A DNA stretch of 64,000 bases from Natrarchaeobius oligotrophus (GTDB lineage: Archaea; Halobacteriota; Halobacteria; Halobacteriales; Natrialbaceae), in assembly GCF_003841465.1 (NCBI RefSeq), contig NZ_REFZ01000005.1, positions 124,001 to 188,000 on the forward strand, given 5' to 3'. Shown piece by piece: positions 1-64,000 of the stretch. Positions within the stretch are counted from its first letter, which is position 1. The number at the start of each line of letters is the position of its first letter. The translations under genes were made by a program, and so were the position numbers. The notes under the pieces were generated by a model that searched no databases, had not been told where the DNA came from, and worked only from the letters and a program-made list of their open reading frames with translations.

Positions 1-837
1 TTCGAGATCGCAGTCTGGCCGACCGACGAACCCGGACCCGACGCCGACTCGCCGTTCGAGGACGCCGAGTTGCCGTCGCTTCCCGGCGAAGACGACGTCC
101 GCTGGTACCACGACGCGACGCCGGAGACGCCCGTTTTCCTCGAGCCGGACCGGGAATCGGTCGCGGCCCCGGCGAAGATTTCGTTCGGCCTCGTCAATCG
201 TGGGCACAAATCGCTGTCCGGCAACCCGCACTACTGGCGGCTGTTCAAACTCGAGGACGATCGGTGGTTCCCGGTCGACCCCTGGGGGTGGCCGTTGCCG
301 GCGGCGAGCGTCCAGCCCGGCGACGTCGACGAATCAGAACTCTTCGTCTACGACGGCGCTCCGGTCCAGCGGCGAGGAACGCGAACCGTCGGTCACCTCG
401 GCGGCGGCCGGTACGCCTACACCGTCGGCTACAGCCTCGACGGAGAGACGTACGCGGCGCTGTTCGACCTCGAGGCACCGCCGCTCGAGTCGATCCCCCT
501 CGAAGCTGACGCGACGGTCGACGACGAGGGCGAACCGGTCGTCGTCGAACTGGCCGACTACGAAGACGCGCGGAGACCGGCGACGGTCACGGTCACCCGA
601 ACGGGTTCGAACGACGGCGTGGACGTCGACGATCGAATTCTTCCCGAGCAGCTACCCCGTCGCCCGTTCCGGATCCTGCGCAATTCGCTCCCGCTGTTCG
701 AGGACGGTCTCGAGACGGTCCGCGTGAAGACGGATCGCGGAACCGCACTCTGGCGGTTCGACTACGAAGCGGGCGAGACGGAGACGATCGAGTACGAGGG
801 CGACCTGTTCGACGTCACCGGAACGCTCGAGGAGTGA
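1..837 (+). CDS. unknown haloarchaeal protein, 5' end beyond window
   Basis: The reading frame is open from base 1, so the true start lies outside the window; 278 residues and a TGA stop are visible. The visible part is acidic, without membrane segments, Trp/Tyr-rich around residues 35-75 (numbered from base 1), and looks like beta-sandwich material with repeated short beta-type stretches. I recognise no family or catalytic motif. It is followed by a 55-bp gap and the ABC transporter operon on the same strand, but nothing ties it to transport. A surface or envelope-associated role is only a guess, because the N-terminus, where a signal peptide would be, is missing. Confidence 0.7.
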   Translation, partial: FEIAVWPTDEPGPDADSPFEDAELPSLPGEDDVRWYHDATPETPVFLEPDRESVAAPAKISFGLVNRGHKSLSGNPHYWRLFKLEDDRWFPVDPWGWPLPAASVQPGDVDESELFVYDGAPVQRRGTRTVGHLGGGRYAYTVGYSLDGETYAALFDLEAPPLESIPLEADATVDDEGEPVVVELADYEDARRPATVTVTRTGSNDGVDVDDRILPEQLPRRPFRILRNSLPLFEDGLETVRVKTDRGTALWRFDYEAGETETIEYEGDLFDVTGTLEE

Positions 838-905
838 TCGTCGCGTACCACTCGCGGTGAGTTATCAACTGAACTGACGGTGTAGCCGGGTTTGATGGGT
901 GAATG

Positions 906-924
906 CGACGTCATACCACACGGA

Positions 925-933
<9 letters not shown>
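906..933. promoter_or_regulatory. perfect dyad spanning the ABC ATPase start codon
   Basis: Bases 906-914 (CGACGTCAT) and 925-933 (ATGACGTCG) are perfect inverted repeats separated by 10 bp. The right arm contains the preferred ATG start at 925. A repressor bound here would block initiation or early transcription. The regulator is unknown; a TrmB-type protein is encoded at 9079. A chance origin cannot be excluded. Confidence 0.4.
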
Positions 934-2061
<1,128 letters not shown>

Positions 2062-2076
2062 TCCGATCCCGAAACC

Positions 2077-3036
2077 ATGAGCCTCCAAGATCACATCGAA
2101 TCGCTCACGGTCGATCGGGACGAGGGGGTCGTATCGAGCGTGGACCGGAACAAAGCGATCGCCATCGCGGTGTTTCTGGTTCCGGGGTTGACCCTGTTCG
2201 GAATCTTCTCGGTCGGACCGATCGTCTACTCGGTGATCGGGAGCTTCTTCGCGTGGGAGACGTTCACGATGGAGGAGTTCGTCGGCCTGGACAACTGGAT
2301 TCGCTCGCTCACCGATCCGCTCATCATCCACTGGTCGAACATGCGGGAGCTGCGGTATCCGATGGGCGCGCTCACCCACAACCTCCTCTGGGTCGTCGTC
2401 CACGTTCCCGCGAGCACGTTTCTCGGTCTCGGACTGGCGCTGCTGTTTGCGGACCTGAGAGGTCGTCGCATCCTCCGCTCGATGGTGTTCGCGGGCTTTA
2501 CCGTGCCACCAATCGTCATCGGGCTGGTCCTGTTGTTCGTCTACGATCCCCAGGCCGGGATCTTCAACGAGTTGCTCCGCGTGCTCGGCCAGGACCAGTG
2601 GGTTCGAAACTGGACGCAGTCGCCCCAGGTGGCAATTTACGCGCTCATCGCGGGCGGCATCTGGGTCCACACCGGGTTCAGCATGCTGCTGTACAGTTCG
2701 GCGCTGTCGGCGATCGATCCGTCGCTGATCGAGTCGGCCAAAGTCGACGGCGCGAACGCCTGGCAACGGTTCTGGGACATCATCTGGCCCCTTGTCAAAC
2801 CGGTGACCGCCGTCGTCGTCATCATGGGGATCATCTGGGTGATGCGAATGTTCGACATCGTCTACGCGGCGGGAGGCGCCGCCGGCGGACCCAACCACGC
2901 CTACTCTGTGCTCGGCATCGAGGTGTACCGGGCGGCCTTCCGGCCGGAGATCGATTACGGCATGGCGATGGTCGTCGCGCTGATCCAGCTGTTCATCGTC
3001 GCCCCGCTCGCGCTGTACATCGCTCGCATGAACTGA
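2077..3036 (+). CDS. ABC transporter permease, MalF/UgpA type
   Basis: Integral membrane subunit of 319 residues with about six transmembrane segments, the first at about residues 30-55 after a hydrophilic cytoplasmic N-terminus. The binding-protein-dependent transport EAA loop is recognisable near residues 223-240 (ESAKVDGANAWQRFWDIIWP), which docks on the ATPase. It sits 16 bp after the ATPase gene and 6 bp before the second permease, so this is one operon. By family knowledge it forms a heterodimer with the next gene product to make the substrate channel. Confidence 0.93.
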   Translation: MSLQDHIESLTVDRDEGVVSSVDRNKAIAIAVFLVPGLTLFGIFSVGPIVYSVIGSFFAWETFTMEEFVGLDNWIRSLTDPLIIHWSNMRELRYPMGALTHNLLWVVVHVPASTFLGLGLALLFADLRGRRILRSMVFAGFTVPPIVIGLVLLFVYDPQAGIFNELLRVLGQDQWVRNWTQSPQVAIYALIAGGIWVHTGFSMLLYSSALSAIDPSLIESAKVDGANAWQRFWDIIWPLVKPVTAVVVIMGIIWVMRMFDIVYAAGGAAGGPNHAYSVLGIEVYRAAFRPEIDYGMAMVVALIQLFIVAPLALYIARMN

Positions 3037-3042
3037 TCGATC

Positions 3043-4017
3043 ATGACCGAAGACGAGACCCACGAATCCGCGACCGCTCGCGACTCGAGCGCCGGTGCCC
3101 GTCCCGACGGCGGGTACCTGTCAGTCGAGGACGTCCCCGAGCGAGCACCGACCGTCAACCGTTCCTGGCGGGCGCGAATCGCCGAGAACATCCCGTCGAA
3201 ACGGCGCGCGCTGAAGTACGCCGTCGCGATCACCGTCGCCGTCCTCTGGATCGTCCCGTTTCTCGGGCTGTTCATGGCGTCGCTCCGGCCGCTGTCCGAG
3301 ATCATCGGCGGCTGGTGGCACCTCGAAGGGATGACCATCACGTTCGAGAACTACTACCGGGCCTGGAACTACAGCACCGCCCCGCTCGGTCGGGCGCTGC
3401 TCAACACGTTCATCGTCACGATTCCGGCCGTGCTGGTCGTGATGCTGCTGGGCGTGATGGCGGCGTACCCGTTCGCCCGGTTCGAGTTTCCGCTGAAGAC
3501 GGCGCTGTTTTTCCTGATCCTGTTGATCATGGCCGCGCCGCCGGAACTCGTCGCGATGGGGAACTACAACGCCCTCCACGAGATCGGGTTGTTCGACACC
3601 TACATGGGGCTGATACTGATCCACATCGGCTGGGGACTCGGCTGGGTGGTCCTGTTCCTGCGAAACTACCTGCTTGGCATTCCCGAAGAACTCGAGGAGG
3701 CCGCCCGCATCGACGGCGCTTCGCGCTACCAGATCTTCCGGACGATCATCCTCCCGCTGTCGACGCCCGCGCTCGTTTCCGTGGCCGTCATCCAGTTCAC
3801 CTGGGTCTGGAACGCGTTTTTCTTCCCGCTCGTGTTCATGCGCTCGCCCGAACTCTACCTCGCGCCGCAGGTGCTCCCGCTGATGCGCGGGCGCGTGCAG
3901 GTCGAGTGGGGCGTCATCGCCGCCGGGTCGATCATGACGATGGCGGTGCCGGTGATCCTGTTCGTGCTGCTCGAGCGGTACTACAAGCGCGGGATGGTCG
4001 CCGCCGTCGCGGACTGA
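3043..4017 (+). CDS. ABC transporter permease, MalG/UgpE type
   Basis: Second permease, 324 residues. A hydrophilic, charged N-terminal extension of about 60 residues precedes six transmembrane segments. The EAA loop is visible as EEAARIDGASRYQIFRTIIL near residues 215-234. It lies 6 bp downstream of the first permease and closes the operon; 39 bp later the small membrane gene of the convergent binding-protein unit ends, so the two transcription units meet tail to tail. The extension is longer than in bacterial MalG and may be a haloarchaeal trait. Confidence 0.93.
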   Translation: MTEDETHESATARDSSAGARPDGGYLSVEDVPERAPTVNRSWRARIAENIPSKRRALKYAVAITVAVLWIVPFLGLFMASLRPLSEIIGGWWHLEGMTITFENYYRAWNYSTAPLGRALLNTFIVTIPAVLVVMLLGVMAAYPFARFEFPLKTALFFLILLIMAAPPELVAMGNYNALHEIGLFDTYMGLILIHIGWGLGWVVLFLRNYLLGIPEELEEAARIDGASRYQIFRTIILPLSTPALVSVAVIQFTWVWNAFFFPLVFMRSPELYLAPQVLPLMRGRVQVEWGVIAAGSIMTMAVPVILFVLLERYYKRGMVAAVAD

Positions 4018-4056
4018 CGGCACGTCGCCCGATTTTCTTCGGTGCTCGCCGACCGA

Positions 4057-4356
4057 TCACAGCGGCACGTACCCGGCCCGCGTCGCACCCACGGTTGCGA
4101 GGACCACGAGGAGGTTCGTGAGAAAGAACAGCCGCGAGGACATCCAGGCGAACGAGAGCAACACCGCGAGGGGAAGTGCTGCGATGAGCGCCGGCCAGAC
4201 GCCCCGGACCGCGAGCGTGGCGAAAAACGCGGTCGTGAACAGGTACAGAACGTCGACGGCGACGGCGTTGGCGCTGCTCCGTCGGATCTCCTGGCCGACG
4301 ACGACCAGGGAGTCGAGGGGGCTGTCGTCGCCGCCGTCGTCGCCGACTCCCGCCAC
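4057..4356 (-). CDS. small three-helix membrane protein coupled to solute-binding protein
   Basis: 99 residues starting with GTG one base after the TAA of the binding-protein gene, so translation is probably coupled. The first ~30 residues are acidic and hydrophilic; three hydrophobic segments follow at roughly 33-51, 53-71 and 74-92. I do not recognise a named family. Because the associated binding protein has no lipid anchor, this protein could help retain or dock it at the membrane, but that is inference. It could instead be a generic small membrane protein that merely shares the transcript. Confidence 0.75.
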   Translation of the reverse strand: MAGVGDDGGDDSPLDSLVVVGQEIRRSSANAVAVDVLYLFTTAFFATLAVRGVWPALIAALPLAVLLSFAWMSSRLFFLTNLLVVLATVGATRAGYVPL

Positions 4357-4357
4357 G

Positions 4358-5608
4358 TTACTCCTCGACGGTCTCCTGCAGGCTGCCGTCGAGGGTCTCG
4401 ACGATCGGCTGGACGTCCTGGTCCGGCTCCGCCCAGAGGCCGAGCAGCTGCGACCAGAACTCCGCCTGGAACGGATCGCCGACCGCGTCGTCCAGGTCGG
4501 GCACCAGTTCGACCTCGTCGGCGTGTTCGGAGAGTTCGCGCATGATCTCGAGGTCGAACGCCTCGTCGGACACCTCGAGACTCGAGGGGACGAAGCCGCC
4601 GCGTTCGGTCCAGACCTCCTGTCCGTCGGGGGAGATGATCGCCTCGACGGCCTGTCGAGAGGCCTCGACGTCGTCGACGTACGCGGGGACGGTGAACCAG
4701 TTGATGCTCGTCACCATCGCCTCCGTCCCGGGGAGCATGAAGTAATCGAGGTCCTCCGGATCCTCGATCGCGCCGAACGCCGGCGTCCACGAGCCCATGA
4801 AGTAAAGCGGCGTCTGGTTCTCCCAGAAGAACTCGTACTGGACTCCGAAGTCCCGGACCTCGCTGAAGTAGCCCGCCTGGAGGAGTTCCTGTAGCTCCTC
4901 GAATGCGGCGACGACGCGGTCGTCGGTGAACTCCGCGTCGCCCTCGATGAGGTCGGCCTGGAGTTCGTGGCCATCGTCCTGTCGGAGGATGAACGCCTCG
5001 GTCACGTCGCTCAGCGGCCAGCCGTCTCCGTTTCCGGACGCCAGCGGGGCGTCGACGTCCTCGATTCCGTCGATCTCGTCGAGCAGGTCGAGAAACGCGT
5101 CGTAGTCGTCGGGCTCCTCGAGGTCGTGCTCGTCGAAAAAGGACGGCCGGTACCAGAACCCCGGTTTCAGGTCCATCCCGAACGGGGCGGCGTACACCTC
5201 GCCGTCGACCGCCACGACCTCGTGGTCGGTCGAGTACTCGTCGTCGTCCCACAGATCGCCGAGCGCCTCGAGGTGACCCGCCGCACCGTCCCGTCGAACG
5301 CGCCCCTCCGTGGGCAAAACGACCACGTCGGCGGTCGCGATCCCGGCCTCGTAATCCATCAACGTCTCCGTCAGGAGCGTCTCGGTGTCGCGCGGGGCGT
5401 ACGAGACGTCGAGTCCGGTTTCGCCCTCGACGTAGTCGACCACGGCGAGGAAATCTTCCTGTTCGTCGTCGGTCCAGACGGCCGTTATCGTCACTTCCTC
5501 CTGCGCGCTCGCGCTACTGACGCTGCCGAGTCCAGCCAGTGCGACGGTACCTGCGCCCATGCCTCGGAGCACTCCGCGTCGGCCGATTTGCGTGGTGTTC
5601 TCGCCCAT
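4358..5608 (-). CDS. extracellular solute-binding protein, family 1 (Tat-exported)
   Basis: Substrate-capture component for the ABC importer encoded on the other strand. The N-terminus has a twin-arginine signal (GRRGVLRG) followed by a hydrophobic stretch and an Ala-X-Ala-like site (SSASAQ) near residue 36; there is no lipobox Cys, unlike most haloarchaeal binding proteins. The mature part, about 380 residues, is very acidic and has the two-lobed family-1 pattern (for example NGDGWPLSD and FFWENQTPLYFMGSW). ATG at 5608 is preferred; the frame continues upstream without a better start. A TATA-like box and a palindrome lie just upstream. The opposite orientation to the ATPase/permease operon is unusual. 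Confidence 0.9.
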   Translation of the reverse strand: MGENTTQIGRRGVLRGMGAGTVALAGLGSVSSASAQEEVTITAVWTDDEQEDFLAVVDYVEGETGLDVSYAPRDTETLLTETLMDYEAGIATADVVVLPTEGRVRRDGAAGHLEALGDLWDDDEYSTDHEVVAVDGEVYAAPFGMDLKPGFWYRPSFFDEHDLEEPDDYDAFLDLLDEIDGIEDVDAPLASGNGDGWPLSDVTEAFILRQDDGHELQADLIEGDAEFTDDRVVAAFEELQELLQAGYFSEVRDFGVQYEFFWENQTPLYFMGSWTPAFGAIEDPEDLDYFMLPGTEAMVTSINWFTVPAYVDDVEASRQAVEAIISPDGQEVWTERGGFVPSSLEVSDEAFDLEIMRELSEHADEVELVPDLDDAVGDPFQAEFWSQLLGLWAEPDQDVQPIVETLDGSLQETVEE

Positions 5609-5648
5609 AGTTGGCCGTATGACCGATCGCAATCATAATGGTTTTCCA

Positions 5649-5672
5649 CACCTACGTGTAGGTGACATATTT
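5649..5672 (-). promoter_or_regulatory. promoter with palindromic operator of the binding-protein gene
   Basis: Read on the minus strand, a TATA-like box AAATATG occupies 5672-5666 and is followed directly by an inverted repeat with 7-bp arms CACCTAC/GTAGGTG and a 2-bp spacer (5649-5664). The expected transcription start, about 25 bp past the TATA box, falls at about 5643, giving a leader of about 35 nt before ATG 5608. A dyad between TATA and start is the classical archaeal repressor position. Confidence 0.55.
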
Positions 5673-5975
5673 CGAACAGTCACCGACCGTGATAGGTCAC
5701 TCCGATCGAACGTAACGACGATTTTACGGCTCGGTCGAAGGGGGTTCCCTCTCGGTAAACACTCACTGAACGGGCGAACAGTACGTTCAGTCACCGGGTT
5801 CGGTACATCGAAACGCGGAGCATCGGTCGTCTCGCTCGCGAGGTCACTCCGGGAGCCACACCACCCGGATCGTCACGAAGTTATCACATTCCATTCACTC
5901 AATCTAATCCGACAGTATCGGTCGAACGCGTCGGCGTCGCTTCGCCTCGAGTGATCCGTTCCCGGGTGGGGGAAG
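5673..5975. other. intergenic region without gene
   Basis: No convincing coding frame is visible on either strand. It contains an inverted repeat ACTGAACG/CGTTCAGT at 5765-5772 and 5784-5791 with an 11-bp spacer, and an AT-richer patch at about 5880-5930. It is upstream of the binding-protein gene and downstream of the gene ending at 5976. Confidence 0.6.
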
Positions 5976-6278
5976 TCAAGTCGAGCCGTCTCGAGGCGAT
6001 TCCGACCCGGTTCGAAGCGCCGACTCGATCGCCTCGAGGTCGGCCTTTCGAAACGGACGGTCGGCCCGGCTCGGATCGTCCTCGGGAAGAACGCCGATAT
6101 TCCACAGGATTCCGGCGCGCATCTGGGGTTTCGGTGGGAGGTCGTCGCCGATATCGTAGTCGACGGCGTCGCAGATCGCGGCGAGCGATTCCTTCGTGAA
6201 GGCGGTCGACTCGATGCGTTCGTATCGGCCGACGGCCAGTCGGATCTCGTTTCGGAGGTCGTCAACGGTTCGCGTCAT
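5976..6278 (-). CDS. conserved-looking small protein of unknown function
   Basis: 100 residues from ATG at 6278. The composition is typical of a folded, acidic haloarchaeal protein: a helical N-terminal half with a MTRTVDDLRNEIRLAVG start, a centre with KPQMRAGILWNIGVLP, and a charged C-terminal helix. There is no Cys cluster, signal or membrane segment. The frame continues far upstream, but only as the antisense shadow of the asparaginase gene, so the ATG after the asparaginase end is the sensible start. It lies 92 bp downstream of the asparaginase gene on the same strand and may share its transcript. Function not recognised. Confidence 0.7.
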   Translation of the reverse strand: MTRTVDDLRNEIRLAVGRYERIESTAFTKESLAAICDAVDYDIGDDLPPKPQMRAGILWNIGVLPEDDPSRADRPFRKADLEAIESALRTGSESPRDGST

Positions 6279-6370
6279 ACCGACCGCAACGAGGGTTCGG
6301 ATCGTGTATGTTCCGGTCGCCCCACCGTCGCGTCGGCTGGAGTGGGTTGGTCGTCGGGTTCGGCGGACGA

Positions 6371-7393
6371 TCAACGGGAGCGGTCGTACGAGGGTACGCG
6401 GTCGAATGCGGCTTCGACGCGCTCGAGCGCCGATCCGGATTCTCCGTCGACGAGCGCGAGCGCGGTCCGAATGCGGGCCTTCCAGGGCGGGAGGTCGCCG
6501 CCGTCGATCGCACCTGCGGCGCGCAGCGTCTTTCCGCCGCCGGGGCCGCCGTAGAGACCGGCCACCGATCCCTCGAAGCATCGAGTAGTGAGCACCACGG
6601 GGACGCCGGCCTCGAGCGCCGACTCGAGGGCTTCCCCCAGCGCGCCGGTCGCGTTCCCGAGGCCGGTGCCGGCGAGGACGAAGCCCTCGACAGCGTCGGC
6701 TGCCAGCGCGCGGTCGACCCGGCCGCCGTCGACGCCGAGCGCGTTCGTAACGATCTCGACGCGGACGTTCGGATCGAGACGCGCGCCGGGAATCGGACTC
6801 GAGTAGCGGCCCGGTTCGCGCAGAAACCGGATTCCCGCCGGCGTACTCTCGGCGATCGGTCCCGCGCCGGGCGAACTGAACGTCTCGAGTTTGCTCGCGT
6901 GGCCCTTGACGACCCAACGGGCGGCGTGGACGGCGTCGTTGAACGCGAGGTACGCGCCGCCGGCGTCGCTGAACCGATCGGCCGCGGCGGTTCGAACCGC
7001 CAGTTCGAGGTTCGACGGGCCGTCAGCGCCGAGCCGGTCGAACGGCCGCTGGGCGCCCGTGAAGACGACCGGAAGATCGCTCTCGAGAACGACGTCGGCG
7101 TAGTAGGCCGATTCGGCCATCGTGTCCGTCCCGTGGGTGACGACCACCCCGTCGACGTCGGACGAGTCGGCCCGCTCGATCGCGTCCACGATCGCCGTCG
7201 CGCTCGCCTCATCCATCTGAAAGCCCGAGCGTCGACGAACGGACTCGACGTCGACGGTCGCATGGTTCGCGAGTTCGGGGACGGCCTCGACGAGGTCCTC
7301 GCCCGAGACGGTGGGCGTCTTTCCCACCTCGCCCGAGTCGGGCCCCGTGCTCGCGATGGTGCCGCCCGCGGTGACGATTGTAACGTGCGCCAT
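6371..7393 (-). CDS. asparaginase (type I/II family)
   Basis: 340 residues. Enzyme of the asparaginase family, hydrolysing L-asparagine to aspartate and ammonia. Both catalytic signatures are present: TAGGTIAS at residues 8-15 with the nucleophilic Thr12, and HGTDTM at 87-92 with the Thr89-Asp90 pair. No signal peptide, so it is cytoplasmic. The length fits a complete family member and the ATG start is directly at the family N-terminus. An MFS carrier gene is divergent with 162 bp between starts; co-regulation is possible but unproven. It is not GatD: the N-terminal GatD extension is absent. Confidence 0.92.
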   Translation of the reverse strand: MAHVTIVTAGGTIASTGPDSGEVGKTPTVSGEDLVEAVPELANHATVDVESVRRRSGFQMDEASATAIVDAIERADSSDVDGVVVTHGTDTMAESAYYADVVLESDLPVVFTGAQRPFDRLGADGPSNLELAVRTAAADRFSDAGGAYLAFNDAVHAARWVVKGHASKLETFSSPGAGPIAESTPAGIRFLREPGRYSSPIPGARLDPNVRVEIVTNALGVDGGRVDRALAADAVEGFVLAGTGLGNATGALGEALESALEAGVPVVLTTRCFEGSVAGLYGGPGGGKTLRAAGAIDGGDLPPWKARIRTALALVDGESGSALERVEAAFDRVPSYDRSR

Positions 7394-7555
7394 GGCGGGA
7401 TATCGTCGCGAACGGGTAAGAACGTCCGCAAAACGGGAGCGTTCCGAAGCTGACGCGATCGAACGCGATCGGACGGATCACCGCCGGCTCGAGGCGTCGA
7501 CTGCCGGGATCAGTACCCTCATTGCGATCGGTTCGAGAGAAGACAGGTATCGATC

Positions 7556-8728
7556 GTGCGCTGGCGCTACCGCGAGACGGTGCTCGTGTTGTGTACGTTC
7601 GCGTTCTTCGCGACGATGGTCGGGCGACTCGTGATCAGTCCGGTCGTGCCCATGATCACCGCCGAGTTCGACGTCTCGAACTCCGTTATCGGGATCGCGC
7701 TGACCGGCATGTGGATGGCGTACTTCGGCTCGCAGTTTCCGAGCGGCATCCTCGCGGATCGGTACGGCGAGCGCGAGATCGTCCTCGTCGCCGTCGGCGG
7801 AACCGCGATCGCGAGCGTGTTCCTCGCGCTCGTGCCGGCGTTCGCGCTGTTCGTGATCGGCACGATCGCACTCGGAGCCGTCGCCGGGTTACACTACAGC
7901 GTCGCGACGATGCTGTTGACCCGCACCTACGACGAACTCGGGACCGCCATCGGCGTCCACAACACCGGCGCGCCAGCCGCCGGCCTCGTGGCCCCGCCGA
8001 TCGCGGCCTGGATCGGCGTGCGGTACGGCTGGCGGCCGGCCGTCGCCGTCGCCGGCGCGATCGCAGTTCCCGTCTTCCTCGCGTTCGCCTGGCGCGTCCG
8101 GCCGGTCGAGCCTCGTCGACCCAACCAGCCCATGCGCAACCGACTCGAACTGGAGGCGATCGTCGAACTGCTCTCGCGGCCGGAGATCGCCTTTCCGATC
8201 GGCGTCAGCGTCGCCGGCGCGTTCGCCTGGCAGGCGACCGCCTCGTTTCTCCCGACCTTTCTCGTCGAGCATCGAAACCAGTCGACCGAACTCGCGGGGG
8301 TGATCTTCGCCGCCTACTTCGTCGTCCAGGCGATCACGCAGATCGGCGTCGGCGCGGCCTCGGATCGGTACGGGCGGTACGCCTCGACCGCTGGGTGTAT
8401 GGCCCTCGCCGCGGTCGGCTTCGCGTTGCTCGTCGCGGTCCCCGGGTTCGTCGCCACGATCGCCGCCGTCGCGCTCGTCGGGACGGGCCTCGGCTGGGGT
8501 GCCGCGCTGTTGCCGCGGTTCATGGACGTCCTCGACGACGCCGAACGCGGGGCCGGGTTCGGGCTCGTTCGCTCCGTGTACGGGTTCGTCGGCGCGCTCG
8601 GCTCGGTCGTTACCGGATTGCTCGCCGATCTGTTCGGCTGGGACGTCGCTTTCGTCGTCCTGGCGGGACTGCTCGCGCTCGTCTGCTTCGCCCTCGTCGC
8701 CAACCGGCTGCTGGGGCTCGAGTACTGA
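7556..8728 (+). CDS. MFS transporter
   Basis: 390-residue polytopic membrane protein beginning with GTG, with about 12 transmembrane segments in two six-helix halves. The MFS loop 2-3 signature is visible as GILADRYGERE near residues 64-74, with the equivalent ASDRYGRYAS in the second half. By family it is a secondary carrier driven by an ion gradient. The substrate cannot be told from sequence. It is divergent from the asparaginase gene and 138 bp upstream of a tiny zinc-protein gene. Confidence 0.9.
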   Translation: MRWRYRETVLVLCTFAFFATMVGRLVISPVVPMITAEFDVSNSVIGIALTGMWMAYFGSQFPSGILADRYGEREIVLVAVGGTAIASVFLALVPAFALFVIGTIALGAVAGLHYSVATMLLTRTYDELGTAIGVHNTGAPAAGLVAPPIAAWIGVRYGWRPAVAVAGAIAVPVFLAFAWRVRPVEPRRPNQPMRNRLELEAIVELLSRPEIAFPIGVSVAGAFAWQATASFLPTFLVEHRNQSTELAGVIFAAYFVVQAITQIGVGAASDRYGRYASTAGCMALAAVGFALLVAVPGFVATIAAVALVGTGLGWGAALLPRFMDVLDDAERGAGFGLVRSVYGFVGALGSVVTGLLADLFGWDVAFVVLAGLLALVCFALVANRLLGLEY

Positions 8729-8866
8729 GCGCCGACAGCCGTACAGCGACGACCGAAACGGGACCGCGGATCGGACGAGGGCCGTTGTCACGTCCGAAGT
8801 GACGGAGCGGGTGTCCCCGAGAGACTCACGAACGCGTTATTAGTGAAAAGGTGGTACCACGGCTCG

Positions 8867-9019
8867 ATGACGGCGAAAGACCGAACCAGGGGTGCGGCGC
8901 GGTGTGCCGACTGCGGGCGGGCGATGGCAGTCCGGCTATCGGGATCGGCCGTCCTCCACCCGATCGGGAGCACGAACGGCTGTCCCTGCGGCGGGACCGA
9001 GTTTCACGAACTCGAGTGA
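8867..9019 (+). CDS. tiny zinc-finger-like protein (50 aa)
   Basis: Only 50 residues from ATG 8867 to TGA 9017-9019. It carries two Cys pairs, CADC at residues 13-16 and CPC at 39-41, arranged as a small zinc ribbon, and ends GGTEFHELE. Such one-domain zinc proteins are common in haloarchaea. Codon use in this frame is good, whereas the competing frames lack any motif. It lies 60 bp upstream of the TrmB-type regulator on the same strand. Its partner or target is unknown. Confidence 0.7.
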   Translation: MTAKDRTRGAARCADCGRAMAVRLSGSAVLHPIGSTNGCPCGGTEFHELE

Positions 9020-9062
9020 CGGCCGGCGCGTCGAGTGAAAGGTCACCGCTTTAGCCGCTCGA

Positions 9063-9078
9063 GCCCGAACGTTCGGGC
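9063..9078. promoter_or_regulatory. perfect 16-bp palindrome abutting the TrmB start codon
   Basis: GCCCGAACGTTCGGGC is self-complementary over its full length and ends one base before the GTG start of the TrmB-type gene. The position suggests an autoregulatory operator or a hairpin blocking initiation. No other copy was noticed in the window. Confidence 0.5.
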
Positions 9079-9864
9079 GTGTCGAAGACCGAAGAAGCCG
9101 TCAGGGCGCTCTCGGAGCTCGGACTGACCGAGTACGAGGCGCGCTGTTTCGTCGCCTTGACCCGAATCTCGAGGGGGACGGCCAGAGATGTCAGCGAGGT
9201 CGCGGACGTTCCCCGCTCGCGCGTCTACGACACCATCGAACGTCTCGACCGAAAGGGACTGGTCAACGTCCAGCAGTCCGATCCCCGCGAGTACCAGGCC
9301 GTCTCGGTCGAGAAGGCGTGCGAACGTATCCGCGACGACTACGACTCGAGAATCCACGCCGCAGAAAGCGCGCTCGAACAGGTCGAACGCCCGCAGTCCA
9401 GCGAGAACGAGGGGATGTGGGCGATCTCCCGGCCCGAACACGTCGCCGACCGGGTCGCCACCTTTCTCGAGCAGGCCGAGGAGTCGGTCCACCTCGTCGT
9501 CGCCACGGACGAGGTGATCGACGAGGACTTCCTGCGACGCCTCCGCGACGTCACCGAACGGGGCACAGACGTGTTCGTGGAGGTTCCGACGGACGGCGTT
9601 CGCGAGCGGTTCGCGGACGCGGTCCCGGACGCTACCGTCGTCGCCGCCTCCGATCTCGAGACGACCGACGTCGTCCACTCGGCGCGGCCGGCGAGGCTCC
9701 TGCTCGTCGATCGGGAGTCCGTCGTGGCGACGGGCACGAAAACGAGCAACCTCCCCGACGTCGTCCAGGAGACGGCCATCTGGACTTACGGCCGGGACCA
9801 CGGCTTCGCAGCCTGGGTGCGGGAGCTGCTCGACGACCGTCGGGTCGAACTCGAACGGGCGTAA
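9079..9864 (+). CDS. TrmB family transcriptional regulator
   Basis: 261 residues starting with GTG. Residues about 1-70 form the TrmB winged helix-turn-helix (GLTEYEARCFVAL, then VADVPRSRVYDTIERLDRKG). The remainder, about 110-255, resembles the PLD-like/effector region of haloarchaeal TrmB-type proteins. By family knowledge these regulators sense sugars or redox/metabolic state and control transport and glycolysis genes. It lies about 3.5 kb from a sugar-type ABC transporter. A perfect 16-bp palindrome touches its start codon, suggesting autoregulation. Target genes are inference. Confidence 0.88.
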   Translation: MSKTEEAVRALSELGLTEYEARCFVALTRISRGTARDVSEVADVPRSRVYDTIERLDRKGLVNVQQSDPREYQAVSVEKACERIRDDYDSRIHAAESALEQVERPQSSENEGMWAISRPEHVADRVATFLEQAEESVHLVVATDEVIDEDFLRRLRDVTERGTDVFVEVPTDGVRERFADAVPDATVVAASDLETTDVVHSARPARLLLVDRESVVATGTKTSNLPDVVQETAIWTYGRDHGFAAWVRELLDDRRVELERA

Positions 9865-10323
<459 letters not shown>

Positions 10324-10400
10324 CCGTTCGGAGACGACGCTCGAGACGGTCGTCGATTACGGAGAACGATCGAAACGACGGGAAAAAGCGGCCGCGATTC

Positions 10401-10565
10401 TCACTCGGCTCTATCGACGTCGACCTGCTCTTTGAGTTTCTCGAGCCCGTCGGTTTCGGCGAGTTCCTGCAACCGCTCCCGGAAGTGCTCCTCGCAGAGA
10501 CCCACTTTGAGACCGTCGGATTCCGCAGCGAAAGCAGCCTCCCGGTCGCAGTAGTGGCAGTTCAT
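10401..10565 (-). CDS. small CxxC zinc-type protein
   Basis: 54 residues from ATG 10565: starts MNCHYCDREAAF and contains a second metal-ligand group CEEHF near residue 27. This is one of the short haloarchaeal zinc-binding families (probably the one called DUF6757, from memory). The rest is a charged amphipathic helix ending DVDRAE. An earlier start at 10613 would add 16 residues with no family support. It is 78 bp from the convergent ferredoxin stop. Function unknown. Confidence 0.78.
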   Translation of the reverse strand: MNCHYCDREAAFAAESDGLKVGLCEEHFRERLQELAETDGLEKLKEQVDVDRAE

Positions 10566-10624
10566 AGACGCGTGTAGGTACCCCTCCACATTGAACCCTC
10601 CGCTCTCGGCCAAGATTTATGATA

Positions 10625-11401
10625 TCAAACCGATAAATTCAGTCGGTCGTACTCGGATCGCGTGAGGCCGGCGACGCCGAGTCGATCGTCGTGTGCGTCC
10701 GTGCCGCCGGTGGCGAGCAGATCGTGGCGCTCGATCGCGCGTTCGACCGGCCGTCGGTCGACGTCGCGCCCGTACGGATACCGCAGTTCGACGGCGTCCA
10801 GTTCGGCCGCGTACGCGAGTGCGGCGTCCGGATCGGGGTACCGCAACGGGTGTGCGAGCGAGATCAGCCGGGCCGACTCCGCGAGCGCGGCGCGTCCGCG
10901 TTCGAACGACGGAATCGTTCGCGCCACGTAACACGGACAGTCGGAGCCGATGACGTGATCGAACGCGCCCTGGTAATCGTACTCGAGTTCCGGATGCGCG
11001 TCGATCGCGCGGGCGACGTGAGGCCGGCCGAATCCCTCGTCCACCGCGACGTCGAGGGTGACGCCGAAGCGGTCCTCGACGCAGTCGACAATCGCGCGCC
11101 CGCGTTCGATACGGTCGGTCTGGAGGCGGGTGATCGTCGCCACCAGCTCGTCGGTCGGCTCGAGGCCGTACCCGAGCAGGTCGAGCCGGTGGCCCTCGGC
11201 AGTTTCGACGCGGAGTTCGATCCCCTGGAGGATCGTCACGCCGTCGCGTTCGACGGCCGGTTCGTCGAACGGCTGAAGTCGATCGTGGTCCGTCAGGGCG
11301 ACGACGTCCACCCCGGCCCGCCGGGCGGCCGTCGGGACCGCCTCGAGTTCGAGGTCGCCGTCCGAACGCGTCGTGTGGACGTGAAGATCCGCGTACGGCA
11401 T
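10625..11401 (-). CDS. PHP domain phosphoesterase
   Basis: 258 residues. PHP motif I is at the N-terminus (DLHVHTTRSDG, about residues 5-15), motif II is ALTDHD at about 35-40, and later metal-ligand segments include SLAHPLRYP and GGTDAHDD near the C-terminus. By family it is a metal-dependent phosphoesterase, possibly acting on nucleotides or phosphohistidinol-like substrates, located in the cytoplasm. Length and termini suggest a complete protein. The region upstream of the start is AT-rich and shared with the divergent gene at 11557. Confidence 0.88.
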   Translation of the reverse strand: MPYADLHVHTTRSDGDLELEAVPTAARRAGVDVVALTDHDRLQPFDEPAVERDGVTILQGIELRVETAEGHRLDLLGYGLEPTDELVATITRLQTDRIERGRAIVDCVEDRFGVTLDVAVDEGFGRPHVARAIDAHPELEYDYQGAFDHVIGSDCPCYVARTIPSFERGRAALAESARLISLAHPLRYPDPDAALAYAAELDAVELRYPYGRDVDRRPVERAIERHDLLATGGTDAHDDRLGVAGLTRSEYDRLNLSV

Positions 11402-11523
11402 AGCCGACTGGAGCGGTCGAGCCCCTAAAATCGTTTCTCGTCCGCCGTGTTGGCAGTCCGCATATTAGGACGCGGGTGCGATATAATGGCTTTGGTAGAC
11501 CTAGTAATCCATTATGGACAATG

Positions 11524-11533
11524 TTTATAATTA
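11524..11533 (+). promoter_or_regulatory. TATA box of small conserved gene
   Basis: TTTATAATTA lies 24-33 bp upstream of ATG 11557, giving a leaderless start and arguing against the upstream in-frame ATG at 11476. The flanking 100 bp is clearly AT-richer than its surroundings. Confidence 0.6.
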
Positions 11534-11556
11534 TCGTTCACACATATGGTGGTGTG

Positions 11557-11844
11557 ATGCTGCTCAACGGCACCGGCGAGGTCATCGACGACCACGACTA
11601 CCCCGCGACGACCGACGAACTGATCGAGGCGTACGGCGACCGCGTCCTCGAACTCCCCAACGGAACCGAGTCGGTCGAAGATGTACTCGCCCGCCTCGAG
11701 TCCGAAACCTTCGAAACGCCGGAAGACGCCCGGTTCGCCGTCTACACCGCGGTGAGTCGGAAGGCGATCGGCCGCGTCGGATACAGCGACCGCGATCCGA
11801 CGCCGGTCGGAAGCCCGTACTCGCCCGACGCCGTCTCGTTCTAG
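11557..11844 (+). CDS. small conserved haloarchaeal protein (DUF5789-like)
   Basis: 95 residues. The text YPATTDELIEAYGD, then ELPNGTE and the C-terminal SDRDPTPVGSPY matches a widespread haloarchaeal small-protein family that I believe is DUF5789. It has no membrane segments or Cys, is acidic, and is predicted cytoplasmic. ATG 11557 is chosen because of the TATA box about 25-30 bp upstream and because the extra residues of the longer frame are hydrophobic and not family-like. Function unknown. Confidence 0.85.
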   Translation: MLLNGTGEVIDDHDYPATTDELIEAYGDRVLELPNGTESVEDVLARLESETFETPEDARFAVYTAVSRKAIGRVGYSDRDPTPVGSPYSPDAVSF

Positions 11845-11979
11845 AACCGTTCGCCGTTCTCTCGATCGACGTTCTTCGACCGATCGATCGACGTATCGAT
11901 GAAACGCACCCGAGCACGCCGCTCGAAACCTCGAGAGATCGCTCTCGAAGCGAGCGAGAGGGCCGTTCAGAACCGACCG

Positions 11980-12987
11980 CTAGTCGAGAAACTCGATCGT
12001 TCCGTCGAACTCGAGCGGAACCGATCCCTTCCGGTAACCCTCGACGTGGCCGTTCGGCCGGGCGCGGTAGACGACGGCCGGTCGGTGTCGGACGTCCGGT
12101 CGCTCGCTCCGGACGGCGTTCCAGACGTCGTCGCGGAAGCTCGAGCAATCGACGAACAGCACCGCGCCGCCGCCGTGGGCTGCCAGCTGACCGTTGACCT
12201 TCGTTTCGGCGGTGTCCCGGACCGCGGCGACCGGGCCGGCGGCGGAGCGATTCTTCGGCGGCTGCGGACGGGTCACTTCGACGAGAACGTTCGTCTCGTC
12301 GTCCGTCGCACGATAGTCCAGCGAGTGACCGGTCGTCACCTCGATCTCCGGAACGACGTCGTAGCCGGCGTCGGTCAGGATCTTCGCGGCGACGAACTCG
12401 CCGATCGCCGCGCTCATGCGAACGCGGTCGACGTGATCGCTGGTGCCGAGTTTCCCCGACATGACGTGACGGTACTCGTCGAGGGCACCGGTCTCGAGGA
12501 ACCGCTCGAGAAAGCGCGTCGTCTCCCGACGGCCGGCGTCGGGAAAGCCGGCGGCGTGTTCGCGAAAGAACGCGCGCGTCGATTCGCGTCCGTCCTTGGA
12601 CATGAACACCGGCAGGAAAAACCACGAGAGGTGCGGGTAGTCGGCCAGCCACGGATCCTCCTCGTGGAGCGTCGCGAGTAGCTCCCGCTGGGCCCACCGA
12701 GAGACGTGGTAGGGAACTTCCCTCCAGCCGAACTTGTCGGTCTTCCACAGCGACGAGGGCGTTTCGGTGTTGCCCATCCAGTAGGCGTCGTCGTCGCTAC
12801 GAGCGAAGAGCGCGACGTCGCCGTTTTGCATCTCGAAGCGATGGGTCTCCCAGTCGGCGCCGATGTCGAACATCGGCGCCACCGCGGTGGCGCCGATGTT
12901 CGATCGAAGCGGTTGAAGAATCTTCCGTCGAACTCGTTGCTCACTCCAGGTCGCGGGCGAATAACGAAAGCGAAGCGGCCGTGCCAC
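11980..12987 (-). CDS. conserved haloarchaeal protein (DUF5784-like)
   Basis: 335 residues starting with GTG. Well-conserved-looking blocks (MGNTETPSSLWKTDKFGW, SWFFLPVFMSKDGR, GHSLDYRATD and VLVEVTRPQPP) are those I associate with the haloarchaeal DUF5784 family. The C-terminal third (D..VLVEV...K) is compatible with a nuclease-like fold, but catalytic residues cannot be assigned. Codons about 29-41 are built on a perfect 38-bp palindrome plus a third copy of one arm, so the early mRNA can form a very stable hairpin. No signal or membrane segment. Function unknown. Confidence 0.85.
   Translation of the reverse strand: MARPLRFRYSPATWSEQRVRRKILQPLRSNIGATAVAPMFDIGADWETHRFEMQNGDVALFARSDDDAYWMGNTETPSSLWKTDKFGWREVPYHVSRWAQRELLATLHEEDPWLADYPHLSWFFLPVFMSKDGRESTRAFFREHAAGFPDAGRRETTRFLERFLETGALDEYRHVMSGKLGTSDHVDRVRMSAAIGEFVAAKILTDAGYDVVPEIEVTTGHSLDYRATDDETNVLVEVTRPQPPKNRSAAGPVAAVRDTAETKVNGQLAAHGGGAVLFVDCSSFRDDVWNAVRSERPDVRHRPAVVYRARPNGHVEGYRKGSVPLEFDGTIEFLD
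12866..12903. repeat. perfect 38-bp palindrome inside a coding sequence
   Basis: The 19-bp arm from 12866 to 12884 is the exact reverse complement of 12885-12903 with no spacer. In addition, GGCGCCGATG at 12856-12865 is an inverted copy of 12871-12880 and a direct copy of 12889-12898, so the same decamer occurs three times. It encodes residues about 29-41 of the DUF5784-like protein. Confidence 0.95.
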
Positions 12988-13088
12988 ACCTGGAGTACGG
13001 TCCAGGCCGGCATACGTCTTACGAGGCGAACGGTATGATGAACCGTTACATTGATATGCGTCACCAGCCTACAGTGTGTATAGCTACC

Positions 13089-13262
13089 ATGTCAATGGGT
13101 GCCTATGACGAAGACGAACACGAGCGCCGCGAACAGCAGGCCTCGAGAGTCGATGCGGATTTCGACGACGAGCGGACGATCTACCACGGACAGGTCGAGT
13201 ACGATTCCGGCGACTCTGCGGAAGCGCTCCTGAACAAGTTCGAAGAGATCAAGTCGAACTAG
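13089..13262 (+). CDS. small conserved haloarchaeal protein (DUF5786-like)
   Basis: 57 residues: starts MSMGAYDEDEHERRE and ends LLNKFEEIKSN. The compact, highly charged sequence with a VDADFDDERTIYHG core is typical of a small haloarchaeal family that I recall as DUF5786. ATG 13089 gives the family N-terminus; the frame extends upstream without support. No membrane or metal motifs. It is divergent from the DUF5784-like gene, 101 bp between starts. Function unknown. Confidence 0.82.
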   Translation: MSMGAYDEDEHERREQQASRVDADFDDERTIYHGQVEYDSGDSAEALLNKFEEIKSN

Positions 13263-13426
13263 TGCTCGCTCCATCGGCTTTTGCGAGTTCTCGCCACGAG
13301 TAGCCGGTCGTCTCGAGCGCCTCCAAGGGCGTTGGGTTCGACGTCGGCCGGCGCGAGCGGCCGCTTCGTTCGGCGGACCGCCTCGGGCGGACTGTCGCAC
13401 CGATTTACCGGTGGGACCGCGACCGT

Positions 13427-13467
13427 CTCGTGGTTTCACCGGTACCGACGGACAACAGTCCGTATCA
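13427..13467 (-). repeat. 3'-end dispersed repeat, copy A
   Basis: The element reads, on the minus strand, TGATACGGACTGTTGTCCG followed by TCGGTACCGGTG. Its TGA (13465-13467) is the stop codon of the Cys-cluster gene. Family members are listed at 15051, 25809, 32068, 42601, 55138, 56788 and 60603. Confidence 0.7.
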
Positions 13468-14490
13468 CTCCGCCTCGAGATCGTCCCAGCCCGGCGTCTC
13501 CGGAGCGCCGCGACGTTCTTCGATCGTCGCCGCGATCGTCGGGGGCGGCGTCTCGCCGCCCGCGTTCGCGTGTCGTCGGTGCCACGCGTCGATCGCGCCG
13601 GCGACCCACGAGCCGTCCGCCTGCGGAGCGGATCGCTCGCCGGTGTCGGATTGCGTCGAACCGTCGCCGGCGTCGTCCGAATCGAGCGAGCTCGGAGCGG
13701 CGGCGCTGGATTCGACCGCGCTCGCGACCGCGCGCTCGTAGTGGTGGTCCGAGATCGCGAGCGTTCCCGGACTCGAGGCGGCCGCGACGGCGATCGTCTC
13801 GGCGCGGTCCTCGACCGTGAGTTCGTCCGCCGCGAGGCGCTCGATCGTCCCCTCGAGGTCGTCGGGATCGGGGTGACAGAACAGCTTCTCCCCGATCGCC
13901 GCCGTCCCGAGTAGCAGCCCGTCGAGGACGTCCTCGTCCGCGTCGTCGAGATCCTCCTCGAGCAATCGCTCGCCGCCGAAAATCGATTCGACGCGTTCGC
14001 ACTCGGTCTCGCGGTCGAGCGCGAGGTTGTAGGTCGGATACGCGCCGCACTCGTCCGGAAAGAGATCGCCATCGTGGATTCGACACTGGAGCGTCGCCGG
14101 ATCGAGGAAGACGCAAGCCGGCAGCCACGTCGGTCGCTCCCGACCGAACGGGGCGACGGGCTTGGGCGGTTTCCGCAGGCCGACGAAGAAGGCGGGTCGG
14201 TCCGCGATCGCGGCGATCGGCCGTCCGTCGACCTCGACGGCCTCCCGCTCGCTTCGAGCACGCCAGAACCGGGGCGTCAGCGCGGCCCCCATCCCGCGCT
14301 CGAGGAATCCTCGAACCTCGTCGCGGGTGAGCGGAACGAAGCTGGGATCGTCGTCGACGGGATCTCTGGCGACCGCGTCTCCCTCGTCGCGAATACGACC
14401 CCGCGATCGGCTGTGCTCGTCCGCGTCCGTCTCGAGCAGCGGCCGCCAGTCGAGACAGCAGCCGGCACAGCCCGCACAGTTCACCTCCAT
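13465..14490 (-). CDS. YkgJ-family cysteine-cluster protein
   Basis: 341 residues from ATG 14490. The N-terminus MEVNCAGCAGCC gives CxxCxxCC at residues 5-12, the hallmark of the YkgJ/UPF0153 metal- or Fe-S-binding family; further Cys occur in ACVFLDP, CRIHDG and ECGAYP, as expected. The C-terminal ~110 residues are low-complexity and acidic, with a late WVAGAIDAWH segment. A TATA-like box GTATTTAGG (minus strand, 14522-14514) sits about 24-32 bp upstream of the ATG. By family it is a presumed oxidoreductase or metal carrier; the exact role is unknown. Its TGA stop lies within a dispersed repeat. Confidence 0.85.
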   Translation of the reverse strand: MEVNCAGCAGCCLDWRPLLETDADEHSRSRGRIRDEGDAVARDPVDDDPSFVPLTRDEVRGFLERGMGAALTPRFWRARSEREAVEVDGRPIAAIADRPAFFVGLRKPPKPVAPFGRERPTWLPACVFLDPATLQCRIHDGDLFPDECGAYPTYNLALDRETECERVESIFGGERLLEEDLDDADEDVLDGLLLGTAAIGEKLFCHPDPDDLEGTIERLAADELTVEDRAETIAVAAASSPGTLAISDHHYERAVASAVESSAAAPSSLDSDDAGDGSTQSDTGERSAPQADGSWVAGAIDAWHRRHANAGGETPPPTIAATIEERRGAPETPGWDDLEAE

Positions 14491-14644
14491 GCGCCGACGT
14501 AGAACGCCACGACCTAAATACGGACAGCCGGCGCTCGACGCACGATCGGACGATCGTTCGAAACCGCCTGCGACGGTCGAGTGCGACTGACCGAGGAGAG
14601 CCGACGGGGGAACGACTTTCACGGTCCGGAACCGAGAGCCGCGT

Positions 14645-14890
14645 ATGGCACGGGACTCCTGTGACGGCTGCGGTCGGCCGGTGTCGGTCGCCGGCGGCAT
14701 GGAAAACGTCTGGACGTTCGGACAGGACGACGGCAGCGACGGAACCGCGATGACCCTCGAGTTCGAGGACGGAACGTCGCACATGCTGTGTTATCCGTGT
14801 CTCGCCGCGCTGCCCGACGAGCCGACCGACGACGACGTCGAGCGACTCGAGCGGGTCGACGAGGAGACCTCGACGCTCGGCGCGCGCTGA
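14645..14890 (+). CDS. small zinc-ribbon protein (DUF7561-like)
   Basis: 81 residues with two Cys pairs, CDGC at about residues 6-9 and CYPC at 49-52, separated by a beta-type core WTFGQDDGSDG and LEFEDGTSHML. This is a recognisable small haloarchaeal zinc-binding family (DUF7561 from memory). The tail is acidic and variable. It starts 154 bp upstream-divergent from the Cys-cluster gene. Probably a cytoplasmic accessory protein; function unknown. Confidence 0.82.
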   Translation: MARDSCDGCGRPVSVAGGMENVWTFGQDDGSDGTAMTLEFEDGTSHMLCYPCLAALPDEPTDDDVERLERVDEETSTLGAR

Positions 14891-15050
14891 TTCCGCACGT
14901 CGGCCGAGAGCCGCGGCGATCGTCGACGGAGCGAAAAACGGGAGGCGCCCACAGGAGCGAGACGGCGAACCACGATCACCCCGGACACGACGGGGACCGA
15001 CTGCGTCGACGGAGGCCGCAAACGGTCGTTTCGAATTGCGACAACGGTTG

Positions 15051-15114
15051 ACCGGCGCAACCGCGAACCGTCTGCGGTTGCACGGGGACGACGTACAGCA
15101 ATCCGTACCGACCG
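15051..15114 (-). repeat. 3'-end dispersed repeat, copy B
   Basis: Contains the core TACGGATTGCTGTACG (minus strand) and a hairpin GCAACCGC/GCGGTTGC. It ends 5 bp before the 3' end of the tRNA-like sequence. Bases 15051-15072 are identical to 55141-55162. Confidence 0.7.
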
Positions 15115-15118
15115 CGAG

Positions 15119-15206
15119 CGGAAGGGGTGGGATTTGAACGCCACGAGGCTGAACGCCGCCGCGGGCCTGACGGCACCGCGGTGCTCTACCGCTGAGCGAC
15201 CCTTCC
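15119..15206 (-). tRNA. tRNA-like sequence with aberrant anticodon arm, identity undetermined
   Basis: The minus strand gives a 7-bp acceptor GGAAGGG/CCCTTCC, a D-arm GCTC-AGCGGTA-GAGC and a T-loop TTCAAAT with G discriminator. However, the T-stem carries one extra base (GTGGCG against CCCAC). The anticodon arm is CCGCG/CGCGG around a 13-nt loop that can itself pair GCC/GGC, so no normal 7-nt loop with U33 can be drawn. A short variable hairpin GGC-GTTCA-GCC follows. It is either a degenerate tRNA, a tRNA with an unusual insert, or a non-tRNA structured RNA. I cannot assign an amino acid. Confidence 0.55.
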
Positions 15207-15441
15207 GCACGTCGAGTCGACGGCGGAGTTCGTATTTGTAATCAGTCGATTACCCGCGGGTAGCCGGCACCTATACCCCGACCGTCGTTAGCCCGTTTGC
15301 CGTCCATCGTTCTCGATCGACGACGCGTTGACCCTAGAGCGAACGTCAAAGTCGAGCGACGACGAGCCGGATCGACCGCGGAACCGGCGACGCGTTCACA
15401 GTGCAAGCGACGGTTCGTAGCCTTTAGGACGCGTCCGGTCG

Positions 15442-17271
15442 GTGACTCGAACGGTGAACCCCGAGCGGATCTTCGAGGAGTTTCCCGCGCCGAGCTACCG
15501 CGGGAACCAGGAGCGAGCCCTCCGCGACATTCGAGACGCCTTCGCGGCCGGCAACGACGTCGTGCTCGTGCGCGCGCCGACGGGAAGCGGTAAGTCCCTG
15601 CTGGCTCGAGCCGTCGCAGGCTGTGCGCGCACCGTCGAGGAGGCCGAACCGAGCGAGGCGTCGGGCGCGTACTACACGACGCCGCAGGTGTCGCAACTGG
15701 ACGACGTCGCGACCGACGACCTGCTCTCGGATCTCAACGTCATCCGCGGGAAGTCGAACTACACCTGCATCCTCCCCGACGAGCGAAACACGCCCGTCAA
15801 CCAGGCCCCCTGCGTTCGCGAGCGCGGCTACGACTGCTCCGTCCAGCACCGCTGTCCGTACTTTTCGGACCGCGCGATCGCGTCGAACAGGGAGATCGCC
15901 GCGATGACGCTCGCGTACTTCATGCAGACGGCCGGCAGCGAGGTCTTTCGCAAGCGCGACGTCGTCGTCGTCGACGAGGCCCACGGTCTCGCGGAGTGGG
16001 CCGAGATGTACGCGACGATCCAGCTGGGGCCGCGGACTGTGCCGTTCTGGGACGAGCTTCGCGTCCCCGAGATCGATCGGACCGAGCGGGCCGTTCGGTA
16101 CGCGGAGAACCTCGCCGGGACGTGCAGCCGCCGCAAGGACGAACTGCTCGCACAGGAGTCGCTGACGCCCGGCGAAGTCCGCGAGCGCGACCGGCTCCAG
16201 GAGCTGATCGGCGAACTCGAGTGGTTCGTCTCGGATTACCGCGATCCGGAGAGTCCGACGACGTGGCTGGTCGATCAGTCCGAGCCGTCGAGCGCCCGCG
16301 GCGACGATCGAAGCGACGCGGACGGAGCCGGCGGCCAGGGCGGCCCGTTGACGATCAAGCCGATGAACCCCGAGAAGTACCTCGCACACACCGTCTGGGG
16401 CCGGGGGAACAGGTTCGCGTTACTATCCGCGACCATCCTGAACAAGGAGGCGTTCTGTCGGCAGGTCGGGCTGGAACCCGAAACCGTCGCGCTCGTCGAC
16501 GTCGGCCACACCTTCCCCGTCGAAAACCGGCCGCTGTACGACGTCACGCAGGGGAAGATGACCTACGAGCGCCGCGACGAGACGACGCCGAAGATCGCCC
16601 GCGCGATCGTTCGGATCATGCAACGCCACCCCGACGAGAAGGGGCTCGTCCACGCCCACTCCTACGACATCCAGGAGCGACTGGCGACGCTCCTTCGGGA
16701 TTTCGGCGTCGGCGACCGGATCCGGACCCACGACCGCGACGACCGCGACGCCGACCTCGAGGCCTGGAAGGCGAGCGACGATCCGGACGTCTTCCTCTCG
16801 GTGAAGATGGAAGAAGCGCTCGACCTGAAGGGCGATCTCTGTCGGTTCCAGGTGCTGTGTAAAGCGCCCTTCCTCAACACCGGCGACTCGCGGGTGGCAC
16901 ACCGACTCGAGGAGGGCCAGTGGGCGTGGTACTACCGGTCGGCGCTCCGGACGGTCATCCAGGCCTGCGGACGGGTCGTCCGCGCGCCCGACGACTACGG
17001 CGCGACCTACCTCGCGGACTCGAGCCTGCTCGACCTCTTCGAGCGGGCACGGACGGACATGCCCGACTGGTTCGAAGCCCAGGTCGATCGGACCGGCCGA
17101 CCGGAGCTTCCGGCGTTCGATCCGCAAGCGGCGCTCGACGGGACGTCGACGGACTCAGCGGACGGTTCGACGGCCGGCTCCGGCCAGCGGTCTCGTGGCC
17201 GGAGCCGCGGGCGTTCGAGGCGGTCGTCCCGCTCGAGTCCGCTCGCCGACGTGTGGGAGACGGACGGCTGA
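15442..17271 (+). CDS. XPD/DinG-type ATP-dependent DNA helicase with Fe-S domain
   Basis: 609 residues, superfamily 2 helicase. Walker A APTGSGKS is at residues 45-52 and DEAH at 178-181. Four Cys at 109, 124, 132 and 138 between them match the 4Fe-4S domain of XPD/Rad3 relatives. Motif VI appears as IQACGRVVRAPDDYG near residue 510. Known relatives unwind DNA 5' to 3' in repair. The last ~50 residues are a low-complexity Ser/Arg/Gly tail, unusual for a haloarchaeal protein and possibly nucleic-acid-binding. GTG 15442 or GTG 15454 could be the start; both keep the family N-terminus. Confidence 0.92.
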   Translation: MTRTVNPERIFEEFPAPSYRGNQERALRDIRDAFAAGNDVVLVRAPTGSGKSLLARAVAGCARTVEEAEPSEASGAYYTTPQVSQLDDVATDDLLSDLNVIRGKSNYTCILPDERNTPVNQAPCVRERGYDCSVQHRCPYFSDRAIASNREIAAMTLAYFMQTAGSEVFRKRDVVVVDEAHGLAEWAEMYATIQLGPRTVPFWDELRVPEIDRTERAVRYAENLAGTCSRRKDELLAQESLTPGEVRERDRLQELIGELEWFVSDYRDPESPTTWLVDQSEPSSARGDDRSDADGAGGQGGPLTIKPMNPEKYLAHTVWGRGNRFALLSATILNKEAFCRQVGLEPETVALVDVGHTFPVENRPLYDVTQGKMTYERRDETTPKIARAIVRIMQRHPDEKGLVHAHSYDIQERLATLLRDFGVGDRIRTHDRDDRDADLEAWKASDDPDVFLSVKMEEALDLKGDLCRFQVLCKAPFLNTGDSRVAHRLEEGQWAWYYRSALRTVIQACGRVVRAPDDYGATYLADSSLLDLFERARTDMPDWFEAQVDRTGRPELPAFDPQAALDGTSTDSADGSTAGSGQRSRGRSRGRSRRSSRSSPLADVWETDG

Positions 17272-17360
17272 GCGGCAAAACGGATCGTCGATCGAATCGC
17301 CGACGTTCCACCGGCGCTCGACGAACGAGCGAGACGAGGGGTTCTGAGAGGAAAGAGCGG

Positions 17361-17447
17361 TTAGAACGCCGCCAGCGCGCCCCAGGCGATCATCGAAGTC
17401 ACCATGAGCAACGCGAAGACGAGCGCGATGAGCTGATTTCGATCCAT
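17361..17447 (-). CDS. 28-residue single-helix membrane peptide
   Basis: ATG 17447 to TAA 17363-17361 encodes a peptide that starts MDRNQLIALVFALLM and continues hydrophobic to the Phe at the end: one transmembrane helix with a short charged N-terminus. Its start resembles that of the protein at 21329 (MLDREQLIEIVV). It lies 63 bp downstream of the Taw2 gene on the same strand and may be co-transcribed. A real but very short gene is likely, though not certain. Confidence 0.5.
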   Translation of the reverse strand: MDRNQLIALVFALLMVTSMIAWGALAAF

Positions 17448-17509
17448 ACGCGAGTGCACACACTGCGAGGGCATGAATGTCACGACCGCCGGCAGTCGGG
17501 AGGTCGTCG

Positions 17510-18652
17510 TCACTCGAACCGAGCGTCGACGACGACGTGTGCGACGCCCGCGCTGTGGCTCTTGACGCGTCGGGTGTCGAGCACCGCGAGTTCCCGGTCG
17601 GCGTCGGCCGCCGCGCGTTCGAGTCGCTCGAGCGGGCGATCCCAGAGGAGCGGTTCCGGCGTCGCCTCGTGGTAGTGGACCACGCCGCCGGGAACCAACG
17701 CATCGAGCGCTGCCGGAAGGAACTCGTAGGCTTCGTCGGTTCGCGGTTCGTCCGACTCGGTACCGGAATCGGTCGCCGCCGTCGCCTTCCCGTAGTAGCC
17801 CATCACCACCCTGTCGGCGTCGACCTCGCCCGCGAGTTCTCGACAGTCGGTCATGTAGGCGTCGACGCGTTCCTCGACGCCGTTCAGCACCGCGTTCTCG
17901 AGCAGGTACCGGAAGGCGGTCGGGTTCAGTTCCGCCGCGGTCACCCGCGCGCCGGTGCGGGCCAGCGGCAGCGTGAAGTAGCCGACGCCGGCGAACATAT
18001 CGAAGACGCGTTCGTTCGCCGTCTCGAGGTCGCCCATCCGGGCGCGCTCGGCCTGGTTTCCGGGAGAGAACATCACCGCCGCGGGGTCGAGCGCGTAGCG
18101 CGTACCGTGTTCGGTGTGGATCGTCTCGGTGTCGGACGCGCCGGCGAGCAGCCGGGTCCGGGGTTCGCGGTACGTCCCCGCCTCTCCCTCGTTTGCGATC
18201 CCCTCGTCCGCGAGGACGCTGTCCGCCTCGCCGTGGAGTTCGAGCAGCGCCTCGGCCAGTTCCATCTCGTCGGGACAGCCGTCGGGAACAGAAACCAAGA
18301 CGACGGAGCCGATCACCGCCCACGACCCCGGCGCGGCGGCGAGGGCGTCCTCGTCCCACCCGCGCTCGGCGAGCAGATCTTCCAGATCCGTACTCCGCGG
18401 TTCGGGGTCGACCTGTCGAACGACCTCGAGCACGTCGGTCTCCGACGGCGGTTCCGTAACCGGCAACGCCACCCGGTCTGGACCGTCCTCGCGTATCCGC
18501 CTCGAGTCGTCGTAGACGCCCTCGGCGCGAAGCGACTCGATGGTCGTCTCCGTACGCGGTTTGTCGACGATCACCGCGAGCGGGGCGTCGGGAGCCGCTT
18601 CGATCGGAGTCGACTCGAGCGTGGTCTCGTCCCCGTCCGATTCCTCACGCAT
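17510..18652 (-). CDS. taw2: tRNA wybutosine-synthesis aminocarboxypropyltransferase (Taw2/TYW2)
   Basis: 380 residues from ATG 18652. The SAM-binding motif I VFDMFAGVGYFTLPLAR and the following AELNPTAF are those of the Trm5/TYW2 family. The segment DRVVMGYYGKA, replacing the NPP/NLP motif of Trm5 methyltransferases, and VVHYHEATPEPLLWDRP point to Taw2, which transfers the aminocarboxypropyl group of SAM to tRNA-Phe G37 derivatives. The start overlaps the end of nmd3 by 8 bp, so translation is probably coupled. A Trm5-like methyltransferase is the alternative, less likely. Confidence 0.85.
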   Translation of the reverse strand: MREESDGDETTLESTPIEAAPDAPLAVIVDKPRTETTIESLRAEGVYDDSRRIREDGPDRVALPVTEPPSETDVLEVVRQVDPEPRSTDLEDLLAERGWDEDALAAAPGSWAVIGSVVLVSVPDGCPDEMELAEALLELHGEADSVLADEGIANEGEAGTYREPRTRLLAGASDTETIHTEHGTRYALDPAAVMFSPGNQAERARMGDLETANERVFDMFAGVGYFTLPLARTGARVTAAELNPTAFRYLLENAVLNGVEERVDAYMTDCRELAGEVDADRVVMGYYGKATAATDSGTESDEPRTDEAYEFLPAALDALVPGGVVHYHEATPEPLLWDRPLERLERAAADADRELAVLDTRRVKSHSAGVAHVVVDARFE

Positions 18653-19844
18653 CGGTCTCGTCGTCCTCAGGCTGGTTCGCGTACGGATCGTACGGCTCGC
18701 TCGCGGCGACGTCGGTACCGGCGTCCGGTTCCGGATCGGGGAGAACGTGGAGGCCGGCACGGCTCTTCAGAACGGGAACCGTCTCCGCGTCGGGGTCGAA
18801 GTAATCCGGGCGGGAGACCGTCTTCGCCCGATAGGTCTCGGGATCGAGTACCTGGACGGCGTTGTCGTCTTCGACGGCGACGACGGTCGCCTCGACGGCG
18901 TCTTCGCGCTCACCGAGCTTTCGAGCCTCGGGGGAGTTTCCCTCCTCGTAGCTCGCCTCGTATCGCTCGCCGGTGCGCACTCGGGTGCCCTTGAGGTTGC
19001 CCCGGGCGCTTCGGACGAGAACCGGCCCCTCGTCGTCGTCCGCGAGGTCGATGACGTCGCCAGGCCTGTACGGCGGGAGCCGAACGGCGAACGTGACCCG
19101 GTACACCTCGTTACCGTCCTCGTCTTCGGTGACGAGCGTCTCCGCGTCGTTGACCGTGCCGCCGAACTCCTGAACCATCTTGTTGGCGATCTTCTTTCCG
19201 ATCTTGTTGGTCGAGACCCGAATATTGAGGCCGTCGTCGGTCTCGGTCATCTCGGTGACGAACGCGTTTCGGTCGCCGGTCGCCTCCATCTCGGCGACGG
19301 TCGCGTTCGCGATCTCTTTCGCTCGCTCGACCTCCTCGGTCGTGGGCGTCCGCCGTTCCGCCCGGATCTGGACGATGCTGGCGTAGTAGTCGCCGGCGAT
19401 GCGGCCACAGCGGGTACAGGTCTGGCGTGCGATCCTGACCGGGACCGTCACTCGCTCTTCGACCGGCGTGTCGCGAGCCACACCCGTAAAGGAACAGTGC
19501 ATCCGGATGGTGTTCTGGTCGACCTGTTCGGGTTCGACCTGCCAGGCGACGTCCTCGACGTCGACGTGGACACCGAGCGCCTCGCTGACTTCCTCGATCG
19601 CGACGTCGGTGTAATCGTCCGCGCCGACGTCGACCCACCGGTTCCCCCGATAGACGGCCCCACACTGGGCGCAGACGCGGACGTCGATGCGGTCCGGCAC
19701 GTCCACGAACTCGAAGTCGTCGAAGTAACACGAATCGCAGAGATCGACCTCCGTACCCGGTCGGAGCGGGTCGGCTGCGTCGCTCTCCGACCGGTCGGGC
19801 ACCGGATCCCCACACCGGGGACAGAACGCACGCGACTCACTCAT
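18645..19844 (-). CDS. nmd3: archaeal Nmd3 homologue
   Basis: 399 residues. The N-terminal zinc-binding region has Cys pairs CPRCGDPVP, CDSCYFDDF, CAQCGAVYRG and later CTRCGRIAGDYYASI, typical of Nmd3. In eukaryotes Nmd3 is the 60S export adaptor; archaeal forms are thought to act in large-subunit maturation. Central and C-terminal parts contain the family's beta domains, and the tail is acidic. A TATA-like GGTTTAA (minus, 19877-19871) lies about 27 bp before the ATG. A dyad ATCCCC-GGTT-GGGGAT (19848-19863) separates the two. It overlaps taw2 by 8 bp. Confidence 0.92.
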   Translation of the reverse strand: MSESRAFCPRCGDPVPDRSESDAADPLRPGTEVDLCDSCYFDDFEFVDVPDRIDVRVCAQCGAVYRGNRWVDVGADDYTDVAIEEVSEALGVHVDVEDVAWQVEPEQVDQNTIRMHCSFTGVARDTPVEERVTVPVRIARQTCTRCGRIAGDYYASIVQIRAERRTPTTEEVERAKEIANATVAEMEATGDRNAFVTEMTETDDGLNIRVSTNKIGKKIANKMVQEFGGTVNDAETLVTEDEDGNEVYRVTFAVRLPPYRPGDVIDLADDDEGPVLVRSARGNLKGTRVRTGERYEASYEEGNSPEARKLGEREDAVEATVVAVEDDNAVQVLDPETYRAKTVSRPDYFDPDAETVPVLKSRAGLHVLPDPEPDAGTDVAASEPYDPYANQPEDDETDA

Positions 19845-19877
19845 GGTATCCCCGGTTGGGGATTGGGGGAGTTAAAC

Positions 19878-20296
19878 CGACCGTTCTCCCCGGTCGGGCG
19901 TCGTCGACGAACCGGCGACGGCCCGCACCGCGAGGATCGCCCCGGGATCGATTTTCAGAAACTGACAACTCCAGGCGAAACAGGGGGGTTCGATTCGACC
20001 GACGCCAATCCGATCGTGTTCGGTTCGAGATTTCGACCCGGATCTCGTCGGTCGATTTTCACCGCCCACCTTCGATCACGAAGTCCGTCAGCCCTGCGCT
20101 TCGGGTGCGGGGCCCGGGATCGCGAGCCAGTGTCAGACGCTCGTCAGACAGTTCGGGAGTGGGGCGTGTCAGACGTCGCCACGTCGCAAGGTCTCCATGC
20201 GAAACGAAGGGGTTCGGCGGCGCGGCTCGGAAAACGATCAGTCAGCGGAGAGTTCCGGCGGTCGCCGCCTCGAGTCGCCGCCGACTCGTCAGGGCG
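19878..20296. other. intergenic region between divergent nmd3 and htpX
   Basis: About 420 bp without a believable coding frame; the long frame running into htpX here is Arg/Asp/Val shadow sequence. No repeat or RNA signature seen apart from promoters at both ends. Confidence 0.6.
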
Positions 20297-20303
20297 CTTA
20301 TTT
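20297..20303 (+). promoter_or_regulatory. TATA box of htpX
   Basis: CTTATTT ends 25 bp before ATG 20328 and fixes this ATG, rather than any upstream in-frame codon, as the leaderless start. Confidence 0.55.
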
Positions 20304-20327
20304 GACTGGGGTGCGTACGCCTCGAGT

Positions 20328-21209
20328 ATGAACTGGCAGGCGGACTGGGGGCTCCGGTTTCGAATGTTCTTGACGATGTTTCTGCTGTTCGTGCTGTACA
20401 TCGTCTTCGCGGGGGCGATCACCCTCTACACCGGTGGCGGACCGTTCTTTTTCGCGCTGCTGTTCGGCGGCTTCTCGCTCGTGCAGTACTACTTCAGCGA
20501 CACGCTCACGCTCCGGAGTATGGGGGCGAAGACGGTGTCGGCCGACGAGTACCCGCAGCTACACGGTTCGATCGAGCGACTCTCCCAGCAGGCCGACCTC
20601 CCGAAACCGAAGGTGGCGGTGATCGATTCGCAGGTTCCCAACGCGTTCGCGACCGGACGCAACCAGCGAAACGCGGCCGTCGCGGTGACGACGGGGTTGA
20701 TGAACACGCTCGACCGGGACGAACTCGACGGCGTGCTCGCCCACGAGCTCGCCCACGTCAAAAACCGCGACATGATGGTGATGACCATCGCCTCGTTCCT
20801 CTCGACGATCGCGTTCATGATGGTCCGCTGGGGCGCGTTCTTCGGCGGCGGTCGCGGCCGGGGACGCGGCGGCGGCGGAATCGTCGTCGCCATCCTGGTC
20901 TCGCTCGTCGTCTGGATAATCAGCTATCTGTTGATCCGGGCGCTCTCGCGGTACCGCGAGTACGCGGCCGACCGGGGCGCTGCGGCGATCACCGGCAACC
21001 CCGCCGCGCTCGCCTCGGCGCTGATGAAGATCTCCGGGCGGATGGATCAGGTTCCGAAAGACGACATGCGCGAGGAGGCGGAGATGAACGCCTTCTTCAT
21101 CATCCCGATCAAGTCCGGCGTCGTCGGTCGAGTGTTCAGCACCCACCCGCCGACGGAACGGCGCATCGAACAGCTTCGCGAACTCGAGCGCGAGATGGCC
21201 GCCGCGTAG
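20328..21209 (+). CDS. htpX: M48 family zinc metalloprotease HtpX
   Basis: 293 residues. Two N-terminal membrane segments (about 13-33 and 38-56), the zinc site HELAH at 139-143, and a second membrane pair around 150-200 separated by a Gly/Arg-rich loop; the downstream Glu of YREYAADR provides the third ligand. HtpX degrades damaged membrane proteins with its active site in the cytoplasm. Closely followed by two small membrane-protein genes. The Gly/Arg loop GGGRGRGRGGGG is a haloarchaeal feature. Complete and typical. Confidence 0.94.
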   Translation: MNWQADWGLRFRMFLTMFLLFVLYIVFAGAITLYTGGGPFFFALLFGGFSLVQYYFSDTLTLRSMGAKTVSADEYPQLHGSIERLSQQADLPKPKVAVIDSQVPNAFATGRNQRNAAVAVTTGLMNTLDRDELDGVLAHELAHVKNRDMMVMTIASFLSTIAFMMVRWGAFFGGGRGRGRGGGGIVVAILVSLVVWIISYLLIRALSRYREYAADRGAAAITGNPAALASALMKISGRMDQVPKDDMREEAEMNAFFIIPIKSGVVGRVFSTHPPTERRIEQLRELEREMAAA

Positions 21210-21328
21210 CCGCGACGCCAAATCGACAGGTGCCGTCTCGCGGCGGCGGTCCACTCGTCGCGAGCCGACGATCGTCGCGGCGCGAGCCCTTCGAAGCGCT
21301 TTTGATCCGGCCGGAGAAATCGCAATCC

Positions 21329-21592
21329 ATGCTCGACCGTGAGCAACTCATCGAAATCGTCGTCGCCGTCTCCGCCATCTTCCTGATGCTCGGAGTCATG
21401 TTCCACATCGGATCGACCTACGGCGGCGACAACGGGGTCCTGACGCCGGACGGCGCGGAGCTTCTCGTCGGAGCCATCGTCGGCTTCGTCTTCCTGCTCA
21501 CCGCCGTCGGCATCGGGCTCGCGTTCCTGCTGAACGAACCCGGCGCGGGCCTCGAGGACGACGAGGACGCCGACGCGCAAAGTCCGGCCTGA
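21329..21592 (+). CDS. small two-helix membrane protein
   Basis: 87 residues: charged start MLDREQLIEI, helix at about 8-30, a short loop GSTYGGDNGVLTPDGAE, a second helix at about 46-70 and an acidic tail. A compact conserved-looking haloarchaeal membrane family (DUF7472 from memory). ATG 21329 is chosen because the upstream part of the frame is Arg/Ser-rich shadow. It follows htpX by 120 bp on the same strand; participation in membrane-protein quality control is only suggested by position. Confidence 0.8.
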   Translation: MLDREQLIEIVVAVSAIFLMLGVMFHIGSTYGGDNGVLTPDGAELLVGAIVGFVFLLTAVGIGLAFLLNEPGAGLEDDEDADAQSPA

Positions 21593-21633
21593 GCGGTCGG
21601 TATCGTTTTTCGTCGCCACGACGAAGGCACCGT

Positions 21634-21990
21634 ATGAATTCTTCCACGAGCGATCCGAGCGCCGGCTCCCCCGGTCGGCGCCTCGGCCTCGGGTTCGCGG
21701 TCGTACTGATCGGGTCGTCGCTGTTCGCGCGATCCGTCGGCCTCGTTTCGCTGCCCGCGCTGGTCGGTCTCGCGGTCCTTCTCGGGGTCGTCGTCCTGTG
21801 GCGACGCGCGACGAGAGGGAGCGATTCGACGAACGAAGACGACTCGAGCGTCTGGAACGCGATCCCGAACCGACAGTATCAGGGACGACACGTCGAATCC
21901 GGCGGACTCGCTCGAAGCGAGCAAGAAGCGGCACTCGCGGACGTCCAGCAGCGGGCCGACGAGCTCTCCGACGACCCGTCGCGGGAGTGA
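21634..21990 (+). CDS. membrane protein with soluble acidic C-terminus
   Basis: 118 residues. A hydrophilic N-terminus of about 15, two closely spaced hydrophobic segments at about 18-32 and 38-57, then a ~60-residue soluble tail with WNAIPNRQYQGRHVESGGL. This pattern recalls the haloarchaeal SHOCT-like or DUF small membrane proteins, but I do not assign a family. 41 bp downstream of the preceding membrane gene, probably one transcript with it. Confidence 0.72.
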   Translation: MNSSTSDPSAGSPGRRLGLGFAVVLIGSSLFARSVGLVSLPALVGLAVLLGVVVLWRRATRGSDSTNEDDSSVWNAIPNRQYQGRHVESGGLARSEQEAALADVQQRADELSDDPSRE

Positions 21991-22111
21991 CCGACCGGCC
22001 AAGCAAGAAGACGCGTCGGTTCCACCGAATCGCACGGATCGAACGAACCGACGGAAGCCGGTACCGGTGAACCGCAGAACAGTCGCGGTCGCGCCAGGGA
22101 CGCCAGCCCGA

Positions 22112-23197
22112 TCAGTCGCCCGCCGACTCCGTTTCGCCGGCGGTGCTCTCGCGCCAGTCCTCGAGTTCGTCGTCGTCGGCGTCGTCGATCCGCTGTTCGT
22201 AGTAGGCCATCGGGTGCGGAATGCGCTCACAGAGGTCGTCTTTGTTCACGCAGTCGCCGTACGACTGCATCGTCGCACACGAGGGCGGCGAGTACTCCGT
22301 CGGGGACGTCTCGCCGCGGATGTGGTCGGTTTGGTACCGGGTCATCTCCTCGCCGAACGAGGAGTTCACGCGGTAGAGGTCGACGATCTCGTCCGTTTCC
22401 ATGCCGATGCTCGCCAGGAAAGCGGTGATGGCGAACCGGGAGTGGTGAGGGAGGTGCTCGCCCTTCTGAACGTCGTCGAGCAGCGCCTTCATACACGGCG
22501 GGAACAGGTCCGGGACGACGGTGTCGATCTCGCGGGTCAGGTCCAAATCAGCGAGCACCGCCCGGATCTCCTCGACGTCGGACGAGAGCGCGCCGGCGAT
22601 CGATTCGGGGACCTCGAAGGGGAGGCCGTCTTCGATGCGGTCGCGAATCGCCTCCCGAACGAGTTCAAGCAGTTCGGTCTCGCCGACGGGAACGTTCCCT
22701 CGGCGAAGCGGCCGATTGACCAGCCGCCACTCGTCGCCCCACAGGTCCGCCGCAAGCGGCAGATACGCGCCGACGTCGACCAGATATCCGCCGTCCGGAT
22801 CGGATCGGATCGCGTCCGTCAGGTCGAACTCAGCGAGCAGTTCCTCGAGGTCGATCCCGGTCGACTCGACGCTTTTCAGTTCGGTCGTTCGCTCGCGGTC
22901 GGCCGCGAACCGCTCGAACGCGGTTTCGGCCTCCGCCCGCGCGTACCGGCGAACGAGCACGCGCTCGTCGACCATCGAGACGAGTACCCGCGCGACCGGA
23001 TAGGAGAGCAGCTCGACGCGGGTATCCCTGTGCGGTTCGCCGGTCTCGCCGTCCTCGATGGCGGTAATAACCCGTTGACGGGCGCGGTCGACGACCTCGT
23101 CCTCGCGCTCGACGATCGTGGCGAGATCGACCGCCTCCGTCGCCACGGTCTCCCGCGCCGCCTCGAGGAACGGGTACCGGGCGTGCAGTCGCTGCAT
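22112..23197 (-). CDS. priL: DNA primase large subunit PriL
   Basis: 361 residues, the regulatory subunit of the archaeal/eukaryotic primase, which binds the catalytic PriS and makes RNA primers. The four Fe-S cysteines of the C-terminal domain are visible: FPPCMKALL, SPPSCATM, and GDCVNKDDLC; HHSRFAITAFL precedes them as in the family. The N-terminal ~200 residues are helical. The tail after residue ~340 is acidic and variable. PriS is not in the window. Complete. Confidence 0.93.
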   Translation of the reverse strand: MQRLHARYPFLEAARETVATEAVDLATIVEREDEVVDRARQRVITAIEDGETGEPHRDTRVELLSYPVARVLVSMVDERVLVRRYARAEAETAFERFAADRERTTELKSVESTGIDLEELLAEFDLTDAIRSDPDGGYLVDVGAYLPLAADLWGDEWRLVNRPLRRGNVPVGETELLELVREAIRDRIEDGLPFEVPESIAGALSSDVEEIRAVLADLDLTREIDTVVPDLFPPCMKALLDDVQKGEHLPHHSRFAITAFLASIGMETDEIVDLYRVNSSFGEEMTRYQTDHIRGETSPTEYSPPSCATMQSYGDCVNKDDLCERIPHPMAYYEQRIDDADDDELEDWRESTAGETESAGD

Positions 23198-23424
23198 CGG
23201 TAATCCGATGTTACTCCGTCGGGATAAACGCGCTGGTTGCTCCGCGGGGCTCGTCCGACGTCTCCGGACGATCCCACGAGGCGAGAATTGGTCGACGCGA
23301 GCCGATCGAACGCGCTGGGGCCGGTAACAACTCGTTACGCCGGAGCCGACGGTCGGCGAGCGGCCACGCGGACGAACCCGCCTCGAGGATCGATTTCAAG
23401 GGGATCCGACACGTCGCCTCGAGT

Positions 23425-24297
23425 ATGCCACGGGCGACGCGGGACGGCGTGTCGATCTGTTACGAGTACGACGAGTGCGACGGCGATCCGGCGGGCGATC
23501 CGATCGTCTTCGTCCAGGGACTCGGCTTCGGGCGGTGGATGTGGCGCTGGCAGCGCGAGGCCGTCGCGGCCGAGCGCGACGTGATCGCCCCCGACACGCG
23601 CGGAACCGGTCGATCGGACGCCGGTCTCCCACCGCTCGTTTCCCGACTCCCTCGACGGCTCCGCGCGCCCGTCGTATCGAAACTGGCGGGGTATTCGGTC
23701 GACGGCCTCGCGGCCGACCTCGAGGCCGTGCTCGAAGACGCCGGCGTGCGACGCGCCCACCTCGTCGGCGCGGATCTCGGCGGGATGATCGTCCAGCGCC
23801 ACGCCCTCGAGTACTCCCGGGCGAAGACGCTGACGCTCGTCGGGACGAGCCACGGCGGGCCGGACGCGGTTTCGGTCCCCGAGGAAACGACCGCCCAACT
23901 GTTCGGAACGCCCGACGGAGCGAGCGAGCGAGAGACGCTCCGTTACCGGATGCGACCCGCGTTCGGCGAGCGGTTCACGAACCGAAACCCGCACCTGATG
24001 GATCGGATCCTCGAGTGGCGACTCGAACAGGATGCAAGCGGTGCGGCCCTCGACGCGCAGTTCGCCGCGATGTCGGGGTTCGACGCCTCCGGGGAGCTGG
24101 GCGGAATCCGGGTTCCGGCGCTCGTCGTCCACGGCACGGACGACCGCGTCGTCCCCGCCGGCAACGCCAGGCTGCTCGCGGAGGCGATTCCGGACGCGCG
24201 GCTCGAACTCGTCGAGGGCGGTTCCCACTGCGTCTTTCTCGAGGGGGCAGACCGCGTCAACGAGGCGGTGCGGTCGTTTCTCGCGGACCACGAGTGA
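23425..24297 (+). CDS. alpha/beta hydrolase with Asp in the nucleophile elbow
   Basis: 290 residues. Strand-loop GLGFGRWMW (oxyanion region) is near 32-40. The elbow is GADLGG at 115-120, so the nucleophile position is Asp117 instead of the usual Ser. The acid is in HGTDDRVVP and the His in GGSHCVFLE near residue 270. Asp nucleophiles occur in epoxide hydrolases and haloalkane or haloacetate dehalogenases, so one of these activities is possible, though the residues that would prove it cannot be assigned here. No signal peptide. Stands alone between priL and the HalOD1 gene. Confidence 0.85.
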   Translation: MPRATRDGVSICYEYDECDGDPAGDPIVFVQGLGFGRWMWRWQREAVAAERDVIAPDTRGTGRSDAGLPPLVSRLPRRLRAPVVSKLAGYSVDGLAADLEAVLEDAGVRRAHLVGADLGGMIVQRHALEYSRAKTLTLVGTSHGGPDAVSVPEETTAQLFGTPDGASERETLRYRMRPAFGERFTNRNPHLMDRILEWRLEQDASGAALDAQFAAMSGFDASGELGGIRVPALVVHGTDDRVVPAGNARLLAEAIPDARLELVEGGSHCVFLEGADRVNEAVRSFLADHE

Positions 24298-24428
24298 GTC
24301 GGTAGTCGGCGGCGATCGCCGCACCTGGCCGTCGGCGGTCGAAACCGGACGAGCGCGCGCCGAGAAACGGGCGTTGAAGGAGCAAAGCGGCGAGGCGCGT
24401 GGCGAAAACGAACGGAAACGGACGTCGA

Positions 24429-24755
24429 TCAGGCGCTCGAGTTCGCGACCGACGTCCCATCGCGGATGCGGACCTCGCCGTCGCTGCGAACGCCGACGTC
24501 GAATCCCTCGTAGGTGAACCACACCTGGTGGGTTCCGGCACCGTCGGCTTCCTGGGCGTGTTCGACCAGCGTATCGAGCGCGTCCGGTTCGACCGCCTCG
24601 TACAGCGGCGTCAGTTCGATCGGATCTCGTTCGACGAGCGAGGCGACAGCCGAGACGACCGCGTCGCTCGGCTGATCGTCGAGCGTCGGATCGAAGGTCG
24701 TCACGTAGCTGTCCCGGGAATCGGGGGCATCAGCGGAGTCGTCGACCGAGGGCAT
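24429..24755 (-). CDS. HalOD1 output-domain protein
   Basis: 108 residues. The core SDAVVSAVASLVERDPIELTPLYEAVEPDALDTLV (given here only to mark residues about 27-60) is the halobacterial output domain 1 pattern, found alone or attached to receiver domains. The end DVGVRSDGEVRIRDG is also typical. ATG 24755 is preferred; an upstream ATG at 24806 adds 17 residues. Soluble and cytoplasmic. It lies 88 bp downstream of a Bat-type regulator on the same strand, as HalOD1 genes often do, suggesting a shared signalling role. Confidence 0.8.
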   Translation of the reverse strand: MPSVDDSADAPDSRDSYVTTFDPTLDDQPSDAVVSAVASLVERDPIELTPLYEAVEPDALDTLVEHAQEADGAGTHQVWFTYEGFDVGVRSDGEVRIRDGTSVANSSA

Positions 24756-24843
24756 ACCCTCACTACTGGTCCTGTACCGGTAGGTCCTATCCTTACTATG
24801 TAGCATCATTAAGTATCGACCGTTCCGGGACGGAGGAATCGGG

Positions 24844-25524
24844 CTAATCGTTGATTGACGACGGCGCGCTCTCGAGCGTTTGCCCGCCGTGGTCGAAGAC
24901 GCCGGCGAGCAGGTTCCGGTGGCCGCGCCGGAGCCGACCCGCGAGCGACTGTCGCGTGATGTGGAGCTCCGACGCGAGTTCGGCAAGCGTCGCCCGGCGC
25001 GGGTCGTCGAAGTAGCCGCGCTGGAACGCGAGTTCGAGCGCCTCGAACTGGGCCGGCGTGATGGACTCGTCCGCGTCGGTGTACGCGAGCGGCTGCAAGC
25101 GCGCGACAGAGATGCGAACGCCGTGGTCGCGACACCGCTGTTGGAACGCGCCGAGTTCGGCGTGATCGTCGACCCGAAGGCCGAAGGTCCACTGATCTCG
25201 TTTGCCGGTCCCGGACAGCAACGTCGCGTTCGAGTCGGCGATCGCGCCGACGAGTCCGTCGAGTTCGGGGTCCCACTGCGCCCTGTACAACAGCCCTCGA
25301 TCGCGCAGGTCGTCGACGAGCGTGAACTCGCTCGTCGCGCCGGACGTCTCGAGGATCGACTCCACGTCGGCGCGGTCGGCCCCGCGAATCCAGACGTACG
25401 GAAACAGCGATTCGTCGGTCGGGACGATTCGCTCGAGTTCGACCGAAACGCCCGGAAGCGCCGCGAACAGTTCGCCAAGAGGAAACTCGTCCGCCGAAAC
25501 GGTGAACTCGACGAGCGTAGCCAT
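24844..25524 (-). CDS. bacterio-opsin activator (Bat)-type HTH regulator
   Basis: 226 residues. The N-terminal ~150 residues match the Bat-associated alpha/beta sensor region found in haloarchaea. The C-terminus carries the HTH_10 domain: ITPAQFEALELAFQRGYFDDPR, then LAELASELHITRQSLAGRLRRG (both segments within residues about 160-210). By family it is a DNA-binding transcription regulator, often responding to oxygen or light. A TATA box ATTTATACC (minus, 25557-25549) sits 25 bp upstream. No Bat PAS/GAF sensor domains are attached, so the input is unknown. Confidence 0.88.
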   Translation of the reverse strand: MATLVEFTVSADEFPLGELFAALPGVSVELERIVPTDESLFPYVWIRGADRADVESILETSGATSEFTLVDDLRDRGLLYRAQWDPELDGLVGAIADSNATLLSGTGKRDQWTFGLRVDDHAELGAFQQRCRDHGVRISVARLQPLAYTDADESITPAQFEALELAFQRGYFDDPRRATLAELASELHITRQSLAGRLRRGHRNLLAGVFDHGGQTLESAPSSIND

Positions 25525-25548
25525 GCAATTCCGTGACGGGAACGGACG

Positions 25549-25557
25549 GTATAAATC
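25549..25557 (-). promoter_or_regulatory. TATA box of the Bat-type gene
   Basis: ATTTATACC on the minus strand ends 25 bp before the start at 25524, consistent with a leaderless mRNA. Confidence 0.6.
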
Positions 25558-25808
25558 CGGGGGTACAGGTCACGAGTCGTGACGATCACGAAGTAACAAC
25601 GTACTTCCCGATCGAAGCGGCCGCACAATCCGGTACTACCAGCCGTTGGACGCGCTCGCAGAGAGTAGTGGACGGGTTCGATCCGATGGCATCCGAAACG
25701 CTGCGTGGAACGCGGGAGTCGACCGGCGGAACTCGAGTCGGAAAACGCGATCCGGACGAACTCGGAGCCGGACGCTGCGAGCGACGATTCAGACGGTTTA
25801 CTGTAAGT

Positions 25809-25902
25809 CAGTACCGGCGCACCCGCCGCCCGGGTCGCAGGTGCGCCGGTAAATCGGTACAGCAATCCGTATCAGACGGTCAACCGGCGCGGAAATCCGT
25901 CT
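25809..25902 (-). repeat. 3'-end dispersed repeat, copy C (with partial second copy)
   Basis: Core TGATACGGATTGCTGTACCG on the minus strand, followed by a perfect 11-bp-armed hairpin ACCGGCGCACC/GGTGCGCCGGT (25812-25822 and 25840-25850). A second, degenerate start (TGAGACGGATTT) supplies the TGA stop of PCNA. Confidence 0.7.
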
Positions 25903-26645
25903 CAGTCGCTCTGGATGCGCGGCGCGAGCATGTACGTGACCTGGCCGTTACCCTCCGCGAAACCGAAGTAAATCTTGACCGGGAACTCCTCGCCGAGGTC
26001 GAGGGTGACCTCGGTGTTCGAGGGGATCGCCTTGTTCATGTCCTTGAGATAATCGAGCGAGAACAGCGAGTGTGCGGGACCGACCTGGAGGTCGATCAGG
26101 TCGTCGTGGGTCAACTCGAGGTGGACGTCGTCGGTGTCGCCCTCCGCATCGACGTAGAAGTACTCCTCGCCCTCCTCGACGCCGAGTGCGATGTGGTCGG
26201 AGACCATGTCGGCGGCGGTCACCGAGCGGTTGACGTCCTTTCCCTCGAGGACGACTTCGGCGGGGAGATCGAGGTCCGGAATGTCCGGCTCCTGGCGGAT
26301 CGAGTCGGGATCGATCAGCGCGAGCGTGTACTCGAGCCCGTCGATCTGGATGTGCAGCTTTCGGGTCTCCTCGTCGAGTTCGAGCTGGATGAGCTGGCCG
26401 GATTCGGCCATGCCGGCGATGTCCTCGAGTCGGGAGAGGTCGACGCCGATCAGCCCGCCGTCGGCTTCGTAGGATTCGAACGCAGCCGCGTCGAGCGAGA
26501 GATCGACCATCCCGACGTTGGCGGGATCGACGGCACGGATCTCCAGCCCGCCTTCCTCGAGGTGGATCTTGCACTCGTCGACCAGCACGCTCACCGAGTC
26601 GAGCGCGCTGGTGAGCGTTTCCGCGCTCACGATGGCCTTGAACAT
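25902..26645 (-). CDS. pcn: DNA polymerase sliding clamp PCNA
   Basis: 247 residues from ATG 26645, giving the family start [11 protein letters not shown]. The clamp signatures [24 protein letters not shown] and [19 protein letters not shown] are clear. It forms the homotrimeric ring that tethers polymerase, FEN1 and ligase. A TATA box (minus, 26679-26671) lies 26 bp upstream, supporting this start over the in-frame ATG nine codons earlier. Full length; the TGA stop is part of a dispersed repeat. Confidence 0.97.
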
Positions 26646-26670
26646 ATGCGTCGGGGTACGGACGGTTGCC

Positions 26671-26679
26671 ATAAAAAGG
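26671..26679 (-). promoter_or_regulatory. TATA box of PCNA gene
   Basis: CCTTTTTAT on the minus strand, 26 bp before ATG 26645; leaderless spacing. Confidence 0.6.
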
Positions 26680-26759
26680 CACCCTTTACGCGCGAGCGGG
26701 AGGGGCGTCTCACCGCGGCTGCGACGGCGATCCGATCCACCCCCCGCCGACTGCGTCGG

Positions 26760-27569
26760 TCACTCGATCCCGTCGACGACGGCCCTCGCGACCCGCGCCT
26801 TCGTCCGGCGCTCGATCGACAGGGTTTCGAACACCGCTCGAGCGCGCTCGGTCGCCTCCCGATCGATCGTGAACTCGAGGTCGGGGTAGACGACGTCGGT
26901 CAGCACGAGCGGCTCCGGCGGCGCGGGCTGGATACCCTCGTGGCCCGGCAGCGGCTCGGACTCGAGCACCCGATCGACCTTCTCGAGAGGGGCCGTCCCG
27001 GTGCCGACCGCGCGGGCGAGCGAGACGAGCCGTCGAACCAGTTCGCGGGCGAAGCCGCCGGCCGTTACGGTGACGACGAGGTAGTCGCCGTCGCGGGTCG
27101 CCTCGATCGTCGGCGATCGGACGGTGTGTCGATCGTCGGGCGTGAGATTGTGGAAGTCGTGCTCGCCCGACAGCGCCGCGCAGGCGGCCGCGAACCGATC
27201 GTCGGCGACGGCCGGCGCGTGGAGGTGGTAGGCGTACTCGCGACGAGTCGCGTCGTGGGTCGCGTGAAAGTCGGCGGGAGCGTCGGCGGACGCCCACGCG
27301 CGGACGTCGGCGGGAAGCTCGCCGTTCAGCGCCCGCGGCGCGAGCCAGTCCGGTCCGTCGAGCGCGATCGTCTGAGCGAGCGCGGAGACGCCGGCGTCCG
27401 TTCGACCGGCCGCGGCGTACCCCGCCGGTTTTCCGGCCCCGGACTCGAGGACGCCGAGCGAGCGGAGGGCGTCGAAGATCGCGTCCTCCACGGTCTCGAC
27501 GTCGGGCTGGCGCTGGAAGCCGCGGTAATCGGTACCGTCGTAGGCGATCCGGAACGCGCGCGTAGGCAT
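26760..27569 (-). CDS. truA: tRNA pseudouridine synthase A
   Basis: 269 residues. Family start AFRIAYDGTDYRGFQRQP; the catalytic Asp lies in AAGRTDAGVSAL near residue 58; later blocks include RREYAYHL, HDFHNLT and GGFARELVRRLVSLA. It converts U38-U40 of the anticodon arm to pseudouridine. Complete and typical. It is followed, 114 bp on, by the PCNA gene on the same strand. Confidence 0.94.
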   Translation of the reverse strand: MPTRAFRIAYDGTDYRGFQRQPDVETVEDAIFDALRSLGVLESGAGKPAGYAAAGRTDAGVSALAQTIALDGPDWLAPRALNGELPADVRAWASADAPADFHATHDATRREYAYHLHAPAVADDRFAAACAALSGEHDFHNLTPDDRHTVRSPTIEATRDGDYLVVTVTAGGFARELVRRLVSLARAVGTGTAPLEKVDRVLESEPLPGHEGIQPAPPEPLVLTDVVYPDLEFTIDREATERARAVFETLSIERRTKARVARAVVDGIE

Positions 27570-27731
27570 CGGTTCACTCGATCCGAGGACGCCGATCGTG
27601 TTAGCGTCGTCGACCGAGATCGGAGACGGCGCTGGATCGAGCCGCCGAGTCGGTCTCGAACGGAAATGCCGTCAATTCCCTGCATTCTCCGGGCCGGGGG
27701 CCTTCCCCGAGTGAAGTGGAGTACTGCGTCG

Positions 27732-29270
27732 ATGGACGAATCTAGTGGACGTGATTCAGAGTCACACGAAACCGTTCGGAACGTCGTTCTGGTCGTTCTC
27801 GACACCGCGCGGGCGCGGAGCGTCGACCTGCCCGGGGGCTCGAGCGAGCGAGACGGAACGCGTTCCGGCAGGATCGATCGATCGACGACCCCGACGGTAC
27901 ACCGCCTGGCTGCGGAGGGGACGACGTTCGAACGCGCCTTCTCGACGGCTCCGTGGACGGTCCCGTCCCACGCGTCGCTGTTCACGGGGTGTTACCCCTC
28001 CGAACACGGCACGCACGGCGGAAACACGTTTCTCGATCCCGACCTCCGAACGCTGGCGGAGGCGTTCTCCGACGCGGGGTTTCGGACGGTCGGCGTCTCG
28101 AACAACACCTGGCTCACCGAGGAGTTCGGCTTCGACCGCGGCTTCGACGAACTGCGAAAGGGCTGGCAGTACATCCAGTCCGACGCCGACATGGGCGCGG
28201 TCGTCCGCGGCGAGGACCTCCGCGAGAAGCTCGAGGCGACGCGAAACCGACTGTTCGACGGCAATCCGGCGGTCAACGCGGCCAACATCCTCTACAGCGA
28301 GGTCTTCCAGCCGGCGGGCGACGACGGCGCGGATCGGTCGACGGCGTGGATCGAAAACTGGCTCGAAACCCGCGACGACGACCGGCCGTTTTTCCTGTTC
28401 TGTAACTTCATCGAACCGCACGTCGAGTACGACCCGCCGCGGCGGTACGCGGAGCGCTTTCTCCCCGACGGCGCGAGTTACGAGGAGGCAACGGCGATCC
28501 GCCAGGATCCGCGGGCGTACGACTGCGAGGACTACGACATCTCCGACCGCGAGTTCGCGATGCTTCGCGGACTGTACCGCGCGGAGCTAGCGTACGTCGA
28601 CGATCAGCTCGGCGAGATTCGACGCGCGCTCGAGGAACGCGACGAGTGGGACGATACCCTGTTCGTCGTCTGTGGCGACCACGGCGAACACATCGGCGAA
28701 CACGGCTTTTTCGGCCACCAGTACAACCTCTACGACACGCTGGTTCACGTTCCGCTGGTCCTCCACGGCGGGCCGTTCACCGGCGGCGACCGCCGCGAGG
28801 AGTTCGTCCAGTTGCTCGACCTCCCCGCCACGCTCCTCGAGGCGGTCGGCGTCGACGATCCGGCGCTTCGCGAGCAGTGGTCGGCCCGCTCGGCCCACCC
28901 CGAATCGAGCGACGCCTCCCGGAACGCGGTGTTCGCCGAGTACGTTACGCCCCAGCCGTCGATCGAGCGCCTCGAGGCCCGATTCGGCGAGATCCCGAAT
29001 CGCGTTCGGAAGTTCGACCGGCGACTGCGGGCCGTGCGCACTGCCGAGTACAAGTACGTTCGGGGTGACGACGGCTCCGAACGGCTCCACCACTTGCCCA
29101 CCGATCCGTTCGAGCGGACCGACGTCAGCGACGACGAGCCCGAACGCGCACGGTCGCTTCGACGGCGACTCGAGGAGCGGTTCGATCCGCTCGAGTCGGC
29201 GGAGTCGGGCGAAGCGGTCGCGATGCGGGAGGGGACGAAAGAGCGGCTGGCGGACCTCGGCTACCTCTAG
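27732..29270 (+). CDS. sulfatase-fold (alkaline phosphatase superfamily) hydrolase
   Basis: 512 residues. N-terminal metal Asp in VVLDTARA (about 22-29), the nucleophile region APWTVPSHASLFTG (about 73-86), CGDHGEHIGEHGFFGH near 312-327, and YKYVRGDD near 439. The position normally occupied by Cys/Ser for formylglycine in CxPSR is Thr76 in TVPSH, so it is not a classical sulfatase; relatives with Thr nucleophiles are phosphatases or phosphotransferases. No signal peptide; cytoplasmic. ATG 27732 is chosen because the upstream frame is antisense truA sequence. A strong hairpin follows the stop. Confidence 0.87.
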   Translation: MDESSGRDSESHETVRNVVLVVLDTARARSVDLPGGSSERDGTRSGRIDRSTTPTVHRLAAEGTTFERAFSTAPWTVPSHASLFTGCYPSEHGTHGGNTFLDPDLRTLAEAFSDAGFRTVGVSNNTWLTEEFGFDRGFDELRKGWQYIQSDADMGAVVRGEDLREKLEATRNRLFDGNPAVNAANILYSEVFQPAGDDGADRSTAWIENWLETRDDDRPFFLFCNFIEPHVEYDPPRRYAERFLPDGASYEEATAIRQDPRAYDCEDYDISDREFAMLRGLYRAELAYVDDQLGEIRRALEERDEWDDTLFVVCGDHGEHIGEHGFFGHQYNLYDTLVHVPLVLHGGPFTGGDRREEFVQLLDLPATLLEAVGVDDPALREQWSARSAHPESSDASRNAVFAEYVTPQPSIERLEARFGEIPNRVRKFDRRLRAVRTAEYKYVRGDDGSERLHHLPTDPFERTDVSDDEPERARSLRRRLEERFDPLESAESGEAVAMREGTKERLADLGYL

Positions 29271-29287
29271 TACCGTTCCAAGCGTCG

Positions 29288-29333
29288 ACTGATGAGCGAA
29301 ATCGGACCCCACCGCATGATTTCGCTCATCAGT
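29288..29333. terminator. 16-bp-armed perfect hairpin after the sulfatase-fold gene
   Basis: Arms ACTGATGAGCGAAATC (29288-29303) and GATTTCGCTCATCAGT (29318-29333) are exact inverted repeats around a 14-bp loop, starting 17 bp after the stop codon. There is no U-tract, so it may stabilise the 3' end rather than terminate, or be a mobile-element remnant. Confidence 0.5.
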
Positions 29334-29475
29334 TCAGACTTGGACCGCCACTAGGCGTCGCGGATCGTTCGATAGCGTCGTTCTCCGGCATCCCTCGCAA
29401 GCGGAGGCCGCGTCCACGTCAAGCGAACAACTGTGCACGGACAGGGGTTTCCGGATCCCGTCGGAACGTGGGGCC

Positions 29476-29766
29476 GTGTCACCCTCCACGTTCGCCCGCA
29501 CCGGAGCGTTTCGAACGCGGATCGTTCACGATCGCGACGGCGACCGCGTCGCGTTCGTCGTCGACGCCATCCCGGCGACCGCAGACGACGTCCGCGTCGA
29601 GGCCGGCTCGAGTCGCGTCCGAATCAGGATCCGAACCGACGCGCGCGAGTACGACCGAACGTTCCCCTCCCCGTCCGGGCAGTATTTCACCGACGAGCGC
29701 AGCGCCGTCCTCACCAATGGGATTCTCACCGTAACCGTCGGGACGGCCGGACGACCGAGGCCGTAA
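29476..29766 (+). CDS. Hsp20/alpha-crystallin-like small protein
   Basis: 96 residues starting with GTG. The sequence is nearly all beta-type, with ADDVRVEAGSSRVRIRI, a central YDRTFPSP and a C-terminal NGILTVTV, the order expected for the alpha-crystallin sandwich with its closing beta strand. The N-terminal arm is short. By fold it would be a small chaperone or a CS-domain-like adaptor, but oligomerisation motifs (IxI) are missing. It lies upstream of the membrane propeller gene on the same strand (120 bp). The assignment rests on pattern only. Confidence 0.65.
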   Translation: MSPSTFARTGAFRTRIVHDRDGDRVAFVVDAIPATADDVRVEAGSSRVRIRIRTDAREYDRTFPSPSGQYFTDERSAVLTNGILTVTVGTAGRPRP

Positions 29767-29886
29767 CGCAGGAGACGGCCGTTCGCCCTCGAGCGGACGC
29801 GATCGCCTGCAGCAGTCTTTTGCTCGCCCGTCGGGTACGACCGACGACTCGTCAGCGACGCTCCCCGGTCGGCACTCACCGCCGCA

Positions 29887-31347
29887 ATGTCCACTCGCTC
29901 CGCCCGCCGTTCTGACGACGGGTTCGTTCCGTTCTTCCGCCGGTACACGAAGACCTGGGTCCACGCCGTCGCGACGGCCGGACTGACCGCGTTCGGAACG
30001 CTGACGATCGTCCACCGCTGGTTCGTCGTGCTCGCGCTCGCCTCGTACGTCGTTCCGCCGCTGGCGCTCTACGTCGGCGGTGCCGGAACGCCGTCCGGCG
30101 ACGTTCCGGCGGACGAAGGCGGCGAATCACGTCGAAAGCGAGACGAGGGAGAGCGCGGGCGCGAAGCCGAACGGAACCGTAGCCAAACGGCCGCGCGCGA
30201 GGACAGCCGAAACGAACTCGAGCGGACGACGGACCGGGACGCGACCGAACGCGAGGGTGCTCGAGAACGCGGTCGATCGGCCGCCCGCGAACCGAACGGA
30301 GTGGGGAACGTCACCGGGGGAGACGGAGCGGACGACGGCGGCGGCGAGAGCGCGTCTCCGACGGACGGTGGCGGTTTTTCGTCCGAAGACGGCAGTTCGG
30401 CGGACGAAGGCGGCGAAGCGCCGACTGACGACGACGCCGCAGTCACCGAAGGCGACGACTCCGTGAACTGGGAGCCGATCGACGCGCCGGTCGAGACGAC
30501 GTTGACCGGCGCCGTCGTCACGGAGTCCGGCGCGGCCTACGCGGTCGGAGGCGGAGGCGTCGTCGTCTCCGACGACGGAACGGACTCCTGGTCCGTCGTC
30601 CTCGAAGACGGACCGGCGGCCGCGGGAGACGACCTTCGCGGCGCGGACGCGACCGACGACGGCGCAATCGTCTGGGTCGCCGGGGACGGCGGCGCGCTCG
30701 GACGACTCGACGTCGACTCTGGCCGCCACGTCGATTACACGGCACCCCGCGATCGCACCGACAACCTGCTGGGCGTCGCCGTCGGCGGACCGGCCGGAGA
30801 CGAGACGGTGTTGCTGATCAACGGCTCCGGCGAGGTGCTCCGGGGACGCTACCGGGACGGCGACCTCGAGTGGAACGAGCCTGTGAAACCGGGCGGCGGC
30901 TCCAGCCTGAGCGGCGTGGTCCTCGCCGGCGGCTCGACCGGCTACTGCTGTGACACCAACGACGGCGCGTTCCGAACGGACGACGGCGGGGAGTCGTTCG
31001 AACGGATCGGCCTCGAGGGTGCGAACGGGACGCTCACCGGCGTCGCGACGGACGACGAGGGGACACCGCTTCTGTGTGCCGACGACGGCGTCGTCCACCG
31101 CTTCGACGGCGCGACGTGGACGCCCGAGCGCGTCGCCGACGCGGAACCGTCGGGAATCTCGAGCGCGCCGGACCGAATCGCGGTCTGCGGAACGGACGGC
31201 GCGGTTCACGAGCGCCCGTCGGACGGAACGGAGTGGGAACGCGTCGACGCGGCCGGGGGCGTCTCGCTCCGGGCCGTTTCGCTCGGACGGGAACGGGGAG
31301 TCGCCGTCGGCGAAGCGGGGGCCATCCTCGAGCGACGACGCCGGTAA
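29887..31347 (+). CDS. membrane-anchored beta-propeller protein with charged linker
   Basis: 486 residues. A hydrophobic hairpin (about 27-65) is followed by a ~105-residue low-complexity linker of Arg/Glu/Gly/Asp/Ser, then about 310 residues of repeated beta blades (VVVSDDGTDSWSVV, AFRTDDGGESFERI, AVSLGRERGVAVGEAGAI), similar to YCF48/BNR-type photosystem-assembly or sialidase-like propellers. Probably displayed on one side of the membrane; orientation cannot be deduced. No catalytic residues recognised. It may form a unit with the preceding Hsp20-like and the following lipoprotein gene. Confidence 0.75.
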   Translation: MSTRSARRSDDGFVPFFRRYTKTWVHAVATAGLTAFGTLTIVHRWFVVLALASYVVPPLALYVGGAGTPSGDVPADEGGESRRKRDEGERGREAERNRSQTAAREDSRNELERTTDRDATEREGARERGRSAAREPNGVGNVTGGDGADDGGGESASPTDGGGFSSEDGSSADEGGEAPTDDDAAVTEGDDSVNWEPIDAPVETTLTGAVVTESGAAYAVGGGGVVVSDDGTDSWSVVLEDGPAAAGDDLRGADATDDGAIVWVAGDGGALGRLDVDSGRHVDYTAPRDRTDNLLGVAVGGPAGDETVLLINGSGEVLRGRYRDGDLEWNEPVKPGGGSSLSGVVLAGGSTGYCCDTNDGAFRTDDGGESFERIGLEGANGTLTGVATDDEGTPLLCADDGVVHRFDGATWTPERVADAEPSGISSAPDRIAVCGTDGAVHERPSDGTEWERVDAAGGVSLRAVSLGRERGVAVGEAGAILERRRR

Positions 31348-31429
31348 GTGCTCGCATCGACGGCAGTACACGAAGGCGGGTTCCGATCCACCGCCGTCGC
31401 GATCGATCGCCACCGCGGATAATAACGCA

Positions 31430-31437
31430 CTTATGAC
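31430..31437 (+). promoter_or_regulatory. TATA-like box of lipoprotein gene
   Basis: CTTATGAC lies 21-28 bp before ATG 31458 in an AT-rich patch (31419-31455). Confidence 0.45.
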
Positions 31438-31457
31438 ACCTCAACGAAGTTTCAAAC

Positions 31458-32042
31458 ATGGTCTCCCGCCGACAGCTTCTGGCAGCCGGCACCCTCGTCG
31501 TCGGAACAGCCGGCTGCCTCGACGCGCTGGATACGAGCCGAGCGGACGGGTCGGACGCGGACGGACAACGGTCCGACGGGGCCGCTGGCGGTCCGAACGG
31601 GGGCGACGCGACCGACGACGCGAGCCGCCGTCTCGATCCGGACGCTCCCGACGATCCCGACGCGCCGCTCGTGACGATCGTCGAGGAGGATGGTGACGAC
31701 GAACTGACCCTCGCCACGTACGGCGACGTCGACGAGATCGGTTCGCCCGCGTTCGACGAACGACGGGGAACCCACTACGTCCCCCTCGTCTTCGCCGAAT
31801 CGGCTGCCGACGACTTCGTCGCCACGCTCGAGTCGGTCGGGGCGCTCGAGTCGCCCGCGGAACGGGAACTCGTCACCTACGCCGGCGACGACCCGATCGG
31901 GACCTACGGGATCGGCGAGTCGCTCGCGAACGCGATGCGAGAAGGCGAGTGGGACGGCTCCTTTCGGATCGTCGCCGAGAACGAGGAGGAACTGGAGGCG
32001 TTCGTCGCCGAGTTCGAAGCGGACTGGGACCGGCTCTCGTAA
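31458..32042 (+). CDS. Tat lipoprotein of unknown function
   Basis: 194 residues. Tat signal SRRQLLAAG and lipobox TAGC with Cys20, so it is exported folded and lipid-anchored outside. Then a ~45-residue Asp/Gly-rich spacer and a folded domain of about 125 residues containing TYGDVDEIG, THYVPLVF and IGTYGIGESLANAMREGEW. The pattern VPLVFAESAADDFVATLE recalls the P1 head domain of SecD, but this is a weak likeness. No family assigned. It follows the propeller gene by 110 bp and has its own TATA box. Confidence 0.75.
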   Translation: MVSRRQLLAAGTLVVGTAGCLDALDTSRADGSDADGQRSDGAAGGPNGGDATDDASRRLDPDAPDDPDAPLVTIVEEDGDDELTLATYGDVDEIGSPAFDERRGTHYVPLVFAESAADDFVATLESVGALESPAERELVTYAGDDPIGTYGIGESLANAMREGEWDGSFRIVAENEEELEAFVAEFEADWDRLS

Positions 32043-32067
32043 CAGCTACCGGCGATCCCGGAAACGG

Positions 32068-32106
32068 TCACCGGTGCGTCGGTACCGACGGACGACAGAC
32101 CGTATG
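32068..32106 (-). repeat. 3'-end dispersed repeat, copy D
   Basis: Minus-strand core TACGGTCTGTCGTCCGTCGG with TACCGACGCACCGGTG. It begins 4 bp after the cupin stop codon and does not itself supply the stop. Confidence 0.6.
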
Positions 32107-32110
32107 CGCG

Positions 32111-32614
32111 TCACTCGAGCGCCAGCGTCCCGTCGCAGACCGGACACTCGAGCGGCGCGTCCGGATCGGTCGGGACGCGCATGCTGTCGTGGCCGCAGTC
32201 GGGACACGAGACGTCGCGGTCGTCGAGAACCGGAATTCGCGAGATGCGGACGTCGTCGGTCGCCCGAGGTGCACCCAGCACGAGCGCGATGAGGCGCTCG
32301 TCGCCGGCGTTTCGTCCGGACTGAAACTCGCCGGGAGCGAACCGGATCGCCTCGTGTTCCGAGACGACAATCTCGCCGGCGTCGCCGTCGGTTCGCCGGA
32401 CGTCGAACGTCGCCTCCCCCTCGAGGACGACGAACACTTCCTCCTGGTCCGCGTGGGCGTGGACCGACCCGCTGAAGCGCTCGCCCGGCTCGAGGACGTA
32501 GCGCGTGATCGCGACGTGATCGGTGTCGAGCGGGTCCGAGAGCGGGCGGCGGTCGGCGTGCAGGCTCTCCTCGTACGGCTCGGGATCGACGTCCTCGATC
32601 GAAACGCGGCGCAT
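32111..32614 (-). CDS. cupin domain protein with C-terminal zinc ribbon
   Basis: 167 residues. Cupin motif 1 appears as VHAHADQEEVFVVLEGEA (about 52-69) and motif 2 as FAPGEFQSGRNAG. The C-terminal ~35 residues contain CPDCGHDS and CPVCDG, a zinc ribbon not usual for cupins. Cupins bind a metal and act as enzymes or small-molecule sensors; here no substrate is indicated. ATG 32614 starts the domain; sequence further upstream in the frame belongs to the antisense of neighbours. 43 bp downstream of the DCC protein gene, probably one operon. Confidence 0.85.
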   Translation of the reverse strand: MRRVSIEDVDPEPYEESLHADRRPLSDPLDTDHVAITRYVLEPGERFSGSVHAHADQEEVFVVLEGEATFDVRRTDGDAGEIVVSEHEAIRFAPGEFQSGRNAGDERLIALVLGAPRATDDVRISRIPVLDDRDVSCPDCGHDSMRVPTDPDAPLECPVCDGTLALE

Positions 32615-32657
32615 GCGGGTCGATTCGGCGGTCACGACCAAAATCGTTCGGCCGTCG

Positions 32658-33047
32658 TCACCCCTCGCGCTCGGGATTTCGCCTCGCCGGCGGCGTCTTC
32701 GAGAGGACCCGTCCCAGCAGGTCGCGATTGTTCGTGACCCAACGGTACCCCTGCTCGCGCAGGCGCTCGTAATCCTCGAAGTTACGAAGGAAACTCGCGA
32801 CTTCCGGGAGCGGAGCAGCGACGCCGGTGCGAACGAGCGCCTCCTCGATCGACGCGCCACAGGAGTAGACGCCGTCGGCGGCGACCAGGTGCGAACAGGA
32901 GTCGTACTCCTCGGGAAGCCGTTCGCGCAACTCCGGCGTGAGGTCGCGGTAGCCGACGATGCGCACGTCCGTCCGCTCGTCGAAGTACTCGGCCCACCAG
33001 GTGCAAAAGCCGCAGTCGTCGTCGTAGACGAGCGTGAGCTCGGCCAT
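32658..33047 (-). CDS. thiol-disulfide oxidoreductase DCC family (DUF393) protein
   Basis: 129 residues from ATG 33047. The signature DDDCGFCTWW near residues 9-18 gives a CxxC-like pair (C12, C15) as in the DCC family; CSHLVAADG and YSCGASIEEAL follow. Length and C-terminal YRWVTNNRDLLGRVL are typical. Presumed redox protein of thioredoxin-like fold, cytoplasmic, physiological substrate unknown. Shares a strand and probably a transcript with the cupin gene. Confidence 0.85.
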   Translation of the reverse strand: MAELTLVYDDDCGFCTWWAEYFDERTDVRIVGYRDLTPELRERLPEEYDSCSHLVAADGVYSCGASIEEALVRTGVAAPLPEVASFLRNFEDYERLREQGYRWVTNNRDLLGRVLSKTPPARRNPEREG

Positions 33048-33162
33048 GGGGGACCGTACGAGGCGCGGATACAAACCACTGGCCCCGGCGGCTCGACGGC
33101 TCCGCCGGGGTCGTCGTTCGGCTCCACTGATCCAGACAGGACGACGCTCCGTCGCGCCGGAA

Positions 33163-33170
33163 GATTATTG
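33163..33170 (+). promoter_or_regulatory. TATA box of nuclease-like gene
   Basis: GATTATTG ends 24 bp before ATG 33194; leaderless spacing. Confidence 0.5.
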
Positions 33171-33193
33171 ATCGGCCTGTTCGAGACGAAACC

Positions 33194-34450
33194 ATGAGCA
33201 GCGCGGCCGGGTCGCTCTCGGAACCGCACGTGCTCGCCCACACCAAACGGCGGCTGTTTCCCGACGCGACGGACGACGCGACGCGAGACGCTCCCGCGTA
33301 CGCCGTCGCGGACACGCAGTTCGCTCAGGAGGAGTGGCGACCCGGGCGGCCGATCGATCCAGACGTCCGCGACCGTCTCGCCCCGTTCAACCACGTGCGC
33401 GTGGGCGGCGGGTATCCGGACCTCGTCGGCGTCGGACGACTCGAGTCCGATCTGCTCGCCGTCGACCGCGTCGGCGACGAGCCGCCGCTGGTCGCCGTCG
33501 AGGCCAAGGGGTACGCGAGCGACGGCGTCGACACCCACCGCGGCATCGTCCAGGCCTACGACCGGCTCCACGAGGCCAACGCCGTCTACCTCGCCGCGCC
33601 GGCGGAGGCCATCTCCGCGACCGACCGGACGCTCGCGCGGCAGTTGAACGTCGGCGTCCTCGGCGTCGATCCGGGAGGTGACGTCTCGGTCCTCGAGGTA
33701 CCGCGGGCGGTCGGCAATCGGACCACCTCCGAGACGACGGCGATTCGGTTCCAGGCCGGCGCACAGGGCGTCGCGGACCGATCGTTCGGGCTCAACCACC
33801 CGAAAAACTACCTCGGCTACCCGCTCGCACACTACGCCGACGGCGACACCGCGTCGCTGCTCGCTTCGTACGACGTGGTCAACGCGGTCGACGACGCCCG
33901 GCGCGGGGCCGCCTTCCTGGGGCTACTCGAGGACGGCCCCGCCGTCGAACTGACGTCGCTCGGCCGGGAGGTCGTCCGGTTCGCGCTCGCCCGCTGTGGC
34001 TCCGTCGAGGCCGCACTCGAGGAGTTCCAGGAGTGGTACCGCTCGCGCACCCGGTTCGTCGAGCAAGCGCCGGAGTGGGGACAGCTGGCCCGCCGGGTCG
34101 TCTTCGCCTACCCGGCGACCGAACTGCTCGTCGCCGAACTCCAGACGATGCACGACGACTGGCAGCCCGAGCCGTCGCTCGTCGACCTCGTCGAACACCT
34201 CCACGAACTCCACCCGACGTTTACCGTCGAGCTGTTCGTCCGCGGCGACGACGGCGTGCGCAGCCGCGTCCTGACTCGGGACGGCAACCTCCGTCCGTCG
34301 GCGCTCGAGGACGGCTCCGTCTATCACTCGCCCACGGTCTTCCAGCTCAAGACGATGCTGTATCACACCGGCATCCTCACGGAGCGCGGCCGCGAACCCC
34401 ACCGCCTCGAGCCGCTCGAGGACGCGTGGGCGCTTCGCGAACCGGTGTGA
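33194..34450 (+). CDS. PD-(D/E)xK nuclease-like conserved protein
   Basis: 418 residues. In the first third, GYPDLVGVG (about 74-82) and, 20-odd residues on, LVAVEAKG (about 98-105) match the PD...(D/E)xK arrangement of restriction-like nucleases, with EAKG as the catalytic-type motif. The middle contains a probable winged-helix stretch (LLEDGPAVELTSLGREVVRFAL), and the C-terminal ~100 residues end with a metal-free domain SPTVFQLKTMLYHTGILTE. A nuclease or DNA-binding repair/defence protein is plausible, but activity is inferred from motif spacing only. Stands alone next to the rhodanese pair. Confidence 0.72.
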   Translation: MSSAAGSLSEPHVLAHTKRRLFPDATDDATRDAPAYAVADTQFAQEEWRPGRPIDPDVRDRLAPFNHVRVGGGYPDLVGVGRLESDLLAVDRVGDEPPLVAVEAKGYASDGVDTHRGIVQAYDRLHEANAVYLAAPAEAISATDRTLARQLNVGVLGVDPGGDVSVLEVPRAVGNRTTSETTAIRFQAGAQGVADRSFGLNHPKNYLGYPLAHYADGDTASLLASYDVVNAVDDARRGAAFLGLLEDGPAVELTSLGREVVRFALARCGSVEAALEEFQEWYRSRTRFVEQAPEWGQLARRVVFAYPATELLVAELQTMHDDWQPEPSLVDLVEHLHELHPTFTVELFVRGDDGVRSRVLTRDGNLRPSALEDGSVYHSPTVFQLKTMLYHTGILTERGREPHRLEPLEDAWALREPV

Positions 34451-34630
34451 GGCATCGACTCGAGCGCGAGTCGAGATTCATCGAACGCGAACGGGATAAT
34501 CGAAGCTCGTCCGTTCCGCGGGTCGCTCGCTTCCCGCTTCACCTCGAGGCCTCGTTCGCGTTGCTCACGGCTGCGCCGCTCGCATTTCTGCGGTTCTCAC
34601 TCCCTGCGGTCGTTCCGAACCGCGCTCCGC

Positions 34631-34726
34631 TCACTCGGCCTCGCCTTTCTCCACGGGTCGGCTTCGCCTCCCCGTTCCGCTACGAGGCTTCGTTCACTGC
34701 GTTCACTCAGCCTCGCCTTTCTCCAC
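34631..34726 (-). repeat. in-frame duplication of the rhodanese 3' end
   Basis: The 24 bp encoding VEKGEAE plus stop at 34703-34726 recur 72 bp downstream at 34631-34654 with one synonymous mismatch. Between them are GAGTGAACG/GAACGAAG-type tracts common in haloarchaeal gene ends. Confidence 0.85.
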
Positions 34727-35566
34727 CGGGGCGTTCACCAGATTACCCCACTCGGTCCAGGACCCGTCGTAGTTGACGGCGTCCTCGTAGCCGAGCAGTT
34801 CGTGGAGGGCGAACCAGGCGACCGACGAGCGCTCGCCGATGCGGCAGTAGGCGACGGTCGTCTCCTCGCCGGTGATTCCCTCCTCGGCGTACAGCTCCTC
34901 GAGTTCATCGCGGTCTTTGAAGGTGCCGTCGTCGTTGGTGACCGCGGCCCACGAGATGTTCTTCGCGCCGGGGATGTGGCCGCCGCGCTGGGCGGTCTCC
35001 TGCAGTCCCGGCGGGGCGAGGATCTCGCCGCTGAACTCCTCGGGCGAGCGGACGTCGACGAGGGGGACGCCGCGTTCGATCGCGTTCTCGACGTCCTCGC
35101 GGTAGGCGCGGACGTTCTCGCGCGGGCCGGCGGCGTCGTACTCGACCGCCGAGAAATCGGGTTCCTCGTCGGTCGTCGGGTAGTCGTTCTCGAGCCAGAA
35201 CTCGCGGCCGCCGTCCAACAGGTAGGCGTCCTCGTGACCGTAGTATTTGAGCTGCCAGTAGGTGTAGGCGGCGAACCAGTTCGAGTTGTCGCCGTAGAGG
35301 ACGACCGTCGAGTCCTCGCTGATGCCGTGACTGCCCAGCAGGTCCTCGAAGTCCTCCTTCGAGAGGACGTCGCGTCGCGTCTGGTCTTGCAGTTGCGTCT
35401 CCCAGTTGAAGCCGATCGCGCCGGGGGCGTGTGCCTCCTCGTAGGCTTCCGTGTCGACGTCGACCTCGACGAGGCGGAGGTCGGCGTCGTCGCTCTGGAA
35501 CTCTTCGAGTCGGTCCTCGACCCAGTCGGCGGTGACGAGTACGTCGTTGGCGTATTCTGTTGCCAT
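34703..35566 (-). CDS. two-domain thiosulfate sulfurtransferase (rhodanese)
   Basis: 287 residues, two rhodanese domains. The catalytic Cys241 lies in AYCRIGERSS of the second domain, the inactive N-terminal domain has the matching GDNSN. HAPGAIGFNWE and GHIPGAKNISW are the CH2-type signatures. It transfers sulfane sulfur from thiosulfate to acceptors such as cyanide or protein thiols. No signal peptide. It is divergent from a second sulfurtransferase gene with 282 bp between starts. Its last codons and stop are repeated downstream. Confidence 0.93.
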   Translation of the reverse strand: MATEYANDVLVTADWVEDRLEEFQSDDADLRLVEVDVDTEAYEEAHAPGAIGFNWETQLQDQTRRDVLSKEDFEDLLGSHGISEDSTVVLYGDNSNWFAAYTYWQLKYYGHEDAYLLDGGREFWLENDYPTTDEEPDFSAVEYDAAGPRENVRAYREDVENAIERGVPLVDVRSPEEFSGEILAPPGLQETAQRGGHIPGAKNISWAAVTNDDGTFKDRDELEELYAEEGITGEETTVAYCRIGERSSVAWFALHELLGYEDAVNYDGSWTEWGNLVNAPVEKGEAE

Positions 35567-35848
35567 ACTCGACCGGACGGGCGGAACGGTCATAGTGGCT
35601 CTCGATGCGGACAATTCGGACGCCGCTCGACCGTCACGGAGATGGTTGCCGCTACCTCGGACGGCGGTCCGACGGCCGAGATCACCCTCCGTCCACGTCC
35701 AGTGTTTTATACCCACCACCGTCACGCGTGTGTTTCGAAACGCCAACATATTCGGGCGGCGGGGGCAAGTATTGCCACCAGCTCGGTACCCAGGGGAGAC
35801 GTGCCGGGAACGGTGCGTTATCGGCGGTCCGGAGCCACGAATCGATCG

Positions 35849-36643
35849 ATGGACGAATCCGTCGTCGTCTCGCCCGACTGGCTGGCAGCGCGACTCGAGG
35901 AACCGGGAGTTCGCATCGTCGACGTCAGAGACCCCTGGGAGTACGAGGGGATCGGCCACGTTCCGGGTGCCGTCAGCGTGCCGTTCGACAGCTACCGCGA
36001 CGAGAGCGACGTCGACCGCGGCACGCTGCCAGGCGCGAAGGCGTTCGCCGAACTGCTGTCGGGGGTCGGTATCGCACCCGAAGACGCGATCGTCGCCTAC
36101 GACGACACCCACGGCGTCTTCGCCGCCCGGTTCGTACTCACCGCGCTCGAGTACGGCCACGACGACGTTCGCCTGCTCGACGGCGACTACAGCGCCTGGA
36201 ACCGCACCTACGAGACGACGACCGACGAACCCGACCTCGAGCCGACGGCGTACGAGGCCGATCCCCTCTCGCGCGAGGAGAGTCCGCTGGTGGGACTCGT
36301 GGCTGTCGAGGACGCCCTCGAGCGCGGCGCGCTCTTCGTCGACACGCGCGAAGACCACGAGTTCGAGGAGGCGCATCTCCCGGGTGCCGTGCGCTTCGAC
36401 TGGCGCGAAGTCGTCGACGACGAGACGCGGCGGCTGAAAGCCGAGGACGAACTCGAGGACGTACTCGGCGAGTACGGAATCACACCCGACCGAGAGATCG
36501 TCCTCTACTGCAACACCGCACGCCGGATCAGCCACACGTACGTCGTCCTCCGGGCGCTCGGCTACGACGACGTCGCCTTCTACGAGGGGAGTCTGACGGA
36601 GTGGCTGGCGAACGACGGCGAGATCGAGACGGGACCCGCCTGA
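35849..36643 (+). CDS. two-domain sulfurtransferase (rhodanese)
   Basis: 264 residues, paralogue of the divergent gene. IVDVRDPWEYEGIGHVPGAV marks the first domain and FVDTREDHEFEEAHLPGAV the second; Cys221 in YCNTARRIS is the active-site loop. ARR in place of the ER-type loop of its neighbour suggests a different acceptor or substrate (3-mercaptopyruvate enzymes are more neutral here), but the specificity is not readable. ATG 35849 gives the family start. Cytoplasmic. Confidence 0.92.
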   Translation: MDESVVVSPDWLAARLEEPGVRIVDVRDPWEYEGIGHVPGAVSVPFDSYRDESDVDRGTLPGAKAFAELLSGVGIAPEDAIVAYDDTHGVFAARFVLTALEYGHDDVRLLDGDYSAWNRTYETTTDEPDLEPTAYEADPLSREESPLVGLVAVEDALERGALFVDTREDHEFEEAHLPGAVRFDWREVVDDETRRLKAEDELEDVLGEYGITPDREIVLYCNTARRISHTYVVLRALGYDDVAFYEGSLTEWLANDGEIETGPA

Positions 36644-36775
36644 CTCGACGCGAACGACCGGCTGACGGGTCGTTCGCGTCGAATTCCGTCGGACACGGTT
36701 CGTTTGCGTCGTCGAAACCCTCGAGTTCGATCTTTTCAGGCCGTATGGTACGTATTCACCGTCCGATCCAGGGTA

Positions 36776-36800
36776 GTGTGGGTGCACACTCGGATTTATG
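36776..36800 (+). promoter_or_regulatory. promoter and dyad of the toxin-antitoxin operon
   Basis: GTGTG-GGTG-CACAC (36776-36789) lies just upstream of a TATA-like GGATTTATG (36792-36800), which is 25-33 bp before ATG 36825. This is the expected location for autoregulation by the antitoxin. Confidence 0.5.
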
Positions 36801-36824
36801 AGTGGTGATCTCGTACCCCCGAGC

Positions 36825-37076
36825 ATGAGTAGCGAGAGTGTCGACTCCGAGAGCAAGGTGTCGGGGAATCAGGCGAACATTCCCGCTCGCATCCGCCGGG
36901 AGCTCGACATCGACGACGGCGACAAACTCCGCTGGCACATCGAGGACGACGGCACGCTCCGCGTCCAGGTCGTCCAGCAGCGCCGCGGTACGTTCAGCGA
37001 CTTCGACGGCTACGACGGCGATCAGCCGACAGAGGCCGAGACCCATCACGACACGTGGGGTATCGACATCGAATAG
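36825..37076 (+). CDS. AbrB/VapB-type antitoxin
   Basis: 83 residues. The swapped-hairpin DNA-binding core NQANIPARIRRELDIDDGD is followed by KLRWHIEDDGTLRVQVV, the AbrB/SpoVT pattern, then an acidic tail that would neutralise the toxin. ATG 36825 is chosen because of the TATA box 25-33 bp upstream; an in-frame ATG at 36798 lies inside that box. The stop TAG directly precedes the toxin ATG. By family it binds its own promoter and the PIN toxin. Confidence 0.88.
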   Translation: MSSESVDSESKVSGNQANIPARIRRELDIDDGDKLRWHIEDDGTLRVQVVQQRRGTFSDFDGYDGDQPTEAETHHDTWGIDIE

Positions 37077-37511
37077 ATGCCGCGCGCACTCGTCGATACG
37101 ACTGTTCTCTTTGCGGCGGCGTACCGCCGTGATACTGCACACTCCGATGCCCTCCCTATTCTCGGGGGAATCGACACCGCTGATCTCCCGGAAGCAGTGA
37201 TTCTCGATTACGTCCTCGCGGAGACGCTAAACGGGCTGACGACACACGCAGGTCACGACGCCGCTGTTGACTTTCTCGATCGGGTGGAAGAGAATACGCG
37301 GTTCCACATCGACTCCCTGACAGCGGACGAGGTTGCTGCGGCAAAAGCGCTTTTCCGGCAGTACGAGTGCTTTTCGTTCGTCGATGCCGCTATCGTCGCG
37401 TACATGCAGGCAGAAGGGCTCGGTTACCTTTACGCGTTTGACGACGATTTCGACGCTGCAGAGGACGTCTATCGTCTCGACGTCGCAACTAACCCATATC
37501 AACCAGAGTGA
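37077..37511 (+). CDS. PIN-domain ribonuclease toxin (VapC type)
   Basis: 144 residues. The PIN acids are visible: Asp7 in ALVDTTVLF, Glu49-region in VLAETLNG, and the Asp in FVDAAIVAYM and AFDDDFD near residues 100 and 122. VapC toxins cleave RNA, often initiator tRNA. The gene starts right at the antitoxin stop with no gap, so they form one operon. Base composition is less G+C-rich than its neighbours, suggesting transfer. No truncation is visible. Confidence 0.88.
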   Translation: MPRALVDTTVLFAAAYRRDTAHSDALPILGGIDTADLPEAVILDYVLAETLNGLTTHAGHDAAVDFLDRVEENTRFHIDSLTADEVAAAKALFRQYECFSFVDAAIVAYMQAEGLGYLYAFDDDFDAAEDVYRLDVATNPYQPE

Positions 37512-37703
37512 CTGATACGCGCCCCGTATTCAGTGGGCCGTTTGTATCAGCTTCTGTTGGTTTCAGCGAAGGGGGGGTCGTCGACTCGTCGATTCGCTCG
37601 AGCTCGCAGGAAATCGGCCGATCCAGAACGGCCGATCGGATGCGGGGACGCTCATCACCAGAAATGAAACGACGTACATCGGTGTTCGAATAGTCCGGGC
37701 GTG

Positions 37704-39191
37704 TCACGGCTCCGCGACCGGCAGCGTGAACGAGACCGTCGCACCCTCGCCGGGTTCGGAGTCGATCCGAATCTCGCCGCCGTGGCGCTCGACGATCCGT
37801 TTGCAAAGCGCCAGGCCGATACCCGTTCCCGCGTGTTCCTCGCGGGCGTGAAACCGCTGGAACATCTCGAACGCCCGATCGGCGTCGGCGGGGTCGATCC
37901 CGACGCCGTCGTCGCGGACCGAAATCCGCCACGTCGACCCCGTCCGGTCGGCCGAGACGTCGATCCGCGGCGATCCTTCGCCGCTGTAGGCGATCGCGTT
38001 TTCCAGCAGGTTCTGGAACACCTGTCGGATCTGTCCGCCGTCGCAACGAACCCGCGGAAGCGGCTCCGCCGCGAGTTCTGCGCCGGACTCGTCGATCCGA
38101 AACTGAAGGTCGCGGCAGGCGTCGGCGAGTACGGCGTCCAGATCGACCGATTCGAACGGCTCGCCCTGCGTGTCGACGCGGGAGTACGCGAGGAGGCCGT
38201 CGATCATCTCGCGCATGCGGTCGGCACCGTCGACCGCGTACGCGAGAAACTCCTCGCCGTCGTCGTCGAAGGCGTCGCCGTAGCGCCGTTCGAGCAACTG
38301 GAGGTAGCTGGTGATCATCCGCAACGGCTCCTGGAGGTCGTGGGAGGCCGCGTAGGCGAACTGCTCCAGGCGCTCGTTCGAGGCCTCGAGTTTTCGCTCG
38401 TACTCGCGGCGTTCGGTGACGTCCCTGACGACGCCCACGGTGCCGTGGAACGAGCCGTCGGGGCTGGGAAGCGGCGTAAACCGGCTCTCGGCGGGCAGTC
38501 GGTCCCCGTCGGCCCGGCGAATGTCGGCCTCGATCGTCGCCGCGTCGTCCGCGGGCTCGCAGGCGAGTTCCCGCGACGCCGACGCGGCTCGCGAGGAGAC
38601 GTCGTCGTCGACGACGAGCGAGCAGTGCGCGCCGAGCAGCTCCGAGCGCGGATAGCCGGTCATCTCGGTGTACGCCTCGTTGACGGAGACGAACCGGTAC
38701 TCCTCGTCGAGGACGTAGACGCCGTCCCGGATCGTCTCGACGATCGTCTCGTAGCGCTCGAGCTCCCGACGTCGGTCGGTTACGTCCCGGACGACGCCAA
38801 CCGAGCCGCGAAACGTTCCGTCGGAGACGAGCAGCGTGATGCGCAGGTCACAGGTGATGACGTCGCCGTCGGCGGTTTCGACCGTGATCTCGTGCGCCCG
38901 GACGGGGTCGTCGTGATCGCCCGCCGCGAGCCGCCGCCGGAAGTCGCGTTCGATGCGTTCGACGGACTCGTCGTCGAGGACGGCCGAGACGTGCGCGCCG
39001 AGGAGGTCCGCGCGCTCGTACCCGGTCGTCTCGAGAACGGTTTCGTTCACGCCGACGAAGTGGCCGAGTGCGTCGAGTCGATACAATCCGTCGCCGACCG
39101 CGTCGACGAGTGCCTCGAACCTCTCGAGTGCGTCGCCGTCGTCGACGTCACCCCAGAAGGAATCGCCGTCGGATCGTTCCCGGTCGCTCAT
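37704..39191 (-). CDS. PAS-PAS sensor histidine kinase
   Basis: 495 residues, soluble. Two PAS domains (about 25-140 and 145-265) end in VGVVRDVTDRR and VGVVRDVTERR coiled linkers. The HisKA dimerisation segment YAASHDLQEPLRM (phospho-acceptor His) is near 286 and the HATPase N, G1, G2 boxes follow: NLLENAIAYS, DDGVGIDP, GTGIGLALCKRIVERHGG. There are no membrane segments, so it senses cytoplasmic signals. No response regulator is adjacent. Its kinase half is nearly the same as that of the gene at 45992. Confidence 0.93.
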   Translation of the reverse strand: MSDRERSDGDSFWGDVDDGDALERFEALVDAVGDGLYRLDALGHFVGVNETVLETTGYERADLLGAHVSAVLDDESVERIERDFRRRLAAGDHDDPVRAHEITVETADGDVITCDLRITLLVSDGTFRGSVGVVRDVTDRRRELERYETIVETIRDGVYVLDEEYRFVSVNEAYTEMTGYPRSELLGAHCSLVVDDDVSSRAASASRELACEPADDAATIEADIRRADGDRLPAESRFTPLPSPDGSFHGTVGVVRDVTERREYERKLEASNERLEQFAYAASHDLQEPLRMITSYLQLLERRYGDAFDDDGEEFLAYAVDGADRMREMIDGLLAYSRVDTQGEPFESVDLDAVLADACRDLQFRIDESGAELAAEPLPRVRCDGGQIRQVFQNLLENAIAYSGEGSPRIDVSADRTGSTWRISVRDDGVGIDPADADRAFEMFQRFHAREEHAGTGIGLALCKRIVERHGGEIRIDSEPGEGATVSFTLPVAEP

Positions 39192-39544
39192 CGGAACAGT
39201 ACTGCTCGCCGACCGAGATAAGGATTCGTGCCGGCGATCCGAACGATCGGTCCGGTGACGGTGGAGCGGTCTCGAGTCGCGACGGTCCGCGTCGGTATCC
39301 CGCGACGGGCTGGTGCGGGGAGCGAAACTGACGACCGAGTCGAGCGTCAGTTCGGCGCTCGAGTGCTACCCGGTCACCGGCCGCGGAACGTCCCGTCCCC
39401 GGAGCGATCTCGGAACCCCAACCGCCGACTCGAGTCTCGTCCCTCGTCGACGATCCCCCCGTACGCTCCGCGCGGGGAGGGACGTCAGTCAACTGGGAAA
39501 GGGGGGGTCGTCGGATCGATCCGGTACCGTCGAATCGACGACGG
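39192..39544. other. intergenic region without gene
   Basis: 353 bp between the kinase start and the end of the membrane-protein gene. No plausible coding frame. It holds an AAGGGGGGGTCGTCG tract at about 39495-39509, found again at about 37568-37582. Confidence 0.55.
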
Positions 39545-40390
39545 TTACCGTTCGGGCTCGGCGGTTCGTTCCGCATCCCGCGAGTCGGTTCGATCGACGT
39601 GCTCCGCGAGGGCGACGAACGCGACCGCCCAGACGATGACGGCGACCGCGGCGACGGGCCCGAGGCTCGAGCCCTGCTCGAGGCCCGGAAACGCGAGCGA
39701 GCCCGCGGCGAAGAGGACGGCCACTACGCCGCCGGCGTACGCGAGCGCGCGCCAGCCGATCGGTCGGAGGGCCGAAAGGAGCGCGAAGAGGGCGACCGAC
39801 GCCAGCGCGAACGTCATGAACTCGTAGTGGCCGAACAGCACGTGCTCGTCGCCGAGGGTCGCGTGGCTCGCGTACTCGCCGGCGGCGACGACCGCGAACC
39901 CGATCGCGCCGACGGTCGCGAGCCCGAGCAATCGGGCGTCCGCTCGCTCGAGGCTCGGGACGAGGTGGCCGCGGGCGGGATGCAAGGCGGCGATGACGAG
40001 CACCGGAACGAGGAACACCAGTAGTCCGCCGGCCGCCGCGGGACCGGACGCGACGAGCGTGACGGCGAACGCGGCGACGGCGAACGCGATCGCGGCCTGA
40101 AGCGCTCCGACCCGCTTCGTCGGGCGGTACAGCTGGATCGCGATCGTCGCGGCGAAGACGGTCAACGTTCCGCCGATAACCGCGTGGTGGACGCGGTGAG
40201 CCGGGAACGCGTACTCGGATCCCCACGCGGTGGCGACCATCGCCATCGATTCGCCGAGCGCGACGGCGAGAAACGCGAGGAACCCGGCGGTGACGAGGTA
40301 GAACGCGGGCGTTCGGACGCGGCCGGCACCGTGCCTGGTCGATCGTCCGATACGGGTGCCGACGTCGGTTGCCGACGACGCGAGGCTCAC
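39545..40390 (-). CDS. polytopic membrane protein of unknown function
   Basis: 281 residues from GTG 40390, with about eight to nine hydrophobic segments and short loops containing FPAHRVHHAVIGG and ATLGDEHVLFGHYEF. His-rich loops could bind heme or metal, but no family is recognised. The frame continues to GTG 40486; GTG 40390 is preferred because it has a GGGGGTG ribosome-binding sequence about 6 bp upstream and because a TATA-like box at 40491-40500 would place the mRNA start after 40486. Charged C-terminus. Confidence 0.75.
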   Translation of the reverse strand: MSLASSATDVGTRIGRSTRHGAGRVRTPAFYLVTAGFLAFLAVALGESMAMVATAWGSEYAFPAHRVHHAVIGGTLTVFAATIAIQLYRPTKRVGALQAAIAFAVAAFAVTLVASGPAAAGGLLVFLVPVLVIAALHPARGHLVPSLERADARLLGLATVGAIGFAVVAAGEYASHATLGDEHVLFGHYEFMTFALASVALFALLSALRPIGWRALAYAGGVVAVLFAAGSLAFPGLEQGSSLGPVAAVAVIVWAVAFVALAEHVDRTDSRDAERTAEPER

Positions 40391-40490
40391 GCGACACCCC
40401 CACCGAGTGAGAATGCTGCTGTCGGTACTGCCTGCTGAGAGATCGTTCTCGGGATCATTGCGATCGAAGCTAGTACGCTTTGTCACATGA

Positions 40491-40500
40491 TAAACATATC
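40491..40500 (-). promoter_or_regulatory. TATA-like box upstream of membrane protein gene
   Basis: GATATGTTTA on the minus strand in an otherwise GC-rich region; expected start of transcription is near 40466, giving a ~75-nt leader before GTG 40390. Confidence 0.4.
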
Positions 40501-40720
40501 TCAGGAAACTACGATTGTCCGGAATTCATCCGAACGGGTCGTCCCGATCGTCGTCGCGAGCGTCAGTCGTCGGGTTCGATCGATTACATCGTGAGTCTGC
40601 CATCTATTCAGCGCCGACCCGTGCCAGCGCCGGTCGCGCCTCCGGAGTGACGAGCGAGTTCCGACCGGATGTAGTGCTCGGCGATCGTACCGGAACGCCA
40701 GACGGTCGGTCGCGTGGGGC

Positions 40721-42055
40721 TCACCGGTAGGCTTCGAACTCCCGGCCGTAGATCGCGAAGTAGACGACCCCGACCAGGCCGACGATCGAGGCGATCGTGA
40801 ACGAAACTTCGGGATCGACGAACTCCCAGAGGAAGCCGCCGAGGACGCCGCTCGGGATCACGATCGCGCCGCGGACGAAGTAGTACGACCCCGTCACCCG
40901 GCCCCCGGCACCCCGCTCGGCGGGGCCGACGATCAGGGCCTTGTGCGCCGGGAGTCCGGCGAACCGCAGTCCGGAAAAGGCAAACAGCGCGACCATGAGC
41001 CACGTCTGGTCGGCGGCTGCGACGAACTGCGGCGTGAAGATAAACAGGATCGGAAAGGCGGCGTAGACGAAAAAACCGAGCCCGACGACCGGTTTGAGGC
41101 CGACTCGCTCGGCGAGCTTGGCCGCGGGCGCCATCGTGAGCAGTGCGACCAGCATCTCGATGCTCAGGAGGACGGCGAAGAAGGCGGCGGGAGAGAGGTC
41201 GATCGTGCCGACGACGGGGAGCGTCGCGGTCAGTCCGATCTCGAACACCTGCGTGATCACCAGGATGAAAAAGGCGTACACCATCCCGTTTGCGAACCTG
41301 ATGAACGTGTCCGCGACCAAAAGCGGACGGAGCGCGGCGGGAAGCGCCTGCAGATCGTCGACGATCTGTCCGAAGCCCTGGAACTCCTTTCCGACGGTGT
41401 CCTCGTCGGCCTCGTACAGCCAGTGCTGGACGACCGTGCCGAAGAGGGCGAAGCCGATCCCGAGGACGAGCACCCACAGGAACCCGGGCATGAGCTGATC
41501 GGCGACGAGGACGGCGACGATCAGCGGGGCTATGAGGAACGCGGTCCGGCGGAACGTCTCCGTGCTGGCGAACCCTCGAGCCAGCCGATCCGGCTCGGTG
41601 GCCTGCTTGACGATCGCGTAGTGGCCGCCGATGCCGAAGGACTTCCAGCACTGGGCCAACAGCAAGCCGACGAAGATCCAGATCCACGGCTCGAGGACGA
41701 TCACGCCGAGATCGATCGCGGGGACGTAGTTGGCGGTCAGCCAGATGCCGAAGCCGAACGTCGAGAGGAAGCCGAAGACGGTCAGTGCGTACCGCGAGCC
41801 GACGCGGTCGGAGACGACGCCGCCGTAGTAGGGGTAGATCGCGCCGATGACGTTGCCGAGCGTCGCGAACACGCCCACGACGAATCCGGTCGCGCCGAGG
41901 TAGAACAGGTACTCCGGGAGAAACCGGTTCGTCATCTGGAAGCCGAGGCTGAACGCGAACATCGCGAGCGAGAGCACCAGGACGTCCCGCTGGAGGGAGA
42001 AAAACTGCCGGAACGCGTCGAGCGGGCCCGCGACTTCGGCTCGCTTCTGTGACAT
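40721..42055 (-). CDS. MFS transporter
   Basis: 444 residues with about 12 membrane segments. The loop 2-3 motif is GVVSDRVGSRYA near residue 80, and the loop between halves contains YEADEDTVGKEFQGFGQ. Unlike the MFS gene at 7556, the second half holds GLPAHKALIVGPAERGAGGRVTGSYYF, reminiscent of drug/metabolite exporters. A secondary carrier of unknown substrate. Complete; no neighbour on the same strand within 145 bp. Confidence 0.9.
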   Translation of the reverse strand: MSQKRAEVAGPLDAFRQFFSLQRDVLVLSLAMFAFSLGFQMTNRFLPEYLFYLGATGFVVGVFATLGNVIGAIYPYYGGVVSDRVGSRYALTVFGFLSTFGFGIWLTANYVPAIDLGVIVLEPWIWIFVGLLLAQCWKSFGIGGHYAIVKQATEPDRLARGFASTETFRRTAFLIAPLIVAVLVADQLMPGFLWVLVLGIGFALFGTVVQHWLYEADEDTVGKEFQGFGQIVDDLQALPAALRPLLVADTFIRFANGMVYAFFILVITQVFEIGLTATLPVVGTIDLSPAAFFAVLLSIEMLVALLTMAPAAKLAERVGLKPVVGLGFFVYAAFPILFIFTPQFVAAADQTWLMVALFAFSGLRFAGLPAHKALIVGPAERGAGGRVTGSYYFVRGAIVIPSGVLGGFLWEFVDPEVSFTIASIVGLVGVVYFAIYGREFEAYR

Positions 42056-42203
42056 ACGCTATCTCAATTCATATGCGGTAAAAACCCAGCGAAAGCGGCG
42101 ACGGACGGCGTCTCTCGAGCGGGTTCGGTATCGCTCGTCCCCTCGACGGCGCGCCACCGCAGATCGGGGCGGCGTTCTCGGGGGACGTCGGTACGGAGTC
42201 GTC

Positions 42204-42437
42204 TCAGCGGACGAACGAGGCGGGATCCTTCTCGTACAGCTCCCACATCGTCACCTCGGCGTTTCGAACCGCTCGAGCGCGGTCGTGGTCGCCGACGAGG
42301 TAGACGAGCGCGTCGTGGAGCCAGCCGCCGGGGTCGGGTTGGTCCCACCGGAATCGGAAATAGATGCGCCGATCGTCGTAGGCGATCTGCGTCCGGAGTC
42401 GTTTGAGCGGCTCTCTGGGACGCCAGTCGGATCTCAC
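42204..42437 (-). pseudogene. fragment resembling ethylbenzene-dehydrogenase-type heme protein
   Basis: Only about 77 residues, from a GTG at 42437: AYDDRRIYFRFRWDQPDPGG, then WLHDALVYL and TMWELYEKDPASFVR, followed by a stop. This is the N-terminal pattern of proteins with the ethylbenzene-dehydrogenase-related heme-binding domain, which normally run beyond 200 residues. Neither flank continues it in any frame, so both the exported N-terminus and the rest are lost. A truncated remnant is the best reading; a genuine short protein cannot be excluded. Confidence 0.5.
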
Positions 42438-42600
42438 GGTGGAGCAATTTCCGCGCGGTCTCTTGTACGCTCGGCTAGCGGAGAGCGTTGACGGGGTGGC
42501 CGCCGCGAATCGCGACACACGGCCGTCGATCGATGGATCGGTTCGCGGCCGTCCGGACGCGCCGTCGCAACGGTGTGCCGGTCCGACCGGGGAACGCCCG

Positions 42601-42635
42601 CGGTTACCGGCACCGACGGACGCCGATCGGCCTCA
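42601..42635 (-). repeat. 3'-end dispersed repeat, divergent copy F
   Basis: Minus-strand TGAGGCCGATCGGCGTCCG then TCGGTGCCGGTAACCG. Its TGA is the stop of the rubredoxin-like gene. The core is more divergent than in other copies. Confidence 0.45.
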
Positions 42636-42860
42636 ATCTTCCTCCCAGTAGTACAGCTCCTCGCGCGAGGCGGCGCACGCGGGACACGACTCGGGCAGCG
42701 TCTCCTCGAGTCGCCCCATCTCGCCGCACTCCCAGCACCGCCACATGGAGGAGCCGCGGTCCGCCGATTCCTGGGGCTCGCCGATGGGAACTTCGGTCTC
42801 GTCTTTGTTCCTGAGTTCGCTGCGACCTCGACGGCGCTCGCGTTCGTAGCGCATAGCCAT
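42633..42860 (-). CDS. rubredoxin-like zinc/iron ribbon protein
   Basis: 75 residues. After a basic N-terminus, CWECGEMG and CPACAASREELYYW give two CxxC pairs, the arrangement of rubrerythrin/rubredoxin-type ribbons (I recall this family as DUF7130). Small electron carrier or zinc protein; which metal is bound cannot be told. A TATA-like GTTTTAAC (minus, 42888-42881) about 21-28 bp upstream supports the ATG at 42860. Stop TGA overlaps a repeat copy. Confidence 0.8.
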   Translation of the reverse strand: MAMRYERERRRGRSELRNKDETEVPIGEPQESADRGSSMWRCWECGEMGRLEETLPESCPACAASREELYYWEED

Positions 42861-43028
42861 TTCAGTACGACCCGAGGCGTGTTAAAACGTGCCAATGGTT
42901 CGGCGGCGAGAGTGACGCGGTTCCATCGACCGCGGAGAGCGGATCGACACGCGGTGGCGTCCCCACCGATCGACGATCCGGCGGTGCGAATTACGCGGTT
43001 CCAGAGCCGGACGGGTGAAAAACACAGC

Positions 43029-43036
43029 GTTATTGA
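43029..43036 (+). promoter_or_regulatory. TATA box of MATE gene
   Basis: GTTATTGA ends 24 bp before GTG 43060 and argues for this start instead of the in-frame GTG at 43015. Confidence 0.5.
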
Positions 43037-43059
43037 GACGTGGCCGAAACGCCTCCGTA

Positions 43060-44442
43060 GTGTTTCAGTTCGGCGACCGCTTGCTTGCACTCTGGCGGCG
43101 CTCGTTCTCGCTGGGATGGCCGATCGCCGTCCAGCAGACGCTCAACACGCTGATGCGAACCGTCGACGTCGTCGTCACCGGGCTCTTCTCGCCGGCGGCC
43201 GTCGCCGCGATCGGACTCGGAGATCTCTACGCCCGAATCCCCCTTCGAATCGGGATGGGGCTCGGCAGCGGCGCGATCGCCCTCTCGAGCCAGGAGACGG
43301 GGCGAGGGTCGGACGACGTTCGCGACCGCGCGATCACGCAGGCGCTTCTCGTCGGGGCGCTCTGTGGGGTTCCCCTCGCGCTCGCCGGCTTGCTGTTCGG
43401 GCACGCGCTGATCGCAGCGCTGGGGGCCGAATCCGAGGTCGTTCGACTGGGCGGAACGTACCTGATGATCGTCTTCGCGGCAGCGCCGATGCGGATCGTC
43501 GGCCTCGTCGGGGCCCGATCGCTGCAGGGGACCGGCGACACGCGCACGCCGATGGTCGTCAACGCGAGCGCGAACGGACTCAACATCCTGCTGTCGGTCG
43601 GGCTCGGGCTGGGCGTCTGGCTCGCGCCGACGCTGAGTGTCGTCGGCGTCGGCATCGCTACCGCGGTCAGCCGAACGGTCGAAGCGCTCCTGCTCGTGGG
43701 CGCGATCGGCAGCGACCGAACGGGACCGTCGCTCGCTCGGCCGACGGATCTCACGATCACCCGCCAGCTGTTCGCGATCAGCGCGCCGAGCATCGCGGGC
43801 GGGGTGAGCAACTCGCTGGCGAACTTTCCGTTCAACGCCCTCGTCCTCCTGTTCGGCACCGAGGCGAACGCCGCCTACCACATCGCCAACAGGATGTACC
43901 AGCAGCTGTCGGGGCCGCTTTACCGGGCGTTCCGAACGGTCTCGAGCATCGTCGTCGGCCAGGAGCTGGGTGCCGGACGTCCGACGGACGCGCGGTACTC
44001 CGCGAAGGCGATCGCCGCGCTGAGCGTCGCGACGCTCGGCTTTTCGGGCGTCGTTACGTTTCTGGGAGCCGAGCAGCTTGCGTTACTTTTCAGCCGGGAC
44101 GCGACGACGGTCGAATACGCGACCGAGTTCATCCGAGCGTTCGCCGTCTCGATGGTGTTCATCGGCGTCTACTTTCCGCTCTCCGGCTCCCTCACCGGCG
44201 CGGGGGACACCCGGACGCCCCTCTACGCTCAGCTCGTCGGCTCGTACGCGTTCATGCTCGCCGGTTCGTACCTGCTCGCCGTGACGCTGGGATACGGACT
44301 GGTCGGCGTGTACGCCGGGATCGTCCTCTCGTACGCCGCTCGCGCCGCGATCGTCGCCGCGGGCTTTCAGTGGGGAGGGTGGGAAGCGCTGGCGGCGCGG
44401 ATGCTCTCGGAACGGGAGAAAGAGCACCGCCGTTCGGAGTGA
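43060..44442 (+). CDS. MATE family multidrug/metabolite exporter
   Basis: 460 residues with about 12 membrane segments in two repeats. Family segments include WPIAVQQTLNTLMRTVD near residue 20, RSLQGTGDTRTPMVVN near 152, and the second-half repeat GSLTGAGDTRTPLYAQL near 372. MATE proteins export cationic compounds in exchange for Na+ or H+; in a halophile Na+ is likely. Ends with a short basic tail. A TATA box fits the GTG at 43060. Complete. Confidence 0.93.
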   Translation: MFQFGDRLLALWRRSFSLGWPIAVQQTLNTLMRTVDVVVTGLFSPAAVAAIGLGDLYARIPLRIGMGLGSGAIALSSQETGRGSDDVRDRAITQALLVGALCGVPLALAGLLFGHALIAALGAESEVVRLGGTYLMIVFAAAPMRIVGLVGARSLQGTGDTRTPMVVNASANGLNILLSVGLGLGVWLAPTLSVVGVGIATAVSRTVEALLLVGAIGSDRTGPSLARPTDLTITRQLFAISAPSIAGGVSNSLANFPFNALVLLFGTEANAAYHIANRMYQQLSGPLYRAFRTVSSIVVGQELGAGRPTDARYSAKAIAALSVATLGFSGVVTFLGAEQLALLFSRDATTVEYATEFIRAFAVSMVFIGVYFPLSGSLTGAGDTRTPLYAQLVGSYAFMLAGSYLLAVTLGYGLVGVYAGIVLSYAARAAIVAAGFQWGGWEALAARMLSEREKEHRRSE

Positions 44443-44840
44443 GCCCGGTGGCGGACTCGAGTCGCGATTCGGCCCGGCTCGGCCACTCGGGGGAACGTCG
44501 CGACCGTCGAAACCGTTCCCTTTCTCGGGAGCGATCCGACTATACTTCTGAAGTCAAAGTTACTTTGAAAAGCAAAGTAATACGGCTCGAGCAGAGCGGG
44601 CTGAAAACGGGGTGTCCCTCGATCCGGTCGTGATTGGTTCGTCCTTCTCACCCGGTCACCGTGGGACGTCGACCGAAAGAACGCGATCGGTACGCGAACG
44701 CCGGTACGACTGTTTCGTTCCTGCAACCCACCCTTCGAGGGATATCCCGGTCTTGACCGCGAGCGAGCAGGGGCGGGCGACGTAAACCGGCTCATACTGA
44801 AGCCGATCCGGGTGTTCCACGTCGACGAACGGATCCTATC
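44443..44840. other. intergenic region with AT-rich dyad island
   Basis: 398 bp with no believable gene. It contains a 35-bp AT-rich island (44544-44578) of three adjoining dyads: ACTTC-T-GAAGT, CAAAGT-T-ACTTTG and ACTTTG-AAAAG-CAAAGT (the last two share an arm). It looks like a binding site for a dimeric regulator, but the nearest start codon downstream is 260 bp away. Confidence 0.55.
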
Positions 44841-45869
44841 ATGGTATCACCAGGCAAGCTCCGTGCGGTGAGCGAACTCCGGGACGGAACCAACGACGCG
44901 TTCGACCCCGAGATCGACGAAGCCGGAGACGTCACCTACCCCTCCGTCGAGCGTCACCTCGACGAGCGGGACGGACCGGCGATCGACTTCCTGCGGGCGA
45001 TGGCGGATCGCGGGCTACTGTCGGCGGAGTTCGAGTACAAGGTGTACGTCTGTCCGAACTGTTCCGCGGAAGGGATGCAGTACACCACCGGCTGTCCGCA
45101 CTGTGCGTCGGTTCACGCGACGCGGGAGACCGCGGTCGTCCACCCGGTCTGTGGCGAACCGCTCGGCGTCGATCCGCGCTCCGACGGGGAGACCGCGGAG
45201 GACGATCAGGACGAGGATCGAGAAGACCGCCAGGAGTCGCTGTACTGCCAGAACTGCGACGAGGAGGTCGCCCCGGACGAGCGAAAGCGCGACCGCCGAT
45301 ATCGGTGTCACGCGTGCGATGCGAGGTTCGACTCACCGGCGCACCGACTCTGGTGTCGGGACTGTCTGCACACGTCTCCGCCGGCGGACGTCCGCGAGCA
45401 GCCGCTCTATCGATACCGTCTGTCCACCGCCGGAGACCAGTGGGTCGCCGAGCAGGTGGACGGGCGTCGATCGCTCGCGGAGACGCTGGAGGCTCGCGGA
45501 TACGAAACGGACGTCGATACGACCGTCACGACGTCGTCGGACGACGAACTGCCGGTGCACGTGTACGCGGACGACGACCTCCTCGACGATCGGATCGTCG
45601 TCGGCGTCCACAGTTCGCCGACGCCCGCCGACGTAGAGCACCTCCTCGAGGCGGCGCGCGAAACCGACGCCCGACCGGTCATCCTCTCGACCGACGGATC
45701 GATGGACGACAGCGCGGCCGAACTGGTCGACGCGGAGAACGTAACGGTCGTGAGTTCGGTCGACGGCACGCTCTCCAGAGTGCGCGGGATCAGCGAGCAC
45801 TCGCGCGAGGACAACCGGGTGCTCGAGTGGCTCGCCTCCATCGTTTCGTCGTCCGCCTCGAAGCGGTGA
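44841..45869 (+). CDS. TackOD1-type zinc-binding output protein
   Basis: 342 residues. Multiple Cys pairs lie in the middle: CPNCSAEGMQYTTGCPHC (about 71-88), CQNCDEEV, CHACDARF and CRDCLHTSPP, the pattern of the Thaumarchaeal output domain 1 (TackOD1). The C-terminal ~110 residues form a receiver-like alpha/beta domain (IVVGVHSSPTPADVEHLLEAA). Its N-terminus is acidic. By family it is a signalling output module. It is convergent with a PAS histidine kinase gene 122 bp away, a plausible partner. No membrane segment. Confidence 0.8.
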   Translation: MVSPGKLRAVSELRDGTNDAFDPEIDEAGDVTYPSVERHLDERDGPAIDFLRAMADRGLLSAEFEYKVYVCPNCSAEGMQYTTGCPHCASVHATRETAVVHPVCGEPLGVDPRSDGETAEDDQDEDREDRQESLYCQNCDEEVAPDERKRDRRYRCHACDARFDSPAHRLWCRDCLHTSPPADVREQPLYRYRLSTAGDQWVAEQVDGRRSLAETLEARGYETDVDTTVTTSSDDELPVHVYADDDLLDDRIVVGVHSSPTPADVEHLLEAARETDARPVILSTDGSMDDSAAELVDAENVTVVSSVDGTLSRVRGISEHSREDNRVLEWLASIVSSSASKR

Positions 45870-45991
45870 TCCGCCACGCGGACCGCCGTCAGTCGTCGGT
45901 TCGATCGCGAACGACCCGTGGTCGCATCGGTGTACGGTGATAGCGGGCACGAATGCAGTCCCAATCGACGCAGTCGAGCGGGTCGAACGAA

Positions 45992-47851
45992 TTACCGATC
46001 GGTGGCGTCGACCGCGGGAAGTGTAAACGCAAACGTCGAACCCTCGCCCGGTTCCGAGTCGACCCAAATTTCGCCGTCGTGACGCTCGACGATACGTTTA
46101 CAGAGCGCCAGGCCGATTCCCGTTCCGTCAATTTCCTCGCGGCTGTGGAGGCGCTGGAACACCTCGAACACCCGGTCGGGGTCGTCGGAATCGATGCCGA
46201 CCCCTTCGTCACGAACCGAGATGCGCCATTTCGATCCTTCGCGCACCGCCGAGACGTGAATACGAGGCGGCTTCTCCCCGCTGTATTCGATCGCGTTGCT
46301 CAACAGGTTCTGAAACACCTGTCGGAGCTGTCCGTCGTCGCCGTGAACGCGCGGGAGCGAGTCCCTCGTAATCGTTGCGTCGGAGCTCTCGATTCGAATC
46401 CGGAGATCCGCACGGACGTCTTCGAACACCTCATCGAGATCGGTCGGCTCGAACGGCTCACCCTGCGATTCGATGCGGGAGTACGCGAGCAGTCCGTCGA
46501 TCATCTCGCGCATGCGTTCGGCACCGTCGACGGCGAATTCGAGGAACTCCTCGCCGTCGTCGTCCAGCGTATCGCCGTGTTTGCGCTCGATCAGGGAGAG
46601 GTAGCTCGTGACCATTCGCAGCGGTTCCTGGAGGTCGTGGGAGGCGGCGTAGGCGAACTGTTCGAGGCGTTCGTTGGACTCCTTGAGCTTCCGTTCGTAC
46701 TCTTTTCGTTCGGTGATATCGGTCTGGACGACGACCCCACGAACGACCTCGCCTCGGTCGTTTCTGATCGGCATCCCGTGAACCATGACGATCCGACGCT
46801 CGCCGTCGAACGTTTCGATCTCGAACACGTCCGGTTCCACGACCGATTCCCCGTCGAGGACCCTGGCCATCGTCCACTCCTCGGACGTAACCGGTTCGCC
46901 CGTATCCGCCCACCAGCCCGTGTATCGTTCGTACTCCTCGATCGAGTCCGCGTCGTAGACGGTCCCACCCCAGATTTCGTTCGCGGCGTCGTTCACTTTG
47001 CGTAGCGATCCCTCAGCGTCTGCGACCATCACGCCGATCGGAAGTACCCGAAACAGCGTTTCGAGTTGCTCGTTGCTTCGCTCGAGTTCGCGTTCGCGCT
47101 CTTTGCGCTCGGTAACGTCCTGGAAGTAGACCGAGACGCCAGTTTCAGACGGATAGACGGTAGCTTCAACCCAGAATTCGAGCGGATCGTAGTAGAGGTC
47201 GTAACTCCGGGGTTCCTGGGTCTCCATCGCGGTGTGGAACGCGTCCCAGACGTCGTCGATATCGGCGGCCTCCGGATACAACTCCCACAACGTCTCGCCC
47301 AGTAGCTCCTCCTCGGACGCACGGAGCAGCTCTTCGGCGCGCTCGTTGACGTGGGTGAATCGGAACTCGTCGTCGAGGGCGTAGAACGCGTCGGTCACGC
47401 GCCCGAGTATCTCGTCGAGTTCGGCCTCGAGTTCGTGCTTTTCGGAAACGTCCTCGAACGCGAAGACGGCCCGTTTCAGTTCGCCGTCATCGTTCCACTG
47501 TGGGGAGCCGTTGACCGACACCCAAACGCGCTCCCCGGAGGGGCGACGGAGCCCGATGATCTGATCGTAGATCGCCTCCTCTTCGGAGACCACTCGGTTG
47601 AAGGGGGCTTCACCCGACGCGAGCGGTTCGCCGTCCTCGTTGACGAGATCCCAGCGAGAATCGTCGTGGGTGTACTCGTTGAGCTCCTCGCGGGAGCGTC
47701 CGTAAATCTCCTCGGCGTGCTCGTTGGCGAACGTCACCGTTCCGGTGGCATCGACGACCGCGATCCCGATCGGGCTGGTTTCGACGACCTCTTCGACGAG
47801 GTCGCGCTCCGCCCAGATTCGTTCTCCCGTCGGTTCCCCCTGATCGCTCAT
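45992..47851 (-). CDS. multi-PAS sensor histidine kinase
   Basis: 619 residues from ATG 47851, soluble. Three PAS domains (about 15-135, 140-255, 260-390) with linkers AFEDVSEKHELEAELDE, YFQDVTERKERERELE and QTDITERKEYERKL. HisKA YAASHDLQEPLRM near 410 and HATPase boxes NLLSNAIEYS, DEGVGIDSD, GTGIGLALCKRIVERHDG close the protein. The kinase half is strikingly similar to that of the gene at 37704. Cytoplasmic sensing. Convergent with the TackOD1 gene; no response regulator nearby. Confidence 0.93.
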   Translation of the reverse strand: MSDQGEPTGERIWAERDLVEEVVETSPIGIAVVDATGTVTFANEHAEEIYGRSREELNEYTHDDSRWDLVNEDGEPLASGEAPFNRVVSEEEAIYDQIIGLRRPSGERVWVSVNGSPQWNDDGELKRAVFAFEDVSEKHELEAELDEILGRVTDAFYALDDEFRFTHVNERAEELLRASEEELLGETLWELYPEAADIDDVWDAFHTAMETQEPRSYDLYYDPLEFWVEATVYPSETGVSVYFQDVTERKERERELERSNEQLETLFRVLPIGVMVADAEGSLRKVNDAANEIWGGTVYDADSIEEYERYTGWWADTGEPVTSEEWTMARVLDGESVVEPDVFEIETFDGERRIVMVHGMPIRNDRGEVVRGVVVQTDITERKEYERKLKESNERLEQFAYAASHDLQEPLRMVTSYLSLIERKHGDTLDDDGEEFLEFAVDGAERMREMIDGLLAYSRIESQGEPFEPTDLDEVFEDVRADLRIRIESSDATITRDSLPRVHGDDGQLRQVFQNLLSNAIEYSGEKPPRIHVSAVREGSKWRISVRDEGVGIDSDDPDRVFEVFQRLHSREEIDGTGIGLALCKRIVERHDGEIWVDSEPGEGSTFAFTLPAVDATDR

Positions 47852-48268
47852 ACGAGAAGTGACGACCTGCGAGAGGATAAGGTCGTGGCGCTCACAAACA
47901 CGCACGCCCGGAACTCCCTTTCACACCGTTTCGAGACCGTGTTCTTCGTGGGGAGTAGCAACCTCTTTTCCCGGAGGGCATCTGCTGGCGTCGCAGACGC
48001 CAGCCTCAACCCCCGGCAAAACCCGTTGATGCCAAACGGCCGCCGTCTCGGGGTTTCACCCCGATCCGGCGGTGAATCGCTCACTCTGTTCGCGAATGCG
48101 AGAGCGAGTTCGACCGTTCCATTCAGGCGAAGGATGTAACCCAATAGAGTATAACCTATACGTCAACTGGTAAAATCAGCGTGCAACATGCAGAGGGGAA
48201 ATCTACCACCTCGTACCACCTCGAACTCCCGATTCACCGCGGAAGAAAATACTGACCGGCGAGTCATG
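47852..48268. other. gene-less region with stable hairpins, possible structured RNA or element remnant
   Basis: 417 bp without a good gene. It includes a perfect hairpin GCTGGCGTC-GCA-GACGCCAGC (47984-48004) and CGGGGT-TTC-ACCCCG (48049-48063) extended by outer GCCG/CGGC pairs. The right half (48130-48260) is AT-rich. No transposase frame remains. Confidence 0.5.
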
Positions 48269-48703
48269 TTACTCTCCGGGCGGTTCGATGGCGCCGAGTT
48301 GAGCCATGGCGCCCATCATGTCGCTTTGGGACCACGTCTCGGCGATCTGTCCGTCTTCGATCCGGTGAATATGAACCCCTTGGATCTCGATCTCCTTGCC
48401 CGTTGGTTCAATTCCCATGAACTCGCCTTCGTGAGTGCAGGTGGCCCTGTCTCGTCGGACTACCATGTCACCGTCAGCGATCAAATCCTGAACCACACAT
48501 TCGGTGTCCGGAAACGCCTCCCGAAGCATTGAAACGTTTTCCTTTACCTCCTCCGGACCGTGAAGAGTCTCGGATACTGCAGAGGTGTGCTGGACGTGCT
48601 CGTCTGCGATGATCTCGTCGATGATGTCAAGGTGGCCCTCAGTTACGACCTCTTCGGCGTATTTTTGGGCGAGTTCCTTGTTTTCGGCTTCCATTGTTGA
48701 CAT
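48269..48703 (-). CDS. ester cyclase / SnoaL-like protein
   Basis: 144 residues, alpha+beta barrel pattern of the SnoaL/NTF2-like polyketide-cyclase group: QKYAEEVVTEGHLDIIDEII, VSMLREAFPDTECVVQDL, and IEIQGVHIHRIEDGQIAE (segments at about 10-30, 58-75 and 104-121). Function in archaea unknown; relatives are cyclases or bind small ligands. A good ribosome-binding site GGAGG lies about 9 bp before ATG 48703, so it is not leaderless, unlike most genes here. G+C is lower than in neighbours, pointing to acquisition. Confidence 0.85.
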   Translation of the reverse strand: MSTMEAENKELAQKYAEEVVTEGHLDIIDEIIADEHVQHTSAVSETLHGPEEVKENVSMLREAFPDTECVVQDLIADGDMVVRRDRATCTHEGEFMGIEPTGKEIEIQGVHIHRIEDGQIAETWSQSDMMGAMAQLGAIEPPGE

Positions 48704-49429
48704 GCGGTATCTGCCTCCATAGCATTCGTTCGAAAAATCTTCGCTCCCTACACACTCTCAAAACGAACGCTGTTCGGGAACTACGATGTGGTGTGTGTTA
48801 ACCTTTATCATAATAGTAGGCTAACGATACTATGAGAGGGATCATGTTTTGCTGAATGCGCGCTCTGGATTCATCACGACTTTCGGAGAGATATGCTTAT
48901 TGATAGGAATCCCAGCGCTCAATATGCAGGTGTAGTGTACGCTCATTGTCCGACTGTCCTCCACTAGCGGACTGCTGATTTGTCGATCAGTACAGGCGGA
49001 GAACTGTGCACTCACCGCGAGCGAACGCAGTGAGCGAGCGGGCCGACGACCGACCCGGAGGGGAGGGAGGAGTGCTTTTCATCAACGTTTTGCCGAGTGC
49101 GGTCGCTCTGCGACCGCACGCAGAGCAAAAGGTTGGCAGGTGTAGTACGCGGATGGTTCGGCGCTTTGGAAGTGCAACAACGGAAGTCGACGTCCGACTG
49201 TACCTCGTCGGTGAGGTCGCGAGACTTGACGTAGGAGCCTCGAGTCGGGTGCTCGAGGGACGCCCGTTTCGGGCGGGATCTGACGACCTCGTCGGTGGAC
49301 TCGAGGCCGAACCCTCGCAGCACGTCCGGAACGGTACAGGTCTGTTCTGTACCCGCTCTCGGTTCGCATCGAACGCTCGTCGGTCCGGCGATCGCACGCC
49401 GTGGCGCTTCGAAGGAACGCCGGCGACGG
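48704..49429. other. AT-richer gene-poor region with probable mobile-element debris
   Basis: Over 700 bp without a credible intact gene. Bases 48740-48960 are markedly AT-rich. An 11-bp direct repeat GCAGGTGTAGT flanks 48937-49135. The minus-strand frame 49323-49140 reads SLEHPTRGSYVKSRDLTDEV, like the start of a haloarchaeal winged-helix protein that is then cut off. GAGCGAACGCAGTGAGCGA tracts (about 49020-49040) are typical of haloarchaeal element borders. Confidence 0.5.
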
Positions 49430-49552
49430 TTACGGGACGCTGAAAACGAGCAAAAAGCCGCCGGCGAGCACGATTCCCAGCCAGACGACGAAGATGGCCG
49501 CCGCTTGGTTTCCGGTGAGCGATTCCCCGTTGAGGAACTCGTTGACCCTCAT
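49430..49552 (-). CDS. 40-residue single-helix membrane protein
   Basis: ATG 49552 to TAA 49432-49430. Starts MRVNEFLNGESLTGNQAAAI and continues into one strongly hydrophobic helix (about 18-38) ending SVP. Good codon use and a clean polar-then-hydrophobic design argue for a real gene despite its size. No neighbour on the same strand. Function unknown; small haloarchaeal membrane peptides of this type are common. Confidence 0.6.
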   Translation of the reverse strand: MRVNEFLNGESLTGNQAAAIFVVWLGIVLAGGFLLVFSVP

Positions 49553-49790
49553 CAGTCGTCCGGAAGGGGCGGTCGGTATTGGGGCCGCGGCCGATTCTCA
49601 GTCGCCGGGAAACGGCTCGACGCGCGTCTCGTCCCGACGGCGTCCGAATCGAGAGCCGGCGAGTCGCGCTTTCGGACGGGGTCGTCAACCGAGCGGATGC
49701 ACGCCACCCAATCGCGCCTCCGGACTCGAGCCTGCCGAGGTGGTCGGGACGCCCGCCGTACGACCACTTCCTTCAACACACACCAGTAAT

Positions 49791-49800
49791 TATATTATTA
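49791..49800 (+). promoter_or_regulatory. strong TATA box
   Basis: TATATTATTA in a GC-rich surround predicts transcription starting near 49820; ATG 49819 lies just there. The coding frame used downstream is uncertain (see finding). Confidence 0.55.
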
Positions 49801-50211
49801 CTCGGTTCGACTGTCAGGATGGAAGCCATCGCGCTCCAAAATGCGGACGCGGGGGCATGCGTACGAAATGCCCCGGGTGCGGCAACACCCGAGACGGTGG
49901 CTTCCACTGCGACTCGCAACGGACGCCATGTTTACGTTCCTGCCACCGAGACAAAAAGGTCTCGCACGACGGCGGAGTATCGCCATCGAACAGCCCCCGG
50001 TTTCGGGGGACGGCCGTCCCTCGACTCGAGCGCCTCGACGCGACTCGAGCCGCCACCGGAGCCGAAGACCGTGGAACCGCCGGCCGCGGGGGTGCCGATT
50101 GCAGCGTCGACCACAGCAGCGACGGCCGCGGAGGCGGCGATCGCAGTGTCGAGCGCAGCGCCGACAGTTGCCGAATCGACGACGGTGGCGGCGAACCGGG
50201 AGGCGAATCCG

Positions 50212-50454
50212 ATGAGTTCCGGCCGGGAGACCGCAGGCGCGACCGGTCCCGACGCCGCCGAACTCGTCTGCGATCGCTGCGGCGATCCGGTCCCGCCCGA
50301 GCGGGTGATCCGCCTCTCGAGCGAGCCCTGCTCGGAACTCGCCAACCGCTATGCGGCCGTGAGCCGAGCGTACTGCCCCGACTGCGTCGCCGGGATCGGG
50401 ATGCTCGGGTTCGCGGTCGAGACGCGAGCGCGCTCGTCGGCGAGGTCCGACTGA
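50212..50454 (+). CDS. small zinc-binding protein, N-terminus uncertain
   Basis: The secure part is 80 residues from ATG 50212: CDRCGDPVPPE at about 20-30 and CPDCVAGIGM near 59-68 form a zinc ribbon, flanked by charged segments. The frame is open upstream to ATG 49819, which sits at the expected start of transcription from a good TATA box; that would add 131 residues, the last 45 of them Ala/Thr/Pro-rich and low-complexity. The longer version may be real. Function unknown. Confidence 0.6.
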   Translation: MSSGRETAGATGPDAAELVCDRCGDPVPPERVIRLSSEPCSELANRYAAVSRAYCPDCVAGIGMLGFAVETRARSSARSD

Positions 50455-50586
50455 CGGGCGCTCGAGGCGGGTTTCGTCGGTCCGCGTCCCGGCCGACCGG
50501 GCGGCGGTGGGCAATCGATCGATTCGGTCACGGGGCTACCGAAACCAGCCACCGACGGGATCGTTCCGGGCGGCCGCCGCGCCGGA

Positions 50587-51231
50587 TCACCCGTCGGGAC
50601 GGATCGCGTTCTCGATGGGGGTGTCGCCGCCGAAGAGCCGGATCGTTTCGCCGATCGTCCCGTCGTTTTCGAGACACGCCACGACCGCCTGAGCGACGTC
50701 CGCGCGCGGGATCGCGTCGCCGCCCTCGTCGCGGAATTCGAAGCGCGCCGAAACTCGGCCGGTCGCCTCGTCGTCGGTGAGCCTCGTCGGACGAAGGATC
50801 GTCGCGTCGAGCGAAGACCGTTCGAGGTAGTCGTCGGCGCACCGCTTTGCCACCCAGTACGGGCGGAGCGATTCGGGCTCGGACAGCGGCTCGCTCGCGT
50901 TGTACGCGCTGATCGCGACGAACCTGTCGACGCCGTACTCGGCGCAGGCGTCGACGCACCGCCGCGCGCCCCAGAGGTCGATCAGCAGCGTCTTCTCCCA
51001 GCCGGTGTCCCCGCCGGATCCGGCCGTGAACACGGCCGCGTCGGCACCCTCGAGCGCCGGCGCGAACTCCCCCTCGAGGTCGCCCAGCCGCGGTTCCCCG
51101 CCGCGGTCTCGGACGGCGTCGAACTGGGACTCGTCTCGCACGATCCCGATCGGATCGTGTCCGGCGTCCGCGAGTCGGGACACCAGTTCGCGACCGATTC
51201 CGCCGTTCGCACCGATTACTGCGACTCGCAT
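50587..51231 (-). CDS. NAD(P)-binding Rossmann protein (NmrA/atypical SDR type)
   Basis: 214 residues. The dinucleotide site VIGANGGIGRELVSRL is at about 5-20; FVAISAYNASEP and PYWVAKRCADDYLE supply the central strand and a Tyr/Lys-containing helix (YWVAK), and ILRPTRLTDDEATG follows as in atypical SDR proteins of the YwnB/NmrA type. Probably a quinone- or flavin-linked reductase or redox sensor; the substrate is unknown. Cytoplasmic. Length is usual for this subgroup. Confidence 0.87.
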   Translation of the reverse strand: MRVAVIGANGGIGRELVSRLADAGHDPIGIVRDESQFDAVRDRGGEPRLGDLEGEFAPALEGADAAVFTAGSGGDTGWEKTLLIDLWGARRCVDACAEYGVDRFVAISAYNASEPLSEPESLRPYWVAKRCADDYLERSSLDATILRPTRLTDDEATGRVSARFEFRDEGGDAIPRADVAQAVVACLENDGTIGETIRLFGGDTPIENAIRPDG

Positions 51232-51615
51232 GGTGTTCCGTACCGACGCGGGCCGCATCATTAGGTGCTGTGGACGCCGAAGCCGTCTCGGCGATCCGAC
51301 CGCCCTCGAGAGCGAAGACCGACTCGAGACGAACGGGAGACTCGCGTTCGCGACGGCGCGGCCCTCGCCGCGTCGGTCTCGTCTGCGCCCCGACGGACGG
51401 CGAGCGCGGGTAATACGCTGTTGGGAACGGACTGGGCCGACGCGGCCGGACGGATGCGCCTTTGCGACGCGAATTCGACGACCCATCGGGTGGCGGCGTC
51501 GGAGCCCTCGCTCGGATCCACGACGGACAGGCCGCCTCGGGACCTCGTCCGTAACGACGGACTAGCGGTCGAACCGTCCCGGTCGCCTATAGACCCGGCC
51601 GCCGGGAACCCGGAT
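51232..51615. other. intergenic region upstream of gamma-glutamyltransferase
   Basis: 384 bp; an open frame continuous with the transferase runs through it but is Arg/Ser-rich with no homology-like pattern, so it is taken as untranslated. No repeat or RNA feature noticed. Confidence 0.5.
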
Positions 51616-53406
51616 ATGGATTCGAACGTTCGCCGGCGGTCGTTCCTGGCGAAAGGCGGCGCGTCCGTCGCCGGACTGGCCGGGATCGGCGGAGCCGCTG
51701 GACGCACCGGTGCGGGCGCGACGGCGCAACGGGACGAGGACCGCGTCGCTGCGGTCGTCTCGCAGCATCACCGCGCGACCGAGGCGGGGCTCGAAGTGCT
51801 CGAGGCGGGCGGGACGGCGGCCGACGCTGCCGTCGCGGTCGCCTGCGCGCTGAGCGTGGTGGAGCCGTGGTTCTCCTCGGCGCTGGGCGGCGGGACCTGG
51901 GCGCTGTACTACGACGCCGAGACGGACGAGGTGACGAGCCTCGACGGCGTGGGACCCGTCGGCTCCGACGCGACGCGGGCGGACTACGAGGAGCGCGCGG
52001 ACGAGGCCGGCATCCACCAGGCCGTCGTCCCCGGCGCGTGGGACGGGTGGATGCTGTGGCTCGAGCGGTACGGCGGTCTGGAGCTCGAGGACGTGCTGTC
52101 CCCGGCGATCGATATCGCTCGTGGGGGCTACGAAGTTAGCCCTGGGATGGCGAGGTGGCTCGAGAACGAGTCGTCCGAGATCGACGACCGCCCCGACGCG
52201 GCGGCGATCTACGAACGCGACGGCGACCTCCTCGAGGAGGGCGAGACGGCGTACCAGGAGGAGATGGCGGGGACGTTCGAGGCGCTGGCCGAGGCGTACG
52301 CGGATCGCCGGGACGAGGGGCGGACGGAGGCGATCCAGGCCGCGAGGGACTCCTTCTACCGCGGGCCGATCGCCGAGGAGATCGTGGCGTACTCGGACGA
52401 GCACGGCGGCTACCTCACGAGGTCGGACTTCGCCGAGTTCGAAGCCGAGATCGTCGACCCGCTCTCGATCGAGTACGACGACGACGCCCGAGTCTACCAG
52501 AATCCGCCGAACAGTCAGGGAATCACGCAACTGCTGGCGCTCGACGTGTTGAAGGAGTACGACCTTTCCGGGCTGGAGCCGGACGGGGCGGACGCCGTCC
52601 ACCTGCAGGTCGAGGCGATCAAACTCGCGTTCGCCGACCGGTACCACCACGTCGGCGATCCGGACCGGGTCGAGGTGCCCGTCGACGAACTGCTCGCCGA
52701 CGAGTACGCCGCGAGCCAGCGCGACCGGATCGATACGGAACGGGCGATGGAGTGGCCCCTCGAGAGCGGCCTCGACGAGCAGGGAGGTGACGAGACCACC
52801 GTCACCGAAGCGGGCGACGCGGACCACACGACGACCTTCCACGTCGTCGACGGGGAGGGGAACGCGGCGGCGGTGACGACCAGCCTCGGCGCGCAGTTTC
52901 TCGTGATCGGCGACACCGGCGTTCACGTCAACAACCGGATGCGGATGCTCGCGCTCGAGGAGGACGATCCGAACCGGCTCACGCCCGGCTACAAAGTGCG
53001 CCACACCTCCAATCCGTACCTGGCGACCCGCGACGGCCGCCCGTCCGTCCTCGGCGGAACCACCGGCGTCGACACCCAGCCACAGGGCCAGACCCAGCAG
53101 TTCCTCCACGCCGTCGAGTTCGGCCTCGAGGCCGAGGAGACGGTGGCCCACCCGCGGTTCGTGAGCACCGCGTTCCCGTCGACGCAGTACCCCTACGACG
53201 TCGACAACGCGCTCCAGCTGGAGTCGGCGTTCCCGGAGGAGACCGTTCGGGAACTCGAGGAGCGAGGTCACGACGTCGAGGTGGGAACCGGAACGGTCGG
53301 CACCGCGACGATGCTCCTGCTCGAGGACGACGGCGGCGTACAGGTGGGGGCCGAACCCCGCGTGGAGACGGCCGAGGGCGACGTGTTGTGGGAGGACGAG
53401 TCGTAG
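51616..53406 (+). CDS. ggt: gamma-glutamyltransferase (exported)
   Basis: 596 residues. Tat signal RRRSFLAKGG with a following hydrophobic stretch, cleaved near residue 38. The N-terminal nucleophile hydrolase body contains AAVAVACALSVVEPWFSSALGGG and NPPNSQGITQLLALD (about 72-94 and 296-310). Autoprocessing and catalysis would use the first Thr of DHTTTFHVVDGEGN (near 398); the family sequence is usually TTHF, here TTTF. It cleaves glutathione-like gamma-glutamyl bonds outside the cell. Haloarchaea have gamma-glutamylcysteine rather than glutathione, a possible substrate. Acidic and complete. Confidence 0.9.
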   Translation: MDSNVRRRSFLAKGGASVAGLAGIGGAAGRTGAGATAQRDEDRVAAVVSQHHRATEAGLEVLEAGGTAADAAVAVACALSVVEPWFSSALGGGTWALYYDAETDEVTSLDGVGPVGSDATRADYEERADEAGIHQAVVPGAWDGWMLWLERYGGLELEDVLSPAIDIARGGYEVSPGMARWLENESSEIDDRPDAAAIYERDGDLLEEGETAYQEEMAGTFEALAEAYADRRDEGRTEAIQAARDSFYRGPIAEEIVAYSDEHGGYLTRSDFAEFEAEIVDPLSIEYDDDARVYQNPPNSQGITQLLALDVLKEYDLSGLEPDGADAVHLQVEAIKLAFADRYHHVGDPDRVEVPVDELLADEYAASQRDRIDTERAMEWPLESGLDEQGGDETTVTEAGDADHTTTFHVVDGEGNAAAVTTSLGAQFLVIGDTGVHVNNRMRMLALEEDDPNRLTPGYKVRHTSNPYLATRDGRPSVLGGTTGVDTQPQGQTQQFLHAVEFGLEAEETVAHPRFVSTAFPSTQYPYDVDNALQLESAFPEETVRELEERGHDVEVGTGTVGTATMLLLEDDGGVQVGAEPRVETAEGDVLWEDES

Positions 53407-53639
53407 CTACGAGTCGGCGCTCTCGTCCCTGTTTCGAACGTCGGCCACCACGTACTCCGCGTCGCCGCCGTCGTCCTCGATTTCCGCGGTCAGTTCCTCC
53501 AGTTCGTCCTCGCTACGGGCGGCGAGCACCAGCTTCGCGCCTCGAGCTGCGGCCATGCGCGCGGTCGTCAACCCGATCCCCGACGACGCGCCGGTGACGA
53601 CGATCACTTGCTCCTCGAGCGGCGTCGTTTCGTTGTCAT
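53407..53639 (-). pseudogene. truncated short-chain dehydrogenase (SDR)
   Basis: Only the first Rossmann unit remains: VIVVTGASSGIGLTTARMAA, then KLVLAARSEDELEEL and VVADVRNRDESADS, ending at a TAG. SDR enzymes have ~250 residues with a YxxxK motif, which is missing. The only ATG (53639) is one base out of frame with the coding part, as if one G of an ATGGAC start was lost; GTG 53607 is the only in-frame alternative. Its stop abuts the convergent ggt stop. A decayed gene is most likely. Confidence 0.7.
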
Positions 53640-53774
53640 GATCCGTTCTCCGTTCCGGTACCGCACCGACCGGACGCCCGACGCCTGGGGACGGACGATC
53701 TTTTCGCCGTTGCCTGTCTGTGCGCGGCGGCGGTCGAAAGGCGGCGAACGGATCGAAATCGATCGGAACGGTCT

Positions 53775-54977
53775 CTAGACGCCGGTCTCCGCCTCGAGGA
53801 CCCCGTCGAGCCAGTCGAACGTCCGCTGGTGGAACACCGCCTGTCCAGCGCCCTCGCAGTGGCCGCCGGCCCCGTCGGCGTCTGCGAACTCGACGTACCG
53901 CGTCGGTGCCGGAATCGACTCCGCCAGGTCGCGAGCCTGGACGGCGAGCCGATCGGATTCGTTGCCGGCGACGAGCGTCGGACACTCGATCGACTCGAGG
54001 CGATCCCCGAGCGCGTACGACTGCAGTTCGCGGACGTACTCGCCGAGGGAGTCGACGCCGTGGGCGGCCATTCGCGAGCCGAAAAACTCCATCGCGTGGG
54101 GGTCCGAGAGGCGGTCCTCGAGCGCCGCGTCGGCCTCGGAATCGCCCTCGAGCACGGCCGAGATCAGCTCCTCGGGGACCACGTTGCGGGCGAGCGAGCC
54201 GAGGTCGACGATTCCGGGATCGGCGACGAGCGCGGCGAGCCGCGGTTTTCCGGTGGCCGCACGCGCCGCGAGGTAGCCCCCGAAGCTTCGACCGACCAGT
54301 GCGAGCCGGGACGGATCGACGTCCGATCGATCGACGGCGTAGTCGACGACAGGGGCGACGACGGTCTCGTAGTCCGGTCGGAAGAACCGTCGCTGCTCGT
54401 ACAGCGTTCCGCCCTGCCCGGGCCCCTCGAACAGCAGACAGCCGTAGCCGCGGGAGACGGCGGCCGCCGCGAGCATGGGGTAGGACTCCCCGACGGGCGA
54501 GTCGTAGCCGGGAAACCCGATCACGGTCGGGCGCGGGCGCTTCGACGCGTCCGGCGCGAAGAAGTAGCCCGGGAGCGTCGTCCCGTCGAACGGGACGTCG
54601 ACGACCTCGCCGCGGTGCTCGAACAGCGGGATCGCCTCCCGGAAGCACTCCCGCTGGCGACGCCAGGCCCGGAGCAAATCCGGGTCGTCGAGGTCGCGTC
54701 TCCGAAAGAAGTACGCCGACCGGTAGTACTCGGCCGCCCGGAGGAACGCTTCTCGAGCGCTGACGGCGTGGCCGCCCTCGCGCGCCCCGCGAGCGACGGC
54801 CGCGACCGACTCGGCCGTCGCGAACCACTCGTCGTACCAGCTGTCGTAGTCGCCGTCCTCGATCCGGTCGGCCGTCGCGAGACACTCGCCGACCTCCGCA
54901 CAGCCGTAGTACACTTTCGCGAGCGCTCGCTCGAACTGGGCTGCGAACTCGTCGTCGTCGAAACGAACGGGTGCCAT
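53775..54977 (-). CDS. alpha/beta hydrolase (FrsA / dihydropseudooxynicotine hydrolase-like)
   Basis: 400 residues from ATG 54977. A helical N-terminal ~130 residues (WYDEWFATAESVAAVARGA) precedes the hydrolase core with VIGFPGYDSP (oxyanion loop) and the elbow GRSFGG near residue 245 with Ser nucleophile. The acid region VAGNESDRLAVQ and His in AGGHCEGAGQAVFHQ complete the triad. The N-terminal helical cap followed by a DPDLLRAWRRQRECF linker matches the C-C-bond hydrolase group typified by 2,6-dihydropseudooxynicotine hydrolase. Substrate unknown. Cytoplasmic. Confidence 0.88.
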   Translation of the reverse strand: MAPVRFDDDEFAAQFERALAKVYYGCAEVGECLATADRIEDGDYDSWYDEWFATAESVAAVARGAREGGHAVSAREAFLRAAEYYRSAYFFRRRDLDDPDLLRAWRRQRECFREAIPLFEHRGEVVDVPFDGTTLPGYFFAPDASKRPRPTVIGFPGYDSPVGESYPMLAAAAVSRGYGCLLFEGPGQGGTLYEQRRFFRPDYETVVAPVVDYAVDRSDVDPSRLALVGRSFGGYLAARAATGKPRLAALVADPGIVDLGSLARNVVPEELISAVLEGDSEADAALEDRLSDPHAMEFFGSRMAAHGVDSLGEYVRELQSYALGDRLESIECPTLVAGNESDRLAVQARDLAESIPAPTRYVEFADADGAGGHCEGAGQAVFHQRTFDWLDGVLEAETGV

Positions 54978-55137
54978 AGCCGTCGAACCACGTCGGCGAC
55001 GATATAATCGACGCGCCGTCGACGGCGCGCGAGGTCCCGAAACGGCGGACGCGCCGAACCCGGCGAGGGTGCAACGGTCTCGTTCACGCTCCCTTCGGCT
55101 CCTCGAGCGCACCCACTCGTGCGATCCGGTGTACGTC

Positions 55138-55200
55138 AGTACCGGCGCAACCGCGAACCGTCGGCGGCTGGACGGTGAATCGTTCCAGCAGCCCGTCTCA
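55138..55200 (-). repeat. 3'-end dispersed repeat, copy G
   Basis: Shares 22 identical bp with copy B (55141-55162) and 15 bp with copy C (GTCAGTACCGGCGCA). Minus-strand core TGAGACGGGCTGCTGG; the TGA is the stop of the disulfide oxidoreductase. Confidence 0.75.
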
Positions 55201-56664
55201 GCCGCCGACGTCGCGCCAGTCCGGCGCCGTCGAGTACCGGTTCGAAGACAGTTCGTCGAACGCGGCGTAGACGACCTCCGAGAGCGCCGGGTGGACGTGG
55301 ACCGGTTCCGAAACGTCCTCGACCGTGCCGTCTCCGCGCTCCATCGCCACCACGACCTCCTGGATCAGGATCGACGCCTGCGGTCCGACGACGTGACAGC
55401 CTAGAATCTCGCCGTCGGGCGCTGCGAGGACCTTCACGAACCCGTCGGCCCCGAGGACGACCCCGAGCGGCGCGACGTCGAACGGGACCGTCGTCGACTC
55501 GTACTCGCGGTCGGCGTCCGCGAGTTCCGTCTCCGTCGCCCCGACGCTCGCGACCTGCGGCGAGGTGAAGATCGCGTGGGGCATCGCGTCGGAGTCGACC
55601 TCGCGACCGGCATCGTCGAGGACGTTCGCCGCGACGACGCGGGCCTCGTAATCCGCCGCGTGTTTGAACGGCTGCTCGCCCAGCACGTCCCCGAGCGCCC
55701 AGACGCCGTCGCAGGTCGTCTCGAGCGTCGAATCCGTTTCGACGTATCCCCGATCGTCGGTTTCGACGCCCGTCTGCTCGAGGTCGAGCGTATCGGTGTT
55801 CGGCCGTCTCCCGGTCGCGAGCAGGAGGCGATCCGCCTCGAGGTCGATCGATCCGTCTCGGCCTGCTCCGTCTACCGGCTCGTCCCCGCCGTCTCCGTTT
55901 TCCGTCCGCTCGGCGGTCACGACGACTCCGCCGTCGGCCGCTTCGACCGACGACGCCTCGCGGCCCGCGTAGACGTCGCAGTGGCGCTCGAGCGACTCGG
56001 TGACGAACTCGCTGATCGCGCCGTCCTCGCGCGGGACCAGGACGTCGCTTCGTCCGATCAGCGACACGTCGGCACCCAACGCGCCGAAGAAGTAGCCCAG
56101 TTCGGCCCCGATGTAACCGCCGCCGACGATCGCGAGCGAGTCGGGGCGCTCGTCCAGGAAAAGCGCGTCGTCGCTGGTCAGGAAATCGACGTCCTCGAGC
56201 CCCTCGATCGGCGGGATCAGCGGGCGACTCCCGACCGCGACGACGACCCGATCGCCCCGGATCGGGTCGGGAGGGGCGTCGCCGTCGACGGGATCGACCT
56301 CGAGCGTCCGCTCGTCGACGAACCGTCCCTCGCCGCGGTACAGCGCCACGGCGTCTGCCTCCTCGAGGCCGCGCTCCTGGCGGGCCGCCTTTTCGTACAC
56401 CCAGTCGCGGATCGAGGACGTGATCTCGGCGTACTCGACGCCCTCCAGCGTGGCGTCGAGTCCAATCTCCGGAGATCGACGGATTTCCTCGACCGCGTCC
56501 GCGCGGTGGATCAACGCCTTCGACGGGACGCACCCCCTCGTGATGCAGGCCCCGCCGAGCGGTCCGCGCTCGATCACGGCCGCCTCGAGGCCGCGGTCGG
56601 CGGCCGCGGTGGCGATCTGACTTCCAGATCCGCCACCCACGACGACGACATCGTACTCGTTCAT
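55198..56664 (-). CDS. FAD-dependent pyridine nucleotide-disulfide oxidoreductase (dihydrolipoyl dehydrogenase-like)
   Basis: 488 residues. FAD site VVVGGGSGSQIA (about 7-18), redox pair Cys40/Cys45 in GGACITRGCVPSK, NAD(P) site IVGGGYIGAELGYF (about 173-186), FAD-binding GVWALGD (about 323-329) and the dimer-interface base HVHPALSEVV near the end. By family it reduces a disulfide (dihydrolipoamide, mercuric ion, mycothiol-type or bis-gamma-glutamylcysteine). A haloarchaeal role in gamma-glutamylcysteine redox is tempting given the nearby ggt, but no residue proves it. No lipoate enzyme genes nearby. Confidence 0.9.
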   Translation of the reverse strand: MNEYDVVVVGGGSGSQIATAAADRGLEAAVIERGPLGGACITRGCVPSKALIHRADAVEEIRRSPEIGLDATLEGVEYAEITSSIRDWVYEKAARQERGLEEADAVALYRGEGRFVDERTLEVDPVDGDAPPDPIRGDRVVVAVGSRPLIPPIEGLEDVDFLTSDDALFLDERPDSLAIVGGGYIGAELGYFFGALGADVSLIGRSDVLVPREDGAISEFVTESLERHCDVYAGREASSVEAADGGVVVTAERTENGDGGDEPVDGAGRDGSIDLEADRLLLATGRRPNTDTLDLEQTGVETDDRGYVETDSTLETTCDGVWALGDVLGEQPFKHAADYEARVVAANVLDDAGREVDSDAMPHAIFTSPQVASVGATETELADADREYESTTVPFDVAPLGVVLGADGFVKVLAAPDGEILGCHVVGPQASILIQEVVVAMERGDGTVEDVSEPVHVHPALSEVVYAAFDELSSNRYSTAPDWRDVGG

Positions 56665-56787
56665 ACGCGGACGGACCACGGACGGGACCGTAAAACGCGG
56701 CCGCGCTGTGGCCGGCCCGATTCCCGACGCCGCCGCCGAAGCGGGCGGTGTGAGACGATCGTCGGAACGGGTCACCGGCTCGGCCGC

Positions 56788-56828
56788 CCTGCGGTTTCGC
56801 AGGCACCGACGGACAGCAGTCCGTTTCA
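56788..56828 (-). repeat. 3'-end dispersed repeat, copy H
   Basis: Minus-strand TGAAACGGACTGCTGTCCG followed by TCGGTGCC, then hairpin CCTGCG-GTTT-CGCAGG (56788-56803). It lies about 50 bp downstream of the HicB-like gene and no gene uses its TGA. Confidence 0.7.
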
Positions 56829-56879
56829 GCGCTCGAGCCATCGTCGGGATCGGTCGACCGCTCGGGCCGTCGGTGGACG

Positions 56880-57119
56880 CTACAGCCAGTCGTCGCCCGT
56901 CGCGTCCTCGGTCGCTTCCGCGTACGATTCGACGGCCGCCGCGAGGTTTGCCAGCGCCGCCTCCGGCGTCTGGCCCTGACTCGAGACGCCCGTTACCTCG
57001 TCGTCCGCGATGTGGAGGCCGTGGTCGTTCCGACGCATCACGACGTCCGCGTCCGCGAGCGCGTCGTGCTCGTCGATCAGCGCCTCGAGGTCCTCGTCCC
57101 GAATCTCGTCTTCGCTCAC
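56880..57119 (-). CDS. HicB-like small protein
   Basis: 79 residues from GTG 57119. The second half HGLHIADDEVTGVSSQGQTPEAALANLAAAVESY (residues about 37-70) is the HicB-type fold signature ending in the helix, as in haloarchaeal orphan HicB antitoxins. No HicA toxin gene is adjacent. A TATA-like GTATATT (minus, 57150-57144) 25 bp upstream supports this start. May act as a solitary regulator. The frame extends upstream, but that part is not family-like. Confidence 0.72.
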   Translation of the reverse strand: MSEDEIRDEDLEALIDEHDALADADVVMRRNDHGLHIADDEVTGVSSQGQTPEAALANLAAAVESYAEATEDATGDDWL

Positions 57120-57143
57120 GTCACGGTCTCGTCGCTCGAGCGC

Positions 57144-57150
57144 AATATAC
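57144..57150 (-). promoter_or_regulatory. TATA box of HicB-like gene
   Basis: GTATATT on the minus strand, 25 bp upstream of GTG 57119; leaderless spacing. Confidence 0.55.
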
Positions 57151-57241
57151 CGTTCGCCCCGCGGAGCGTGTCCGCCCACGGCCGATCCGCTGTTCGCGTG
57201 CACCGTCCACATTTATCCCTCCCGTTCGCGTCAGTCGTCGC

Positions 57242-57922
57242 ATGTCGTTCGATCCCGAGCGGGTGCGCACGGTCACCTTCGACTCCTACGGGACGCTGGT
57301 CGACGTCGACGCCGCAGAACGGGCGCTCGCCGACGCGGTCGACGATCCCGTGTCGGTCTCGCGGCTGTGGCGAACCCGATCGCTCGAGTACACGTTCGTC
57401 GCGAACCAGATCAACGCCTACCAGCCGTTCTACGAGGTGAATCGGGACGCACTCGAGTACGCGCTGGCCGCCCACGACGCCGATCTCTCGGCGGAGACGC
57501 GCGACGAGATTCTCGCCGTCTACCACGAACTCGACGTCTTCGACGACGTCCGGGACGGCCTCGCGGAACTTCGGGACGCGGGATACGAGTGCTACGTCGT
57601 CTCGAACGGCGACCCCGAGATGCTCGCGTCGATGGTCGATCACGCCGGAATCGAGGGAGCAATCGAGGGGACGATCAGCGCCCACGAGGTGCGGACGTTC
57701 AAGCCCGACGCCGAACTCTATCGCCACGCGGCCGCCCGAACCGGAACGCCGATCGACGAGATCGCACACGTGGCGGCAGGCTGGTTCGACGTCCTGGGTG
57801 CGATCCACGCCGGAATGCAGGGCGTGTGGCTCGACCGCGCGGGTTCGCCCTGGGAGCCGTTCGGCGCCGAACCCGACCTCGAGATCGCGTCGATCCGCGA
57901 GCTGGTCGACGCGCTGGCGTGA
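57242..57922 (+). CDS. HAD family hydrolase (haloacid dehalogenase type II-like)
   Basis: 226 residues. Nucleophile Asp14 in TFDSYGTLVD, motif II VVSNGDPEM near 120, motif III Lys in RTFKPDAELYRHA near 152, and motif IV as VAAGWFDVLGA near 176. FDSYGTL (not FDxDGTL) and this motif IV fit L-2-haloacid dehalogenase-type HADs, though many of these act as phosphatases. Cytoplasmic. Located 72 bp upstream of srp54. Confidence 0.9.
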   Translation: MSFDPERVRTVTFDSYGTLVDVDAAERALADAVDDPVSVSRLWRTRSLEYTFVANQINAYQPFYEVNRDALEYALAAHDADLSAETRDEILAVYHELDVFDDVRDGLAELRDAGYECYVVSNGDPEMLASMVDHAGIEGAIEGTISAHEVRTFKPDAELYRHAAARTGTPIDEIAHVAAGWFDVLGAIHAGMQGVWLDRAGSPWEPFGAEPDLEIASIRELVDALA

Positions 57923-57963
57923 GCCGGGCGAGCGGACCGTCTCGAATCCGGCGTAGAAAAAGC

Positions 57964-57970
57964 CTTTAAC
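57964..57970 (+). promoter_or_regulatory. TATA box of srp54
   Basis: CTTTAAC ends 25 bp before ATG 57995; leaderless spacing. Confidence 0.55.
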
Positions 57971-57994
57971 GCCGTCGCCTCGTACACCGAGCAA

Positions 57995-59383
57995 ATGGTA
58001 CTCGACGATCTCGGGAGTTCTCTGCGGGGCACCCTCGACAAACTCCGCGGCAAGTCACGAATCAGCGAGGAGGACGTCGAGGAGATCGTCAAGGAGATCC
58101 AGCGGTCGCTGCTCTCCGCCGACGTCGACGTCTCGCTCGTGATGGAGCTGTCGGACAACATCAAACAGCGCGCCCTCGAGGAGGAGCCGCCCGCCGGCAC
58201 TCCCGCGCGCGATTTCGTCCTCCGCATCGTCTACGAGGAGCTGGTCGACCTCATCGGCGAGTCGACCGAGTTACCCCTCGAGGAGCAGACGATCCTGCTC
58301 GCCGGCCTCCAGGGGTCGGGGAAGACGACCTCCGCGGCGAAGATGGCCTGGTGGTTCTCGACGAAGGGGCTCCGCCCCGCGGTGATCCAGACCGACACCT
58401 TCCGGCCCGGCGCGTACGACCAGGCCAAGGAGATGACCGAGCGAGCCGAGGTCGACTTCTACGGCGATCCCGACGGCGAGGACCCGGTCGAAATCGCCCG
58501 GCAGGGCCTCGAGGAGACCGGCGAGGCGGACGTCCACATCGTGGACACCGCCGGTCGGCACGCGCTCGAGGATGACCTGATCGACGAAATCGAAGAGATC
58601 GAGGCGGTCGTCGACCCGGACACCTCGCTGCTCGTCCTCGACGCGGCGATCGGCCAGGGGGCCAAAGAGCAGGCCCAGCAGTTCGACGAGTCGGTCGGCA
58701 TCGACGGCGTCGTCATCACCAAACTCGACGGAACGGCGAAAGGTGGCGGCGCGCTGACGGCGGTCGATCAAACCGACTCGTCGATCGCCTTCCTCGGAAC
58801 CGGTGAGGAGGTCCAGGACGTCGAGCGCTTCGAGCCCGACGGCTTCATCTCGCGACTGCTCGGGATGGGCGACCTCGGCCAGCTCGCAGAGCGCGTCGAG
58901 CGCGCCATGCAACAGACCGAGATCGAGGAGGACGACTGGGACCCCGAGGACATGCTGAAGGGGCAGTTCACCCTGAACGACATGCAAAAGCAGATGGAGG
59001 CGATGAACAACATGGGGCCGCTCGATCAGGTGCTCGATATGATCCCCGGCTTCGGCGGCGGCATCAAAGATCAGCTGCCCGACGACGCGATGGACGTCAC
59101 ACAGGACCGCATGCACACGTTCAGCGTCATCATGGACTCGATGACCGACGCCGAAAAGGAGTACCCGAAGGCCATCGGCGCGAGCCAGATCGAGCGCATC
59201 GCCCGCGGCTCGGGCACGAGCGAAGAGGAGGTCCGCGAGTTGCTCCAGCAGTACAAGATGATGGAGCGGACGATCAAGCAGTTCCAGGGCATGGGCTCGG
59301 ACCAGGAGATGCAACGGATGATGAAGCAGATGCAACAGCAGGGCGGCGGTGGCGGCGGGATGGGCGGCATGGGACCGTTCTGA
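57995..59383 (+). CDS. srp54: signal recognition particle protein Srp54
   Basis: 462 residues. N domain about 1-95, G domain with P-loop GLQGSGKTT at 104-112, [23 protein letters not shown] and the M domain from about 300 with many Met ([27 protein letters not shown]). It recognises signal sequences on ribosomes with 7S RNA and delivers them to FtsY at the membrane. The Gly/Met-rich tail [13 protein letters not shown] is typical of haloarchaeal Srp54. Complete. Confidence 0.97.
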
Positions 59384-59569
59384 GCCGGCGCTCGGACGCC
59401 GCCGGTTCGTTTCTCGTCGAAGCAGTTCGCGTCCCGCCTTTTCCACGGCCGCTTCGATACCGCTCGAGCGCGGTCCGACGCCACGGCTCCTCGATCTCGC
59501 CGAATCGAGGATCACCGACTTCGAGAGAGCAAGTAGGTTGAAGCTCCTCGAGTCGCATCCTCCGGTCGA

Positions 59570-60532
59570 ATGCAACGGCGACAGTACCTCGTCGGTGGGT
59601 GCGTCGCGCTGGCGGCGCTCGCGGGGTGTCTCGACGACGGCGGGGACGCGAGCGGCGGTGGACGCGTCGAGGATCGAACCGGGGAACGCGCGTTCAGCCG
59701 GACGATCGGCGGGTTGAACAACGCCGCGATCGCGCTGCGAGAAGCCGACGGTTTCGACGACCCCGAGTCGGTCGAGTTCGATCCGGACGAGCCGCGCGAT
59801 CACCTCGAGAGCGCACGGGACCACCTCGAGACGGCCGAGGCGGAACTCGGCGACGAGCGCGACGCCGACCTCGAGGAGCTACGGACGTACGCAACCGTCC
59901 TCGAGGCCGCGGTCGACGTGGCGGCGACGGTCGCGGACGAGACCCTGGTCGACGACGTGGAGGCGGTCGAGCGCGCGCTGGACGGCGACGGCGACCGGTC
60001 GGACGCGGCGGCGGTCGTCGGCGAGCGCACGGGCGAACTCGAGACCGCCGACGGGCGCCTCGACGACGGGAAATCGGCGCTCTCGGAGATCGATCCGGAC
60101 CGGTTCGACGACCTCGCGACGGTCGACCTCGCGGACCTCGAGGCGGGCGTCTCGACGCTCGCGAACGTGCTCCGGGCGCAGACGGCGCTCGCCGCCGGCT
60201 ACGACGCGACGCTCGAGGGCGACGAACGCCTCGAACGGGGGCGAGAGCGCGCGGACGCCGGCGCTCACGACGAGGCGGAGGCGGAGTTTTCTGCGGCGAA
60301 AACGGCGTTCGAGGAGGCGACCCGAGCCTTCGACGACGGGAACGAAGACGCACCGGGAGGCCTCGCCGAGTATCTCGAGACGGGCCGGTGTCGTAGCGAG
60401 AACCTGCACGACGGGGCGAGACACCTGGCCGCGGCGTCGGCCGCCGCGGCGGATGGCGACGTTCGTACCGCGCGGGACCGCCGGGCCGACGCCGAGTCGG
60501 CTCTCGCGTCCGCCGACGCCTGTGGCGACTAG
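59570..60532 (+). CDS. Tat lipoprotein with helical repeats
   Basis: 320 residues. Signal QRRQYLVGG with lipobox LAGC near residue 20, so exported and anchored by lipid. The mature part is very acidic and predicted almost all helical, with repeated segments such as LESARDHLETAEAEL, AEFSAAKTAFEEATRAF and GARHLAAASAAAADGDV, resembling TPR-like or coiled helical repeats. No enzymatic motif. Envelope role unknown. It follows srp54 on the same strand with a 186-bp gap and ends near convergent UPF0201. Confidence 0.78.
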   Translation: MQRRQYLVGGCVALAALAGCLDDGGDASGGGRVEDRTGERAFSRTIGGLNNAAIALREADGFDDPESVEFDPDEPRDHLESARDHLETAEAELGDERDADLEELRTYATVLEAAVDVAATVADETLVDDVEAVERALDGDGDRSDAAAVVGERTGELETADGRLDDGKSALSEIDPDRFDDLATVDLADLEAGVSTLANVLRAQTALAAGYDATLEGDERLERGRERADAGAHDEAEAEFSAAKTAFEEATRAFDDGNEDAPGGLAEYLETGRCRSENLHDGARHLAAASAAAADGDVRTARDRRADAESALASADACGD

Positions 60533-60572
60533 CGGAAGTGGTATCTGACGGGCGTCTCGACCGGAAGCTGAA

Positions 60573-60655
60573 CGTATACGGTCTGCTGTCAGTCACTACG
60601 GTGCAGCCGCTGCGTATGCGCTTGCGCCGATAGATCGGGACAGCAGTCCGCGTCA
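60573..60655. repeat. 3'-end dispersed repeat, copy I plus an opposite-strand half copy
   Basis: Minus strand: TGACGCGGACTGCTGTCCCG at 60655-60636, whose TGA stops the UPF0201 gene. Plus strand: TATACGGTCTGCTGTCAGTC at about 60575-60594, facing it, downstream of the lipoprotein gene. The two convergent genes thus each have a copy after their end. Confidence 0.6.
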
Positions 60656-61066
60656 GCCCTCGATCGGCCGACCGTCCTCGGTCGGCGGCGCGACGTGGTC
60701 GACGTACTCCTCGAGGCTCGGCTCGTCGACGCGGACGCGAACGCTGATCTCGCCGAGTTCGTCGGGTTCGCCGACCGAGAAGTTGACGCGATCCTCGAAC
60801 GCCGCCTGCTTTTTCAACGCGAACGAGAAGGCGTTCCCCTCGCGGTTCGAAAAGAACTCGCCGCGGGCGGTGTCGAGGATCTCCTGGCGGTGAAGCAGCT
60901 CGGAGAAGTGATCCAGCGAGTGGGCCTCGGCCCGAATCTCGCCGAAGCCTTCGTCGAGGTCGGCGCTCGGAAAGATGTTGACGACGGCGTCCGCCACGCG
61001 GCTCGTCACCTCGGTGTCGTACACCGGCGCGGTGACCTCGACGTCGACGCGGTAGACGGCGGTCAC
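60653..61066 (-). CDS. UPF0201 family RNA-binding-type protein
   Basis: 137 residues. The pattern VDVEVTAPVYDTEVTSRV, then AVVNIFPSADL and a C-terminal INFSVGEPDELGEISVRV-type strand (here VNFSVGEPDELG) fits archaeal UPF0201, a small alpha/beta fold sometimes described as RNA-binding (RL5-like). It overlaps the upstream kinase-like gene by 4 bp (ATGA), so translation is coupled. The UPF0200-UPF0201 pairing is conserved in archaea as far as I know. Function unknown. Confidence 0.87.
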   Translation of the reverse strand: MTAVYRVDVEVTAPVYDTEVTSRVADAVVNIFPSADLDEGFGEIRAEAHSLDHFSELLHRQEILDTARGEFFSNREGNAFSFALKKQAAFEDRVNFSVGEPDELGEISVRVRVDEPSLEEYVDHVAPPTEDGRPIEG

Positions 61067-61656
61067 TGGCGCACCTCCCCGTCGACTCCCTCGCCGGCGT
61101 CGAGGTCGCCGGGACCCTCCCGGACGATGGTCCGAATCTGTTCGTGAAACGCCTCGAGCGAGCGGGTGTTCTCGACGACGACGTCGGCGCGGTCCATCGC
61201 GTCGTCCATCCCGAACCCGCGCTCGCGCTCGTCGCGGGCGGCCAGCCCCTCGCCGCCGTCGGCCTCGCTGGCGTCGCGCCCGCGGGCGTCGATCCGCTCT
61301 GCGCGGACCTCGAACGGCGCTTCGATGCTGACCAGCGTGAACGCGTCGCCGAATCGCTCCTCGAAGACGTCGACTTCGACGCCCGATCGGAGCCCGTCGA
61401 CCAGCACCGCGTCGTGATTCTCGAGTCGATCTTCGATCATCGGCAGCGACCGCTCGGCGATCGCCGTCGGTCCGTTCTCGTCGCGAAGCGCCTGTGCGAC
61501 CTTGCCGTGGTCCTTCGTGGGGTCGAGCCCCCGATCCGTCGTCTCCTGGCGGACGACGTCACCCATCGTCACCACCGGGATTCCCTCCTCGCGTGCGACG
61601 GTGGCGGCTTCGCCCTTGCCGCTGCCGGGCAGGCCCACCGTTCCGATGACGTGCAT
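61063..61656 (-). CDS. UPF0200 family P-loop kinase-like protein
   Basis: 197 residues. P-loop GLPGSGKG at 8-15, then VTMGDVVRQETTDRGLDPTKD, VLVDGLRSGVEVDVFEERF and a LID-like segment RIDARGRDASEADGG; the order resembles nucleotide kinases and dephospho-CoA kinase. This is the archaeal UPF0200 family; some members are suspected CoA-pathway or nucleotide kinases, not proven. Four-base overlap with UPF0201. Cytoplasmic. Confidence 0.87.
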   Translation of the reverse strand: MHVIGTVGLPGSGKGEAATVAREEGIPVVTMGDVVRQETTDRGLDPTKDHGKVAQALRDENGPTAIAERSLPMIEDRLENHDAVLVDGLRSGVEVDVFEERFGDAFTLVSIEAPFEVRAERIDARGRDASEADGGEGLAARDERERGFGMDDAMDRADVVVENTRSLEAFHEQIRTIVREGPGDLDAGEGVDGEVRQ

Positions 61657-61963
61657 CGATCCAACGTACCGGCGAGACGGTCATAAGGGCTGTGTTCGAC
61701 GCCCACGCGCTCGCGGTCCGGGATCGTTCGGATCTGCGGAGGGAACGATCGAGACGGGGGTACGGTCGGCCTCGAAGACCGTTCGGACCCCACGGGAACC
61801 GGTCCGTTCACCGGTCGCTCGCGGACGTGGCAGTTCGGGCCGCGGAGATCGATGACCGAAATCCGCCGGTGACGAATCGACTCACCGGCGTCGCTCGATG
61901 GGTCGTGTCTCGACCCGATCAAATTCCTTCGATACAGTCGTAAACATAATCGAATATCGAACC
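61657..61963. other. intergenic region
   Basis: About 300 bp without a gene. The right part (61915-61980) is AT-rich and carries the promoter of the Asp-rich lipoprotein. Confidence 0.5.
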
Positions 61964-61972
61964 AATTATTTA
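61964..61972 (+). promoter_or_regulatory. TATA box of Asp-rich lipoprotein gene
   Basis: AATTATTTA lies 30-38 bp before ATG 62002 in an AT-rich patch. Confidence 0.55.
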
Positions 61973-62001
61973 CCCACTTCCCATCGGGACGAACGCCGCC
62001 C

Positions 62002-62349
62002 ATGACGAAAGAAGCCCTCACCCGCCGACGATTCGCGACGTTCGTCGGCGCGGGCACGATCGCTGTACTGGCTGGTTGTTCGGACGACGAAACCGATGCG
62101 GACGACCCCGGCGACGACGCCGGAGACGACGAGCCAGCGGACGACGAACAGACCGACTCGAGCGACGAGAACGGAGACGAGACGGACGACGACGACAGTG
62201 ACGAAGATGCGGACGATAGCGACGCCGACGGTGACGAAGACGCGGACGGCGAAGATACCGACGGCGAAGATGCAAACGATGACGACGACGAAGACGCAGA
62301 CGACGGAGACGCAGACGACGAAGACGCAGACGATGACGACGTGAGCTAA
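62002..62349 (+). CDS. Tat lipoprotein with poly-acidic tail
   Basis: 115 residues. Tat motif TRRRFATFVGAG and lipobox LAGC near residue 26 show export and lipid anchoring. The remaining ~88 residues are almost only Asp, Glu, Ala, Gly and Ser in short repeats (DADDEDADD type), without hydrophobic core, so the mature protein must be disordered. It could bind divalent cations or act as a surface polyanion; this is inference. The DNA is correspondingly repetitive (GACGAAGACGCAGACG), prone to slippage and length change. Confidence 0.75.
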   Translation: MTKEALTRRRFATFVGAGTIAVLAGCSDDETDADDPGDDAGDDEPADDEQTDSSDENGDETDDDDSDEDADDSDADGDEDADGEDTDGEDANDDDDEDADDGDADDEDADDDDVS

Positions 62350-62554
62350 TCGGCGCTACTCGTCGTTCACACACCCACCGTTGCGCCGCCCTCGAGCCGA
62401 CGGACGCCCACGCAACCGGATCGGCTCGAGCGACGCGTTTTTCTCGACTGGATCGATTCCGACGACTCCGTTCGCGACGCGAGTTCGCCGTCGCGGCCGG
62501 TACCGGCGTAAAATCCACACCGCTTATACCGATCCATCGTCGATTCCTACTCGA

Positions 62555-62629
62555 GGGCACGTAGCTCAGTCTGGATAGAGCGTCGGACTTCTAATCCGAC
62601 GGTCGTGGGTTCGAATCCCATCGTGCCCG
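62555..62629 (+). tRNA. tRNA-Arg (anticodon UCU)
   Basis: Acceptor GGGCACG/CGTGCCC, D-arm GCTC...GAGC, anticodon stem TCGGA/TCCGA around the loop CTTCTAA with anticodon TCT, T-arm GTGGG-TTCGAAT-CCCAT (last pair G-T) and G discriminator. No intron; CCA is not encoded. A complete, normal tRNA reading AGA. Confidence 0.93.
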
Positions 62630-62810
62630 TGCGAAAATTATCGGATCAGTACCTCTCGCGCATCTGTAGCGTTGGATGGGTCACTGGCCGAAATTCGGCC
62701 GATCTTCGACTCGAATCTCATCCTGAGAATCCGGATCCCGTTCAACAGTTGAACGCCCCCCTTCGCCGCCCGGTGGTTTTCGTTGTCGTGTTTTCGTCGA
62801 GGTGGTCGGC

Positions 62811-63143
62811 GTGAGCACCACACCGTGGACGCCGGTCGGCCGCACGACATGTCTTCACTGTGGAGCCCACGTCACCAACCGATTCGGTCGCGTCTTTGGT
62901 GACGATCGCGACCGTGCCCATCGTTGCGGAAAGTGTGACAGCTACGCTCGATTGAGCCGTGGGTCCGCAGCCGGGCTCGAGCCCCGACGAACTCGAGGTG
63001 ACGGTTCGAGCGGTCGACTCGGGCCGTCGCGTCCATCCCACAAACCCAACCGCTCGAGCGATCCACTCACGGCCAGGGGATCAACCAGCCGAACCCGCCG
63101 GCACACAGCGTCGAACTGCCCAGTCCGGCATCGGTGGGACTGA
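62811..63143 (+). CDS. small zinc-finger protein (DUF7563-like) with long basic tail
   Basis: 110 residues as annotated. The N-terminal half has CLHCGAHVTNRFGRVFGD (about 13-30) and CGKCDSYARLSRG, the zinc pattern of a small haloarchaeal family I recall as DUF7563, which normally ends soon after. Here the frame runs on for ~55 Arg/Ser-rich residues, overlapping the 3' end of the convergent gene by 77 bp. The tail may be read-through after loss of the original stop. GTG 62811 follows a GAGGTGGT ribosome-binding site. Confidence 0.7.
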   Translation: MSTTPWTPVGRTTCLHCGAHVTNRFGRVFGDDRDRAHRCGKCDSYARLSRGSAAGLEPRRTRGDGSSGRLGPSRPSHKPNRSSDPLTARGSTSRTRRHTASNCPVRHRWD

Positions 63144-63585
63144 GCGTGTGCTCCTGACCGCGACTGCCGCAGGTGATCGTCCGGGTCCCGGTGTGCGTTC
63201 TGTTTTCCCCCGTCTCGACGACGTACACCGTCACGTCGCCGCGGCTCCAGTCTTCGACCGAGGTGGTGACGTTCTCGCCTGGACCGACGGTGATCTCCTG
63301 AGCGTGGACGTCGTCGACCGGCGTCACGTTCCGGTACTCGCCCGGCCAGACGAGGTCGTCGAGGGTCGCCAGCCGCCGGTCGCCGTCGGCCGTGGTGACT
63401 TCGAAATTGAGATAGCCCGCCTCGTCGAGGTCGGCGACGGTGTAGACGGTCACGTGCTGTTCGTCGTCGACGTCGTTTTCGATCGTTACGACCGGCCGGT
63501 CGCTCCCCGTCGCGACGGCGACGGCGAACAGCGACGCGACGAGGAGGACGCCGACGAGGAGGATCGCGAATCCGCGGGAGACCAT
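63067..63585 (-). CDS. membrane-anchored or secreted protein of unknown function
   Basis: 172 residues. A hydrophobic N-terminal helix (about 6-27) acts as anchor or Sec-type signal. The rest is beta-rich with TVYTVADLDEAGYLNFEV, VWPGEYRNVTPVDD and N-glycosylation sequons (NVT, NRT), facing outside. Two Cys near the C-terminus (TITCGSRG, STLCAGG) could form a disulfide. Ends GWLIPWP. No family recognised. Overlaps the tail of the convergent zinc gene. Confidence 0.75.
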   Translation of the reverse strand: MVSRGFAILLVGVLLVASLFAVAVATGSDRPVVTIENDVDDEQHVTVYTVADLDEAGYLNFEVTTADGDRRLATLDDLVWPGEYRNVTPVDDVHAQEITVGPGENVTTSVEDWSRGDVTVYVVETGENRTHTGTRTITCGSRGQEHTLSPTDAGLGSSTLCAGGFGWLIPWP

Positions 63586-63717
63586 GCGAGCGACTCGTTT
63601 TCGACGGGTTAAAATACGTTCGCTTCGGGCGAAAGATACTCGAGAACTCGAGACAGCGGCGTGTTCCGCAGGGACGGACCGGTGGAACCAATTGGCGGGA
63701 GTCGAAAGGACGAGCCG

Positions 63718-64000
63718 ATGCCCTCCAGACGTCAGCTACTCGCCGGCTCGGCGACGGCTGCGGCCGGCGCGCTCGCCGCCGCAGCCCTCGTGACGCCGTC
63801 CGCGTCGGCGAGCGAATCGCCGCTCGACTGGCCGATGTCGCGGTACGATCCCGCGGGAACCGGCTACAACCCCGAGGCGTCGGGACCGACCGACGACGTC
63901 CGGGTCGCCTGGTCGCACGAATCGACCGGCTGGTTTCGCGGCGCTGCAGCACCGATCCGCCTCGGAAACACGCTCTACGCCGTCGGCGACGGGCTACTCG
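63718..64000 (+). CDS. PQQ-like beta-propeller repeat protein, 3' end beyond window
   Basis: 94 residues are visible before the window ends. Tat signal SRRQLLAGS with a hydrophobic Ala-rich stretch and cleavage near PSASA; then WPMSRYDPAGTGYNPEASGP and VRVAWSHESTGW, the characteristic opening of haloarchaeal PQQ-binding-like propellers, followed by the first blade LGNTLYAVGDGLL. Exported protein, possibly a dehydrogenase-like or structural propeller; the rest is needed. A ribosome-binding AAAGGACGA lies about 5-13 bp upstream of the ATG. Confidence 0.85.
   Translation, partial: MPSRRQLLAGSATAAAGALAAAALVTPSASASESPLDWPMSRYDPAGTGYNPEASGPTDDVRVAWSHESTGWFRGAAAPIRLGNTLYAVGDGLL

Follow-up and report, generated by a model that had tools for sequence, protein, structure and literature searches.

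A perfect 38-bp palindrome private to one haloarchaeal DUF5784 gene: a plausible template-switch scar or an extreme chance case

Template-switch mutation associated with quasi-palindromes is established in lacZ reporters of E. coli (PMC7202029), and the same mechanism also in natural genes of yeast (PMC8604942). In the E. coli work, a local change for which the nascent strand serves as template makes an imperfect inverted repeat perfect or more nearly so, and the haloarchaeal locus described below would be comparable in this respect; unlike the lacZ case, its event is deduced from a comparison of species and not observed. With the homogenisation of inverted-repeat arms in S. cerevisiae (PMC8604942), it shares a perfect inverted repeat of one lineage within a coding gene, a change of adjacent bases and the replacement of an amino acid, but the yeast arms measure 7–16 bp and closely related strains polarise the change, whereas here the arm has 19 bp and the gene shares 86% DNA identity with its nearest relative. 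The coding palindromes of Nematomorpha mitochondria (PMC6649704) are likewise perfect inverted repeats in which both arms encode conserved protein; there they occur in large number and reach 284 bp, against a single one of 38 bp here. In open-licence PubMed Central, no paper on template switching or quasi-palindromes in archaea or haloarchaea was found, which does not show their absence from print, and none on DUF5784.

The window, i.e. the whole stretch of 64,000 nucleotides of Natrarchaeobius oligotrophus that was analysed, carries the palindrome at nt 85–122 (codons 29–41) of a minus-strand DUF5784 gene (Table 1). The two arms (12866–12884 and 12885–12903) comprise 19 nt each and are 100% complementary with 0 nt between them, in agreement with the preliminary description, which had claimed an uninterrupted self-complementary sequence of 38 bp. 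Three copies of the arm core in alternating orientation had also been claimed and were found: GGCGCCGATG occurs three times within 43 bp, at 12856–12865 (+), 12871–12880 (−) and 12889–12898 (+), and these are its only sites in the 64-kb window, where 0.58 are expected. A second perfect inverted repeat is formed by 12856–12866 with 12870–12880 (11-bp arms, 3-nt loop). The palindrome stretch encodes the peptide NIGATAVAPMFDIGAD, residues 30–45 of the DUF5784 protein; the frame is kept, as described, the length agrees with that of orthologues, and the assignment to a DUF5784-like gene holds by the Pfam match.

Table 1 Features of the palindrome locus (positions of the window)
Feature	Position	Strand	Basis or remark
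Perfect spacerless palindrome, 38 bp	12866..12903	.	Complementarity, genome scan, orthologue comparison
Third arm copy GGCGCCGATGT	12856..12866	+	Pairs with 12870–12880 as second inverted repeat
Codon 39 ATG (Met), change private to the species	12871..12873	−	Column frequencies, 122 relatives
Codon 34 ACC (Thr), uncommon, with repeated occurrence in the family	12886..12888	−	5/134 rows; ≥4 changes by the tree
Codon 37 GCG (Ala), seen repeatedly in the family	12877..12879	−	11/134 rows; ≥6 changes by the tree
DUF5784 gene, 335 aa, GTG start at 12987	11980..12987	−	Pfam PF19096, E 6.3e-171; contains the palindrome

The host gene was matched in 123 of 125 family genomes, the own genome included, and in all 111 of good quality. 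Its predicted structure (mean pLDDT 89.8) places residue 39 in a loop between strands 34–36 and 47–52. Most close relatives encode S-N-I-G-A-x-A-V-x-P-x-F-[DE]-I-G-[AG] at this place, and across 26 diverse proteins G32 never varies and N30 and P38 hardly do.

For comparison within the own genome, 61 stretches with a total of 1,260,000 bases (about 27% of the genome) were scanned for palindromes. Spacerless arms of 10, 11, 12, 13 and 19 nt were obtained 10, 3, 5, 3 and 1 times, respectively, the sole 19-nt arm being that of the palindrome at 12866–12903 and the next longest measuring 13. In two relatives, scanned over 400 kb each, the longest spacerless arms were 11 and 13, and the longest in any other copy of the gene (134 orthologous rows) was 11. 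The length of the palindrome is thus exceptional for this genome.

Orthologues were collected by a family-wide search and by a scan of a second collection (63 loci), giving 186 loci with 135 distinct gene sequences. Column frequencies were taken from 122 family rows, 12 further rows not being used for them; one distant row, L186, was dropped from the tree and the arm counts, and gapped rows were dropped from the folding comparison, with 134 rows remaining. None of the 122 distinct family rows besides that of the window contains the perfect palindrome, which is therefore private to this species among the relatives compared. In its place the relatives have an imperfect inverted repeat that forms 5–14 of the 19 arm pairs; L002 and L016, which stand nearest on the tree, form 10 and 8 and are far from palindromic. 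No insertion was present between codons 24 and 60 in any of the 186 loci, and a gap within codons 29–48 was seen in L186 alone.

Since length does not change among the relatives, the palindrome did not arise by insertion. Palindromic elements of the Rickettsia type are in-frame insertions that are absent from orthologues and have copies elsewhere in the genome; here, the loci are of equal length and no exact match to a 14-base arm pattern was found elsewhere in the genome. An inserted mobile palindrome was ruled out on these two grounds, the equal length and the missing second genomic copy of the arm.

The preliminary description had considered selection for an RNA or DNA hairpin near the 5′ end of the message. 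Such selection in this species, whether for a 5′ mRNA hairpin, a DNA cruciform or a protein-binding site (e.g. an attenuator, a stability element or a regulator site), would fit the folding results, as the minus-strand RNA folds better than shuffled sequences (z −3.1 for 231 nt) and the window row has the lowest folding energy of the 134 (−46.9 kcal/mol vs a median of −29.1 for 81 nt). Against it, the palindrome is missing in all 122 family relatives and the window row alone reaches this energy; no further site with the full 19-nt arm was found in the 1.26 Mb scanned, an exact search of the whole genome with the 14-base arm pattern hit the two arms and nothing else, and the sole Rfam match is weak (15.3 bits vs a gathering score of 65.3). 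The relatives lend selection for a hairpin no support, and we consider it very improbable; there is no reason seen to assign the palindrome a function. A conserved hairpin or structured RNA was ruled out, as the symmetry is kept by no orthologue examined. An alignment of orthologues had been proposed at the outset, with similar residues in non-palindromic codons as the result that would speak against the claim; this is largely what was obtained, and it tells against the conserved-hairpin reading.

An artefact of sequencing or assembly, by fold-back or chimeric reads, would have to be thought of in a draft genome of 69 contigs, and hairpins are difficult to sequence. However, the reading frame, the length and the conserved residues are all intact, which is unlikely to result from fold-back, and the site lies about 136.9 kb inside a 335.7-kb contig; this explanation is scarcely credible.

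The motif [N/D]-I-G-A occurs twice around the variable loop. Written in common codons, the doubled motif supplies the greater part of both arms and of the third copy, and thereby explains most of the symmetry. The third arm copy requires no special event, corresponding to the D-I-G-A stretch of the protein. When synonymous codons were drawn by genome usage for the peptide of the window (2,000,000 draws), 15 or 16 of 19 pairs was the commonest outcome and all 19 pairs formed in 0.85% of the draws; because ordinary codons reach full pairing at this rate, the rarity of the palindrome stems mostly from the peptide and less from codon choice. The sequence GACATCGGCGCC is present in 4 of 134 rows, the window counted. 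From the column make-up of the 122 relatives, 9.5 of 19 pairs are expected at the palindrome centre, compared with a mean of 5.3 for the gene, and no other of the 967 centres in the gene is as likely to reach full symmetry, the probability being about 1.5 × 10−9 under independent columns.

The remaining pairs are settled by variable residues between the two motifs, namely Thr34, Ala37 and Met39. Of the 134 rows, 8 have threonine at position 34 and 22 have alanine at position 37, for which the tree requires no fewer than 6 and 14 changes, respectively; ATG at codon 39 occurs in a single row, that of the window. The second base T of this codon is found in 0 of 122 relatives and the first base A in 4, and just 5% and 3% of relatives form its two pairs. 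The AT of codon 39 comprises two adjacent bases, both of which either neighbouring arm copy would template, an agreement that the choice of a perfectly symmetric sequence ensures by itself. In L030, L045 and L048 (group g10), the second hairpin has 9 of its 11 pairs and is unpaired exactly at this dinucleotide.

Template switching, which the preliminary description had suggested as a recent event, fits these observations best in a restricted form, as the correction of a quasi-palindrome already partly present in relatives, at a variable loop of the protein; it is unproven, and we hold it with slightly better than even confidence. Under this reading, the doubled [N/D]-I-G-A in GC-rich haloarchaeal codons would have provided a standing quasi-palindrome, and ordinary substitutions (Thr34, Ala37 and synonymous third bases) would have brought the arms near to complementarity in this lineage. 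A switch of template by the polymerase within the hairpin would then have copied one arm, or the third copy across the 3-nt loop, into the other, changing the two adjacent bases of codon 39 to AT and the residue to Met39, so that all copies now agree; what remains in the protein loop would be a scar that is neutral or almost so, with no function of its own. That a single template-switch event produced the dinucleotide change, and that the events came in this order, is what we infer from the sequences. With no more than 10 and 8 of 19 pairs in the nearest rows, the lineage must first have gone through several ordinary changes; codon 39 could have been reached by two single steps.

The density of differences in the stretch was not exceptional: 9 differences from L002 in 38 nt correspond to a relative density of 1.62, and equal or higher values were obtained for 14 of 70 rows, each compared with its closest row. 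A local cluster in which changes lie more densely than elsewhere in the gene would be a supporting sign of template switching, and no such cluster is seen here. Of 967 segments of 38 nt, 23 contain at least 3 rare bases. The differences from L002, L016, L030 or L026 each touch a separate pair and equal the number of pairs open there, and L028 and L014 show a few differences beyond the open-pair count; that each pair open in a relative is closed in the window is largely due to the choice of a perfect palindrome. First- and second-position changes are in excess in the stretch compared with three congeners (Fisher p 0.007–0.04). This excess was dropped as evidence, because the stretch is somewhat richer in such changes family-wide too (0.38 vs 0.27).

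Palindromes elsewhere in the coding DNA were assessed in 406 genes, i.e. long ORFs of the own genome (L195–L254 and the window) filtered by composition, which contain no arms above 13 and do not include the DUF5784 gene. Compared with synonymous shuffles alone, coding palindromes were in about two-fold excess; with dinucleotides also preserved, this was mostly gone and a slight excess remained. The genome-wide surplus was accordingly not retained as support. Only spacerless arms of at least 12 nt stayed clearly in excess and speak for template switching: they numbered 4 in this set, against 0.2 in shuffles preserving protein and dinucleotides, both being small counts. Besides a fifth located in L224, four other long palindromes (arms 12–13) were compared with relatives; they are species-specific too and imperfect in all aligned relatives, so that species-specificity alone is not telling.

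Chance drift is a serious rival to template switching. It holds that independent single substitutions at variable codons completed the palindrome, predisposed by the doubled motif and the narrow, GC-rich codons, and that a reader seeking outliers noticed the result. It is serious because the stretch is not rich in changes and because choosing a perfect palindrome makes mispairs in relatives look repaired; it further agrees with the probability of 0.0085 for all 19 pairs given the peptide, with the palindrome centre being the most predisposed of 967, with the recurrence of Thr34 and Ala37 in the family and with the loss of most of the excess of shorter coding palindromes once dinucleotides are kept. 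It is opposed by an arm length of 19 far above the next longest of 13 in 1.26 Mb, by the value of about 1 × 10−9 that independent columns give for the centre, and by the private step being an adjacent two-base change that both arms would template. We regard chance as a real possibility that falls short of probable. The palindrome is thus either a further instance of a mutational scar of known type or an extreme product of chance, the template-switch reading being plausible but unproven.

If it is a template-switch scar, the locus would extend to archaea, by a natural case, a mutational route already described in bacteria and yeast. This route alters neighbouring bases in a single step and can mimic positive selection. 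A wider reading, that homogenisation of inverted-repeat arms by template switching reshapes haloarchaeal coding DNA and replaces amino acids, with the palindrome as its clearest scar and arms of at least 12 nt marking further events, appears doubtful to us. For readers of raw sequence, the locus advises caution, since a striking coding palindrome can rest on a doubled motif, narrow codons and one local event.

Further inverted repeats were noted in passing. One with 15-bp arms and an 8-nt spacer lies at 36645–36682, right after the stop of the ORF at 34802–36643 (+), and is possibly a transcription terminator or an mRNA 3′ end signal. An identical 36-nt inverted repeat with 13-bp arms is present at two places of the own genome, L235:10643–10678 and L215:9462–9497, within 82 nt of exact identity, and is perhaps a small repeat element.

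The predicted model of the DUF5784 protein gave weak but consistent matches to nucleases (Hjc, HindIII, SfsA, DdmD and others), all with E > 0.001, several of which we take to be of the PD-(D/E)XK type. Residues D224, E237, K263 and Q267 are invariant in 26 of 26 proteins and would presumably suit an active-site motif of that type. The divergent neighbour of the DUF5784 gene is a DUF5786 gene (13089–13262, +); among 93 loci, 83 have a relative within the flanking sequence covered.

Follow-up and report, generated by a model that had tools for sequence, protein, structure and literature searches.

A 64,000-nucleotide stretch of the Natrarchaeobius oligotrophus genome, referred to here as the window, carries a member of a family of tRNA-like RNAs in which a structural hairpin takes the place of the anticodon arm. 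The family has invariant and variable parts, a promoter signal upstream, and a clear relation to tRNASer, and one of its subtypes clusters with genes encoding FemX-like transferases. We give even chances to the reading that this RNA is a conserved non-decoding tRNA, probably of the seryl type, from which FemX-like transferases take an amino acid for use on surface glycans. The family, its signals, and its clustering are observed, whereas we infer that the RNA is charged, kept out of translation, and used as a donor. No published description of the RNA was found in the literature searched, though Hoelzle et al. (2012), who treat tRNA-like elements in Haloferax volcanii, may list a homolog.

Structure of the RNA

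Compared as a short stretch with the Rfam tRNA model RF00005 in Infernal, the RNA scores 34.1 bits, above the gathering score of 29. This bears out the coordinates proposed in the initial annotation, 15119-15206, and places the RNA on the minus strand, read from 15206 down to 15119. It is missed by the filter of a cmscan run on the whole 64-kb window and by ARAGORN, and it receives 104.4 bits from our own covariance model, R1. The minimum-energy fold has a free energy of -50.7 kcal/mol (z = -4.3), with none of 200 shuffles folding equally well. It takes a cloverleaf shape in which the anticodon hairpin is lengthened and closed, the variable arm is small, and the T-stem holds an additional C. 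The elements that the initial annotation had drawn from the letters are all present in this fold, namely the 7-bp acceptor, the D-arm, the TTCAAAT T-loop, an extra T-stem base, an anticodon arm of 5 bp and 13 nt that closes as a hairpin, and an extra small stem ahead of the T-arm, which has 3 bp. The features of the locus, with the evidence for each, are as follows.

15119..15206, minus strand: tRNA-like RNA, 87 nt plus G73, CCA not encoded (Rfam tRNA covariance model, R1, homologs)
15200..15206, minus strand: 5′ strand of the acceptor, GGAAGGG (invariant; 95 of 95 when the acceptor is left free in the pattern)
15120..15126, minus strand: 3′ strand of the acceptor, CCCTTCC (fold and homolog conservation)
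15119..15119, minus strand: discriminator base G73 (G in 117, A in 38, and C in 1 of the family of 156)
15183..15197, minus strand: D-arm GCTC-AGCGGTA-GAGC with G18 and G19 (match to the Rfam tRNA covariance model, conservation)
15159..15181, minus strand: extended hairpin CCGCGG-U-GCC-GUCA-GGC-CCGCGG in place of the anticodon arm (folding, covariation, loop test)
15147..15157, minus strand: long variable arm GGC-GTTCA-GCC, in type and spacing like that of tRNASer(UGA) of the same genome (fold, model comparison)
15127..15144, minus strand: T-arm GTGG-C-G TTCAAAT CCCAC, the 5′ side of its T-stem holding the extra C (15140) (covariance model, fold)
15232..15243, minus strand: putative TATA-like promoter GATTACAAATAC, ~26-37 nt upstream of the RNA 5′ end (conserved in same-family genomes)
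15442..17271, plus strand: XPD/DinG-like helicase gene, divergent from the RNA and a conserved neighbor in Natrialbaceae (synteny)

Short linkers join these parts, with TC between the acceptor and the D-arm, A between the D-arm and the anticodon hairpin, C before the variable arm, and TC before the T-arm. A small DUF7561 protein with CxxC-type motifs is encoded next to the RNA (14645-14890, plus strand), and Rfam matches to radC, sX4, and snoRNA models close by fall below threshold and are taken as chance.

The window RNA lacks the 7-nt loop, U33, and anticodon of a functional decoding tRNA, and its T-stem carries an additional base. The earlier claim that no standard anticodon can be drawn holds beyond the window, as the loop has 13 nt here and a standard loop is impossible in 148 of the 156 homologs; in the remaining 8, where a 7-nt loop with U33 can be formed, the would-be anticodons differ. 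The N. oligotrophus genome contains 44 ordinary tRNA genes, two of them with introns (tRNAMet and tRNAGln), which makes the RNA dispensable for reading codons.

Conservation and distribution

Copies at 83-100% identity were detected by BLAST in 29 of the 37 genomes of the window's own family. This puts the window RNA far beyond chance and speaks against a random, non-conserved fragment, a case the initial annotation had allowed for. The covariance search in relatives that it had proposed yields homologs throughout the haloarchaeal order. The RNA is found in 114 stretches of named haloarchaea, in genera that include Natrialba, Natrinema, Natronococcus, Haloferax (13 of 15), Haloarcula, Halorussus, Haladaptatus, Halorientalis, Halobellus, and many others. 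The exact RNA pattern has no match in ~312 genomes of the same phylum outside the order. A viral or plasmid origin was rejected, with no viral contigs, no phage records, and one plasmid among the carriers. Routine annotation is blind to the RNA, which ARAGORN either misses or mislabels. It is missing from many genera, and in one relative a decayed copy (L065, G007:C10:118143-118188) retains the promoter with an acceptor cut to GGAAG/CTTCC; given these losses, the RNA is not essential.

The family set comprises at least 156 distinct sequences, collected by a pattern that fixes the acceptor and the T-arm. Identity across the set is 100% in the acceptor, 92% in the D-arm, and 84% in the T-arm, compared with 45% in the anticodon region and 28-33% in the flanks (n = 156), the values for the acceptor and T-arm being partly conditioned by the collecting expression. 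When the acceptor is left free in the pattern, all 95 matches, from 94 of 293 genomes, nevertheless start with GGAAGGG, and a control with the reversed pattern gives no match. Common to all members are the acceptor GGAAGGG/CCCUUCC, the D-arm of a tRNA, the T-loop, and one extra T-stem base. The T-stem is regular in none of the 156 and has one extra base in its 5′ strand in every one of them; the set was chosen by its T-arm pattern, and the copies found by BLAST agree. The extra base is placed as GTGG-C-G in the Natrialbaceae type and as GCG-T-GG in the other types.

Between the D-arm and the T-arm lie 29-57 nt of nearly free sequence. Even so, a stem at the anticodon position is retained in 141 of the 156, and five of the six anticodon-arm pairs show two-sided, compensatory changes, a count above that of every one of 500 shuffles. 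The conservation, the covariation, and the acceptor-free search are at odds with the random change without purifying selection expected of a pseudo-tRNA.

The flanks are not conserved apart from a TATA-like AT peak. Over the 156 upstream regions this peak lies at -35 to -27, the usual position of an archaeal promoter, and the best AT 8-mer falls there in 140 of them. The promoter signal strongly suggests that the RNA is transcribed from its own promoter. Downstream, identity over 60 nt is only 0.29 and no conserved RNA follows the family members, and a transcript-processing element of the t-element kind was rejected on this basis.

Several further observations were made at related loci. The initial annotation had reported a copy of the RNA 3′ end immediately after the window RNA, which was found neither nearby in a search allowing three mismatches nor in a repeat search of the window. 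In two other genomes the RNA's own 3′ end is repeated in tandem behind it, once or twice (L061/L062 in G058 and L064 in G014), as in the traces left by integrases. An unannotated copy of the RNA lies on the 120-kb Halorientalis plasmid pHOS100 (NZ_CP019069.1; L305, 12001-12090), near orc1/cdc6, DUF1616, and FemX-like genes. Lastly, a 55-kb contig in one genome carries a second, divergent pair of tRNAPhe(GAA) and tRNATyr(GTA) genes, ~125 bases apart, in addition to the normal genes (L052, L057; G000:C69:41244-41513), which may be borne by a plasmid or another element.

Relation to tRNASer and linkage to FemX-like genes

When R1 is used to rank the 44 tRNA genes of the genome, the four tRNASer genes come out on top (49.4, 44.5, 43.1, and 42.9 bits), with tRNASer(UGA) first. 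The window RNA resembles tRNASer, and above all tRNASer(UGA) of the same genome, in its variable arm and spacing, G73, G1-C72, G2-C71, and general body; it differs in the absence of an anticodon loop, the extra T-stem base, and another acceptor. Serine identity is set by G73 and the variable arm, with no part played by the anticodon (PMC9976931). The long variable arm and G73 are both present in the window RNA, and copies of this type would most likely be charged with serine. The A73 found in 38 of the 156 members does not fit SerRS identity. Given this A73, and the loss of the variable-arm stem in several sdhA-locus groups, with the stem missing in many sdhA-locus members, the charging identity may vary by lineage.

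Three types of location are observed. The Natrialbaceae type, to which the window copy belongs, is divergent from the XPD/DinG-like helicase gene. A second type lies directly downstream of sdhA in 46 loci (Haloferax, Haloarcula, Halobellus, and others), and a third lies inside surface-polysaccharide clusters with genes for a glycosyltransferase, a UDP-sugar dehydrogenase, an epimerase, DUF1616, and glmS. In this third subtype a PF13480/FemAB-like gene is found within 25 kb of the RNA in 30 of 34 genomes against ~1.2 expected, a figure computed from 2-6 PF13480-type genes per genome, and many or most of the 34 represent one ancestral locus, mostly in one family, such that independent events are few. 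Of the other four genomes, three have fragmented assemblies and in one the distance is 57 kb. The linkage recurs in f7 (~4-5 kb), on two plasmids (~8-9 kb), in Halomicrococcus (2.4 kb), and at a second copy in a Natrialbaceae genome (G252), giving at least four unrelated settings for the FemX-linked subtype. At the helicase locus of the window and at the sdhA locus, no FemX-like gene is nearby. A trio of side-by-side genes for a DUF1616 protein, a type I phosphodiesterase, and a FemX-like protein also recurs in haloarchaeal glycan clusters (L096, L098, L105, L311, L314).

On the level of whole genomes, a FemX-like gene is present in 53 of 53 genomes with RNA of the window type or the linked subtype and in 16 of 24 with the sdhA-locus type, as raw genome counts that ignore kinship. 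A strong PF13480 gene also occurs in 31 of 68 RNA-negative genomes and is missing from 8 RNA-positive ones, again with kinship ignored. Strict co-occurrence with FemX-like protein 2 was ruled out, as families free of the RNA carry the protein. A search beside the FemX genes of RNA-free genomes revealed no hidden divergent RNA, the best model matches being ordinary tRNAs, chiefly tRNASer(UGA).

The partner proteins are homologous to FemX that depends on aminoacyl-tRNA. A profile of 13 FemX-like proteins has credible matches in the PDB only to proteins of the FemX type, with the lipid II:glycine glycyltransferase 6snr at E 6e-5 and Weissella FemX at E 0.003; a PDB search with one single sequence gave no match. 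All 13 contain PF13480, and 10 of the 13 match PF02388 (Pfam FemAB) at E <= 0.01. Bacterial enzymes of the Fem type build the bridges of peptidoglycan. FemX takes its amino acid from aminoacyl-tRNA, and Weissella FemX requires the G2-C71 base pair (PMC4052509), which is invariant in the RNA family. In Staphylococcus, the Fem enzymes are supplied by tRNAGly with weak EF-Tu binding through changes in the T-stem (PMC4052509).

These observations suggest the following path. The RNA would be transcribed from its own promoter and fold into the tRNA L-shape by means of its invariant acceptor, D-arm, T-loop, and G18G19, with the decoding end exchanged for a structural hairpin whose sequence is hardly constrained. 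It would then gain CCA and be aminoacylated, in copies of the window type most likely with serine. The bulged T-stem and the missing anticodon would bar the charged RNA from EF1A and the ribosome, and the FemX-like (PF13480/FemAB) transferases would spend it as a dedicated donor on a surface glycan or glycopeptide. In a narrower version, a dedicated anticodon-free tRNA found throughout the haloarchaea would receive its amino acid, serine in most lineages, solely for the use of FemX-like transferases, which would attach it to surface polysaccharides. This version is held tentatively, at somewhat less than even chances.

Competing explanations and known systems

The RNA may instead be a tRNA mimic, conserved without serving as a donor. 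It could act as an uncharged decoy or regulator, with RNase P, tRNase Z, SerRS, or a modification enzyme as its target, or as a processing element, as the Haloferax t-element does. An invariant body combined with a free anticodon region would suit any tRNA-binding protein, and the occurrence of A73 in some lineages speaks against a single fixed charging identity. However, the family has no conserved RNA downstream, in contrast to the 5S t-element, and a mimic leaves the FemX clustering unexplained, making this explanation unlikely though still one to be reckoned with.

It is less probable again that the RNA is a non-decoding tRNA with its real function elsewhere, whose proximity to FemX-like genes reflects the insertion of islands at tRNA-like genes or a single inherited polysaccharide locus. 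Integrases use tRNA-like genes as attachment sites, and the tandem 3′-end copies beside some homologs resemble integrase scars; most linked genomes also belong to one family, and the other two location types are unlinked. Yet the RNA sits within the glycan clusters and not at their edge, and the linkage appears again on two plasmids and in f7. In G252, only 224 nt separate the end of the second RNA copy from a FemX-like gene whose other neighbors encode a citrate transporter and a transposase. No glycan genes flank it, which counts against a mere polysaccharide-island effect.

The initial annotation had left three options open. Its option of a tRNA-mimic RNA, taken broadly enough to include a non-decoding donor tRNA, is supported by the present results, and the other two are very improbable. 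A decayed tRNA or pseudogene would account for the odd anticodon and T arms and for a tRNA score that is low for a genuine tRNA, and one relative does hold a truly decayed copy, but this explanation is refuted by conservation, as the oddities are maintained order-wide, paired positions change in a compensatory way, and the promoter is conserved too. Anticodon-loop introns are frequent in archaeal tRNAs and two occur in this genome, but a tRNA that becomes canonical once spliced has next to no chance here, given that the 13-nt loop folds as a short hairpin with a 1-nt bulge and no bulge-helix-bulge, that removal of the insert leaves no standard anticodon loop, that ARAGORN reports no intron-containing tRNA, and that a 7-nt loop with U33 is within reach of few homologs, whose would-be anticodons differ.

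If the donor reading is true, it would constitute an aminoacyl-tRNA pathway outside translation that was previously undescribed in archaea and is carried out by a tRNA stripped of its decoding end. Evolution could then remove decoding from a tRNA across an entire order while the parts used by synthetase and transferase stay, and the pathway would point to aminoacylated archaeal surface glycans made by enzymes of the type that forms bacterial peptidoglycan bridges. As the RNA is carried by Haloferax, a laboratory-tractable genus, deletion and a charging assay are feasible.

Among known systems, the t-element upstream of 5S rRNA in Haloferax is likewise a haloarchaeal tRNA-like structure, but it is a processing signal for the downstream RNA, whereas the RNA described here is separate and has its own predicted promoter (PMC4326828). 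The selC* tRNACys and 8/4 tRNASec share one unpaired T-stem base (A51a), yet they decode, while the haloarchaeal RNA has a 7-bp acceptor and no anticodon (PMC7609411). tRNA-Other of Bacillus cereus is also a tRNA-like RNA outside translation, but unlike the haloarchaeal RNA it has a Trp anticodon, is restricted to one species group, and is part of a longer RNA (PMC3399842). The role proposed for the haloarchaeal RNA, that of a tRNA withheld from translation for the use of Fem transferases, is the one held by the non-proteinogenic tRNAGly for FemXAB in Staphylococcus, which likewise has an altered T-stem; the staphylococcal tRNA keeps the anticodon and a regular T-stem and has lost G18G19, whereas the haloarchaeal RNA keeps G18G19, has lost the anticodon, and belongs to an archaeal host (PMC4052509). 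If the donor reading is right, the RNA would work like the non-proteinogenic tRNAs of Staphylococcus, from which the absence of an anticodon and the archaeal setting would set it apart.
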